64,000 bases of DNA, from the NCBI GenBank assembly GCA_037903355.1, contig JBAJFE010000026.1:7068001-7132000 (forward strand), read 5' to 3'. The notes below the pieces were generated by a model that searched no databases, was not told the origin of the DNA, and saw nothing but the letters and a program-made list of their open reading frames with translations. The translations under genes and the position numbers were made by a program. Shown here one piece after another: positions 1-64,000 of this stretch. Within the stretch, counting starts at the first letter, position 1, and the number at the start of each line of letters is the position of its first letter. This DNA comes from Trichuris trichiura. Lineage: Eukaryota > Nematoda > Enoplea > Trichinellida > Trichuridae.

Positions 1-3000
1 CAAGAGCCTGGAGTTTTTAAAAGGAAGGCGGATAAATCTCAATTATAAAAAACAAGGCCATAGGAAACTTTTGTTAAGAACTAAGAAAGATAAACGCTCG
101 TTTTCCTAATTGTCGCTCAAATGAAAGAAAATAGAAAATGTCTTATCTACCACGTTTTATCCATAGCGACCTAGTAAGTATATACACTTCGTTTTCTAAG
201 TATCCGCAACTATTCAGCTAACTCTACCTGGAAAAGCTATGTGGCAGCTTCTTTTCAACAGCAGTTTGGCGAGCGGGCGCGTCGTGCTTGTTATCATGCA
301 AGTGACACTGAGCAGCGCACTTGAAATCTACTTCGTTTAAGGCTAGCACTTACCTTTGGTTTCCAGAGCTATTGAAGCTGTTTGGCATTCGGCAGCAAAG
401 AAGCTTGCACTGCATTCTGGTCGATTCCAGGAAGCCTTACATCACTGCAACTCCATCCAGTCATTGCCCCGTATTTTAGTGGTCCGACTTGTACTTGTGA
501 GCTAAAACAAATTCATTCGCAAAGACAGGAAACAAAATGGAAAATAGAAGACGTCGGTTGGCGTACGGATGAAGGCATCCTCGATTATGCATGCTCACTA
601 GATCGATTCAAATAATTTGCGTTTGCAAATGACTCAGGTCCGCTTGAAGAACCCATTGGCATTATGAAAGTATGTTTAGAAAAGCGTAGGACACGTTCAA
701 CGTCCGTTATGCAAATATGCCAGAAAACCAAGATTATCAACGCGCTGAAAATGCATTGACATGTCCAAAAAACATTTCTGACTTTTCTTATTGTCCCGAG
801 GATAATGCGTGAAGTTGAGACGACTTCGCTTGTCTCACATGATGAGGTCCAATGATATACCAGCAGCAGCTTACTACTTCGGTTTGTTGTTGCTTCCCCC
901 TCATTAAACTTTCTGTTTACGTACCGCTTCAAAGCATCGTTTGATTACCGTGTCCACTTTTGCCATCAGGGAAATTTCCCAGGAGTTTTAAGCTATTCCG
1001 CTTTTTAAAAATAATATAACTGATAAGGTTCTCCCACTGGGCAGCAATTTCTTGCTAATTAACATACTTATACTAACAGATATCACACTGAGGGTAATGT
1101 TTTCCCAAACTGTTAATGCCCGTGCTATTTCGGATAAATTTCGCCGTAGGGCAGCAGCGGCAACTTGTTTCTTTTGGAGAACCATTGTTGCTCCACTGCA
1201 GACCATTTTTAAGATATATTTTCCCATTTTTGATTTTTAAAATTGCCAAAAAATAAGTTAATATTAGGGCAGATTCATAGAAACTGCCCTGTTAATAATA
1301 CTACTATAACTCGCAAGTTTTTATCCATTCTCATAAAAGGATACTTACCGACGACGTCTAAAAAGATCCCAACTCCAGAAGATAGCAAGCAGAGTGGCCC
1401 CGTGGGAACAGCTGCATTTTCTTTGAATCAGCTTAAAGATAAAGGAAGCGTAAGTTCCAAATAATTTGACATGCGGTTGTCTACCTGCAAGATGTTTACA
1501 TCAAATTGGTTTTAAAATTCCGAAATTGCTTAAGGAAGACTAAAAGCGACAAAATGCATAAATTAGCCACGCTCCAACGTGCGGCAAGAATTCTAGCAAG
1601 ATAAGCAAACCAAGTAAACAAAGTTTCACAAAGCGAGCAACCCCCCTTCGATGGTGTTAATGTTAACTTATTAACAATCATTATTCGAGCTCAGCAAGCG
1701 CAACTGTCAACAGTGCTTTCCCCCTTTAGGAAGTCACGTTGCCTTTACAGGGCCGCCCTAGTGCAACCATAAAGCCTACAGCTCCTTATCGACCTTCTTC
1801 GGAAACCTATTTTGTATAAATTACAATGAGGTGTTCTTGTTAATCCATTCGACTGAACGAAAGACTTAGCAACACATTTGCATATCATCTGCTTTGTTAG
1901 AAGGGGATAACGCTTCCTATTGCGTGCACCTTTTAGCCGTACTACTTATTCATAAATCAGTAGGCCATTAACTACTTATTTTGCCTGAAAGCTTAGGACT
2001 GACTCTGGCCAGCATTCTTAATGGAGGTGAGTAGTGGGTGATGTCTGAATTATGGAGAAAATAAATTACACGAGCCTATATTGATTGCTTATTTCGAGCA
2101 TTAATCGAATTATCTGTCAACACTATTATTAACTCGAACTGGCCATCGATGACGAGTGAACGCTATGGCTAAAAGCCGTAGGCAACAAATTACTGGTAGA
2201 GGTACGCGTGGTTGCTTTTGTAAGCTAAATCTGGAACCAAAGGAACAGCGGCTGAGAACTTTTGCATTGCCACTTGAACTACGTTTCCAAAAAGTGCTTC
2301 GCAGTTTGGCAACGCGACAAATAACTACCTAAGCGAATTTCGTGACTGAACAAAAATCCGTCTGGGAAAGTTGAACAGCATCCTATACATTCCCGCTTTA
2401 CTGCTCATGTATTTTGTTATTCAACGGCGAAGCACTTACCTTTGCAAGTTGCCCATGAGAGGATGGACAGTTGGGGTTTCTGAGACCGAAACTTCACAAA
2501 GCGGTTCTGTTAGCTGCGTAAGAAATTTAAGCCTATAACGGTTAGTTGCTGACGTCAAACGCAGATGCTGTTAGCATCAGAAATGGACGAAGTCAACACT
2601 AGCCACTGCTATGAGTCCAATCTACTAGCAGTTATTTATTGAACCAACTCATCGATGCAAAAATTCGATGCTCCTCAATGGAGCGATCCAACGAACCGGA
2701 ACATTGTCCATGCTTTACCGAAAGGAAATTCCAATGGTCAGTTGTGACGTGCAATAGAAGACATCACCGTTACGCGGGATAGAGCTGACAAAACAAACTT
2801 CAAAACCCAGCATTGACAGCGCTAGTACAGGTGTCAACGGAAACGGCTATTTAAATTGCTTCCCGCAGTATTTGCAAGCCGCGAACGACTTTCTCAAATA
2901 GCATAGTTTTCAGCTTGAAGAATACAGGATAAAATTGTTGTCGTTCAGTCGGCAGTCGAGCTGAATGACTTGAATCGTTTGACTTTATCTGGTTTGGACG

Positions 3001-6000
3001 TCAATGGACTGCCGTGGATAACTGCAAGCTGAAACTTTGCAATTACTATCAATTGTGAAGAAATTGGAACCTTTAGAAGGCAAATGTAGTTGTGACCTAA
3101 TTCGGTACGACTCTCAAAACGCTTGCACCCATTTTGAGTAAGGTCGCTTCCGTTTACTACTTGGTCAGTTGTTCTGCTAAAGTGCCCTATTTTGATAATG
3201 GCAATGGAAAACTGACTACTGTGCCATATACTAAAGCGTCATACAACGCTTTCTCATATGATGATTTATCAGATAAATAATAATAATATTCAATTTCTTA
3301 CTGCTTAGAAAGCGATAGCTTAACGCGTTGAATCTCGTAGTAAGCCTTTATTAGGCTTACCATTGACTATCACGCCTACTAATATCAATATTGCTATTCA
3401 CGGAAATTAAGTGGCGAAATCTTAAGGTCTTTAATGCTTATCGACCCCTGACTGGATTGAATAGCATATTTCTCTGCTTCCCGCGCACCGGACCAACATC
3501 TCTTTGGAAAGAAACAAGTTCTATGGTACTGCTTGAGCTCACTGAAAGCAGTTAATGAATACAACCTTACTAATCGAGCGCTTTGCGTCTTGACGCAAAA
3601 ACAGTTCCGATAACTGTTTCAAAGGAACTATTAATACTTGTTCTCTTGGCAACGTGTGCAGAAATGAGTGCGGAAAAAATAAATGTCCACATTGGCTTTA
3701 CGAAATAGGCAGAACGAACTAACTTCGTCAAGAAAGCAGCGCAGAAAATATCATGCATCACATTATGTGATCGATGCTTATATTTTCCCTGATAAACGCA
3801 CAAACAGATTGCTAAAATCTTGCTCGATTATCAAGCATTGCTTATGTTCAGTTGCCAAAGATGGCTGAAGAAGTAAACATGTCGATGCATATGTTTACTT
3901 TAGGCGCTTATTGAAAATCGTTATACGCACTTATTTTTGACAGGTTTTGCCCTTGTATGGCAGCTGCCGCGTAAGTAAAGTGGTAATTAAAAGAGCACTC
4001 CTGTGCCAGATGGCAACAGAAGAAGGATTGCATCACACAAATTTGGGTTATAAGATTGAAACACCAAATCCGGAATGTTCAAAACCTCGACACAATCGAA
4101 ACCGTGAATAAACTGACCTTTCGAACGCACTTGTAGCCGAATTGAAGAGGAAGCAAATTGCTGAGTACGAGGATACCCTGAGCAAGCCGAAATCCTGAAA
4201 GTCAAATGAAGAAAATAAAGACAACCAAATAGCCGTGAGGCTCATCTACAGAGATGCGACGGGAGTAGAACAGGATGCAAAAACATTTTCATGGTTGAAT
4301 TCCCGTTTAGCAACTATAAGCACAAAACAGCCTGTAGGATTACCTGACTTAAGCATCTAGACTTCCGAACCACGTTCGAAATTTACCTTCCAAGATTTCA
4401 GGATTCCACCCTATTCAGAATCTTGCCTTTCCGAAAATTAAACTCGCGCGAGGATTCTGGATCTATTCGACTACGTGAGTACTGAAAATTTCTGTTTGTT
4501 CATGTTTTCGACGATTCGGGATTTCGGCTTTTGTGACTGCCGTTAGCGTCACGCTGTCTCCTCTGTAGCAAGCTAACTTAACTGCGCGTTTGTTCCGGCA
4601 ATTAAAAGGGGTTTTCAAAAACGATAGCTTGCCACAGGGTTTTTCTGCCAACACAAATAATCATGGTGTTGTTAAGAAAAATGAAAATCCCGAAAGCTGA
4701 TATACAGATGTCTCTGCCTAAGACGTAAATTTAATTGGTTAAGACTCATATGCTACTACAAACTTCACGCGTTAAGAAGTTCAGTACAGTTTACTTTTTC
4801 TGAATGGATGCTGGAACTAGTGGTTCGAAATTGGCGTCAGCTAGCTCACGTATACCGCAGCTGACACATGTATAAATACGTAAGCTGTGAAAATTTGAAT
4901 TTCCATATCGGGCTACGTCTATTAGTTCATCAACGCTGCCCTATATATGCCTTCTGTTTAGGTGTAAGTAAGGAGAGAGCAGAATGGCCGGCAAGCTTAC
5001 AATATGGAAGTGAGCGGCTAAAAAATAAGGTCATGAAAAAGCTTTCTCGATATGTTCTGCGAATAATCACTTTTCGTTCTTGATCATCAAACTACACGCG
5101 AAAAATTCAAGCTGGGAATTAACAATATGCGGTAAAGCATTCGTTTATCGTCTACCTGCAGTTTCAATGCAAAAAACGCCATAAATCGCAACTGCAGTAT
5201 TCAGTACACGGGCTATTAAGATTTTGATTCTCCTCGTTCTCCGTAACTATAAACAGTACGCAGTAAACCAGGTTACCTGAATATCAGTAGTCCTTTAACG
5301 GGTTAATGTAGCTTTACCTGCTTCGAATTAGTTGCTGGCTTAGTTTACGAAATGCAAAATCTGTGATCGGAAAACAAACGCTTTACCACCATGTTTACTT
5401 CTCAGTTCATTTTATCGGTTGGTATATATAGAAAGGTTTCCTAATTGTTTAACTTTTAGTAATGACAACAAAATATGAATAATTCACATAGAAAAATGAT
5501 TAACTGGCGCATTCAGAAAACTGCAAACATAGAAGGCATTTATTAGTTCATTTCTTTGATGCTATCGAATATTTTAAATGCCCTTCTTCTGAAACGTTTA
5601 AACGTTTAAAATGGTCACTGCGTACTAGTATATAGAATAGAATGTTAAATAATGGACATAAATAAGTCAACAGTAGAATTTTTCTTACTTTTCAGTGATG
5701 GCTTAGATTCAGTTGATTCAGTAGACCTTGAAAGATGTTGTCGCTTAGCCATCTTGCGCCCGATAATTAGCAACGCAGTAGTCAGGAAATAATTTTGCTT
5801 TTGCGTAGCAACAAGCAACAATATACGCATTTGACTGTATGTATTAACACTCGTTGTTTGATTCTGTCGCACGCTGCCCTAGACAACACGTGACAAAATC
5901 AAACAGCATGGTGACTTGTAAACCTGTTGCAAAACATGCTATCTTCAACGGTGAGAATTCCTTATGTGGAATGCTACGAAACCTGTATCAGTTTTGAGTA

Positions 6001-6827
6001 TGCACGTAAAAATATAAACAGAAAATTTCACACTTAACCTCATGCTACCTTTATGCTAATGAGATTAAAGACTGTTCTTAAGGAGGCAGATGGCTCAGTA
6101 TTTCATGCGCATCTATTCATGGAGTACCAACCTTTCTAACTGCTAACATTAAAGGCTATTAAAGTATCTTGTTAATATAATTATCTTCTTTTACTTTATG
6201 TAAGGTGTATATGAAATCCAGATGAATTCTGTGTTTGAAATTGAGTTAAGAGAGTAAATATCATATTTTACGCACGAAATTGTTGTAAACGTCTTAAAAC
6301 TGAAGTTCGTAGCGCGCTCATATAAAGCACTTATCCATATAAGGCGAACTGACTCATACGAAAGTTTATGAACTAGGGGACTTTTTTCTCCGTAACACGA
6401 TATCTTTTTTTGCTCATGTGGAACTTTGTGGACCATTTGGTTGTGCACAGAGATTTTCAAAGTCTTTGAGATGTTCAGACTTTTCCGCTTAATTATTTCA
6501 TCCACTGAGATCTTTTAACGACTTAATAATGAAAAACCTTAACGACCAAAATCGGAAAAATCCTTAATGACTGATGGATAGAGCGCACAGATGTCGCATC
6601 ATGCGGAAAACCATAGATTAGTAGCTATAATGGAATGACGAAAGTGATGTAATGCGAAACTTAACGGGATAGCTATCAAAAATTTTAGAAAGAACTTGAA
6701 AGAATAAGACAAATAACTAATATATGTAACAAAAAGAATAACAAAAAAAGAACACCGAGCTTTTATCTTGAACTACAAAAGAAAGATGTTTTTGTCGAAG
6801 CACTATTAGTCAATTTTACTCTACTTA
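1..6827. other. Intergenic, no supportable gene
   Basis: I read both strands and found only short open stretches without family resemblance, splice-consistent neighbours or codon structure beyond chance. The longest (about 115 codons, minus strand, 585-932) has no recognisable domain. Motifs of the type AATCCCGAA/TTCGGGATT appear in clusters (for example 4030-4480 and about 4690) and recur downstream to about 16.2 kb, which suggests old, diverged repeat sequence. No tRNA-like box A/box B pair was seen. Confidence 0.5.
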
Positions 6828-6930
6828 TATACATTCCTTATATAGAAAATGCCAGTGCAGAACTTCCACAAGGCCACACTTTACAGTGGGTGTCGACCTA
6901 TAACGATTTTGACTCCATCCCGAAAGCAAA
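6828..6930 (+). repeat. Solo arm of a foldback repeat family
   Basis: This stretch matches the right arm of the foldback element at 15172-15427. Both begin with an ACATTC, TTATATAGA/TTATCTAGA block, continue through ATGCCA-TGCA-AAC, then CAC-A-GGC-ACACTT, and end with a TCCCGAA or TGGGATTTCG motif. Only one arm is present here and it has diverged by many substitutions. It is most simply a decayed copy of the same small non-autonomous repeat. Confidence 0.55.
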
Positions 6931-9900
6931 CAGCTGTAGAGGTTACAACAGTTTAATTAACCTACAAATTAGAACGTCGGCTTGCTTCCTTGTATCATAT
7001 AATTATTAATAGCGTTGATGATTAAGCAGTTCTCTTTCATTAGCATTATTCGCTCATAATTTCACTGTTTGTAATTTCTTTTATTGTTCGCTGTATATTT
7101 CTTAAAATTTCTCATTTTTCCACAGAAACATCCTAAGCATGGCCCTTACTGTTTCGTCCTTTCTCTTTATACTTCCTGATTTTCTAGACGTCACGGCGGT
7201 TTGCGTATTTTCCATTCTGTCATGCCGTGAACGTCCTTTCTTGTCTTCGGAACTATTTGCATATTTGCTTCTAATATAGTACAGATCCCATCCACTTGGT
7301 AGAGGGCTGCCAGTGGTTTTTTCTGCATAAATAGCAACATCCTTTATTTCTGAGCAAATTACCCCAAAGATGACTAAGCGACACACCATTATCTGGGTTG
7401 GTAGTGCGGCTATTTTTAGTGTACGACGTCTTCATTGATTTTTCTCAGTGAGAATTAAGTAACCTTTTTCGCATGCATACTATACAGGCGTAGGAAACCT
7501 CAGCAATGTCCTGCACGGTCCATAGGCATCCTGGCAAAATACCGGAAAGTGCAAAAGGCGAAACAGTAAGGGCTGCGCTTAGGAGGTTTACTTGAAAATA
7601 TGGAAAAGGAAATATCTGCGTTCAAGCTATTCGCATAGGTTATACTTTAAACTGGAACAATACTAGTCGCTGCTTAATCGTATCATTATTTTCATTCTTC
7701 CCCTTGCGGAAGCACAGATGACAAAGAAGGTTTCCCTAAAAGCTCTTTTTTGTCATGATTAATAAAAACGCGTTTAGCCCTTAATAATAATTGATATTTT
7801 AGAATTCTAGAGAGCCAAAGTTTCATCACATCATAAAATAAAAATTAAAATTGCTCTAGCTTTAATTAATACGAAACTTCGCGTCAAGACGAAGCTGTTT
7901 TTAGAAATGTTGCTCCCCGTAAGGACATGTTAACATACCAGCTGAATATCGCTTGAACAGCAGCAACTCGATTTCTGTGTAAAACTGAAAGTATGGTTCA
8001 TAAAAGTTCTCAGCTTTTACTTGTTGCTATCCACCTCATATTTGTCATCGCCTTTAGCCAGAGAAATTATTTGCCACCCGTATGGTAAAACTCAGCAAAG
8101 CATCCTATTTTCCTATACCTTCTGCTTACATACGAACACTTTCTAATTCCTAATAGCTTCAGTATATCAATATTAATCGTTGGCAGCCCTTTCCGGGTAG
8201 AAATAGTTAGCCATCAAGCGCTGATAAACTTTGATCTTTTGTTTTTCCTATCGCAGTAGCTTTTGTCGACATGTCCAAGTCTTTGAATATTTGACGTCTA
8301 CTTCTTAACAAGTGAATAGCAAAGTTTCAATTATACTTAGGACGATACAAAACCTCTGTGTTCTTTTAATTCGAAAGACGTTTGTAGCGGACGTCTTCGG
8401 CTGCAGGCGCGATTCAACGACCACTTAAGGAAGCTGAGCGTTCACACGTGAACCAAGTGGGCATTTCTACATTGGAGCATTATTTAGACACTTTTCCCGT
8501 GCAAACAGTGGGTGGCATAAACAATTGGTAATTTGTTGACACTGCATCTCGTGAAGCAGTTTGCACTAGAACAAAAATACGCTCATTCTTCCTTAATTGC
8601 CACTCTTCACCGCTAAGACGGCCTCATTCAGCGGGTCATAATCAGCCGGCTAGTTACAAAACTGTTCCACTGGATAACACCTGTTTTCAACACATGAACC
8701 CTGCTTGATTGGTTTACAAATAAGCTGCAGTTAGTGACTGACCCGTCAAGTGTTTACCTGAGAAACATTTACACACTATCCATGCAGCAGATACGATGAT
8801 AAAGCGTCGAACTGTCCAATGAGAGTAAGCTTATCGTCATAAGCAGTCTCCCAAGAATCAAGCAAGCTCACTTAACTGCCTATCGATATGTAAACTATTC
8901 TATATCGTATAAGTGCTACCAAGTCAAAAGTATCACGCTTTGTTATAACCAGAAAATGACAATAGCCTAATGGAGATAAACACGTGGCTCTTTTTAACGG
9001 TTTTTCGAGTCTCATAATGTTTGTACAGCTTTTCAGAATGACCTTCCCTCTCATAGGTGGTTGCTACCGAAGTCTATTGTACTGAGACAGTAGCGATGGG
9101 GAAAGGTCATTCTGGAAACCTGCGTACTTAGAAAATCTTAACAAACGGCTTTGCCCTCTAGAAACATTACGAAATGCCCTAACGCGATACCGCAAAATGA
9201 ATTGGCTGATAAAGTATGCCTTTACAAAAAATTCTTCGCCATACGGGCAGCCATAAGAGGCAGTTCGCAAGCCATGCTTACGTCACTCATTGAAATACTT
9301 AAGAAAGTGCTTCGAAAGGAAGCTTTCAATCCTTAGACCAAAAACTGCGAACCGTAGGCGAGACATCTTTCAAAGATGCATACTTGCTAGCAGACAGTGT
9401 TCCGACGAAGCATAGCGCGTTGGCTAAGCGAGGATAAGCGCGGGAAGTATATCTGCCCGTAAAAGTCTTAAAAAACGCCCATTTGCTCTGTAACACTGTG
9501 CTAAGAGAATGACCATAACTAAAAACGTAAAAGCTGCAATAAAGCCTGCGGCAAGACTATTTCTTATGCGCTTTTCTGAGCCTTATTTTGCGCACAGAGA
9601 GTTAGAGAACCTCCCATAAACGAATTCCTCATCTTAGTCATTCCTCAGACTACAAGATTTTAAGCTTAAGCTTTGCCCTTAAGAGGCATATTTGGAACTT
9701 AAACTTTTGATTTCAAGTTTTCTTAAGTTTTTCCTATGTGATTAGCGTTCAACGCATTTGCACAGCGTGTATATAACTCGCTGAGAGGCAGTTGTAACGG
9801 AAAATCGGCTGGCAGTTCATTGAAAAGTAGTCATCTACGTAATGTTCGACAAGTTTGACTGGGCGCTCTCTTTCCCATCATTTTTCATTTAAGTAACCTC

Positions 9901-10776
9901 AGGCTGTCTAGCAATCCAATTGAGCGCTCAACGAGGAGTCTCGGTTTCTCAACTTTCTATGCGATTTCGAAGGGGAGACGACAACGACAGCGACTTGACA
10001 CATGTTGGTAAAACGTTTCATTGACATTTTTATTCCACGATCGGTTGGTGATCATGGTCGAAAGAGATATAGAGGTGATCATCTGACCGGAGAAACTTCA
10101 AAAAGCGACAAGCTAGTCAACCGCCTGTTTGCAAAGTAAAATGAGCTTTAAGACAACGATGATCGGCCGGACGTTTTGAGGATAGCTGCGATATATTGCT
10201 GTCATTCATCGACATGACCGCCTCTCAATCGGATGATCCGTCGACTTCAGCCAGCCATTAAAATGGCAGTGGTTAGTCAATCACAGTTTCAGGGCCCACA
10301 TGTTGCAATTAGCTAAAGCAGTGGGGTGAAGGCAGGAAAAACGAAACAACGCATTACGGAATTTCGCGAAATTCACCCTTCAGTGATGTTTGCAACATCG
10401 GAACGTTGTCGCGTTCGCAGGAGGCCTGGCGCCGGTAAAACGCAGCACTTTTACTGGCAATCGTCAGTCAATAATGTCCTCTTAAGTTGGCTGAACATAT
10501 GCGGGGGTTAAAATGTTAATTTTGCACCTTCGAAGTTGGCCGTTCAGCCAACCCGAAATTCCACCGTAATCGTGCGCCTACTTGCGCTTGCAACGAAGCA
10601 TATTTCTAAAATATGGCTGACGCCAAAGACAGCCACGAAATTAACACTATGACTACTGTTTACTTGGAAAAGAACGTTAATTAATAGTTCGAAGGCATCA
10701 CTTCAACTGGTCATATAGGGTTATAATGGGTCAAAGGCCTATCTGAAAGTAAATGATGGTTGAAAGCTGCACCGTT
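6931..10776. other. Intergenic 3' to the DMRT gene
   Basis: Nothing gene-like was seen. A minus-strand open stretch at 7102-7389 (95 codons, Ser/Lys/Arg-rich) and one at 6191-6505 (AT-rich) are within chance length for this base composition and have no recognisable domain. A 13-base inverted match (CAGAATGACCTT) sits at about 9034 and 9108, too short to classify. Confidence 0.45.
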
Positions 10777-11996
10777 TTAAAGCCCGTTAGCTTTAGTTGA
10801 ATTGTGAAGGTTGCCACGTTCCTGATGTTTCACCTGTTGACTACCAAGTACAGAATGGGAACTCAAGGAAACGGAATTGTCTATCGAAAAAGGGATGGCG
10901 AAAGGAGACTGCGACTGAAGCTGCATTAACGGAGGTGATGATCGAAAGCTCTTCGACGCGCCGGATGACCAAATCGGTGAACTGATCGAGCACAACGGAT
11001 TTCTGTACATAAGGTTACCCTCAAGAATGGAGGATAGGTAATTGCCTCCAAGCGTATTCACAGTATTCCAGCATGAAGGGACAGCACCAAAGCTCGGATT
11101 ACGAAATGGAAATGGCACAAAGGCAGAGTACGGATACGCACTGGTTAGCTGTTGGTTCAAGAAATCATTATGAGACAATTTTTGTCCATTCGAAACAGCC
11201 GAAGGCACCGCGGTGGTCCCATCGTCGAACAGTAGCTTGTGCGGACTTGCCACTTCGCTGTTGGACAACAAATGTTCAATCGCTTTCACTATGTCACCGT
11301 TAAAACTCAGAAGAGCCATTTCAATGGTTTCTTTTTTGTGATTCGGGAAAAGGCGCCCTAGAATGTCATAATGACTCAGCTGACTGACTTCTTCATCGCC
11401 TGAAGGCTGAGCAGCAGCCAAACGCCCTTTCTCCATACCGAACTCACTGTTGCCATGAGTTAATGGCAGCAGGTTACTGCTATTCACTTTATCTTCGTTC
11501 TCGCAAGGTTTATCTAGCTCATTCCGTTTGCCGGCAGTTGTACCATTAGAATCCACCATTTCAGATAGAGAGAAGCTGCCCCATACCGGACCAGGTGGAA
11601 GACATGGCATACCAGTGGTTTCTCCTGTTACAGTGCGTAATCCAAGTGCAATAGCGTCCTCTGCCGCTTGTTGCCTTTTAAGGCTGACCTGTGCAGCCAT
11701 GACGCGTTGCCGTTCAGCGATCAAGTTGCATTTGATGCATGTGCAGTCTCTGCAGAGAGGAGAATGATGGAAGTCACAAATCGAAACGATGAACATGTAA
11801 TTATTTACTTGTACTTGCAATGGCGCTTGTGACCTTTTAACCAGGAGACCATACCATGATTTCTGCATCGAGCGCATTTAGGTCTTCGTACTCCACGTTC
11901 GGCATGAGCGTAAGGAAGAAGATCCGTACCCCTCATCATGATTGTATCGTTAGCAGGTTGCTCGTAGCCAGCGTTTCTGAATGTTGCTGCTTGCAT
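10777..11996 (-). CDS. dmd-4: DM-domain transcription factor with DMA domain (DMRT4/5, dmd-4 class)
   Basis: A sequence-specific nuclear transcription factor of the doublesex/mab-3 family, 386 residues from two exons (11809-11996 and 10777-11749) joined across a 59-bp GT-AG intron. The DM domain spans about residues 37-83. Visible zinc ligands include CARC (41-44), HC (59-60) and the C65/C67/C70 cluster, and the recognition tail [10 protein letters not shown] is intact. The intron splits a lysine codon just before the DCTC motif, so the two zinc sites lie on different exons. Residues about 187-225 form a DMA (CUE-like) domain with the core [13 protein letters not shown] domain plus DMA places the gene with vertebrate DMRT4/5 (DMRTA) and C. 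elegans dmd-4; the symbol is inferred from this architecture. The C-terminal 160 residues are Ser/Pro/Phe-rich and unstructured. The ATG at 11996 was chosen as the first one upstream of the domain, but the frame stays open further upstream, so a longer N-terminus or another 5' exon is possible. The DM family controls sexual dimorphism and neuronal fates in animals. Confidence 0.95.
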
Positions 11997-14900
11997 CTGC
12001 CTGTCGTGTACTCCAAGGATGCTCTGCCACGCCTACTCCTGATAGCTATTTGCTACCTCGAAAACGCTGGATTATGATTGGCCCAGGACAGGTGTCAGCC
12101 ACCAGTGAGCCCCCGGGGGCGGAACAACCTGAGCTATGGATTGCTACTAGACGATCTTCGAAATTGGATGAAAACGGTAACTAAGTCGCTCAGCTAGTTT
12201 TCAACAAACGCTTAGCACACCTCTTCTCTCTCTCTCTCTCTCTTTTCAAGATAATGCTTGCAAGTCAGTCATACGCTTTTATCGGAGCAAGCACTGCGTG
12301 GGATGAAGAACATTAGAAGAGTACGACTAGAGGCTGCGTGAATTTTGTGAAGAAGACTTTTAAACAAACAGGCTACTTTATTGCAACACGCAGATGGCAA
12401 TAATAACGGCTAATGCTTAGACATAATTAAATAGGCGCGCACATGCGCCTTCTCACCAGCAGACAACCGTGCGAACCATTCGCCTACGTTAGCAAAGGCA
12501 ATGAAGGAAGTCTCCTACTTCAACACAACTCGTATAACGTCAGACTGCAACTACGATATATGAACCTTACTGTAATGATGTTGATGATCCATTTTGGAAA
12601 TTGCGAGTTGCCACTAACGGTCAATGCATGATGGTCAATTAAAAGCCGTGTCTACCTGTAAATGTGCAGCGTAGCAAAATACGACTTTTGTAAGCGCACT
12701 CCCATCAGCTTTCTCTCTTTCGCATCAAATGTCACTTAGTCGCCCGTAATGAAAATACGGTTATTCAGTAGAAGAAGCTTTCAAGAGTAACTTTATCCCC
12801 TTCTTAAAACTTCATGTGCAACGGAGGCAACAAACGAGACAAGGTGACTCCATAGGCTGATTTATTACGTAGTTGGAAAATCCGTCATCGCTATTACGTC
12901 TTGAAGGCATTCAAACAGTTTTGAAGTACAGAGGATAAAAATTGGTCGGAAAGAAGAAGTAACGGAAATGCCTCTTAGCGTATCAGATCGTTTTTTGAAG
13001 AAACGTATGCCAAAGTATTGCGAGCTAACCTTTCGGTAGCACATACTACTACATGACAACCATGTAGTAATATTAATATCATGAAGGAGCTTTCCAACAA
13101 GAATTTGGGTTGAATTAGCTCTCAAAAGCAGTTGGATTGTATTGATACATGAAAGCCGTGTTCGAAGGATTCACCTGTAGCGTCAAAGCAAGGAATTGCC
13201 TAATAAGCGGAGTGTAGATTTAAAACCAACGGACAATGCAAAATGATACCCGAAAGTATGTAGCAGTATATTTCGAGAGGCAATGAACATACATGTTCTC
13301 GCGTGCGCTGCACTTGACCTGGTCAACTTTTCTGTGTAAAGTCATCCTTCGGCGGGTCGCTATTTCCGGTCAAGTTCTTTTCCTGCTTACCTCAGGTAAC
13401 CAACGAGCTGTACAACTATTCTGATACTCACAAAGTGCCTGAGTTCTCTTCCAGAATAATTGGCCACTTAAAGTAATGGAATAAGCGTCCGAGCTCAAGG
13501 CAGACTCACATACATACAGGCTTTCATCAATCCCGTTAAAGGACATTACGTAGAATACAGTTTTAGACATTAGCAAGTTAACTCTTCATAACAAGTGCGT
13601 ACGCTTTCGTAACAAAGTTTATTTTACGGAAAAGCCAGTCTGGTAATGAAAAAATGGACTTTATTATTTTTTTGTTACTTCCCGGACTTGTCCTGTCGTC
13701 AGCAAAACCGACGATAAAAGGTTTTCATCTTGTATAATTCGTTTCGCTGACGAGTCAATGAACAAATCTGACTAAAGTTTTTTTTCTCATGAGTGAAGCA
13801 GATGTCCGACTGAATCACATGAATCCTGCGAAGAACGGATCAGACGCGCAGCTATCGAGAGAAACAGCAAACAGAATTGCATGGCGAAAATTTTTCTGTT
13901 AGCTAATATTACCACGTACCGATACGTACATTGTTCTCTGTGATCGCGTTTAAAATCCCGAATAATCGGAATCCCGAATTTGCCTATTTCTACAAGCTCA
14001 GCGGGTTATCAAACCCCTTTCCTCTTTCTTATTACAAGCATTCCATTCAAGCTGGCAAAGCCAGAATTCAACCCGCCACACCTGTGAGTGACCACTTTTA
14101 TCAATTTCGTGGCTTTGGTAATTTTGTACGAAGTCCACTTTGTGCTAGTTCGTGAGTTGCTTCGTTTTTTATTTGTCTGGCGGGGCTGCCTTATGGGCTC
14201 TTAATTGACGACCTATTCGTATTTGTGTATTTTACTCCTCATTCACGGCGCCTAATAAAGGTTCTTGTAAAGTCGTCAAACGCTAAGAAAAATCGTTCAA
14301 TTTGGATACCAGCGAAAAACATGCGCATGTATCTGTTAGACCGAATGAAATCAACTTTCCTGGCACAACCTGGCAGAGAAGAATCTTGCCAACCCCAAAC
14401 GGTAGATCTTAAATAAGATTCTTCTGAAAATGGTTTTCGGGATCCTAGTCATTCAGGATTTTGAATAAAACCCCTATATTCTGTGGTTTCCATAATAACT
14501 TGCCTATCCGTTCGTTGTTAGGGCGCTTTCTCAGCATTTTACAGTTACAGCAACAAGTGGAGAAACCTGTGGGAAAACACCGCAGTGAAAATCCGTTAGT
14601 CCGTTGGAACACAACTTGCCTTCATTACTAATAATAGATACTGAGCAAAAGACTTTAGTCCTCTGAATAATATAATTTAATCACTTCTTTCGATTACACA
14701 TTTCCTTTTAGAAAAATATTTACCTGTATTTCCTTTGCTGCACAAAAAGCTCCTAAACAATCTGTTGGCTGAGTGAGCAGTCAGGTTAAGTCAGCTGATT
14801 GTCTCTCAAAATAATCACTTTGAAAGTATGCATGAAATTTTCAGAATTTTACAAGAAATTAGCTAAGATCAAGGACTGCCTGTAAATAACTTCCGTAAAT

Positions 14901-15171
14901 GGGCAGTTTTTTAAAAGTACGCAAATCAAAATACATCAGTGTTTCTGTTGACGTAAACAGCGCAGATACCAATGCCGCCTACACTCATAGAATGTTGAGA
15001 CTGTTAGGAAGATGTAAGTGCCCTATTTAGGGCTCAGCGACTTTGGAACTTTCTGGCCAAGAATATCATCATCAATTAAAAAATATTAAGATTTTTTAGA
15101 GATGCTATACTCAGAATGGAAATTTTATCTTCGGCATTTGCTAGACCAATGGTAGCCGGAATCCCGAAAAT
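11997..15171. other. Upstream region of the DMRT gene, no gene seen
   Basis: This is the 5' flank of the minus-strand DMRT gene. It holds a short (CT)n tract at about 12225-12243 and several AATCCCGAA-type motifs (13.95, 14.45 and 15.16 kb). Open stretches on either strand are short, mostly lack splice-compatible ends and resemble no family. Regulatory DNA is likely here but no site can be named from sequence alone. Confidence 0.45.
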
Positions 15172-15427
15172 GGAAATCCCGAATACGTCCAAAATGCGCT
15201 ATAAAGTGTTACCTCATGGCAGTTCTGCATTGGCATCTTCTAGATAAGGAATTTATTTGAGTGAAAGCGTTATTTCGCTAATCTTGCCTCTTTTTAGATC
15301 ACTAACTTCAAACAAGACCAGCATAATAACGCCTCTATTCAAATACATTCTTTATCTAGAACATGCCAATGCACAACTGCTACAAAGGCACACTTAACGG
15401 TGTATTTTTTACCTTTTGGGATTTCGA
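15172..15427. repeat. Foldback (inverted-repeat) element, about 85-bp arms
   Basis: The left arm (15172-15260) read on the minus strand matches the right arm (15337-15427) on the plus strand. Both carry TTATCTAGAA, ATGCCAATGCA, CTGC, a CACTT block and an outer ATTCGGGATTT or TTGGGATTTCG motif, at roughly three quarters identity by eye. The arms surround a spacer of about 75 bp. No coding capacity is present, consistent with an old MITE-like element. A single-arm relative lies at 6828-6930. Confidence 0.75.
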
Positions 15428-15855
15428 CTTATTCATACAGTGGAACGTCAGTTGTCCAGCTTGGCAGGGAAACGAAAATTTTTAGACTTCATTAAATTTT
15501 TAAAATTTTAAAATGGTAGGGAGCTCTTACTATAGATACTCAGGTCAAAATCCTGGATAGACCAGCGTGATGAACGATCGCTTGTTAGGGTCATCAGCCT
15601 GAACAGGGAGAATTCTATTGTGGACAGTCGTCCTAAAGGAGTGTTTCACTTATAGCTGCCAAAGAAAAATGCATTTGAATTGTTAAGATCTTTTTGGTTC
15701 GTAGCTCTGCGCCCTGGTGTTTTTGAATTCACACGGTGAAGCTTCGAGGCCCATTGGTCAGGTCCATTTCTTCATTATCATCGCCACACCATTTTTCTTC
15801 TGCTTTCTTTCCTTAATCGCTATTCAATGATTTTGTTGGCGGTATGAATACACAA

Positions 15856-15873
15856 TAAGGCTTAGGCTTAGGC
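15856..15873 (+). repeat. Interstitial telomere-like TTAGGC run
   Basis: Three hexamers in tandem, the first imperfect (TAAGGC) and the next two perfect TTAGGC, the unit of nematode telomeres. The run is too short to be functional telomere; it is either a scar of telomere-type repair or chance. Confidence 0.6.
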
Positions 15874-17164
15874 TTGTGGGTGCGAATTCGACCCTTATAG
15901 CAACCGAAAAGCTGAACGTTGTCATGAGGTGACTTCGGTAGACAGGGCTTTGATATACCAAGATTCCATGGTTCAGGAAATGACCAACGAGACGTCGAAT
16001 CGCACTGTTCAGATTCTGAACCATTCGAAATTTCAACCGGTTAAGCATTACGACCTATTCGCAATTTTGTCTCATTCAGAATTTCACCCCATTATAGATT
16101 TCGACTTTCGGAACCCCACTTCGTGCAGGGTTCCGACCTCGCGCGATTTTGACCAATTAAAAATGTCGACTTAAACCGCGTTTTGAACTTTCGGGATTTA
16201 CACTTTCAGGATTGTCACCCTAAACCGTCTGAAATGCAGAAAAGCGCCTTTTAAGGAATATTGCTTACTATATCTTACAAAATTACCCCTTCGAAATGCC
16301 GTACGAAAATAAAGTCACAAGTTGTTCGATATTAAAAAATTTGCATAAATAACGCTCATAACATAAGGATAGGCGCACGTCAGGTCTCGCGTGTACCCAC
16401 TACAAAATTGTACGTGTTTAAGTGACTGAGAACTCCTTCCCGCCTAACGCTATTTTCTTAGCACAACCAATGGATTACAACAAAAACAACTCCACTTCTA
16501 TTTTTTAGTGTGAAAAAATGACAATGCAGAAATTGTAATAAACCTTTGTAAGAAAAAAACTCTGACGGACTGTTGTTATATTGCTGTAGAAGCCGAGAGG
16601 TTGGCTTAGAGAGAAGGTCGTAAAACGAACTTACCTTTACGCGGTAGTGTATCAATGCCGACGAAAACACAGCTACGATTGTAAGAGCATTGAAAGAGCT
16701 CTTTCAATATCTAAACGATGCGACAGTTGCGATATCAAGACGTGGCTAATTTATGGCAGTGAATATCCGGACGTCGCGTCAAAATGGCCACGGCAAGTTT
16801 GAAGCATATGCCTTAATTGTTTCAGCGGTTTGCACGGAGAAAACCGTCGTTGTCTTCTAAAAGTAATCGGATTGCAAAATCAGTGTCAGCTACAATTAAA
16901 TCGTGATTTCGATCTTTCGGCTCAAAAAAGCAACAAAAGCCTTACGCGTCGCCAGCGAAACTAACCGTAAGCCAAACGAAATAATTCAAAACCTTTAGCG
17001 AGAGCAGCTGTACGCCTATCATTCAGCTCCAAGCATTTACAATTTCGATTAACAAAGCGCGTATGTCATACAAGTTTTAAAACTGTATCGTAGCGACATA
17101 ATATCGTATCATACGTTTACCTGTGGATCTTGGACGGGCATACGCTATTCTTAAGTGTGCGAAG
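15874..17164. other. Intergenic, no gene seen
   Basis: From about 15920 to 16230 there is a run of motifs such as TTCGGAACC, TTCAGAATTTC and TTCGGGATTT that resembles sequence at 4030-4480 and 13950-14480. This looks like a diverged dispersed repeat and not coding sequence. No other feature could be supported. Confidence 0.4.
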
Positions 17165-17226
17165 AGTTGTGCAAGTAAATGGCGCGCTGTAGTTCGTCTG
17201 TTCCGATCCGCTATATTTGGTGACCT

Positions 17227-17553
17227 GTGAGTGATTACGCGGCTCCAGTGCTTACTCCAACGCACATGGAGTATCGCCCGGCTTTCGGTGAATTTGCGGT
17301 GCCTGTATCAAAGCAAGAAATGGAATTCAGTGGAGATAATCCACTATTTCATTCGTCAGACCCTGAAGAGGCAGCCGTTCTGAATAATGAAAATGTGACA
17401 ACCAAGCCTCGGGAGCGAATTGCTCCTGATACAGGAACACTTTTTTCGTTAGAGCCTGAGCATATACCTTGTGCAGATGGAAGTGGAACAGCTGAACCGC
17501 AGGCGATATGTGTCAACGTACCAAAATTCAGCGTCACACAAGGGCGCCGCTAA
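17227..17553 (+). pseudogene. Unassigned open frame at 5' side of gypsy relic
   Basis: About 108 codons open after a stop. The first true ATG is 13 codons in (PTHMEYRPAF region); the residues before it are read from a GTG. The product is acidic, with many Glu/Pro/Ala and no recognised domain. Its position directly after a gypsy-like primer-region motif and before integrase suggests the N-terminal part of a gag or gag-pol polyprotein. That is inference from position. It overlaps the integrase fragment in a different frame, so it cannot be translated into it without a shift. Confidence 0.4.
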
Positions 17554-17741
17554 CTGTTTTCCACGTACCCGATCGCCGATTCGACCACGTACGTTTAGAC
17601 CTCGTTGGACCGTTACCGCAATGTCGCGGATGTTCCTATCTCGTTACCATGTTTGATCGTTTTACGCGGTGGCCTGAGGTTGTTCCAATAAAAGACGCGA
17701 CTGCCGTCACTGTTGCCAGAGCCTTTTTGTCTACTTGTTAA
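17508..17741 (+). pseudogene. Ty3/gypsy integrase fragment
   Basis: Seventy-seven codons ending in TAA. The sequence runs from a CQRTKIQRH motif, which follows the zinc-binding HHCC module in gypsy integrases, into the start of the catalytic core: [13 protein letters not shown] contains the first catalytic aspartate, followed by [20 protein letters not shown], where FDRFTRWPE is a hallmark of the family. The frame stops shortly after VARAFL, so the second aspartate and the glutamate of the DDE triad are missing and the fragment cannot be active. It was generated by deletion or truncation; an AATAAA and a short A-rich run follow the stop. Confidence 0.88.
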
Positions 17742-17760
17742 ATAAATCTTTAAATAACAT

Positions 17761-18086
17761 AAAAAAACTCTGGATTAACGACCACGCGGCATGCCCGTAA
17801 CATTCCATACAATGCGCTTTTCTAGTACGACCTCAACGTTTAATCTCTAATATTAATAACTTCTAGTACACATAAACGCGTGCATTAAAAAACAAAAATT
17901 GACAAGAAAAAATTATGCGTTCGATCATGTGGACTAGAGCCGGGCTATAATGCAATTCTTGCGATATATGATCGCAAAATAAATAAATAAATATAGTCAA
18001 GTCTGTTACGATACTGTACCGCAGAGCTTAAAGGCGAGCATAGGATCGTCTCTTGTTTCTATAACGGGTTCGTGGTGTGCCGCTAA
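17761..18086. other. Short intergenic, promoter side of the arrestin gene
   Basis: AT-rich spacer with an AAATAAATAAATAAATA run at about 17980-17996. It separates the gypsy relic from the arrestin-domain gene and probably carries that gene's promoter and 5' UTR. No defined element could be named. Confidence 0.4.
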
Positions 18087-21000
18087 ATGGGGAAATCTAG
18101 ACTGCTGGAAATTTGCTTCGACGGTCCTGTTGATGCATTTTATGCTGGCACCCAAGTTAGCGGAAAGGTTCTGCTCGACTTAGGCGAGAACCAGAAGGTC
18201 CAAGGTAAAACATTGTTTTCGCCCCTTTGTTTATAAAGGGATAAGAGCTAGGCTGGAAAATTTAACATGCCGTAGAAGGCTAAAGGGGCAGTGGTCATTG
18301 AAGGCATAGGAACGTACGTTTCTCCCGCCTTCTGGTGGGAACAGTCTACAAGACGACCAGAATTGGTAAAGTCTACCATGAAAAATGGCGGGAAAAGGAG
18401 CGTGGGCGACGGGGGTCTCCCAGGAATGTAACCACAAAGAGAAGGACGTAGCAGACAGTAGCGAGTAAAAGTTTGACAAACACCGTTGTTTACACCTTTG
18501 CTTGCTTGCTTTCGTTTTGGTTTTATTTAGGAGAGAGCGTACGGCAATATATTCCATCTCCTAATTTTCGCAATGCGTTGGGTTGACTCTACATTTTTCT
18601 AGCAATAAAGTTGCGCGTTTTCGGCCAGGCAGCGGTGTTAATTCGCAAGTCGGATAAGCCTACCCGGAATCCTTCGGAAGAGGAAACGTACATGGACGAG
18701 ACAGAGGTACTTTTCGGTGGAAGTAAGTTCTCCATTTTTCCCTTTAAATATAGCAATGTTTCTAATGCAAAAATTGTTATTATAGAAGCAGCGGCGTTTG
18801 AGTAATTTATTCAAGGCATAGTCAAAAAGATATTCGCGCATAAACTACCAGAAAAGGTTATTGTTCTCCATTTCAGACGAGTCGTCGTTGACGGCGGGCA
18901 GTCTTATTCTTGGCAAAGGAATTCATGAATTTCGTTTCCTGTTTCGATTACGAGACAATCTGCCCTCCTCTTTTGAAAGTCCTTATGGATATGTACGATT
19001 TTGGTGCCGAGCATCGTTGCATCGTCCTTGGAAGCCGCAGCAATCTGTCAAACGTCCATTTACGGTTGTTGGCATACTCCAGTTAAGCGACAGAATGGGA
19101 GCTTTTGTAAGTGCTATTGATTTCAGTAAATTTTTTCTCTCCCTTCTAATAACGATGTTTTAAATTAGTTGCCGATCGAACTAGCTACCTTTGAAGGTAG
19201 CTGGTGTGTCGTCGACCGAACGTTAGCATATGTAAATGCTTTAGTTCTTTCAAAAAGAGAGAATGCTAATTCATCCCAAAGCATTCTTATCCAGAAAAAG
19301 ATAACATTTGAAATTCAAATTTCCATCTTTCGCGTTTTCAAGTTTTTCAAACAATTCCGAGACATTCACTTCGTGCTCCCGCTTCCATTCTTCAGATTAA
19401 ATAGGTTTACGTAATAATCGATTCTTGTTTTAGTGTTGCAGAGATTTTTCACTTCTCCTTTGTATCGTTTCGCTAAATCGCTTTGGGATGCTTAAAAGCT
19501 CAGCTGCTTAGTATGATCTATTGGTCTGACGAATGAGGGCGGTAAAACGGGTGATTCACAGCCGCAACTCTAATTAATACTTTGCCTAGTCATATTCAGC
19601 ATTGCTGCAACAGCTGTTTCCAAGAGTTCGGTAAATAATAAATATTCCGTGATAGCTTTTTTCGCGTTTCATAGGCGGCAACTGCTGAATAGGATATGCA
19701 CTTGTTCCACCGCTTACGTAGACGACGCCTTGTCAATATTTTCCTTTGCTTTGCTTCCAGCAAGTTCTTATGCAAAGTATTATTCTAAACTTTCTTGCAA
19801 GCTGACTTTTAAATCCGGTTCGCTATCCCGACGAGCAAAGTTGCTAAGACGAACAGTTCTAATATATATGAATGGTCAGCGGCAGTTAGCGTAGCGCCGC
19901 GTAGCTTCTCTCCTACAGCAAATAGAAAACGAGTTTTCAATTGTCCCTTTGGCACTCGAAGCCAGTTTCCTTTTTTGCAAAATCTACTCGTCGAAATGCT
20001 GATTGATGTTTGCGCCATTTTTTGAATTGTCCAGCAAAGCATTCCATCTACGACCTGGTTGGCTCGACTTTCGAGTGGACTCCTTTTAGTACGAATATTC
20101 CCGACGCGCTACGCAAGTACGCTTTGTCAGCTTTGCGTTGGTGGGATGACGTTGGGTTTAGCTAATTTTCTCTTCGCTCTAAGCGGAGACTAAATCTGAT
20201 TTGCCTTTCCCCTTAAAGGTTAAGTGCCCTTTTGAAATAGCTGCATTTCCAGACGTTCTGTTTGCTCGTTCGTTTCCAGTTTTTGCGTCTTCCCCGTCTG
20301 CGAATTTTAAATTTTTGCCCACGTTCATTTGCTGGCTGGTAGTTAACGAACTCTTTGTAACATCAGTCAGCGCGGTACATACCGCCGGTGGTAAATTATT
20401 CACTTACCAATCAAGTATTGGCGAAGTTGGTAACAGTTTCGCCGATGTCGAATAACCAACTCGTTATTCTACTCGTCAAAGCAATATTGAAAGGAGAGAA
20501 AGGGGTTAAAGTAATTGAAACTGCCGAGTAATAGTTTTTTGCTGCTCTAATAACTTTTCAATGGCTCTCCAACTGAGCGAAAGGTTGAGTTACGGAAAAT
20601 ATCAGTTCGTGCGTAGCTGATTGTAACATAAAGAACATTGACGAATGCGCAACTAGTTTTTCGAAAGTCATTTCATTCGTAGCTATGGTTACGATGAACC
20701 GTTCTACCAGCTCTTAGTTCATAGTCAGTGAATAGATGACACGTTGTCAATGCGTCCTAGTAACCTTTCGCGGATTGTGTATTGAATAGCTAAACCTTTC
20801 TCCAGTCACTTTACAAGTTTCTTCTATGCCTCAGTGCGAGCGTCACTGTCGCGTATGAAATTACGCGAACCAATGACGTCAACTGAAAATATTTGTAGTA
20901 GAACCTTTCTTTTGCTCTAAATCTCACTTTGACGGACATTAGTCCAAGTCAGCCTTTGATTTGCAACGTCCCTACGAGAAGGCACTATCATTGACAGATG

Positions 21001-23487
21001 TCGTAGTCATTTGTAAGTATTTTATCTGTTTTAAGCTGTCTGCTTCACATTAAGTCTTATTTATGTATGAGCTGAAAAACCTCACGTAGCCTTTGTCAAA
21101 TTCAAATTATGATTTGCTCTTTGCGCTTTAGCGTTTCGCTTCCCGGCCGATTCAGTGCAATCAACTCATAATGAACTTCTATGCACGTTAGGTTTTCTTT
21201 TACGTAATGCTTGTCCCGTTGAAAAATTTTAATTTCAGCTTTTCCGGAGCTTTCGGGTCAAACGCGAAGTTGGTAACAGTCTTCAGCGGTTATTAAAATT
21301 TGAGTTAATTTTATTATTATTAATAATAATTTAATATTTTAATTAAAATTTTAATACCGTTGAGGACGGGTCGCGTTTGACCCGAAAGCTCCGGAAAAAC
21401 TGAAATTAAAATTTTTCAACGGGACAAGCATTACGTAAAAGAAACCTAACATGAAAATCCCCAGTCCCGCATTGGGACAAACTGATAAATTTATAGAGGT
21501 GGCCAGAATAGGGAGGTAGTGAACGTATGAAGCTAAGCTTGCTGCAGCAATACGAATACGAACTTTACTTTCTTGTAAGGATTTTTCCAGTCGAGGTCGC
21601 GCATAATCAAAACACGATACACTCATTTATACAGTATCATAAAAAGCCAATGCATCTAATAGTCTTTTCTCAGGGTTTAACCGTCTTTCTGAAAAAAAGG
21701 GTCAATTTTAGTCTGCTTCTTATCCCTACTACAACCGTGCGTCGTAAAAGTGCTCTCAGCACTGGCTACACCGCTCGGCGTATTTGGGCATTCTTCAGCA
21801 GCGGATGACTTCAACTGCATCATGTATGTATATTTACATAACTTACATAGGAAGTCGGCGTATAGAAGTCAGCTTTCCATTCAAATGCGTGCGAGCCAAC
21901 CAACCTGCGTAAATTGGATCAGCTTATAGGGGTGTTCTACTGTATAATAAATTGTCCCACAAATTTGGAATACGTAATTTTTGTACTTTTTCCGAAATAA
22001 TTATTGTTTGCAAGATTAACTACCGACCTTGAAGCAACATTTTCAAAGAACAGTGTTACTTAGCGAGGCTGAAGGCTAAAGTAATATTTGTAGACGAAAC
22101 GCATTGAAAAAAACCTCATTTTTGAATTTCAAATGAAACAGCGTGTTTAGAGTGGGTTACCGTCAAAGTTCAAAGCAAGTCTTTGTTCTCAGTCGTTTTT
22201 GAGCTTTTTGACGTCGGTCCGTAGTTAACATCTAAGTTTCCAAGCGCCTGTATCACCTTCGGCGCGTGGTTGCTAAAAAGTCTTCATCAACATAAGCGTA
22301 GTCTACAAAGCTCTTTTTGGCCTAAATGATTATTTCTGGGGCATATAAGAAGATGACAGCTAAATCTAGCATATCACTTCGTATGAGTTAAAGAGAATCC
22401 GCGCAGCGGAAAGCAAAGTACGTTGGCAACATATTCAAAGTTTCTTTAAGCAAAACTTCGTCCAATATTGTGACTTATACGCTAACCTGCTGTCCCACGA
22501 ATTCGTTTATTTAAATTGGAAAGTTAGGTTGCTTTTTGTTTTTATTTTTTGAATATCCCTTTCTTACATAATAGGCGGTTTTTATAGCTTCCAAGCCAAC
22601 GTTGCATCCAGCGTACGTTCAGCTTTTGGGAGCGATTGATCTGCTGCGCGGCTGGAGGAGTGACGATGAATTTGAATATTGACCGTTGCGCTTTCGTACC
22701 CGGAGAGCACATATTGCTTAACGGAGAGGTTAGCAACTATTCCGACAAAAGAATTACTTGCGTGCAAGCATTTTTGCAGCAGGTTGGCCGTCTCCGTTTT
22801 GCATTGTGCCTTTCCAACTGATTCTATTTTTTAGAATTTGAACTTCAGAAGCAAGAAAGTGGTGAAACAGTGCATGGGTTTAACCAAAATAGGATGCGTA
22901 GAAAAAGGCCCCGTGGAATTTGGCGAGACGCAAATTTGGCGGTCCGAACCATTCCCAGTACCAGCTTTACCGCCAACCGACTTGGCAGGTTGCAACCTCA
23001 TACAAGTCTCTTACTTGTTGAAAGTAAAGAGAGCGCCTAATTAATATTTGCTCTTTTCAACATTTGCTTCGTTCTAGTTTATTGCCGTTGTTGCAAATGG
23101 GGGACCCAACGTTCACGTTAGTATTCCAATTGTTATTGGTACTGTCCCATTGGAACCAATTTACACAGCACCGCCACGGCGTTCATCCATTGCCGCTTCA
23201 GCCCCGATGGAACCTACACCGTTGGAACCTTCCGCTCCTCCCGCGCTTGAAAACTTCATTGGGCGTACGTAGTTTTTTGCGAGGACAAGTTTTTGCCTTA
23301 TACGTTTTCCGTTCATTTAGCGCCACCCTCTTATTCCGAGTGCGTAGGTATGTATTCTGCGGACATACGAGATCCAGAGGACGAAAATGAGGACACCGAA
23401 GGTACATTTCGACCTCTCTATCCAACGTATGCCACATTGGTTGCACCACCACCGCAGCAGGGGCCTCCATTCAAAGAGCCCCGTTGA
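18087..23487 (+). CDS. Arrestin domain-containing protein (ARRDC/alpha-arrestin)
   Basis: A 401-residue alpha-arrestin from seven exons: 18087-18204, 18603-18722, 18877-19106, 22588-22782, 22835-23023, 23078-23264 and 23321-23487. All junctions are GT-AG and phases close. The N-terminal arrestin fold (residues 1 to about 155) shows YAGTQVSGKV, KLRVFGQAAV, GIHEFRFLFRLRDNLPSSFE and YGYVRFWCRASLHRPWK. The C-terminal fold (about 165-310) shows the Cys-rich LICCAAGGV, FVPGEHILLNGEVSNYS, PALPPTDLAGCNLIQVSY and IPIVIGTVPL. The tail is Pro-rich and carries PPSY at 348-351, a PPxY ligand for WW domains of Nedd4-type HECT ubiquitin ligases. Length matches ARRDC2/3/4 (about 400). The family acts as endosomal or plasma-membrane adaptor for ubiquitination and sorting of cargo receptors. 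Intron 3 is 3.5 kb and contains a foldback element, while introns 4-6 are only 52-56 bp. A Tigger transposon lies about 210 bp after the stop. Confidence 0.95.
19107..21186. other. Intron 3 of arrestin gene, left part
   Basis: Only short open stretches on both strands, none with a recognisable domain. A 28-bp segment at about 19170-19197 flanked by AG and GT could mimic a micro-exon, but including it would break the frame. I see nothing else in it. Confidence 0.5.
21187..21450. mobile_element. Foldback MITE-like element, copy A
   Basis: A 264-bp palindromic element inside an arrestin-gene intron. The outer about 80 bp of each arm are nearly identical in reverse complement: GTTAGGTTT-CTTTTACGTAA, TGCTTGTCCCGTTGAAAAA, then TTTCCGGAGCTTTCGGGTCA. 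The inner parts contain CTTCAGCGGT on the left and ACCGTTGAGGACGGGTC on the right around an AT-rich centre. Two relatives in this window (48762-48905 and 57025-57224) share the GTCCCGTTGA, TCCGGAGCTTTC and CTTCAGCGG blocks, so this is a repeat family and not a chance palindrome. It has no coding capacity, and the target duplication was not resolved. Confidence 0.85.
21451..22587. other. Intron 3 of arrestin gene, right part
   Basis: AT-rich sequence with no recognisable exon. The intron ends in TTTTTATAG at 22587, chosen because it restores phase 0 and leads into the conserved C-terminal arrestin fold. Confidence 0.5.
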
Positions 23488-23697
23488 AGTACTTGTCGTT
23501 TCATCTTTCTCGCGTGAAAATCAACTGGTGAAGATGAAGATTAATTGCAAAGTTTCCATTCGAGTGTTACGTTTCGGCGCTCGACTCGAAACGTACTTTT
23601 TCCATTGCTTTCAGCAGCATTCACTATCTGGTGCTTTGCTTTCAACTACGGAGTAAACATTTTATCGTACTCTTACATTTACATCTCTTCATATATA

Positions 23698-26332
23698 CAG
23701 TCGGCCCTCGTTATCCGCGGATTCTATACAACGCGGTTTGTCCAGCGTGAAATAGTGACGTCATCTTTTCACAAAAACATGCGCACCGCTGGCTGGCATT
23801 ATAATTGCACTAGTGTCGTTGCATGCCTGTGCAGCAGTGTGATCATCTGCCCGGGCGCGAAAGACCTTTTTTGCCTACAACGCTCTCTAACCGTGCACAA
23901 TGCTAATGAGGCCTTGTCATTTTTCTGACTGCTCATTATTGCTTCGTGCGCGTTGTCGCGGCCGCGCGCTGTGCGCAAATATCAGTTTCCCTGCAGCGTG
24001 GTCGGTCTGAACTTTCGCGTCGTGTAACTGGTGTCGCATAGAAGGATGGCTGACAGAAGGCAACTAAATGAACAGAGCGGTTCCTCTAGGGCTAAGAGAC
24101 AACGTAGCGTCCTTATTCTTCATGAGAAAGTAGAAGTCCTAGATCTTTTGAAAAGCGGATTGTCATGTGCCGATGTGGGCCGCAAGATCGGGAAGAATGA
24201 ATCCAGCATTCGTACGATAAAGCAGCAAGAAGCTGAGATTCGAAGAAGCGTGCATTCCGACCCTTCACTGGCGAAAAGAGCTGCTGTAGTTCGCAACAAA
24301 GTCCTCGTGAAGGCTGAGAAAGCGCTAAGCGTTTGGATAGAGGACATGTCGCGGAAGCGTGTCCCTGTCGACGGGAAAGTTATTCGGGAGAAAGCGCTGA
24401 GCTTATAAGAGCTCTTCTCTGGCTCGGTTGCAGAGAACGAGAGAAAAGAGTTTACTGCTAGCAAAGGATGGCTAAGCCAAATATGTGAAGGCTTCAACCT
24501 CAAGAACTTAAAGATCACTGGAGAAGCGGCATCGGCTGATTGCGTAGCTGCCTCGACATTCCCGGAGGAATTCAAAGAGATAGTGGACCAAAAGGGATAT
24601 CTCCCAGAACAAATCTTCAATTGTGACGAGACGGCATTATTCTGGAAGCAAATGCCAAAGCGCACGTACATCCACAAGAGCGCAAAGCAAGCCCCGGGAT
24701 TCAAGCCACTGAAAAGTCGACTCACTCTTGTGCTCTGTGGCAACGCTGCAGGACACATGATAAAGCCCGGCGTTGTCTACCGGACTCGTAATCCTCGGTC
24801 GCTCAGAAACAAGAACAAGGATTGCCTGCCGGTCTTCTGGCAGCACAACAAGAAGGCGTGGATGACGGTTATCCTTTTTACGGAGTGGTTTAACCAATGC
24901 TTCATTCCTGAAGCGAAAAAGTACCTGGAAAGCAAGGGGATGGCTTTCAAGGTCCTCCTCGTAATTGATAACGCCTCTGGTCACCCGCGATCTCTTTGCT
25001 TCGCTAATGAAAACGTCGAGGTGAAATTTTTGCCTGCTAACTCGACATCACTACTACAGCCACTGGATCAGGGCGCCATAAAATGCATTAAGGCTACTTA
25101 TACTCGTCTCGTATTTGGAAAGCTTCGTGATACCCTCCACGCTAATGCTGATTGCGATCTTACCGGCTTGTGGAAGCGTTTCTCAATTGCAGACGCTATC
25201 GCCCTCATTGCGGAGGCAGTACACGAGATAAAGCCTAGAACAGTCAGTGCTTGCTGGAAGCGTTTGTGGAGAGACGCAGTCAGTGAATGCGAGGACTTAG
25301 GTGCCATCGATGAGGAGGTCATGGGCATAGTGAATATTGCCAAGGAGTTGGGAGGTGAGGGTTTCTCCGACATGATAGAAGACGATATCAGAGAGCACAT
25401 AGAAGATTGTGGAGAACCGTTTACCAACAAGGAACTCGAAGAACTGATGCAATCACCTACGGCCAGTGACGACGACGTTATGGAAGATACAGAAGCTCAA
25501 ACACCCTCGGATTGGACGCTGCAAAAGCTGGCCACTATTTTCCGGCAAGCGCAGGTCCTAAAGGATATGATTGTTGCATATGATCCTTCCACGGAACGTG
25601 GCATCATCGTTACACGAGGAATAACGGCTTCGTTGAAACCGCTACAGGATTTATTCGATGAAGCGAAGAAAAGGGAGAGACAGCTCCCTATAACAATGTT
25701 TTTAACTAAAGCTCCGGCAGCTGGGGAGCCTATCATTTTAAGGCGAGAAGTTTCGCTACCAACAAGTTCAAGCAACCCTAGGGCTGGCCGGTTTCCAGGG
25801 GACCTGCACCCACCTACAGAAAGTGAGTGAATTGTCTGATTCCTGATGCGCCAAACATTTCTACCCGTAGACGTTTTGTTCTATGTGGATGTGTTCCATG
25901 TGATGTTCAGTATTTCTGCTTAAGTGCGCCTATGTATTTTATATTTCCCCTGCTCTGTACCCATTCCGCGCACCAGTACATTGCTTAGCTCATTAAAGCA
26001 AGGTGATTCCAAGGCGTTTAAAGAAAGATCATCCTACTTTCGTCCTTTCTTGTATGTAATGGCTTGGAATCTGATGGCTGGCCCCACTGGACAAGCGCAG
26101 TCTCATTGATGTCATTATCTCGTAGCTAGATTCCGTACTACCAAGTTTCAAAGCATCACTAGGTATGATAACCGTTCCGGAAGGAATTCAGGGGGATAGG
26201 ATGAAATACTCAGCTGGAATACAAGCTATTTGGCCTCTTTCATAGGGTATCCTATACAACGCGGAATTCGTTTTACGCGGTGTAACGCTCAAAATTCGGG
26301 ACGAATTCACCGCGGATAACGAGGGCCGACTG
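23698..26332 (+). mobile_element. pogo/Tigger DNA transposon (Tc1-mariner superfamily)
   Basis: A 2635-bp element bounded by perfect 23-bp terminal inverted repeats that start CAGTCGGCCCTCGTTATCCG, flanked on both sides by TA (23696-23697 and 26333-26334), the target duplication of this superfamily. Inside the repeats a 13-bp block, CTATACAACGCGG, recurs in direct orientation near each end (23724-23736 and 26262-26274), possibly extra transposase binding sites. The single gene is a Tigger-type transposase interrupted by one stop codon. Perfect termini and an otherwise open frame indicate recent insertion. It lies between the arrestin gene's 3' end and a TTAGGC foldback element. Confidence 0.97.
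24046..25830 (+). pseudogene. Tigger transposase with a single in-frame TAA
   Basis: A 594-codon transposase frame, intact except for TAA at 24406-24408 (codon 121) within EKALSL-stop-ELFSGS; related proteins usually have tyrosine here, so one base change at the third position explains it. Domains in order: an N-terminal pipsqueak-type helix-turn-helix (about 20-75, KSGLSCADVGRKIGKNESSI), a CENP-B-type DNA-binding domain (about 90-170, through ASKGWLSQICEGFNL), and a DDE_1 catalytic core. Catalytic aspartates are visible in FNCDETALFW, LLVIDNASGHP and LLQPLDQGAI, the DDD arrangement typical of Tigger. The acidic tail (EEDI/EELMQSP region) and a basic C-terminus follow. The ATG at 24046 is the first in frame; the frame extends a few codons upstream only with GTG. 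Without readthrough the product is a 120-residue DNA-binding fragment. Confidence 0.95.
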
Positions 26333-26433
26333 TATACGTAAAATGCCAAAAGACAAGCTACCAAAGTATTAAATCGAGTCCTTTCACCTTAGGGCCCTTT
26401 CAGCCTACAGTGAAAACATCTTCGGGACAAAGT

Positions 26434-26630
26434 GGGTTGCTTTCTCGCTACTTACTTTGCTGACTATAATTCCTTAGATCTCGGCTTAGGCTTAGGCTAG
26501 GGCGAAACAGGATAGCAGACAAGAACGGATGGAAAATTAGGTGCCTTCTGGGTAGAGCCTTGCCAGCTAGGGTAAGCCTAAGCCAAAATCTGAGGAAGGT
26601 ATAGTCAGCAAAGTAGCGAGAAAACAACCC
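26434..26630. repeat. Foldback element with TTAGGC in its arms
   Basis: The left arm 26434-26500 and right arm 26567-26630 are reverse complements with few differences. Shared blocks, read in the left-arm sense, are GGGTTG, TTTCTCGCTACTT, TTTGCTGACTATA, CCT-AGAT and GGCTTAGGCTTA, and the spacer is 66 bp. The left arm contains two perfect TTAGGC hexamers at 26486-26497. No coding capacity. It starts about 100 bp beyond the right end of the Tigger element but shares no sequence with its termini, so it is a separate repeat. Confidence 0.85.
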
Positions 26631-26793
26631 TGTTTCTCTCTGTGTTTCCGCTGTAGGTTTGCGGATCGTCTCTTTTCAATGTGATAGCTAGTTACGAATG
26701 CGGCATTGTATTATGTAGTTTTGTCGAAGAAACTTTCGGAACCTACCTTGTTTCAATCTTCAGCGGTGTAAAGACGGCGACTGAAATGATGCG

Positions 26794-26799
26794 TTTATT
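26794..26799 (-). other. Polyadenylation signal AATAAA
   Basis: AATAAA on the minus strand, about 60 bases downstream of the protease-homologue stop codon, a suitable distance for its mRNA 3' end. Confidence 0.6.
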
Positions 26800-26859
26800 T
26801 GTTGGCTGCAAGCTTTTGTTCGCAGCTAATGCAATATTTCGGAAGTGAACAAGTGCATC

Positions 26860-28555
26860 CTAACGTGAGCTACGTTTTGGCGGTATAATGTCAGGCAGGT
26901 TGCTTCTTATATACGCAGATTTTGTTTCAAGCCAACTTCTTGAATTGGAAATGTTGTCCAACACCGTTCTGTTATTATTGTTAGACGTTCCGTCGCCAAT
27001 AGCATGTATAAACCAACGATTACTCTTCAGGCACAGCATAGTCAATCCCTCACGCTAAAACATATACAATGGTAGGCTGAAATCCAGCGAACGTTAAGCT
27101 CTTTACATCGGTTTTTAATGGACGTGGTAGAAAAATTTCCGTACATACATCCTTTGTTAAATTGTTACACGTACGCTCTGTGTAATTGGTTACTTCATGG
27201 AAATATCCTGCGTGACCGTCTGCGAGAAACAGCGCTTAGTTTGAAGAAGCTTTTAGCAGCAATCACCTGACTTACCTGCCATGGAGGTGACCACACAACG
27301 TCCCTTTTCATCATCTTTGGTTCTGTTGCTATCCACGCAAGCAGGAGAGCTTTTGTTGTTAAACTTCAGGTAGTTTTCAGTGAATAGCAAAGCAACGTTT
27401 CTGCTCTGCCGACTTTTCTGAAAATCCAAATTCGCCAAAGTGATAGAAACTGGAATAGTAGAGTTTATTGATTTTTTGATCACTTCACATCGTCTGCAGG
27501 AAGTGTATCTGTAAAATAGGTTGTTTGAATAATCAACTGAAAAACGTAAGCTCACTTTAGCAAACAAGATGCCGTTGTTAGTATGACGTCTGATCTCCCA
27601 GTGCCAGGTTCTGTTTCTATCAAGTTGCCGTGACAGCGGACAGTAATATTACGGAAATGTTCATCAAAACATCTGCAGTGTATCTTAACCGACCAAGGAA
27701 ATACATTTTGCTGTGCTGTCACTGCTGGTTCTTTAGCTTCGGCTTCTAGTTGCGCCACTCCACAGCTGTCGAAAGGCTTATGCGCGTAAAAGGAGGTAAG
27801 AGAACCTCCAACAGCCTAAATACGCATATTAAATTTGAATAAACTTCAAACAACTACACGAAACGCAGGAGCAATCTATACTACTTTGTCGCAGAAGCGA
27901 AACTAAAACCGACGATTTTCTCTTCTATTAATGCTAATAATATGCTATTAAAACAAGGTCATCCAGATTAGTATTTTCAAACACTTTTACTGAAGCTTTT
28001 CAAGACTGCTTTCTTAGCCAACTTAACAACTGAATGTACAATGGTATTTCTGTGGAAAAACAATGCAGCACTCATTATAACATGAACGCTGACAACGCTC
28101 CACTAAGCCAATTATTAATAGCCTCACTGTGAGGCAACTGCTTAGCAAAACGAATTCACCTTCTCTTTACTTAACCTCAGCGGTATAAGTTAAGCTTAAT
28201 CTATTTATGTTAAAACGAACAGACGTAGAACGTGTTGTTATTCAACGTTCCACTCCAAGACGTTGGATGTTAGCAATCCGTCTTGCATCAGTTTTATTGT
28301 TTACAGGGAATTAAAACAGCATATAAAATGATCCCGCTAATGGCGTCCGCCTAAAGAAACGCTAAGCGGTCGCTACTCTACTCGGCTTAATGACAAATGA
28401 TTGTACGAAGGGGAAAACTGGCAAGTTCCAACAGCGTTTAAAAGCATACTCTTAAGAATAGTTGCAACCAAATAGAAAGATAGAGATAAAAAACTTACCC
28501 ACGTTTGCAACAGCGCAACCGTTACGACAGCGAACATACTCAATAAGTTCCACAT
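26860..28555 (-). CDS. Secreted trypsin-fold serine protease homologue, catalytically dead
   Basis: A 272-residue S1-family protein from five exons (28499-28555, 27556-27776, 27276-27508, 27107-27219, 26860-27054). All introns are GT-AG; the last three are 47, 56 and 52 bp. Exon 1 is a signal peptide (MWNLLSMFAVVTVALLQTW). The fold is recognisable from CGVAQ near the mature start, NVFPWSVKIH, CHGNLIE, VILTTASC, SRNVALLFTENYLKF, SPACVDS, GRCVV and the final strand and helix NRWFIHAIG and VLDNISNSRSWLE. All catalytic positions are changed: the TAAHC histidine is Ser (residue 89), the NDIALL aspartate is Asn (130), and GDSGG is replaced by DREGL, placing Glu at the serine site (about 210). The IVGG activation motif is absent. 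Seven N-glycosylation sequons are present (NIT, NST, NKS, NRT, NYT, NLT, NRT). Likely a secreted glycoprotein acting as binder, decoy or regulator. The exon 4/5 junction is the least certain part of the model. Confidence 0.9.
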
Positions 28556-31500
28556 CTCATTTACTGCGCTGAAATATAAACCATCGTTTTTCGTATGTCA
28601 ATGTTTGCGCACTAAGCGAGCAATTAATAAAACTGAGCTATTTGTTTAAGATTCATTTTACTCGCCTCTCGTAGCTGCAATCTTGTGAAATGAAAAAAGA
28701 GCGAACAGCCAAAAACAAGACGCTGCATATTGAAGTGACTCGAGCTACTTCACTTGCTCTTCAAAGTACTTCATAATTATGCAAAAGTGCCTTTTAGCTG
28801 ATTACATTACTTGAGCGGGCGCTTAATACCTATTTATTCTTAATACTAATAGTTGCTAATGTATTACAATGAGCTGGCACGAATCTTGCCAGCCGCATCT
28901 GAAACATTGTTATCTGTACTTTCGATTAACCGAACTTGCTGACAAGAACAATAGAGCTACGCCACGAATGAGTGATGCTCAAGTTGTGAGATCATCGCTT
29001 TCTAGCGAAATTATTTCCTTTTATGGTTTGCTAACTTCGAGCTACTGCTGTTTTTGAACTTTCAGAACCATTACCTGTACAAGCTATTTCAAGTAACACA
29101 TAAGAAACCGACACATGACAGTAAGAAGGGTCGGTAAGTTAGATACTTTGAAATTGTTGGATCGCTGTAGGCTATTGTTGTTGTGGTTTCATGCTTGGAT
29201 ACCAGTTTTAAGTTTGGTCATTTTCGTCTTATTTTTTTCAAATCAAATCTACAAACGTCAACCTTTACATCGCAAGGTTTGTTTTGCCGATCTTCTAAAA
29301 TTGAATGCAAAGTTGCTTTTTCGTTAGGAAAATTTGCAATGGTGAAAACGGGCAGATGCGCGGTACAGTTTCTAATATTCAAGTATTCAAGACAGTAAAA
29401 ATAGTACCTGAAAATCAATTGGTATTCCATTACCTGAACGATTCCTTGACAAGTCTGGTTTCTATAGCGGCGTTTCACTGCAATAGCAACGTGTTACAAA
29501 GCGAAGTGCATTTTTAAGACATCGCGAAGCAAAAAATGAAGGTTTAAAGCAAGCTATAAATTGTCAGCCGTATTTTTGCGAGTATGTAACACAGAACTGA
29601 ATTTCAAGGAAAACAATGAAAACATACAGTTTAAGAATGTCGCAAGCCTTTGATCGTACCGTTCAAATTACTAGAAAGGCACTAGTGGGTAGCTGGCGAA
29701 TTATATACCTCGCGACTTAAGGTCGAATAGACGAGATTGTCTACTCTTAGACAGAAGCGAGGATATACATCAAACAAAAATGGGGACACTTTTAGATATA
29801 TGTTCTATTATCACTTAAAATTGGAATTTCATAAATGTCTTTCTTCATGCTTCCCTATCCCCATTGATCAAAAGCATAATTTAAGGTGAGCACGCATAGC
29901 TTAGTTCAACATTACACTTTACCATATAACTCAGCAATCACGGGCATTACCAACACATAATTAACAATAAAAGCGAAAAGCCAAAAAAACTTACCTAAAC
30001 TCTACTAGTCATTCTATAATAAACGCGACTTCGGGATAAGTGCATCTTTTGAAGCATTTCCTTAGGATTTCAGAAGTGCAATGACCTGTGCAGCCGGTAC
30101 AGGATCCACAGCCTACTACTGAACCCATGGGATCCTCTGAAATAGCCGCGGAAATCAAATGACGTTACCATTCATAATGCCGTAGAAGAGGATTTTCCAT
30201 TAAAAAGTAACTTTGCCAATATTTCCCTACGCATTTAACCGGATTCGACTAATTAAGCAGACAACACAATATCAATTCGAATGTGTTTGAAGACAATCGC
30301 AAAAATGAACTGCTGAAGCAGAAGAACAACTTCTATAATCAAGCGAAACACGCATTATGTTTACAGTAGCTCAAATCGATTTACAAGTAATTCGCAGTAG
30401 AACGGAGTTTAGTTTTTAAAGACTACTTTAAAAGCTATGCGTTAAGAGCAATTGCTTTGAATGTATGATGTCAGGACAACTTAGTTTGAATGTCGCCAAC
30501 CTATTTCTGTTAATATAAATCTATTTACCATTTTACAAACAAAAACATTAGCATTTTTCAGCAACAGATAAGACATTTCGTGTATAGATTAAAGTGGAGT
30601 GATCTTTCTTTCACTTAGAATAAGCTCGCAAGCATTTAACCAAAGACGACGTGTGGTATCCATAAAATCTGAAGCAAATGGAAGCATTGTCTAAGCAACC
30701 AGTTTATCATAACGCTCCATTGATAAACTTTGTTCACAGTGTTTAAGTGCACTCCACCTCAACTTTGTTGGCAAACCAGTTTCCTAGAAAAAATAAAAAC
30801 ACATTGTGTGCTCGATATGAGCCCGGATGTGACAGTTGGGTATGCAGAATTTGCCTTTGTCTTTGCGACTGGACAAAGAGCGTTTTGTAAATGACCAGCT
30901 GTCTAATTCCTACATTGCGCCATGCCTTCATTTTGGATTGTCCGCTGTTAGCTTTGAGTTTCTACAATACCGGCAGCTAAGCTTTACCATATTTTCGTTA
31001 ACAACTTGAATGGTTTCACTGTGATGACAAATCTCAAAAACTGCACTAGTTTCTTATTTTTCTTTTACAAACCAAATGTTGAACGGAATTTTTAAAAATT
31101 ACTAACTATTTCGGTACGTTTACTTATTTTGCTTACTTTTGCGATGAACTTCTTTACGGAAGATAGCGAATTCATGATTCGCTTTCTTAATAAAGACTGA
31201 GCTTAGATAGCTTCCAGAAGCAATAATTCGTAATGTTTGCTTAACTGTGTACTTACGGAGGGAACAAACTTGATTCTTTCCTAGATTACCGTAATAATTC
31301 CGGGCGAATAGAAAAAGATACTCCTGCTTTGTTATATTTTTTGTCATTGCAAATCAACGCTTCAAAAGTGGTCTCACCTTGTTGCTTAGATAGTAAAACG
31401 TCTGTTTGGCAAAGTTTTAAGTCCAGCAGGAGAGAAAAGCAGTATTTTTACCAGTTTTGTTCTATCCTTTGTTGCTTTTATTGCTCACGTTTCCTGCCAC

Positions 31501-31600
31501 GTCTGCAGAACTGCTGCACGTTTCTTGCTGCCGGCGGGTAACCGTTTTAACGGTAAGCGTCAGAAAAAGAATGAAAGACACTAATTTGGCAACAGAAATG
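28556..31600. other. Intergenic between protease homologue and phosphatase
   Basis: AT-rich, with overlapping short open stretches on both strands at 28.9-29.5 kb and at 30743-30931 that resemble no family. It contains the 5' flank of the minus-strand protease homologue and the 3' flank of the phosphatase gene. I see nothing else in it. Confidence 0.45.
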
Positions 31601-31606
31601 TTTAAT
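31601..31606 (-). other. Polyadenylation signal variant ATTAAA
   Basis: ATTAAA on the minus strand about 75 bases beyond the phosphatase stop codon, the nearest plausible poly(A) signal for that gene. Confidence 0.5.
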
Positions 31607-31679
31607 TCAACAAAATCATACATAATTCACAGCCATGAGTGAGAATCGCAGACAGGAGTGCATTCCAGCTTTGCTGGGG

Positions 31680-34600
31680 TCATGCGTGATTCGATATAAC
31701 GGGTTCCATTTTTTCAGTGTGATACTCTGGACTGGTCATGTAATAATGAATCAACAAGTCGTTTAAGTACTTGTATTCTTCCTACAATATGAACAATACT
31801 GTAAGAATAATATACCTCCTTGTGTACGGAGAAAATTAAACCAACGTTATTACTGTGCAAATATCTGAAATATTTTAAAAATGAATTTTTTAAAGGTTCT
31901 TACCCTATGATCGAACAACTGGGGCCTGTTCAAACGGACAATCTTTGCCGCATGGAAGACGTCGACTCTTTGTTCGACATCTATTTGGTCTATTAAAATA
32001 TTTATAGCAACAAAGATACCGCATCTGCTGACTCCGTTGCTGAAATAGTTTCAATTAAAAGTTTGATGATTGTAGGTTTCAGTCTCTTACTGAGATATAA
32101 CCACGGTAGGCTTTGTGTCAGGCCGATCAGGTGCTCGTTTTCTCCAGAGGCGCGCCATTTTTATGACGTCGATTAATCCTGAGGTGGACAGCGGTACACG
32201 ATGCTGAGCAGGCCAGATTCTAACAGAAATAACGTTGCAAATTCTCGCATCGACTTCGTGAATGGAGCCCTTGCTGTTGACCATCAGTTCGGACAGTATC
32301 GAAGCCTGCAGTGCAACAATGGTGTCATAGGATGAGGGTGCTAGTCGAATGGCACCCAGCAAACACTACCTAATAGACAAGCGCATCTAGAAAAACCGCG
32401 TGCACACCATGTGAGCTAGTCTAAAATTTGGCATACACCTCTACCGTTAAAACAAATTTTTGCCGTATACCAATGAATCCAATTGGTCAGTTAACTTTCT
32501 TTCATTAGTCTCGTTATGCTTGGCCTTTTTCTTTCCCGGTATATCGAAAATTTTCTACAGAACGAACTGAGTGAGCCATTTTGAAAAAGCATTAATGTTC
32601 AAATGCGGGAAAGAAAAATTAAACTTCAACAAAATGAACAAAAACTGGAAGCGGTTACGGCTCAAGTAGGGAAAAAAGTGATATTCACCTTCTTAACTAC
32701 TTTGACAATATGTGAAGTGGCGTAGGGATATTGTTGGTAGCTCAGAACTTCAACCACAAAGGGACCATACGCTTGTCTACCTCTTGAGTGGATGAACCGA
32801 GGATAAACCTGATTAAAAAGCTGTAAATCGTCATCAACGCAGTCGGTGCAACGTTGGAAGGACCACTTTCAAATTTTCGTCGTTCGTCAAGTTCACCACT
32901 GTATGGCAGTTGTGGTCAAAAATCAACGCCCAGAAGCTGTCGATGGTATGCTGCTTTGGCCATTCGGTAACGATCCACTCGTTTTTTCGCTTGAACCCCT
33001 TAAAAGCAAAACATTAAATCAATTTCGATACAAAAAACTATATGATCTACAGCGAACATTTTTTAATATGACAAAATTTTATTCCGTTTATCTTTTTCAT
33101 ACGCTCATTTCCATATAGTCAACTAATTATAATCACAGGGAATTCTCTCTTGCATTAGGGTCGTATGGAATCATCACTAATGCCTACGTCATTTAAATTT
33201 TTGCATACTTTCGCAAAAAATTTCTATATCTTAATATATTAAGCTATGTATTGAATTCAAACAAAAATAAGAGAAATTTAAAATTTCGTTTATTGGAAAC
33301 CGCAGATGCATTGATAGAGTAATCAGATGAGACAATGCGCAGCTGCAGTGAAATTGATCCTATATAATTTAAAAGTTCTAGATGTTGAGCGCTAACGCTG
33401 CTACTACTTTCCAGTGGGCAGTCTCCGTAGAAAAGCGGGAAAAAAAGCAGCGCGAAAGGTAATTTTGAAATCCTTCTTTAAATAGTGGTACTTAATCAAA
33501 TAAGAAGCTGAAAATCTGCCTGAAGCGTTCAAGAAAAAATTCGGTCTGTTTAATGGATAGATAACTTGATTACACCTTAGATTACTATCCAGAATGTATT
33601 TTTACTTATTTCTATAATCAATAAAAGCAATAATCCTTTTGTGCAGATCCGTCATCGCGAACAGCTTTCATTACAAAAGTAGGATAGGCAGTTGATTCAT
33701 TTCAATTTTATGTAAAGCTATTTCATTCCAGCTCTGTGCGCTTCACGTATGAAATGTGCGCAAGGTACATTCGTGCTCAATTTTTTCTTTTTAGCTGACT
33801 CATAGCTCTTAAATGCGTTTGAGGTAATTACGTCATCACAGTCGATAAGGGAACGGTTACTACGCTTAATTATCTCCACTTCTAATGGGCGTACTTTCCG
33901 CTGAGTGAACAGGTAATTCGGTTTTCCCAACTTTCATTCTTTTCCGCCACTTTACCGTTTAATACCTGTCCAGCAATTGTGTCCTTACTTGAAAACAGAT
34001 CATTTTAGTTTCGTGCTGCGTGAAATTTTTGGCACCGAATCAATTCCAACATCACTAAAGTGCAGGAACCATTGTAGTGAAAGCTTTGTTGAACAATGTA
34101 TCAATCGGTTATAATTTTATAAATCAGCCATGATTTTGAAACGCAAAGAATCGCTAGTAGCTGATAAAGCTCAGCTATGTCATACGAATGAAGGATCAAG
34201 TACAGAAGAGCTTGCCGCCCGCGTTTTAAGACGCTAAAAGGATGCTCGCCTCTGCACAGAACGTCGGTGTAGGTTAAACATTTAAAAAAACGCAGGTACC
34301 ATTCGCTGATACTGAAAATGTCGAAATGTTTAACATTTAGCTCCACAGGATAATTGTAAATGAGTAATATTTGCCAGCACAAATATCTAATGCCAGTGAA
34401 ATCATTTTGCCCAGGAAAAGTATGGTATTAATGAATTCTTACTTCGCTGGCTGTCTTATTCTATCCTGGTCTATGTTTAAGCCACCATTTAAGGGCAACA
34501 CAGCCACAAAGCAATGGGAAAACAGCATACTGCTCCGTAGATGTCGCCACTGCAGGTTTGCGTGGGCGTAAGTGACAAGACCTTAGAAGTCTCCACAGGC

Positions 34601-37600
34601 GCGATCTGATTCAAACGTCGTCTAAGTATTATTTGACGTTCTATATAACGCCTACGCAAAGTATATGCCTTATCAAAAGAGCATAGATATTTCATACTTT
34701 GCCTAAAAAGGTAAAGCATTCTTTAGAATGCCTGCATTTACATTCTATTCTTTATCTCAGAACAGTGTTCAATAGATCATGTAAACGAGGTCTGCTTTAA
34801 GTGCTTTTCTTCAACCTTGAGATAATGTAAGTGTTTTTGCCTCGTTTAAGATGCGCTCCACTAAGCTGTGCTATTCATTATTGCATGTATCGCTTCACGA
34901 TGCAGTCATACGACGGTGACGTCACCGTAAGCCAGAAGTCGTCAAAGTTCAAACAAATTACCGAAGAAATGTAATCAAAAAAATTGACTTATAAATAGAC
35001 CAATCCATTAGACAAATGCTTGGGTTAATGAACACCATGTTGCATGCACATGCTACCCTGCGCTTACGTAATCAAGCCTGCACTACTATCCGATTGCAAA
35101 CATTGAATTGACGTCAACAGCCTTGATAAAACGCTTTGAAAACCTAAGACGCTCACTTCCATCATGGAAGCACACAGTTGAGTGTCAGCTTGTAAAAGCT
35201 GATGGGTAAAAGTTTGTTAAAATTCAACAAATTTCTTGCACTGACGTGTGATATGAGCTTACACTCGTATCATACGACTCAACACATGATCGCCGACGCA
35301 GTGCGTAGAAGAATTTCGAAGACTCATGAAAACTGTTATCTTTTCACAGCAGATAAAAAACACCAGTTCAATGCCAGAACTGGTCTCCGGTTAGACGAAA
35401 AGCTCTGGACGAATAATTTTAGCAACAAATGAGCCATTAATGAGATGACAATAGCCGCAAGGCGTCAAGTTAAAGAATTAGGTCTGAAAGCTTCAATGTA
35501 GCACCTTACAATGTTCTTTTACGTTAGCTGCTAAGCTCCGAGATGTTGGTAATAAATTTTTCATATTTTGTAAGCTGCTACCAGTGTACAATAACAACGC
35601 CCAACCACAGAACAAGGCTTCACATCAGGCATGCATACTTACGTCTACGTAAACCGCGTTTATGTACGTATAATCCTTGCTTTCTCCGTGAAGCGTATTG
35701 AGGTAGGGCCGCGAATTGTCTGCTAAATCGCAGCTGTCAGTTCGAGTAGTGTTATCAACGTTGTTTGGCAGTCGCTTACGAGGCACCACCATGACGTCGC
35801 GATTTTTGCCGCGATTCTCCAGTCGATGTCCTCCAGCGCAATCGCCAATCCGTAAGGCAGGCGTAAGCTGAGTGAGGAACTGAAATAAGCAGGAAAAAAC
35901 ATCAAATCATACTTGCCAAACTTTTGCATTAATAAGAAAAACATAACTCCGAGCTGCTTTGTTTCAATCAAAAATAAAGCTACTAGCATAGTAAGTACTC
36001 TCATGAGCGACCAGCAGTAGTCTTTCAGCAAAAGCAAAAAAACTGAGCAAATAGGGAAAAGCAGGCATAAAGTGTCAAGTGAAAACAAATACTTTATACT
36101 CTTGGCTATATATTGCGTCTAACGCTTGCCGACTCTGCTTGGTCGTGTACATCGAAGTCCGTTGCCGAAGTTCGTCCAGAGTAAGCGGATTTATATCACA
36201 TTGGACAGCCTCAGCAAGGGCGTCGTAAATATAAATGTACTGGTCCTGCAAATTTGTCTGATTCATTCAATTAGCAATACGAAAAACCAACATGGTTGTA
36301 TGTACCAGATTTTCAAGTATATTTTGACGGGCGTTCAAAAGCGTCCGACAATAACCGTAAACGTCTATGACGTTCTCTTCCTCAGCCAAATCAAGATTGG
36401 CATGAATTGCGAGGAAGACGCCAGAACGTCCACCTCCATTGCTACAGTGAACGATCATTGGCACATTTCTAGTGGTCTCGTGAACTGCGTCTTGAATGCG
36501 CCGCCGAAAATCCAACAGCGCACTGACATAAGGCAAGCCGTTCACTTCCCACTCTGTGAAATGGAAATGGTGCAGGTGCCTCATTACACGAACACCGTTT
36601 TCTACCTGCAAAAAACATTCTGATCATCAAGATGTGAACTTTATGCAGACGACAAACAAGTGAGCATTAGACAGAGCTAAACAAACAGTGGCTAAGGTCG
36701 ATAACACATATTTTCCACAGGAGACATTGCTTGAGTTCCAGCAACCCTGTGTTACGCGTTACACATATTCATACTTCAATGACGGCTACACTGAATTTGC
36801 CAGCACGTGCACAAAGCATAGGTCAAAAAACTAGCGTGGTCGAAAATGTCCTTATAAGGAAACTCGGCTTTCGTACCACTGAGTATAGAAGTTAGCTTGC
36901 TTAAATACTCACTACGCGAATGAGAGGGTAAAATTAGCAATATCACATCATGCTATGCTTTGGAATCTTGAAATCCTAGAAGCATTGTTAGCGACTCCGA
37001 ATAAAATTAAAGGACATCACGAAAGAAAAATTCGCATATCAGTATAGAAAAATAAGTGCGATGTTCAGCGGGTAGAAATGGACTTGTATTGACAGCCTAA
37101 AAAGGCTAATGCCCGTATACTTACCCGCGAAATCTTTAATTGGCGAATGGTGAAGTAAGCGAACGTTTTGGAGTCAACAGTTTGCACGGTAACGTCGCCG
37201 TACTGAAGCTCCGTCAAAGGCCAATACTGAAGGCACATTACCTAAAAGTGTGATTTCATTATGACGCGCCTTGCTTGACGAGAATGGCGGCGAATACCTT
37301 CATAAAGTCAAAGACCTTCGTCAACATGACCACAATTTCACATTTGGATTCCCATACCATACGCCAAAAATCAACGCACGCGTGCTTTGTTTTTACCGCT
37401 TGTGTGACAATGAACGCTTTCGGTTGAAAGAAACTCTAAAATATCATCGGTTGACGGCAATGGGAAAAAGCTAAGATGAAAGTGGAGTCGTTCACGGCGG
37501 GTTTAGTGTTCCGTAGTTTAGTTTCGACGACTAAAACGTCAGCAATGCATTATGCAGCTTTTAAAAAGTCGCTAAAGTTTACTGAACGTAAGCGACAAAA

Positions 37601-40585
37601 AGGTATTCATAATGTATTGACTTCCACTTGTTATTTGTTTTTTTAAAGTTCAGCAAAATTCAATCCAACAATCAAACTGTAAAAAGCGAAGAAACAAAAG
37701 TAGCCTAATAATCCTCGACGATATCCATTTTTGGAATGCCCGCGCATAGTAGCTATGGAATCCAACAATAACGGAAAAATTTGTAAAACGAATCCATAGG
37801 GATTTTACAAATGCAAAACACTTACATCAATATAGCTAGCGTTGATGTAGTGCGAAGAGGAGTCGAGAGGGAGCGGATGAAGAATGACCCGATTGAAGTC
37901 GTAAGGCAGAATGTCAGGGTAATTGTTCTTCTTCAAGTTAACCAATCCATATTCGCTCTTGTGACATTCCGCCACCTTCTTGAGCATCTGCAAAGAGCAA
38001 ACGAACAAACATTTTTTTCTACAACAACAGCAATCTACAAGCTCAGAGTTATACAGGCGAAAGTGTCACGCCCTCCTAGCACTACGTCAAAATATTAATA
38101 ATTCCAGCTGTTCCTGCAAGTTTTGGTAAGCACAATGTCTTCATCCGAAGTTTTGAAACCATTTTTATTCTTACGCGTAGGAGTGGAAGGAAAATCGATT
38201 AAACTTTTAAAATATCAATCAACAAAACAAAAGAAGCGTGACATAAGACTGCACTTCTCAATGACACGCCAAATCACTTTACAAAGCCGCTTGCAACTTC
38301 TTCAACGTTTAACGCATTTACATACGTACATTGTTCGCATTTAAGATTTTGGAATGAAGAAGCAATTAGAAATGCTTCATAAAAATGTTCTCTGCCTTGC
38401 ATAGAGGCTATTCATTGCATTTATGGGTTTCTTACGAGTTTACTCGTCACTAGAAGTCATAACAAAACGGACGGGCCTCCAGAGGAAACAAAGGTGACTT
38501 ATAAACCTTTACGAAGCTATGTCTTCAACGTCACAGGGAAAAAGCATATTAAATTATGGGCACAAATGGCTCGATATCTCAGCCCGCTAGCGGAATTGCT
38601 CAGCGATATGTGTTAGTACTTTGATTTAATTCAGCTATGCTCAGATGATAGAGAAAAATCGAAACCATCCTTAATGAAAGGTCTTTAAAATGCCAAGAAA
38701 GTCATGACATGATTTGTGGTTCCTTCGTTTTCCCATTAGAAGCAGTCTTTGCTTAACTTGCTTCAGTTTTAAGTTGTACTATTGGCAAGAAAGTCACGAG
38801 CGCAGAACGAACCATTTTTCCGCCAGCTCGTTCTCATTAATAAAGCAGATAAACCGCAGGCGTAAAATTGAAATAAGCACCGCATAGTTGCGGGACGAGC
38901 ATTGTTTTGAAAAAGAAACCAACTTTCTAGATTTTCAAAGCTTTTTAAAATTGCTGTTCGCCTATCCAAGATCTTGAAAAAAGCTGACGAAATTAAAAAC
39001 ACACCTGATGACATGGAGGAAAAGCCTCGCAAGCGCCGTGATGCGTTGCTCATATCGTGGACATACTCAGTTCGATATGATCTATACAAATGTGCACGAA
39101 AGATGTAAGTTATGCGAGGACTCAAACCCACAAAAATATTTTGGCACGCATACCCAAGCGTATCTGTTTTTATTAATGGACTACCCAAAAGAAATGCCGC
39201 GGAAAATTTCCCCTCTTATTTCTACTACACTTTAGGATTAACATATAAGGCCGAAAAACAGTATACAAAATAATTTACGAAAATCAGGTTCAGTATAAAA
39301 AAATCTTGCCCAACGATTAAGCATAATACGCGTAATAAATGTTGCAAATTTAAGTCGTAACTTTTTGCAGCTGATTGAACATGGTCTCATCCTTTTCAGT
39401 CGCTGTGTCGTTGTCTTGCTCAAAAGATTGAAGAATTTACGATATAAACTCTCTTCATCATGCAGAAGGTCAATCCTGAAGGCTTCATGATGCTTACTCG
39501 AATTCTGCCTTGCTGCAGAGCAGCTCGATTGCGCCTATTAAAACGAGTCGAATTTTACTTCCTTTAACTGGTTGCTCAACTTGTCCTTCTACGTTACAAT
39601 AAGCATGACGGTTATGAAAGCTTTGTCAGTAAAAGGATCATAATCGTCCAGCGGCATGAATCAGCACCTTTAATGCTTAAAAAGGTAACAATTACACGAA
39701 ATGCTAACTATGGGTTCCCAACTTCGTTTCGGAATCAATTCTTCAAAGGCGCGATAGACTCTTCATGAAAATCACACTCGGAAAAGCGCACAAAGTTCGT
39801 ACTGCCTGCTAAGACAAACTCCGCCGGCTGTCATATGTTATCCGATTATTCCACAGGAGCTGTCCAGAAATTAATTGACAGCGCTTCTCCAGTTACTAAT
39901 TAGCGGTCATTACAAGGTCACTTAAAAAAATAAAAGGCTTTGACGTGATAGCACTGACGTGACTTATCCAACAAGATCAAGAAATTACCTGAATGAATTC
40001 ATATGAACGTTGGTCTACTACGTTTACAATTTTTTTATTGGGCATAAACTGGCTTTGTTGGATGATAGCGACTGCAGGATATAGGGGTAACAATAAGCAA
40101 GACTCCACATTACGCGTTTGAAATTTCGCAAAAGCTGCCAACGGACCAACGTGCGAACGAAAATTAAAGCCTTTTTGTCACCTGCATCCCTTTGTTAATG
40201 TTCAACGCGTGAACGGCTTCAAAATTCTGCCATGTGGGGTGAGGGTAAAAAGCCGTTCCCGCCGCAATTATGGTAATTTATGAAGCTTTTAAAGGGCGTC
40301 CAATCTTTCCTCGCGAATAAATTGTGCCTTCACATAACTCCCCCGTTAAACAACAAATGCAAGCTACTATTGGTGTTATCCAGCGCGTTTCATTTTTTTG
40401 TCTCCGTAATACCATTGCCGAACGCCCGCTAGACAAATATCCAAATGTAAGGAAGGACGAGCAGCTTACCATCAGCTCCCCTTTGAAGAGCATACGCTTC
40501 TTCTTGCGTTCGTTGACGAAGGCGACAAACCTTGACATTTCGATGGGACCTTGAGGAACTGCGCCCATCGCCTTTTCCTCTTGCA
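31680..40585 (-). CDS. Tandem-domain protein tyrosine phosphatase, both domains degenerate
   Basis: Twelve exons, 5' to 3': 40470-40585, 37826-37987, 37298-37435, 37125-37241, 36306-36605, 36093-36245, 35643-35879, 32867-32998, 32689-32820, 32091-32305, 31904-32039, 31680-31781. Phases close to a TGA, giving about 646 residues. A basic juxtamembrane-like wedge ([16 protein letters not shown]) precedes D1 (about 45-325): [48 protein letters not shown], signature [10 protein letters not shown] and [11 protein letters not shown]2 (about 360-635) shows [47 protein letters not shown] and LNRPQLF. The layout is that of receptor-type phosphatases with tandem D1-D2. D1 keeps Cys and Arg of the signature (Cys at residue 232) but WPD reads WEV and the Q-loop glutamine is Glu. 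D2 reads VVISHNGVSRCG, with Ser for the nucleophile. No transmembrane or extracellular exon was found upstream, so the 5' end is incomplete or the protein is cytosolic. The start of exon 32091-32305 is the least certain junction; the 46-bp intron 32821-32866 is required by frame. Confidence 0.92.
32999..35642. other. Large intron within phosphatase D2
   Basis: 2.6 kb between the first and second exons of D2. Short open stretches on both strands resemble no family, and no repeat was recognised. Confidence 0.5.
37988..40469. other. Large intron between juxtamembrane and D1 exons
   Basis: About 2.5 kb. A 77-bp minus-strand segment near 39005-39080 (frame containing [16 protein letters not shown]) is flanked by AG and GT and could be an alternative exon. 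It is not needed, because the flanking exons join directly in phase 0 and give the expected family sequence. Nothing else was supported. Confidence 0.4.
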
Positions 40586-41543
40586 CTGCAAACAAAAAAA
40601 AGTTGCTTCAAGCGAACAAATGGCAAAAAAGGAAAAGAATTAGTAAACACATTTTGACTGTCATGAATTTGTAAAATGGAACGCACGATCAGTCGCCCAT
40701 GGCACTTTAAGTGGGCAATCAATGTTTAGGTGCGGACTACCCAGGACGGTTAGTGATTATTGATTTACTGATCAGCGAAAACGTCTAGCGCCGAGTGGCA
40801 AAGCAAAACGTGACTTTGCTACATAAAGCGCCCATCATTTCGAGGGTCTGTTTTGGTTTTTGGCCGATCTCCTTAGCGCGCTTCATCATGCTATCGTTAG
40901 TTCGAATTCAAACGGACCAAATGAGATTGTGCCTCCGAAAAGTCTTTTTTTAAAGGAGCTTTTAAGTCAAGTAATTTACTTACAATCAGCATTGGAGCAC
41001 TGGCGCGCGCGCGCTTTTGGAACGTGCCCGCCTTTTTAAGGCAAGTCTTATTCCCTTGAAAGTTTAACTTTAAGCAAGAAACTTACGCAAAGTTGTTGCC
41101 CCCACTTATTCCCAACAAAAAAAGACATCACATTACTGATGATTCATTGAAGCGGTGTCCGTTTGAGACAAAGGTTTCGTTCGTTAAAATTTCCTTTGTC
41201 TTATACTCGGGTGATAGCTGAATTCTATTCATTAAACGACAGTAGTATACGTGCACTGCGGAACTGTTAATTAGACGCGCATATTGAAAACATATGGATG
41301 CATTATTAAATCAACGGAACCGGTTGTCGTCGGTTCGTAGAGCTCTTGGGCTTCGCGGTAGCGGTACGCTGTTCTCATAAGCGCGTAAACACGCGCGCAC
41401 GCATACTGAGTCAGCTGCTATGAATTCTTCTTCTTAGAGAAAGAGACGACAAGCTTGGTGAAGGCTCACTTGGACCGCTGGTTCCGCCTGCTTATCATCA
41501 GCGGTCGCGTAGGAGTCAATGAATGGAAGAAACTATTACTTAC
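40586..41543. other. Presumed 5' region or intron of the phosphatase gene
   Basis: No transmembrane exon or FN3/Ig-type ectodomain exon could be recognised. A (CG)n-rich patch lies at about 41007-41018. A 34-codon minus-strand frame starting MMKRAKEIG lies at about 40790-40890 without an obvious splice partner. Confidence 0.35.
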
Positions 41544-41565
41544 GGTAGTTCATCCCCGACTCCAT
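41544..41565 (-). other. Candidate 5' coding exon of the phosphatase
   Basis: A 22-base segment beginning ATG and encoding MESGMNY plus one base, ending at a good GTAAGT donor. Joined to the exon at 40585 it forms a leucine codon and stays in frame, giving an N-terminus MESGMNYLQEEKAMG. If real, the protein has no signal peptide or membrane span and would be an intracellular tandem phosphatase of about 653 residues. This is speculative, since any ATG-donor pair of the right phase would look the same. Confidence 0.25.
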
Positions 41566-44500
41566 AATCTAGCAAAGCAACATTGGTACCTTTCGGCAGA
41601 GCCCTAGGCGGACAATCCCAGCAACGAGTATAATGACGTTGGCACTTGAAATAGACTTTTAGTATAATGAGTTATAGGCGCCTGTAAGAAGCGTATAATA
41701 CTTCTCGCTTTGTTTACTATTCGGCGGCGGAAATAAAACATCGCAAACTTAATGCTATCCGTGTGAACCTTAGGGCACACACTCGTCAGGTCGGCTAGGC
41801 CACCGTGACTAGAGGGAAACTAGCTGAAAGCTGCTAGAAAAAGAAAACTAATCAGATGGCAGAAGCTAACTTGAGAAATGGAGAAGAAAGGAGGGCGGTC
41901 CGGAAATAACCAAGTCGTTATGATGACGGGAGAAGAAAATATTGGGCTACTTGTCCTACGATAGCGGAAACACCCAAAGGCAATGGTTAATTTTCTAACT
42001 ATCCAAACCCGACCAAACTTAGAAAACCAAGCGGCTGCCCTTGGTTGTCCAAACGGTAACCCATTGAGGGAAAGGTGCTGAAGCTAGCGTGAAAACGAAC
42101 TCTAATTGGAACAGCGCGATCCAACGATGCTGCCAGTAGAAAACAGCATTAAAAAGAAGGGTACATAATTACACGAAATGGTCACCTCTCCCCCATCGTT
42201 CGCCGACATTGGTAATGCGGCTACTTGAAAAGGACAACAGGAATCCATTGAGGAGGCTTGCAAGGTTAGCAAAAAATGATTGTGTCCGCTTGGCCTTGGA
42301 CGACGAGCCATTGCGAGACCTCTGCTTCCTGTCATGGGTGTCATTGGGTAAATCGCTGAGCGCAGGCGACGAACAATCGGCCAGTAGGTCGTGGCGCCGA
42401 ACAAGATTGGCCTGCGTCATAGCAACAACGGCTGCTGGGTGCTGACGACAAGCTCAGCAGAATCCTTGACGCCGACATCTGCAACTGGATGCCATAACCG
42501 GCTGAAGAGCGTCGTCCGTCAGTGCCTCCGCTCCAAGCTTGCTTGTCACAACGATGGGACAGAGCATGGGAAACGGTGACACGCAACCGTAAGAATCCAC
42601 TGGCTGTTGCTCCATACGGCTCTAATGGGCGGCGGTCGTTGCGAGAACGACAAATCTCTACGCGTACCGGTCCAACGCAGGAACAGGTTGCGCGAATGGG
42701 TCGACGAGTTCCGCATCTGCAAAGCTACCTCGTTGGCTATTGAATTTCCCCCATCCAACTGGGAGAGCACATTGCAGCCGACAGCTGGCGCAAGCGCGCG
42801 CGCACAACTTGGTAGTAGTAACCAGATTAGATATCGTCGTTGCGCAGAAGCGGTCAACGAAGACAACATTGCACTTTTCTTCGGGATAAACATGCAAGCG
42901 AGTTTGTAGCCGAAAAATTTATCGTCAGGAATTAACTTTGCCCACCTTTAACCAACCCTTCCATTAGACGAAAATCTAAGGCACTGTGGCGGACCGGTTG
43001 TTATTCATTTCGCGTCGAGCATCCTAGCTTTATTAACGTTTCCCGTTGCTTGCGTATTATTTTTGTGACAAACTTTGAAATAGAATATTGCACATGTAGG
43101 GTAATGTCGCTTTCAAAGGATGGACTTTGGCTGTGAACTCTACGACGACGTAGCGCGGATGGAAAAGCAAAGCAAAGTTTCCTGTTAGACACTCGTCATA
43201 GTGACAGATCAACAGAAAGTAGGAGGGGCATTCTCATTGCTCACTCAGGGACATTCTACGTTCTCAGCCTTAAATCCTTCTAAGAGTCCAGCCAGTTGGT
43301 CAGCCGATCCTTCAGCATGACAAATGAGACTATTTGCAAGCAATCAATAAACCGATTGGTGTCGGTAAGAAAGGCAAAGAGGAATTAGTGGGCAAATTTT
43401 ATGCTTCACCAGCACGTGATGCATCAGATAAAGCAACGGTGTTGAATGATGCGTTTTGCAGTCTCTTGGCGCTAGGCCATTTAAACGCAGCATTGGACAC
43501 GAGGTAGGCCTTCGTTAGTGGCGGCATTCTCCAGTATATTCAGTAGTTAGCTGCCGAAGGCAGCTGCCATTTGGCGGAGAGCCCGAAACGTCATGGCGCC
43601 TCTGAAGATTCCAAAAGTTGATCCGCGCTCACTAGAGGACACAGTTGTTTCGAACAGAGGCTGACCGGTTTCTCCATTGTTAAAGCTAGTCGGCTGGCAA
43701 ACGTCCTCTACTACCCCTATATGAGAGCTTTCGCCGTCCGATCTGAGTCGCAATGAAAACTGGGAAGCATTCTCGCCAGCCAGCTGGGCAAAGTTGTCTC
43801 ATTAACGGACACGTTTCGCTATGCTGTTGAGATTACTGGCAAAGTTGAAGCGATTTCCGCCACTTTTTGATAATCATTCAGTTAGGCAAGAAGAGCGGGA
43901 AAAGTGACGCGCCCATGTTGCCCTAAGAGAAGCCGACCAATTTAAAACTCAATTCAGCGAATTCCCCGAAACTTCTTTGAATGGAGGCTATTTTGACCAA
44001 ATAAAATTCGAAGAATCCCATTGCAAGTGATAAGTTGATCTTCGAAGTACGTTTCATTCAAAAAGTGGGAAAAGCGAATTGAAATTTCTGCCTTTGTCAC
44101 CGCAGCGAGTGTTCAATTTCAATGCCAGACAACTGAGCGGATTATCCAGAATAAACACAGCCCACTTAGCAGCGCGTAATGGAATCGCAAGAACGTAAGC
44201 GGACTTGTGGCAAAAACTTGACTGCTTAGTTGTAGTCCACTTAGAGAATGCCATTGGCAACAGCGGAATGCCTTTGGTCTAAAATCATCGAATAGAAAAA
44301 AGCAATTCACGAAATATGAGCTAGCAAGTGATGTTGGCTTTCTTTGAAATCCCATTTTTACCACTAATCGTCTCCGAGCAGGTAAGGTGACTAGGCTGAA
44401 GTTAAAGACGCACCGAAAAGAGAATCACACACATTTAAGGGTCTTATTTTCAAAAGTATTAATATTTATTTGATATGAACTAATTATAATATGAACGTTC

Positions 44501-46303
44501 AGTTCAAATTGTAAATAGGCGTACGTCTAATTGGAAATCTGGCAGGCAGCCCTAAAGCGTAGCCGTTTCTCAAAAATTTCAACCAGTGCCCTTTTGATGT
44601 ATTTTCCAGGGAACCGTAAATAAAGCGTTGATAAACTTCGGAATCTCGCAACTAGCTCGCATAAAGGATTCGGTCTTCTTTTTTAGGGTTTGGTTTGTGA
44701 TCTTATTTCCTCTCAGTGTAGTGCTGCAAATAATTAGTATCCTGAAGGAACGAGTCGCGCGTTAGCGTAGTGTGGGCAGCTGTCCAGCGAAGGCTCATTC
44801 ACATTCACTTTGCTTTAGCAGCGGAAGAAACAACTATGCTGGAAAAGTTGTAAGCTCTAAGGAAGCAGTAAATCTGCACACGTTTAGCAGTCCTGTTATG
44901 TTGTACTTTTACGCGGGAAAAAAACTGCGATCAGTCTCTGCAAAGCATTCATGGTAAACCGCTCTCTTTTCTGCTCTCAGAGTGAATGCAACTATCATTG
45001 CTACCCTGACGACAAAGACGTCACAATCGAACTAGCTTTTTAAGCTCGCTGATGCTCACCGCTTTAGCTATGGTCGAAGGTGAAAGAAAAGCAGATCAGC
45101 AAAAACTAGGAAAAAGCTTTAGCGGAGAACAGCTTTCAACTTTCCCTTTAAAAATTGATAATCTCTCACGCCTAAATTTGCATAAATGTCCAGTTCTGAC
45201 ACCTGTCAGCGAGAAGGTGTCGCAGGACATCAAAATTTGAATATTAACTAGTTTTGCTAAAGTGACAGGCGCTTTCTCAGCGCACGCGAAATCATTAGTA
45301 CGTTATTTAATGCTAATCATTGGCGCGCTTCCTTTACTCTATGGGCTGCACCTAAAGACATAGTTCTGTTGATCCATATATTCTCCTTTTAAGGTTTGTA
45401 TGTGCTTATACAATGACATATATGTAGAATCTATTTACAATTATATATTTGTTTTCAGATTTGTCCGTCGGATGCACTTCTGTTATGAAAGAAATGGGTT
45501 TTAGAAGACTTAAATGCTGCTACTTACTAAGAACTGCTCTGGGACCTTCATTGGGAATTGTAAACGCTAAAACACTACCGGCAATAAGACATAGGCTAAC
45601 TACAAAAGTTCATTTAAATATCCGGCTCTAAACAGAACGTATATAAGGCTCCTAACATGCGAAGTGTTTACTTCACTTTTCCTAATTTCAATCAAGAGGA
45701 CGCAATATGAGCAGAGTGTATTCTTGAAGCCGAAGAGACTCTGTGACACTGTGTTCTTCTTACGTTTGGTCTTCATGAAGGACGCTCCCATTGTTATGCC
45801 TTCTTAATGCTTGATTCCACCACGGCCGCATGCATATAAACGATTGAACAACAGCGACGAAATCGCGTCACCGTTATTCAATCATCAGTCAACTGGCAGA
45901 TATTAAAACGTACAATGAAGCAATTCCATATTGCAGGAATTGGTTTCTCGATATAGAAATCAACAAAATCGAAAGCTATCGTTCATGAAATTTGCCAATG
46001 CGGAAACCGCTCGGTTGGAAACTTGTTTTGACTTCCGCTTGACGGGTAATTTGCTCCCATTCATACATCAGAGGTAAACAAGTCTTTTTTCGATTTCGCT
46101 CCGCTGATTTGCAATACGCGCTTGACACGACTGTACTTGAACACAACTCTCTATTGATACTATTAATATTTCTGTCGGTCTCGTGAATTGGAGCAATCAA
46201 AAAATTAATGCACTACTGTAAATCATTCCTTTTTTGTCAGCTCGTGTTGGTAATTTAATAATCAGTGTTATTATACTCAAAAATGTTAGTTAGGTTTCAG
46301 AGG
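41566..46303. other. Intergenic; a relatively GC-rich patch of overlapping frames
   Basis: Between about 42100 and 42910 several open stretches of 60-115 codons overlap on both strands and are less AT-rich than the surroundings. The plus-strand frame at 42607-42909 contains RLREWVDEF and RYRRCAEAVNED, which look protein-like, but neighbouring frames would need shifts to connect and no domain is recognisable. A decayed mobile element or pseudogene is possible. A further unrecognised plus-strand frame of about 60 codons lies at about 43335-43507. The rest shows nothing. Confidence 0.35.
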
Positions 46304-46391
46304 AAGCTCATCGCTTTTTGGATTTGTCTGATCCCGTCTTCGGCGTCTTCGCTGAAGACAGGATCAGACAAATCCAGAAAGCTATGGGCTT
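46304..46391. repeat. Short near-perfect hairpin (88 nt)
   Basis: Arms of about 37 bases are reverse complements with a few mismatches, the core being GGATTTGTCTGATCC-GTCTTC against GAAGAC-GGATCAGACAAATCC. The terminal loop is 12 bases. The loop-proximal GTCTTC, GCTGAAGAC block resembles the CTTCAGCGG / CGCTGAAGACGGG core found in the foldback family of this window. It may be a shrunken family member or a small-RNA precursor-like hairpin. Confidence 0.75.
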
Positions 46392-48761
46392 TCTCACAAG
46401 AATAATGTAGGGCAAAGTTAACTAATGCGTTCAAATATGAAAACTAACGTACCCATTAAGAAACACGCTACATTTAAGTCAGTGCTATCAATATTAATGA
46501 TTCATTTTCTTGTCACATACTGGCAGCAGTGTCGCTGTTTTAAATTATTATACATAAAACGTTAAAGCTCTACGAAGCGGCAACTTCTCAAAAGCTCCAA
46601 ATTCGCTCCTACTGGTTCCATCTGATATTGAATTGTCATTTCAGTGAAACTATGCAACATACCTGAGGAAGGTTACAAACTTTGACTGCTTAAGATTTTA
46701 AAAAATTCTTTTCTTTACAAGTTTGCATATTTGAGCTTTTATGACCACTACTGATTTTGTGATGCTTTAAGATTCTCCATTTGTAGTTATTTGTGATATA
46801 TTAGCGCAACTTGTTATGCAAAGTTTTTATCAATATTAACAGTCTGCTGAGCTGGAAAAAACTTTTCTAAGTCTATTACCATGAAGGCTATTATTCTTAA
46901 TTCGCTTAGATACAGGAGAAAAGATATTAAAGAATACGTTAACGATTCGGACCAGTTAAGTACAAGTAATGTGAGGGCATTGCACCACGCAAAGGAGCCT
47001 ACAAGGCCGAGTTAGTAAAGTATAGTGCTCATTCCAACAATGGAGGATTTGCCCTACGTGGTAAATGCAAAACGTGAATCTTTTGTATGTGAATATGAGA
47101 TTTCACGTGACATTTAATGTAACTATTGTTTCGGCTAGCGATTCGAATGCTGTAACGTAAGGGATATCAGCTTATGAAAAGAAAATACATGCTTTCTTAG
47201 GTATTAACACAGTGCATCCTAAGGAGGTTCTTGCACTCCATGGAAAGACCGTATGCATGATTACAAGTCATTGATTCACTCTTTATAAGTTCAAATCTAA
47301 CTTGGCAGTGAAAGGTCATTCTTTATAGCAAGAAGCGATGTCTGTTCTCGAATAGTTCATTCTTACGCATCTGGAGGTTTAATAGAGCTAGACAAACCGA
47401 CATTAAACCTATCCGAGTCGAACTTCTATAGTCCAGTGCAACCTTCGGCTTTCCAGAGCCCCACGGGACGCTAGCACCACTTGGGCACCGCTGTTTCAAC
47501 CTTATGTTCGAAGGACAAAGTTACAGCTTTGTTATGTATGCTCAGGCCTTTTCCCGTTAATGTTACATTGCAAGGGGAATTCAAAAAACTTAAACATGCT
47601 GACAATGAGAGTTCGAGCCGCGGGAAGAGAAAAGCAATTACCAATCCGAATATAAGTTTTGCTAATAATCAAAAGTGAATTTTTGCAATCAGGCATGCGT
47701 ATCAGCACTATTTCGCGCTATTGGTTAATGCATAGTTGGTTAGTGATTACTTTTAACTTCGTTATGGGCCAGTGCGGGCACTCTTTCAAGCTGTCCTTTA
47801 TTCCTACTTAAAACTATTTCTGCAAGGCGAGAAAAAATAACAAGCAAAAAATGGGTGTTCAATACAAAGAAAAAATAATAGGATGAAAATTAAGACATTA
47901 ATGAAGAACTATGTTTTTAAAATTCGGTTCTCCATTTGAATCAGTCAAAATGGAAGAATGAACAAATTACTTTGACATTTTATCTTTTCGAGATATGCAC
48001 AAAACCTTGCACCCACTTTCGTTCTCCCTTGCATCATTTCACAGCCAAAGTTCTATGGTTGGTCAACATACATCTGTGACAGAGGCGACTTTGGGTGCAG
48101 CTAGTCATGCGAGCTTAATTCTCCTATTAAACTGCCTGTACGCATCTGGGTTGATGAGACATTGGCCGAGCAACTGAACAAGGATGAGCAGTACACAATT
48201 AACCCAAAGATTTCAAATCTCTCCAATTACCATAATGAGGATTCGGCTGAAAGCTCAGCGACTTATATTTATACTCAGTCTGGCGATTCAGCTTGCGAAG
48301 AAGTGATCATCTTAACTCAGTTGATAAACTAAAAAATACTGAAAGGAATGTGCAGTTTGTCTTAAGCATAGCGTTAGCACATTAAAGCACTCGACTACAG
48401 AGTACGTTGCTTTCTCGTAACGGACTTAGGATTTCACCATTTTTTTGAAAAGTATAAACAGAACTGGCATATGCTTGTGAAAGGTACAGTTCCTGAAAGA
48501 AAACAAAACGCTAAGATTTTTAAAACTAGCCCATTTAGTCTGATACATTCAGCAAAGCACGTGCCTAGTGTTTACCCCGTTAAGGCAAACGCTTTTAATG
48601 GCATTTCTTCCTTAAATTATTTTTGACAAGACCATTCTGATTTCATGATGCTCTCAAGAAACTGTTGGAGGAAACAGAGCCCACAAACTTAGCTGCGACT
48701 GATGAAGACAAGCTTACGTACATTGTAAATGCAACTTTCTTAGTACGAGATTGTGGATTTT
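46392..48761. other. Intergenic, no supportable gene
   Basis: Open stretches such as 47481-47678 and 48105-48332 (plus strand, the latter lacking an ATG) fall within chance expectation for this composition and match no family I recognise. Confidence 0.4.
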
Positions 48762-48905
48762 CATGTTAAACTGTTTTTTATACGGAATATATGTCTCGTT
48801 GAAAAACTTTTAATTCTCCGGAGCTTTCAGATCAATCGTGACCCGTCTTCAGCGGTCTTCTTTTTCAACGGGACATACATTCCCTACAAGAAACAGTTTA
48901 ACATG
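48762..48905. mobile_element. Foldback MITE-like element, copy B
   Basis: A 144-bp palindromic element, the shortest copy of the family. Arms begin CATGTTAAACTGTTT and continue through a diverged ATGTC-CGTTGAAAAA block; the centre holds TCCGGAGCTTTC followed by TGACCCGTCTTCAGCGGTC. Relative to copies A and C the right inner arm with the second CCGGAGC block is missing, so this looks like an internally deleted member. No coding capacity. Confidence 0.82.
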
Positions 48906-51900
48906 AAAAGCTTGCGTACATAGACTTAATTTCACATAATAGTTGAATGCTACACGGTTTAATGAGAATAATAAACGGTATTTGGTGGGAAAGAACTTCT
49001 CAGGTTTGACGACATAAAGCGTTCCTTTTCAGCTGCTGACATTAGCGATCCAAAAAGGTGTCGAAACATCGAATCATTTGCAACCAAGAATGCATGAATG
49101 TCACTTTGCGGGAATGCCACTAATACCTAATCATCCGCTTGTGAAGCAATAAAAATCTAGTTTCTCGCTCTCAAACTTAGTCAAACTAGAGCTGACAGTT
49201 GACTTATCAATTTATGAAGCGCTGCTTCTACATGCAACGGGTTTATCGGTCGAACATGTGTTCCGCTAATATCTCAAGTTGAAAAATGGCTTTAAAAAAC
49301 CGTTGATTAACAAACCTGTCCTAGTGGTGGCAGCCAAATGTTTTAGTACATGGAGGAAGGTAAAAATGTCGCAGCTTTTCGTCTTCCTTGAATAATGAAT
49401 GAAAAAAGTATTTCAACATTACTAGGCCAGCTTCGAGAGGAAAAAGTGCCGATGAAAAAGAACTTTCAATTGTTAGGTAAACATCTGTGTGAATACCACG
49501 CGCCGGCGGTAAGTGGTCATTAGATGCCCCTATGAAATTGCAATTGTACGGCAGCGAAGATCGGAATGTCAGCGTTCTTATGCAAAGCATCAGCTAGAGA
49601 GAAACTAATAGCCTTTGAGAAGAAAATCAGCGAGAGGAGCAGCGTCAAAATGAAGCTGCTTTTTAATCAAAGGGGTCCATTAGGTTCCACGCATTACGCT
49701 CGGCTGTCCAATTTGTCAGCATTAGCCTGCGTTAGTTTTTTGCCCGTTTTATGGAGTAATTTAATGCTCGCAGTGGGCCAGCAAACGCAAGCTACTTTAC
49801 GTTAAAGTTTTGAGAAATCTTCAAAGCCCCAATATCCGAAAAATCAATGCGACTTCTTAAGGATGATAAGCAGTCGGGTTTTTGAATTTTAGGAAACGTC
49901 GCTTTAAGGTATAGATGTTCACTCGTCAAATCACGAACAGAATCAGTTTGACGCTGCCTAGTGGAAAGATAAAAAGTTCCGCAAAGCCATATTGACTAAT
50001 ATGACATTGCATTCATGTGAACGTTGTTGCGGAAAAGTAGCAGTGAATGCCAGTTTTTGACCTACGGACTCCTTTTCATTTCCAAATGGATCAGGCTGTC
50101 GGAATTACTCTTTAAAAAGCATTAAGATCTACAGTTAATTCATCAGGGAATATAATGCTGTCAGCAAAATGAAACGTATGCCGGAATATGCATATCGATC
50201 ATCAATGCAACAACAATACGAGCCGACTAGTAAGCCTATTCTTCAACTGATATTCACAGTTAAGAAGGAAATCAGGCACATAGTTTAAAGATTGAAAACC
50301 GATGAGACAGCTGGCAAACTGCCATCATCAACGCGGAGTATGGCAGCCCTAATAGCCTTTTTTCGCAACATAAACAGTTGCAGACAATTATTATGTCAAT
50401 TTTGTGGAAACAAATCCCGTCATGTGGTTGTGGGCTTAAAAAAGCAAAAACGCATGACATAATAATCACTATGAAGAAATACGAGCAATTGACCCTGAAG
50501 GAAGATGTCGCCAGAGCCTAAACACGCTCTGAAAGTTCATTTTCCCTTGTTGTCAAAGAAAACTAAACTATCTCAGCTGCTTATCCCAAGTTGGATTTTT
50601 TACTTCTGCACGTAATAGGTGCATGCACTCATGGCATTATCAATGATTAAATCTGAACAAATGATGGAATAGAGCAAAGGTCTCATTATCAAACATGCTG
50701 AATAGTATATGTGAAACGTTTGCCTATAACATGGCATCCCGCGGCAACCTGTTACACCAACAGCGTAATGGAAGCTGTCTTCATAACCAGACGATTCCTG
50801 CAGAAAATCTGTTCGAGTGGATGGCACTCACCCAAGCAAGGACTGTAACTTTTTTTATTTTAACAATAGGCATAAAAGCGAATCACTTTAGGCGTTCGGT
50901 ATGACCTGGCAGGTTTGCCTTTATGATTTCTTGGAATTTATTAGCAACTTGTACTTTCAGCATACCTTCACGGATCTAGTTTAATTTACATGTATGCGCT
51001 AATAACCATCAGCTGCCGGCGGTAAATTGGTTTATCTTAACTGTTTGACACACTTTATAACATACAGGACTTTGCTGGTTGAAGGAATAGCAAATGTGAA
51101 CAAAGGAAATATCATAATGTTAATGGATAAAACAAAGAAATGAAATGAGCTAGTTTTTGAAGGCCAACTCAAAATAAATTAGGTCTTATTATAAATGGGC
51201 TGACCAGAACGAAAAGTGGCAGTTTTTTCTGGGCAAAGCATGTTAATCATTAAAACTGCAATCTCAGAGTAGCACACTGCTTTCATCATTGGCGGTGCGT
51301 TGAAGCCAATGAAAATTTGTAACTCTAACAGAAGTGAAAATTATTTCCGCTTCTAGTAAAACGTGCACACTTACTGGCGGCTGTTACCACTGGCTAATGG
51401 GGAATTAAATAGTGGCACACGATGTGTCTTCCAACGACTTGCCTAAATGATTCACAATGTTTTGAGAATCTGCTCAAGTTGTCCCATTGTAAAATAAGAA
51501 CTGGAGTACAGGGCTGTCGATGACTTGTGCAAAGGATGAGGAGGAATCAATATGAGAAGTGACAGCGTATTTTTTCTCCAGGCTGCGTAGCTCTTTTCAA
51601 CTTCATTCTTTTAACAGCAGCATGCTGACGCCGACTATTTAACCAGAAATCATGTTTGACTTCTATACTCTCTATTCTTAAGCAATGACGAAATAGAGCA
51701 GTTTTTAAGAATGCCCGACCGCGAGTAAAATTGTCCCGATGCAAGCTGCTTTACGCCATTGTAAACAATGCTGTCCATGGCTGAGATTAAATTTAGCAAA
51801 GCAGAAAGCAGGAAAGCAAACTTAAGTTCGAAATCGACGCTCAACGCTTTGCCATAGTTCGAAAAATATCGCTTTGAAAAAGGGTGGTTCTCCCACGCAG

Positions 51901-52891
51901 CTGAAGAGATAAGTGAATCAGAATCAGGCTTATCTTACAGATACATAAAGAACGCGCTTGAACTAGCCTGCTTAACATTTTCATTTCTGTCTTGACATTT
52001 GTCGAAATATTAGCATATTAAAATTTCAAAAAGGTGCGAAAGAATTAGAAAGCTGTGCGTTACGCTAGTACTCCCCCCTTTGCTATTTGTTCTATGAAAA
52101 AGCAGCAAGTATCCACCCTGTCAGCCCATAACGTTTGTACAAGCATACGGCTCGCTTGCAGAGTTGATGGTTTAAATTGATTTATGAAAAATGACTACCC
52201 ATTGAAAATTGAATTTTGGCTGTAACAGGACTTTAAGTTCTTTTTTATAATTCTTTAATTGTAGAGCGAAGTCTTATTTGAAAAATTGCCTATCATGAGC
52301 AGAACGCCGGAGCGGTTAAGCATGATAAATTAGCCTTTTTCGCCTCCGCGCGTATACTCTCCAAAGGCAACACTCACTGAGCTCTAAACAATGTGCCGTC
52401 TAATTTTGAACCATTACTTCAACCAGTACATTGCTGCACGGTAAAAACTTCAAAATGTGCATGCATGTACTTGATATACTTTATTTAAGCTGAGGCCATA
52501 ACAAGAAGTCTGGCAGCTCAATGAAATGTAATAGCTTTTGTGATCTGCTTTCTTGGACTCGTCTTATTATGCCAGAGACGTTAAAGCGGGAGCTCACATA
52601 GGCATATCAATGCCGCATGGGAAGGATATTATTACAGTAAGACTTTGAGCATTCGAAACGTGAAGTGCAGCTCATCGCACAGAAGCGAAAATTGACCTTA
52701 GTCTCTATGAAAAATAAATATTTATTTTTAAAGGGAAAACAGTGCGGTAAGTTACTTCGTATTCTAACATTAATCTACCAAAGTAGTTGCCTTATACTGA
52801 GCGGCATTTAGCAAACAGCATCAGCAAAAAAGATCAAAAGTTAATTGATCCAATTCAACTTAGGCGAACAGGATGCTTGGGAATCCAATAG
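48906..52891. other. Intergenic, no supportable gene
   Basis: Read on both strands. There are several 60-90-codon frames (for example 49566-49805 plus, and 51650-51844 minus) without domain, splice partner or conservation that I can recognise. No repeat or RNA gene was seen. Confidence 0.4.
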
Positions 52892-53212
52892 TACAAGTGC
52901 CAAAAAGTAACAAGTTTACCTAACGCGATTGCACAGTGGCAAGCTAAGCGTGGTAAGCTTACTCCTGACGAAGATCTTTTCTCGAAACTTTTTAATAAAA
53001 CACAGTTACTCCAATCCTACCTTGAGTTAACGGAAGAGAATCACAAGCGACTAGGTTTGAATGAAGTTTGCCTGGCCGGAAAACAACCTGAACCATTTCT
53101 CTTTGCCTTAATAGAAAATTCCTGTTGCACCAGTCGGAACGTGGAGGAAAATACTACTTACTTTATAAATGTTTCATTAACGCATTCTTTATGGCTGCTA
53201 CAAATTATTTAA
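52892..53212 (+). other. Unrecognised open stretch without ATG
   Basis: A stop-to-stop frame of 106 codons ending in TAA, with no ATG in it, so if coding it would have to be an exon or a pseudogene fragment. The composition is protein-like in the middle, rich in Leu, Lys, Glu and Asn (AIAQWQAKRGKLTPDEDLF, LELTEENHKRLGLNEV). I do not recognise a family. A frame of this length is expected by chance several times in a window of this size and composition, so this is recorded only as a candidate. Confidence 0.2.
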
Positions 53213-56200
53213 TTGCCCCGCCGCTTTGAGCTGTGGCGCGATAACTTTGATACTTTGACTGAGCGTTGCTTTAATTTATGCAAATTTATCTTATCTAGAC
53301 GAGAATCGTCTATCGATTTTACAAATAGTTAATAGGGTTTTATTCCGAATTAGTAAGTGGGCTGAATGTCGCAAACAGCTCGTGGAAAAATGTCACTGCC
53401 AATAGGTAGGAGCCCATGTTTCTGCGGCAGTACTACGCTCTTATTACTTATTCATACAAACTGTTTAAAGTTTAAAGAGGATTCGGCAAGGAAGAAGCAT
53501 CCATGCCCGCAGAAATGTTTAACTCACTAGTGAGGACCTTATAAGCCGCTTGCAATGTGTTGCCAGGGGCTGACTTTCAATAAGACGAATGAACTAGCAG
53601 CATGTGACGCGCACACCAACTACAAGATGAAATTTAATTTCGGATTCATAAGGCTATTATTGCGAAAGACTACTCACCTTGCTTTATACAGAATAGCCGT
53701 AAAGGTCGTTACTTCCTTTTGCCAGGAGCGGTGCATTGTACCAGTGTGAAAGGCAGAAAAAGTAAAGTCAACTCTCAATAGTCAAATATGACCATATGCT
53801 GGTCTTAAATTTTCAGCTTAATAACAAGGTAATCCCGGTTTCTTTAATTTCAAAGGTAGATAAATCACCAAGGAACTGCAAAAATGCATAATGCGGACAG
53901 TGTCGATCTAGCAGCGTCAATGAGCGTCCGAATGGCCAGTTTGGGTTATTGCTTTCACGAGAAAAAGCGACCTTCCGTATAGCTACATGCCTATTTACTC
54001 CCTATATGATGGCTTTTAAAAACTTTAGAGAAAATTACCTTACAGCAAATTACAATGCGAAGAAGCTAACAGCTGGGAAATCCGTCATTACGCTGTTGCT
54101 TCATTGATCTTAATAGGGCCTTAAAGCCGTATTAGGTTAAGTATTGATCGCAGCTTTTAAAGGAGAGCATATATGAACAACAAGCGGCCTCACTGGACTG
54201 AACAGACACGATATGCAAATTTATTTATTAATACATTGCTACTCTCACGTTTGCCAACCGTGCGTTGCTATCTACTTACGAGATGCAGGGAAAATATCCC
54301 GCGGCTCACTGTTATTTCATAACTATCATTCAAATTCGAATGTCATCGCGTTTAATCACGTAAACCATCAATGCGATAATTTAAAAGTATCCTAAAACAA
54401 TGAAAAGTAGGCTGTTTTGCATTTTATTTGAACTAGCTGTGACAGGTATAATGTGAGCATCTTCCCAACGTGAAAAGCTAACTGTCCTAACTATTATGTT
54501 TGCTCTGTTACTAGGTTACTATACTGAATCTAAATAAATGTTACTTAATGTCGGTTATGAAATTAAATCGAATTTCTGAAGAACATTTGAAACGGTCCAA
54601 TCATCATTAGAGCAAGAGCAAAAGAGAAAATATGCGCCTTCAAGAAACGTAGGTGAGAAGGCGTAGTATTATTTGCAGAGCATGTAACTTGATGCTCATA
54701 CTTTCAAATGATGTCTCGTAAAAAGCTAGTCGCGATCTTACATTACACAGCGATTCATCGCCACGATATCCGCTTGTTTTGAAGTAACACCAGTCAACCT
54801 AAGTGGCCGGACAATAGTGCCATTTCAAGTTCACGAGTTCTATTTCCTTTTTAAAAGTCAAACGACGTCATTACTCCTCGGAACAACAAACTTGCTGGCA
54901 AATTGTTCTTATTCGTTTTGCTTATAAGGGAACATAACGTGAAATGGAACAAAGATTTTCCAGTATAGGTTAACGCGGTATTTATCCAAACGCGTTCTAT
55001 TGCTATTTAGGCAAAAAAATTGAACACGAGAAATGCAAGGCTGAATGCCGTGCTGCTTCGCTGAAACACATTGCATTATGCCTGTATTATTAATATAAAT
55101 TATTCAGAGTATATATTAAAAAATAGGTGCTAGGCTACAGCAAAAGAAAAATTTTATATTAATAATTTCATGGAAACTTGGATGTTCAAAATCTCATTTC
55201 ATAACTACAGCATCGAAGAGACTGACGGACCTGTCAAGGCGATTTTATTTGGTCCATAGCCATAGTGGAACTATTAATAGAAACGTCAAAACGCAAGCAG
55301 ATGATATTAGTGGGCCATGTTCTTATGCAAGATTGGCTATCGACATACGCTGCATCAATTCAATAAAGTAGAAAAGGCTTGCCATACCCATGTACAAAAA
55401 CTTTCTACGTGACTTTAACTGGCAGCTAATAAGCGGTGATTGATGCTAGACGACTGGATGGCAGGTGCGAATATTGAAGCATTTGAATTCCTTTGACAAA
55501 TCGCTTCCAAATGTCAAACAACCGCCTGTTTCGCATTACATTTTGCTGGAAGAAACTCTGACTCTTCGCTACCGTTTTTAACGAAACCAATTTTTGACAA
55601 ACACTTCTGGCTACATCTCTGTTTCATTCACTGCTGATATATACACCAAAGTGATGAGCGTATCTATTTATTTTACTAATATCTATTCCGCAGAAATGCA
55701 GCATTACTGTGGCAGCTGAATAAGTAACCTTTCTATCCCTTTCACACTTCATATGCAGGTAGAGCCTATGCACAATTTGCCAACAAGTTGTATATCCTTA
55801 GTATTATACAAAGCGTTTGATTTATCAACAAGCTGTAACAGAGTAGCTCCTCTACGGCTTGCTTGAGGAAAAATGAAAGTGAAGTATAGGGAACTTAATT
55901 GTACAGGCCATCGCATGAACTTGCCAAAAAACGCGTGAATTCTCAGAGGGACAATAAAGCAGTAGTTTACGTTTTCTCTGCTGTTTTTTAGCCTTCTTGC
56001 GATGGAAAGTTCACGCGCCATTTTGTACAAGTCATCGAAAGTAAGAATAGATTTAAATGGACGAATATGATTTTGCAAAAAAGCGCCGTTTTCGTGTGGT
56101 CAAGTTTAAAAATTCAAGTACGCTGTATGAACGCTACGCCAACGCGCTAATCAAGCTGAGTTGAACTTGAAAATCATTTGGCTAGGTAAAGCGTGGGCAA

Positions 56201-57024
56201 TAAGCATTTTTCATCATGAATCAACTGACGACTTTTGAACGTAACCCCACGCGGTGGATGATCGGAAAGGGTTTCAAATTATGCTAACTCTTTAGAAATT
56301 CCGCCAAAGATCGATTATTGTTCTGCAGAGGCGCGCGGGTACAAAAACCAAATTACTTTGCCACCGCCAGCCCCACGCTTGCACGGACAAATAGATCTTT
56401 TGTGAATCTCGTGATTCCGTATCAGCCTTTGAAATTGTCTCCCGAGCTACTGCGTAACTTTTTAATTTTCGCCAATAAAAAAGCCTATTGAATTCTATTC
56501 AACCATGGCCGCAAATGAACAGTGCTTTTGTGAAGGCCAAAGAGAACGCCCTAACTGCTTAAGTGCGCCTGACTGCTTGAATTATTGGAAGAGCTAATAG
56601 GCGGTCGATCGCAGTCGCCAAAATCGATTGCGGCTGTCGCTTCTTAGCCTACACAATGTGCGAGAATTCAACGAACAATTCCGTTGATATTTGGCCATAC
56701 TTAAAATTTTACTTTTTGAAAAACCGTAAGTTTTCAACCGTCTTCAAAATTGTTACGCGCGAGTTGACGCAACTTTCAACGGCCCATCGAAGCATCTAAT
56801 TTGGAGTATCAAAGATTGAAGTTCTTACAGATCTTTTTGAAGTCATATAAATCGACCACTGTCCGTTGTAGCTACGAATTTTCAAAAGTCGTTGCTTTGG
56901 GCGCATAGTTGAAAGAAATTCTAGGAAACTGTAAAATGTGTGGACATAAATTCTTATGCTATTCAGGGGAAAAAGCATTAACTCATTGTCTGGCTTGAAA
57001 TCGTTTGCTACATCTTCCTCACGA
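53213..57024. other. Intergenic, no supportable gene
   Basis: One minus-strand frame at 55749-56078 (109 codons, no ATG at its start) contains LTFDDLYKMARELSIARRLKN, a helical and charged segment that looks protein-like, but no family or splice partner was found. Nothing else was supported. Confidence 0.35.
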
Positions 57025-57224
57025 GTCGAGTTTCTTTTACGGAAGGTATGTCCCGTTGACAATATTTTTATTATTATTCCGGAGCTTTCGGGTCACCGTG
57101 AATTTTCGTTACTTCATTGCTTTATATTAATACCGCTGAAGATGGGTCTCGTTCGACCCGAAAGCTCCGGAATAATAATTAAAATATTGTCAACGGGACA
57201 TACCTTCCGTAAAAGAAACTCGAC
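57025..57224. mobile_element. Foldback MITE-like element, copy C
   Basis: A 200-bp palindrome with arms running GTCGAGTTTCTTTTACGGAA, GGTATGTCCCGTTGACAATA, TTATTCCGGAGCTTTCGGGTC in near-perfect reverse complement. The unpaired centre contains ACCGCTGAAGATGGGTCTCG, the same core as copies A and B. Arm identity is very high, which suggests recent origin or gene conversion. No coding capacity. Confidence 0.85.
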
Positions 57225-59410
57225 ATGAAACTACACGGTCCCGTACCAAGAAGTTACATTTACAAAATCTTCCTGGCGAGTTCATATTACTTTCAGCTGA
57301 GCTGCATTTTAAAAGTCTGAATAATAAGCCTATTTTTCAAGCAGCCCCTTTATGATGAACTGGTTATGGCAAAATTTGTTTTTTTAATCTCAGGCTTAAA
57401 AGCGCGCATTTGAAGACGCGACTTCTCCAACGCGCCAGGACGTAAATGGGTAACAGGAGCGGGGTGCGGTAGCCCATCGATTGAGAGGGGATTCCTGAGC
57501 TTGTATGTCCGCATTTTGAATCTCAGCTGCATTCCAGCCCCCGTAAGCGCGTTGTTCGAATGAGCAGCGTACAACTGGCGGACAGGCGAACTACTAGTGT
57601 TCCCCAAAATGGTAACGCTGGGAACCCATTCGGTAAAACGAATCCCGAAAAATATATATCAATATATTACAGACGCTGAAAGGCAGAACTTACAAGTTAT
57701 AGGACTTGAATTAGCTTATGTATGCGGAAGTAACCGCTGCAAAATATCAGCGTTGAACATACTCGCTGAAGACGGGACAAAAGTACACCCAAAAAGGTAT
57801 GTTTATTCAACACGTATAATGAGAACCCCGCAATGTAAATATCATTTGGTAGCGGCTTTTAACTTTTGAAAAAATAAACAAATAGTTTGAAGGTAGCCTA
57901 GAGAGAGTAGATAGTATTAGTGCAATAATTTATTATTAGACACCAGTATACTACCTTGGTTGGTCACTGTGCTACTTTTTTCAGCCATGTTCCCTGAGTC
58001 ACCCTGCTGAATACGCTGTCGAATTATACTGGCTGGAAGTTATGCTTAGCTGTCACTGGTTTTGTTTTGGTTCTCCGACCTCTTTGACGTCATGCCGAGC
58101 AAGCAAGAATCTTAAATTATTTCTCACTGAGAATGTGCCAAGAAGAATTTGAGATCCCTTTCGAAAGCTTAATGAATATGCTGTAGTAAGTAGTAGCTTA
58201 ACGAAGAAGCTGTCAGTTTCAGATTTCGCGAAATAGGCTCTGCTGTCAACATTCGTTCGCGAGGTCGCTGTTGAACGTTTCCAGGAATTCAACTGATTCC
58301 TGTTTCTTCAATGCGTTCAGTGTAAAACAAATTCCAGGAAACGTTTAGCAGCTAGCGCAAACTCAAACTGTGCTTAGCGTTTCCCACGCATACTCATTGG
58401 TAAAGTATCCCCGCATGTCCAACTCGAAAAGCTAATTTTCAGACGAAGCTAATTCACTGCTTCACTTGATCAACTGCACGGTGTTGACTGTAGTAGCTCC
58501 TTGTACACGTTTTGCGAAATTCCAAAAAACGTATCTCCGTTTAGACGACGTGTAGAGTTATTGCCCGCTCGTGGTAAAGCAAGTGTCAAAGTAGAGAAAA
58601 AAATTGGCCTTCCTGTGGCCATCGCGCTTGGTAAAGTCAATAAGAAAAAGCCTACAGAAAGTAAAGAGACGCTGGGCGCGGGAATAGACTGCACGCGGAG
58701 CATTCTACTACCGGAATTCAACGGCTATTCAACCGTAATGACACTCCGAGCAAGCTTTTCTCCAGTGACCACGGCGGTGAACTAACGAGAAAACTTATTT
58801 GTTCGCTTGATTCCCTTGTTGAGACGCCAATTTTCCCGGTGACAAGAATGCTCAATCATGGTGGCCATTTGGTTGCCATTCAACCGTCCGCTCCGTATAA
58901 ATGCTGAAAAATTGAAAAATGTTTTTGGGGGCCCACCTAGTGCACCTCGGCCGACCATGCAAATATGCAAATGAACTTTGAAAGCTATTTATTGTACAAC
59001 ATGTTATTATCCCTTTTCATCTCTGACGTCACAAAAGGGCAATCGACGAATCGTTCACTTAATACCGCTGGGATGCCCCTCGGATCATCTCTAGATTGTC
59101 ATTTGCTTCAAGGGAATTTTACCTTTGCTCGAAGCATTTGGATGAGACCAATATGGAAACGTCCATTTCGTTCTACCTTGAAAATTCTGTGCAGCGGAGC
59201 GTATGCTGTAACATTGTTAGTATTCAATGCAATTGTAGCGAAGCATATCCCGTCTTAATACCAGTGAGAATCAAATGAGCTGCTGTTTATAAATCTTAGA
59301 TAATATTGACTGCCTTAGAGAATGACTCATCAATTAATGCGTAGAGTGAATCTCTGAAAAGGCTTGCAGCCAAATAGCAGAACATTGCCTTCCTCCGTTT
59401 GAAGAGGAAT

Positions 59411-59413
<3 letters not shown>
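57225..59413. other. Intergenic, no supportable gene
   Basis: A 14-base CGCTGAAGACGGGA match to the foldback-family core occurs alone at about 57761. Open stretches at 57597-57869 and 58501-58785 (plus strand) have no recognisable domain. No RNA gene was seen. Confidence 0.4.

Positions 59414-59462
<49 letters not shown>
59414..59462 (+). repeat. (GA)n microsatellite
   Basis: About 24 uninterrupted GA units. It generates long spurious Arg/Glu and Leu/Ser frames on the two strands, which are not genes. Confidence 0.95.
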
Positions 59463-59466
<4 letters not shown>

Positions 59467-62400
59467 ATTCAGCTCTTTCTCATATTTTGAAAGCAATTTA
59501 ATTTATGCCCACGGGCAAGATCAATATGAAACATTAGAGCAAGTATTAAACTGCTTCTGCGATTCCAGTGTTGTTCGAGCTTACCGGCGAAAAAGTGTTT
59601 GAGAAACGTTGCATCGCAACACATTCGAACGGCAGCTGAGCGAAGGATCTTGGTGAATTTCTTGCGCAGAAAGCACAGGGTCAGATTGGAAGGAGATCTG
59701 CACAACAGTTGCAAGAATTCTCCGACGCTAAACTCCCCTCTAAATGAGCATGCACACCGATGGTAACACGCTAGTCTGCTTAAGTTATAGACAAGCAATT
59801 TATCGACTCGGACATCCGTATATGCGCAACTGATTAGCTATGCGCCGCGAATGGCCTTAGCCAACTTACCTTCGTGCAAGTAGGAGGGAAACATGTTCCT
59901 AAACCATCTGCCTTCGCAGCAGGAAACTTCGTTTAGGCTTTGGCTGTTGATGACAGTCATTTCCGAGAATCTACGCCCAAAAAGTTGCGCCAATTAAGCT
60001 AGCATTCGAGATGCAACGAAGCGAACTATCGGTGGAGCTTCGCTGCCAAAGACTGTCCATCAAAGACGGTGGGACTTCGCGAGACGAACCAATTTTGCTC
60101 AATTGGGCTGGTGCCTAACCCGCACGTTAAAAAACCAGCGGACGGTGCAACCAATGGCATTCAAAAATTCGACATTCTTCGCTGAGGCAGGTATCTTGGA
60201 AAATCTGTCCCATGCTATCAAAGATGCCAGAATCCAGGCATGCTTGTTGTACGAAGTGCCTAGAGAAAGGATAACTTGGAAATACGTAATCAAGAATTAG
60301 CTTTTTTTTTAAAGCGTAAGTCCAACATGCCAGCTTACCACGCTTGGATAGCACTAGTCAGTTGGATTCCAATGCAACCAAATGGATCGCTGTTGTCACG
60401 TAGGAAATGGAAAATCAAATATTTCGTGGATCTGCATTATTCCGACTACCAATGCGGATGTCTTAAAATCACCGGCAACGCGCGCCTCAAAGACTTCTCT
60501 GCTTGCTCTTGCGTAGTCTCTGCAGCCAGCCAACAGCTTGCACAATAAATGCAACCTGCCTGCTCTTCCGCAAAATCGCAACTGTGCCGAAAAGAAAAGT
60601 TCGCGCTTGCTTCTTCTCTCGCGGCAGTTTCCTGAATCGTCAGAAAGGCCGTATCGCTGTCAGACAATTCTCGTTAGTCTCGTCCGAAGCGCCTTCCACT
60701 TACGGGACAAATATGAAACATTTTAATAATGAAGGCAAGTTTGTCGGCAGACGGATGGCCTTGGAAAATCTTTTGGAAATGGCTTGCGAAAACTGACTTC
60801 CGCTGCAGCCGAAAAATGCTTGTGACAAAGTGTTCCCCAGACGCTTTTCGCTCGTCATTAAGAGCACGCGAGGTCCGGAGGCTTCTCGGTCAATATCTTC
60901 TTTAGCAGACAGCTGGCTGGCTTCGTCAATCGGTCGTAGTGATTAGCGCCTATTGGTGCCGGTCCTTGAGAAGGCCGATGGAGACAATAGAAAACATTGC
61001 TTGGCTACCCACTGTTCGCTAATGCTAGCGAATCACTAAAGCTACATTACCTAATAAGCTAAGCTAAGTTTACGCTAGGAAAGCTTCTTCCCATTTTTAA
61101 GTGTTGGACGGACAGGTGACTCAGTGAACATTTCAAGAAACCTTAAAGTTCGAACATAGTCCATAGTACAGCCTATGTTCTGAAACAGTAATAAATCATA
61201 ATCTACGTCACTGCTTGCTTTATTTTACATTCAATCATTTGGCAACACAAAGTTGGGGTTGGTTGTTTAAACGCTTACTTTTTACAAGGAGCACAAGCGC
61301 GTCATATATGTTTTAATTTTCTCTTGCTCAAATAAAACTTATCCAGTCTGTTCGACTAAGAAACGATAAGCTCATTTCTCGCACGGAAGGTGCAATGCCT
61401 TTCTTGCTTTTCAATCTCGGTTGAAATTCCATGAGCTGTGTTGCTTTTTCAAACCGCTTTTCGAATGGCAAATGGGGCCCAATATCGCGCGGGTATACGT
61501 CGCGCGGCTACGCTTCCGCTTTTTCATGCTCCCCGCAAAACGCCGACAGCACCTAGTTCAAACATTGTTATTGACAAACGAAAACGCTTGATAGCCGCGA
61601 GCAGACGAGCCATTTTATGGCAAGATAGCAACGCGCAGGTTTTCATTCAAACAACCGAGCAAAGCTGCCTTTGCACGCAGCCAACGCTCCGCCGCCGCGG
61701 GAAAGTATGGAATTCAAACTAATCATTTTTTTAAAACTATCGCGATGCTGGAACAACAAAGGCTGGCAAATTCTTTTTCTATTTGACGTGCTTCCCTTGA
61801 AAGATCACGTCAATCAGGCTGCTTCCTAAGCATTTGAAGTGTTTCTTTGTTTTCTGCTCAGCCAGCTGAGACCTCGCCCGGTAAGAACAGGTTACCATGG
61901 GCGCATTTACAGATATCACTTTTCGCATTTCAAATGCGGGTAACCGAAACTCCGAATAAGAAAAATAACCTCCATTTTTGTTGTGGTCATATAATGTCCA
62001 ACCGAAATTGGCCAGTGACAATCGGCTACACTTAGTACAACGCTACGAGTAGGTTCGGATGACCACTTTTGGAATATTCGGACGAAACAAAGCATTCAAC
62101 CTAACATATCTCTCTTTTTGGCAGTTGATAGGTGTATGTCCAAAAATCATTGCTTAGTCAACTGCCGCATGCCGCTTTTGATTGAGCAATATTGAGACAG
62201 CAGCTTGGTCAATGGAACAGTGCATATACAATTTCAACTCTGCGAACATTAGCACAACTAATGCAGACACCTTTGGTACGCAGTCTCAAAGTAGGATGCG
62301 ACAGCTTTCACGTTTGCTTGGTAGCTGAACTGCACTGATGCTGAGTTGGTAATGCTAACAGGAAACGGTAATATTTTAGCCTAAGAATCAGTTCAGTAAG

Positions 62401-63652
62401 AACTCAATTTTAAATTTCTCCATTTGACATAACCATAAATTTACATAGACACACACAAGGCGCCAGTACAAAAGCATACTGCAAAAATAGTAATAATACT
62501 TTCAAACCTTCGTGAATTAGAGAATACTCATTGAAATTGGAACCCGTATCTTCATAAGCGCTCATGTCATCTATTTCTAGCATTGTCGTTCCAACAGCTA
62601 AGGCAATGTTCTACCAATAATAATATTATTAATAATTAATTAATAATAATGGTACGGTAATAAATAACTAGACCTTCTGTGGCTTCCAGAAGATTTTGTA
62701 ACACCTCATTACAAAGGACTGTTCAACTAGAAATCCTAAAAATCCACTTCAGTCGTTTGCATAAAGGAATTGGATGGTGAAGGCCATTGCGGCATAAATA
62801 CAATAATACCGATTCTGAATATCGACTTTGCGCGGTACTTATAAAAACTTACTAAACAGCGGTTAAAATATAAGTAGATTTTTAAAGCAACACCTCGAAT
62901 ACAATTGAAGCATCAACAAGAAGATTAGTATCTTCTATGGGAGCATCTCAGTTTTGCCAACCCGCGCTGCTGAAAATTGTCATTTGATCTGCGTGTTCTA
63001 CACTGTCGGTTTTATTGAAAGTATGACTAACAGACGTTCGTTCAAAAGATGCAGCGATGAAAATTGTATTATATTCATTGGAACAAAATAAAGCTAAAAA
63101 TTTAAACCATTTCTCAGTTAAAAAACTGGAGCGTTTGTCAAGATCTATGCTTCGCAACGAAGCCACTAATGATCATTAACTATACGCACCTAAACAAGAG
63201 TTGTTCACAACTTGCTTTCAGCAAGTAATACTGCACTGGCTATTCAAACTACGCGATAAGTTAAAAGCTCAGACGTTTCTTTATAACAGAAATGTCAACA
63301 GTTGCATCGTATGGAAAAATTCAACTATGCATTCAAGAAGAACTGGTAAATGGTTATACAGTAAAATGGGAACAATACTTCACAGGCTGTTTGCGCAACC
63401 CTTTCGGCTGTAGTAGTTTTTTGCATTTCAGTACTTTGCCATTACAATGATTCCCATTTTGCCCATGAAGGCAGACAATATCAAAATGAACTCAGCCTAC
63501 GCGCGCGGACTAACTCTGCCAAGTTACCTGCATTGCAAAAACTATCGAGTAAGTCAACGTTTACGTACAGCATGTGTCCAAATGTGTTCATGGGCGACAG
63601 TATCCTTTTCTTGAGCGCTAAGAAACTCCAAGGAAGCTGTCAAAGATGATCA
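59463..63652. other. Intergenic, no supportable gene
   Basis: Open stretches around 60.1-60.8 kb on both strands and at 61438-61722 on the plus strand have no recognisable domain. An AT-rich near-palindrome of AATAAT units lies at about 62605-62650. The final part is the 3' flank of the proline-rich gene at the window edge. Confidence 0.4.
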
Positions 63653-64000
63653 TTAGCCTGGAAGCTTTGGAAGGCCGCCAGGTATGGGAAGGCCTCCGGG
63701 GCCTGCAGGTGCAGGTGCTGGAGCAGGAGCGGCAGGAGGAGGAGGGGCAGGAGCAGGGGCAGGAGGAGGAGCAGGAGGGGGTGCAGGTGGCGGAGCAGCT
63801 GGAGGAGGTCCAACTTGAGGCGCAGGAGCTTGCTGAGCATTTCCCGGTGGTATTGGTGCCGGTGGAGGAATAATAGAATACCCTGGAAAATGAGTAGGCC
63901 CTCCTCCAAAACCGCCTGCATTAGGAAGCATGCCAGGGAAGGCATATGGACTCGTGGGAGCTCCAAACGCTGGAGGAGCTGCCATCGCTGGAGCTGCCAT
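63653..64000 (-). CDS. Proline/alanine-rich protein, 3' exon, partial at window edge
   Basis: The last 115 codons of a minus-strand gene that continues beyond the window; the ATG at the very edge may be an internal methionine. The N-terminal half of the visible part is Pro/Gly/Phe-rich (FPGMLPNAGGFGGG, PGYSIIPPP). It is followed by a tract of about 60 residues composed of PPPAPPPAP-type repeats and a Gly/Pro/Leu tail ending PKLPG. The frame is uninterrupted, and the repeats are encoded by mixed codons rather than one perfect trinucleotide, which favours a real protein. Such sequences occur in secreted structural proteins and in polyproline ligands for SH3, WW or profilin proteins; the function cannot be assigned. 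The Gln/Glu-rich frame on the opposite strand is its shadow. Confidence 0.65.
   Translation of the reverse strand: MAAPAMAAPPAFGAPTSPYAFPGMLPNAGGFGGGPTHFPGYSIIPPPAPIPPGNAQQAPAPQVGPPPAAPPPAPPPAPPPAPAPAPPPPAAPAPAPAPAGPGGLPIPGGLPKLPG

What the first reader, a model, noticed from the sequence alone, without database searches (positions are those of the whole stretch)
36306..36605. Phosphatase D1: intact CX5R signature but WPD loop is WEV
Seen: HCSNGGGRSG keeps Cys and Arg, but the general-acid motif reads WEV at 36543-36551 and the Q-loop glutamine aligns with Glu (NILENLDQY). Known: replacing the WPD aspartate and the Q-loop glutamine turns PTPs into substrate-trapping forms that bind phosphotyrosine but turn over poorly. 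Inference: this could be a natural phosphotyrosine trap.
Basis: partly seen in the sequence, partly recalled or inferred. Interest (0 to 1): 0.75.

Follow-up and report, generated by a model that had tools for sequence, protein, structure and literature searches.

The report
Conserved dead tyrosine phosphatase in nematodes
A whipworm gene that databases call a tyrosine phosphatase has lost residues needed to remove phosphate but kept those that hold it, and nearly all the roundworm and arthropod relatives examined show the same pattern, so it probably binds or scaffolds signalling proteins instead of acting as an enzyme.

Summary
Minus-strand exon 36605-36306 encodes the second half of a PTP D1 domain with HCSNGGGRSG, WEV instead of WPD (36551-36543) and Glu at the Q-loop glutamine. 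Twelve exons (40585-31680) give a tandem D1-D2 protein matching Trichuris suis. It is not an isolated error: in 188 of 189 readable family rows (nematodes, arthropods, a tardigrade) D1 lacks the WPD aspartate, and in 188 of 188 the Q-loop glutamine, while D1 keeps Cys and Arg. D2 has Ser for Cys in 183 of 185 rows and Arg in 185 of 185. The family is the T13H5.1 / Ptp36E group, annotated as receptor phosphatase kappa/mu; it forms one clade apart from fish R2B and LAR rows, and 150 of 163 models show no transmembrane stretch by hydropathy. Useful catalysis is very probably lost. "Natural phosphotyrosine trap" is plausible, most of all in nematodes (pTyr-loop Tyr kept), but binding is untested, and P-loop Ala to Asn/Asp and Q-loop Gln to Glu/Asp argue for caution. 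A phosphate-blind scaffold, as proposed for human PTPRU, is the main rival. The papers I could search and the passages I read do not state that Ptp36E or T13H5.1 is inactive.

The parts
36306..36605 (-). exon of D1 given in the finding: WPD loop (WEV), P-loop, first half of Q-loop
   Evidence: PF00102 70.3 bits
36543..36551 (-). WEV in place of WPD (Trp-Glu-Val)
   Evidence: aligned to WPD of LAR/PTPRS
36420..36449 (-). D1 P-loop HCSNGGGRSG, Cys and Arg of CX5R kept
36312..36314 (-). Glu at the position of the Q-loop glutamine (Q262 of PTP1B, number recalled)
40470..40585 (-). exon upstream of D1, VQEEKAMGAVPQGPIEMSRFVAFVNERKKKRMLFKGELM (first residue inferred; its codon is completed by the exon before, not found)
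   Evidence: matches nematode VQEEKAMQ...ERRKKRILFKGEY
37826..37987 (-). D1 exon with pTyr-recognition loop KNNYPD
37298..37435 (-). D1 exon, FWRMVWE and E-loop start KVFDF
37125..37241 (-). D1 exon, VMCLQYWP (E-loop Lys replaced by Met)
36093..36245 (-). D1 end (DQYIYIYDAL) and D1-D2 linker
35643..35879 (-). D2 start, GDCAGGHRLENRGKNRDVMVVP
32867..32998 (-). D2 exon
   Evidence: PF00102 hit
32689..32808 (-). D2 exon
32091..32305 (-). D2 exon with WPA; ends in the D2 P-loop (Ser for Cys at 32095-32093)
31904..32039 (-). D2 exon, NGVSRCG (P-loop Arg kept at 32026-32024)
   Evidence: PF00102 hit
31680..31781 (-). D2 last exon with stop codon

Best explanation
The gene is the Trichuris member of an ecdysozoan tandem pseudophosphatase family (T13H5.1 of C. 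elegans, Ptp36E of insects). Shown by sequence: D1 has lost the general acid (WPD Asp), the E-loop Lys, the water-positioning Q-loop Gln, the P-loop Ala and the KNRY Arg, but keeps the P-loop Cys and Arg, the second Q-loop Gln and, in nematodes, the pTyr-loop Tyr and Asp; D2 has Ser for the nucleophile and keeps its P-loop Arg. Inferred: neither domain turns over phosphotyrosine at a useful rate. Inferred further: the protein works as a non-catalytic binder, mostly without a membrane anchor, with D1 (and possibly D2) able to hold phosphotyrosyl or other anionic ligands in the kept P-loop, shielding sites from active phosphatases or assembling partners, and with D2 as a conserved docking domain. 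My odds: 0.85 for loss of useful catalysis, 0.5 for binding through the P-loop.
Against: No binding or activity data exist. The Q-loop acid and the P-loop Asn/Asp could repel phosphate; Asp at that P-loop place is also found in a row I take for IA-2 (P0284). The KNRY Arg is lost throughout and the Tyr is Asn in 80 of the non-nematode rows, so phosphotyrosine-specific binding cannot be general. The Nymphon row has WPD. Nematodes keep a Glu one residue before the lost Asp (69 of 69), which could in principle act as an acid. The E-loop Glu-to-Asp change is a mild one. D2 is more conserved than D1 in all 6 nematode pairs and all 10 arthropod pairs compared, which points to D2, not the D1 pocket, as a main constraint; in the controls D2 is ahead in 6 of 10 LAR pairs and 0 of 10 R2B-like pairs.
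Confidence: 0.5

Rival explanations
1. Phosphate-blind scaffold: both PTP folds are protein-protein interaction modules; the P-loop Cys/Ser and Arg are kept for structure, and partners bind outside the pocket, as reported for human PTPRK D2 and as is possible for PTPRU D1.
For: PTPRU D1 is inactive and binds proteins reported as PTPRK substrates (PMC7320164, passages); PTPRK D2 recruits Afadin independently of phosphorylation (PMC9640194, abstract and outline). D2 of this family is highly conserved within nematodes and within arthropods. Acidic Q-loop and P-loop changes, lost KNRY Arg.
Against: P-loop Arg is kept in 185 of 185 D2 rows and 54 of 55 D1 rows, whereas in the D2 of the 25 outgroup rows it is Arg in 17 and another residue in 8, so the fold alone does not demand it. 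Nematodes keep the pTyr-loop Tyr.
Confidence: 0.33
2. Slow but real phosphatase with a relocated acid: in nematodes the invariant Glu of WE[LVA] replaces the WPD Asp.
For: Glu is invariant at that place in nematodes (69 of 69). PTP1B D181A/Q262A still turns over slowly in crystals (PMC10267100, passages).
Against: The other rows mostly have His, Pro or Ala there, followed by Ser or Cys; the E-loop Lys is absent in every family row listed and the Q-loop Gln in 188 of 188; a WPD-to-WPE change alone cut PTPRK D1 turnover about 115-fold (PMC7320164, passages).
Confidence: 0.08
3. Redox or phosphocysteine sensor: the kept D1 Cys is oxidised or phosphorylated and switches partner binding.
For: D1 Cys is invariant (55 of 55 de-duplicated rows); PTPRU is called redox sensitive in its title (PMC7320164) and PRLs pass through a phosphocysteine and also act as pseudophosphatases (PMC12192612, start of abstract in the listing).
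Against: No direct evidence; D2, equally conserved, has no Cys there.
Confidence: 0.07
4. Artefact: sequencing or assembly error in this window.
For: None.
Against: WEV is also in T. suis, T. trichiura and Trichinella rows, and the Asp is missing in 188 of 189 readable family rows.
Confidence: 0.005

Closest known systems
C. elegans T13H5.1 and insect Ptp36E (annotated as receptor-type phosphatase kappa/mu)
   Same: Same family: 54-55% identity to the C. elegans rows P0080-P0085 and mostly 38-41% to arthropod rows over the 642-residue region; same lost and kept residues. The names come from P0100 ('Protein T13H5.1 b', Aphelenchoides) and P0182 ('Ptp36E', Maniola); that the C. elegans rows are T13H5.1 itself is inferred
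   Different: Non-nematode rows mostly have W[HPA][SC]H rather than WE[VL], Asp rather than Asn in the P-loop, and Asn in place of the pTyr-loop Tyr
Human PTPRU (R2B) D1 pseudophosphatase
   Same: Tandem PTP; D1 Cys kept with altered WPD and pTyr loop; [quoted passage not shown]
   Different: PTPRU has WPE, GSRQ and a P-loop Thr, and belongs to receptors with large extracellular domains; PTPRU itself was not in the tree, and the three fish R2B rows fell outside the family clade
IA-2 / PTPRN
   Same: Acidic residue in the P-loop (HCSDGAGRTG in P0284; that this row is IA-2 is my reading) and altered WPD
   Different: Single PTP domain (recalled); an inactive phosphatase of dense-core vesicle membranes (PMC2657203, start of abstract in the listing)
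PTP1B D181A/Q262A substrate-trapping mutant
   Same: Loss of the same two catalytic positions with Cys, Arg and Q266 kept (PMC10267100, passages)
   Different: Engineered, Ala at both places; here Val and Glu, with four further active-site changes
C. elegans EGG-4/EGG-5
   Same: Nematode pseudophosphatases that regulate the kinase MBK-2 (only one sentence and reference titles seen; the paper is not held; mechanism recalled)
   Different: Not compared by sequence here; a single PTP-like domain (recalled)

Membership tests
Classical PTP fold (PF00102) | Pfam Y_phosphatase match above cut-off; PTP fold | tested here: met
Catalytically competent class I PTP | CX5R nucleophile loop | tested here: met
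   D1 HCSNGGGRSG; D2 does not have it (Ser)
Catalytically competent class I PTP | WPD-loop aspartate | tested here: not met
   WEV; 188 of 189 readable relatives without an acid there
Catalytically competent class I PTP | Q-loop glutamine (first) | tested here: not met
   Glu; 0 of 188 rows Gln
Catalytically competent class I PTP | turnover of phosphotyrosine | not testable with these tools
   needs enzyme assay
T13H5.1 / Ptp36E family | one clade with the C. elegans and arthropod rows, apart from other RPTPs | tested here: met
   SH-aLRT 100 for 29 rows against 25, motif columns left out, quick search without bootstrap. The rows that carry the two names (P0100, P0182) were not in the tree; C. 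elegans P0080 and Papilio P0180 were
R2B receptors (PTPRK/M/T/U), the databases' label | MAM-Ig-FN3 ectodomain (definition recalled) | tested here: not met
   Only phosphatase-fold models in P0055, P0080, P0182, P0163 and in the precomputed domains of the family rows.
R2B receptors (PTPRK/M/T/U), the databases' label | groups with vertebrate R2B in a tree | tested here: inconclusive
   three fish R2B rows fell outside the family clade, but deep branches are weak
Receptor PTP | transmembrane segment before D1 | tested here: inconclusive
   13 of 163 family models have a hydrophobic stretch (Kyte-Doolittle mean over 19 residues of 1.6 or more): 8 Trichinella and 5 crustacean rows; the Trichuris first exon was not found
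Substrate-trapping PTP | acid lost, Cys and Arg kept | tested here: met
Substrate-trapping PTP | stable binding of phosphotyrosine ligands | not testable with these tools
   needs binding assay

The most novel reading that the evidence does not exclude
An ecdysozoan gene family, carried for over half a billion years (age of the nematode-arthropod split, recalled) under the name of receptor tyrosine phosphatase, is a cytosolic double phosphotyrosine reader: D1 a natural acid-less trap and D2 a natural Cys-to-Ser trap, giving animals a bidentate non-SH2, non-PTB phosphotyrosine-binding module.
Probability: 0.15. Interest if true: 0.85.

Novelty: new variant of a known kind. Interest (0 to 1): 0.62.

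Why it matters
Ptp36E and T13H5.1 are treated in screens and annotation as phosphatases: in a fly phosphatase RNAi panel (PMC5144990, passages), as 'predicted to be involved in protein dephosphorylation' (PMC10099834, passages), and under 'Phosphatases' in a worm gene table (PMC10802606, passage). If the family cannot dephosphorylate, phenotypes must be read as loss of a binder or scaffold, and C. elegans and Drosophila become simple systems for asking what a conserved tandem pseudophosphatase is for and whether evolution has made its own substrate traps.

Tried and rejected
Isolated error or pseudogene: rejected by orthologues. D2 misread as D1: considered because HCSNGGGRSG resembles the fish R2B D2 loop HCLNGGGRSG (P0005); rejected because another PTP domain lies downstream. 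A real truncated isoform ending at the catalytic Cys, suggested by 19 models that stop within about 50 residues after VHC (16 with a nematode name shown, three with no organism shown): probably annotation splits at an intron, since the second-half models start with unlike residues; left open. N-terminal exons of Trichuris: tblastn of relatives' N-termini gave no minus-strand hit over 24 bits beyond 40500, and reading translated minus-strand stretches of 38 residues or more up to 62000 by eye showed no Ig, FN3 or MAM domain. C. elegans PTP-4 (PMC13265298, passages): described as receptor-like with a FERM domain and two phosphatase domains and said by its authors to be presumably active; no gene identifier found in the text, sequence not compared, so whether it is this gene is not settled; Pfam finds no FERM domain in P0080. 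Not used. Literature on Ptp36E, T13H5.1 or CG7180 (the last number for Ptp36E is recalled): searches; passages read in PMC5144990, PMC10099834, PMC12667889 (a plasmid name, unrelated), PMC10802606 and PMC4238976; none says the protein is inactive. Subscription papers are not held, so the point may be in print. Fold comparison adds only that the fold is canonical; no coordinates were available to measure the pocket.

Limits of the counts: the 219 family rows are those scoring over 50 bits better with a family HMM than with an outgroup HMM, out of 291 rows from three searches (the best 120 of 1204; 119). The family HMM includes the motif columns, so membership is slightly circular; the tree without them covers 29 family rows only. 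Rows are clusters, and isoforms of one gene count apart (six C. elegans rows); one search uses 55 rows after removing D1s over 85% alike. In one search, where His was not required, Cys is 192 of 196; the four others are P0034 (misaligned) and P0110, P0111, P0124 (models that begin inside the P-loop). Three border rows (P0036, P0049, P0053) were dropped; P0036 reads WQVN. P0068 and P0244 (D2 not Ser) look like model or alignment faults; not proven. The nematode/other division was made by me from row numbers and names; some rows carry no name.

Full report
What is there. The finding lies on the minus strand of a eukaryotic gene with introns. The stretch 36306-36605 is exactly one exon, with an AG acceptor and a GT donor. 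It encodes the second half of a PTP D1 domain: WEV at 36551-36543, HCSNGGGRSG at 36449-36420 and NILENL at its end; the next exon (36245-36093) begins DQYIYIYDAL. HMMER aligns WEV with WPD, HCSNGGGRSG with HCSAGVGRTG and the Glu of ILENLDQY with the Gln of MVQTEDQY in LAR and PTPRS.

The whole gene part. Twelve exons from 40585 to 31680, with AG acceptors, GT donors at the eleven internal junctions and consistent phase, give 642 residues: a short lead-in, D1, a linker, D2 and a stop. D2 reads KNRD in the pTyr loop, WPA in the WPD place and SHNGVSRCG in the P-loop, so its nucleophile is Ser. The window belongs to an assembly of 72.7 Mb in 62 contigs. The region is 95% identical over 94% of its length to the Trichuris suis model P0055 and 100% (as rounded) over the 472 columns compared in the tree set, so the source is very probably T. 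suis. The first exon was not found.

Relatives. Search 1 and one search gave nematode relatives at about 46-95% identity and arthropod and tardigrade rows at 36-44%. Search 3, made with a millipede member and restricted to longer proteins, shows a gap between family rows (E 1e-135 or better, apart from the fragment P0275) and LAR-like and R2B-like receptors (E 1e-108 or worse, mostly 26-37% identity). Names in the listings tie the family to T13H5.1 (P0100, an Aphelenchoides protein) and Ptp36E (P0182, a butterfly protein); C. elegans and arthropod rows are mostly annotated as receptor-type phosphatase kappa or mu. A tree of D1-D2 with the motif columns removed puts 29 family rows on one side of a branch with SH-aLRT 100 and length 0.85; 25 other rows (LAR, fish R2B, CD45, PTPRE, PTPRZ, Ptp69D and others) are on the other side. 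This was a quick search without bootstrap, and some outgroup rows are long.

Motif conservation. Over 219 family rows: the residue in the WPD Asp place is Ser 86, Leu 52, Cys 28, Val 16, Ala 3, Met, Thr and Ile 1 each, and Asp 1 (Nymphon), of 189 readable. The Q-loop Gln is Glu 126, Asp 55, Ser 4, Asn, Gly and Ala 1 each, of 188. D1 Cys and Arg are 168 of 168 where the loop starts with His; without that condition Cys is 192 of 196, the four others being one misaligned model and three that begin inside the loop. D2 is Ser in 183 of 185 and keeps Arg in 185 of 185. In nematodes the pTyr-loop Tyr or Phe is kept in 70 of 70 and the Asp two residues on in 66 of 69; in the other rows it is Asn in 80 and Tyr in 25.

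Which positions were lost. Taking 55 D1 positions with one residue in 88% or more of the outgroup rows, 34 are kept in at least 90% of 55 de-duplicated family rows, 14 are mixed and 7 are lost. The seven are the KNRY Arg, the Gly of YIDG, the E-loop Glu (now Asp, a mild change) and Lys (now Met), the WPD Asp, the P-loop Ala and the Q-loop Gln. P-loop Cys is 55 of 55, Arg 54 of 55, the second Q-loop Gln 50 of 55. So the losses fall mainly on the chemistry, and what holds phosphate stays. [quoted passage not shown] its bound phosphate is held by Cys215, Arg221, Gln266 and the substrate tyrosine (PMC10267100, passages).

Against the trap reading. Here the Gln is replaced by an acid, not Ala, and the P-loop Ala by Asn or Asp. 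Human PTPRU D1, with WPE and GSRQ, is inactive, stays inactive when its Glu is changed to Asp, and is proposed to bind substrates and protect them (PMC7320164, passages). PTPRK D2 recruits Afadin without phosphate (PMC9640194, abstract). D2 of this family is more conserved than D1 in all 6 nematode pairs and all 10 arthropod pairs compared, but not consistently between the two groups; in the controls D2 is ahead in 6 of 10 LAR pairs and 0 of 10 R2B-like pairs. So a scaffold that never uses the pocket remains likely.

Not a plain receptor. Of 163 family models that start with Met and have 40 or more residues before D1, 13 have a hydrophobic stretch of transmembrane strength: 8 Trichinella rows and 5 crustacean rows. 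The six C. elegans isoform rows P0080-P0085 differ in their first residues and the strongest stretch in any of them is 0.87, against the 1.6 used as a limit. Pfam finds no ectodomain in four rows tested. The crustacean stretches look real, so a membrane form may exist in some lineages; full-length forms longer than the search windows could have been missed.

Verdict. The trap idea is a live hypothesis, better for nematodes than for most other members, with a pocket-independent scaffold as the chief rival. Pseudophosphatases are a known kind; a tandem one with both domains changed in complementary ways, held across nematodes and arthropods and still labelled a phosphatase, is a new variant as far as the searches of the held open literature show.

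Noticed in passing
window 24028-25827, + strand: Pogo/Tigger-like DNA transposase: CENP-B_N and HTH_Tnp_Tc5 in 24028-24405, DDE_1 in 24409-25827; the two open stretches lie in one frame with a stop codon between them. The class name is my reading.
   Followed up: partly
window 10783-11877, - strand: DMRT-type gene: DMA motif (40.2 bits) and a partial DM domain just below Pfam's cut-off (23.6 of 27).
   Followed up: partly
related rows P0006-P0030 and P0101-P0161: Many nematode gene models of this family are split in two at or just after the catalytic Cys codon, in many species; probably an intron that gene finders fail on, but an intron-retention isoform is not excluded.
   Followed up: partly
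P0240 (Nymphon striatum): Only family row read with an intact WPD Asp (EWPDHSCTFSNALLEFRRRV), though its Q-loop is Glu and D2 is Ser: retention, reversal or error.
   Followed up: partly
P0141, P0156, P0163, P0164, P0165: Five crustacean rows carry a strong hydrophobic stretch starting at residue 46-60, suggesting a membrane-anchored form with a very short outside part.
   Followed up: no
P0036 (organism not shown): Border row with WQVN in place of WPD, HCSNGCGRSG and SLIENL; could be the family in another phylum.
   Followed up: no
assembly G000, L018: 54 PF00102 matches over the whole assembly (exon by exon); one other locus, L018, also departs from the usual motifs (WFEH with HCTTGAGRSG).
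   Followed up: no
window 63656-64000, - strand: Proline- and alanine-rich open stretch reaching the window end; no Pfam match for 63658-63999 in the frame scanned.
   Followed up: no
fly gene CG7180 (recalled as Ptp36E): Listed as a tyrosine phosphatase, receptor-type kappa, in a table of a fly pink1 RNAi screen (PMC4238976, one passage).
   Followed up: no
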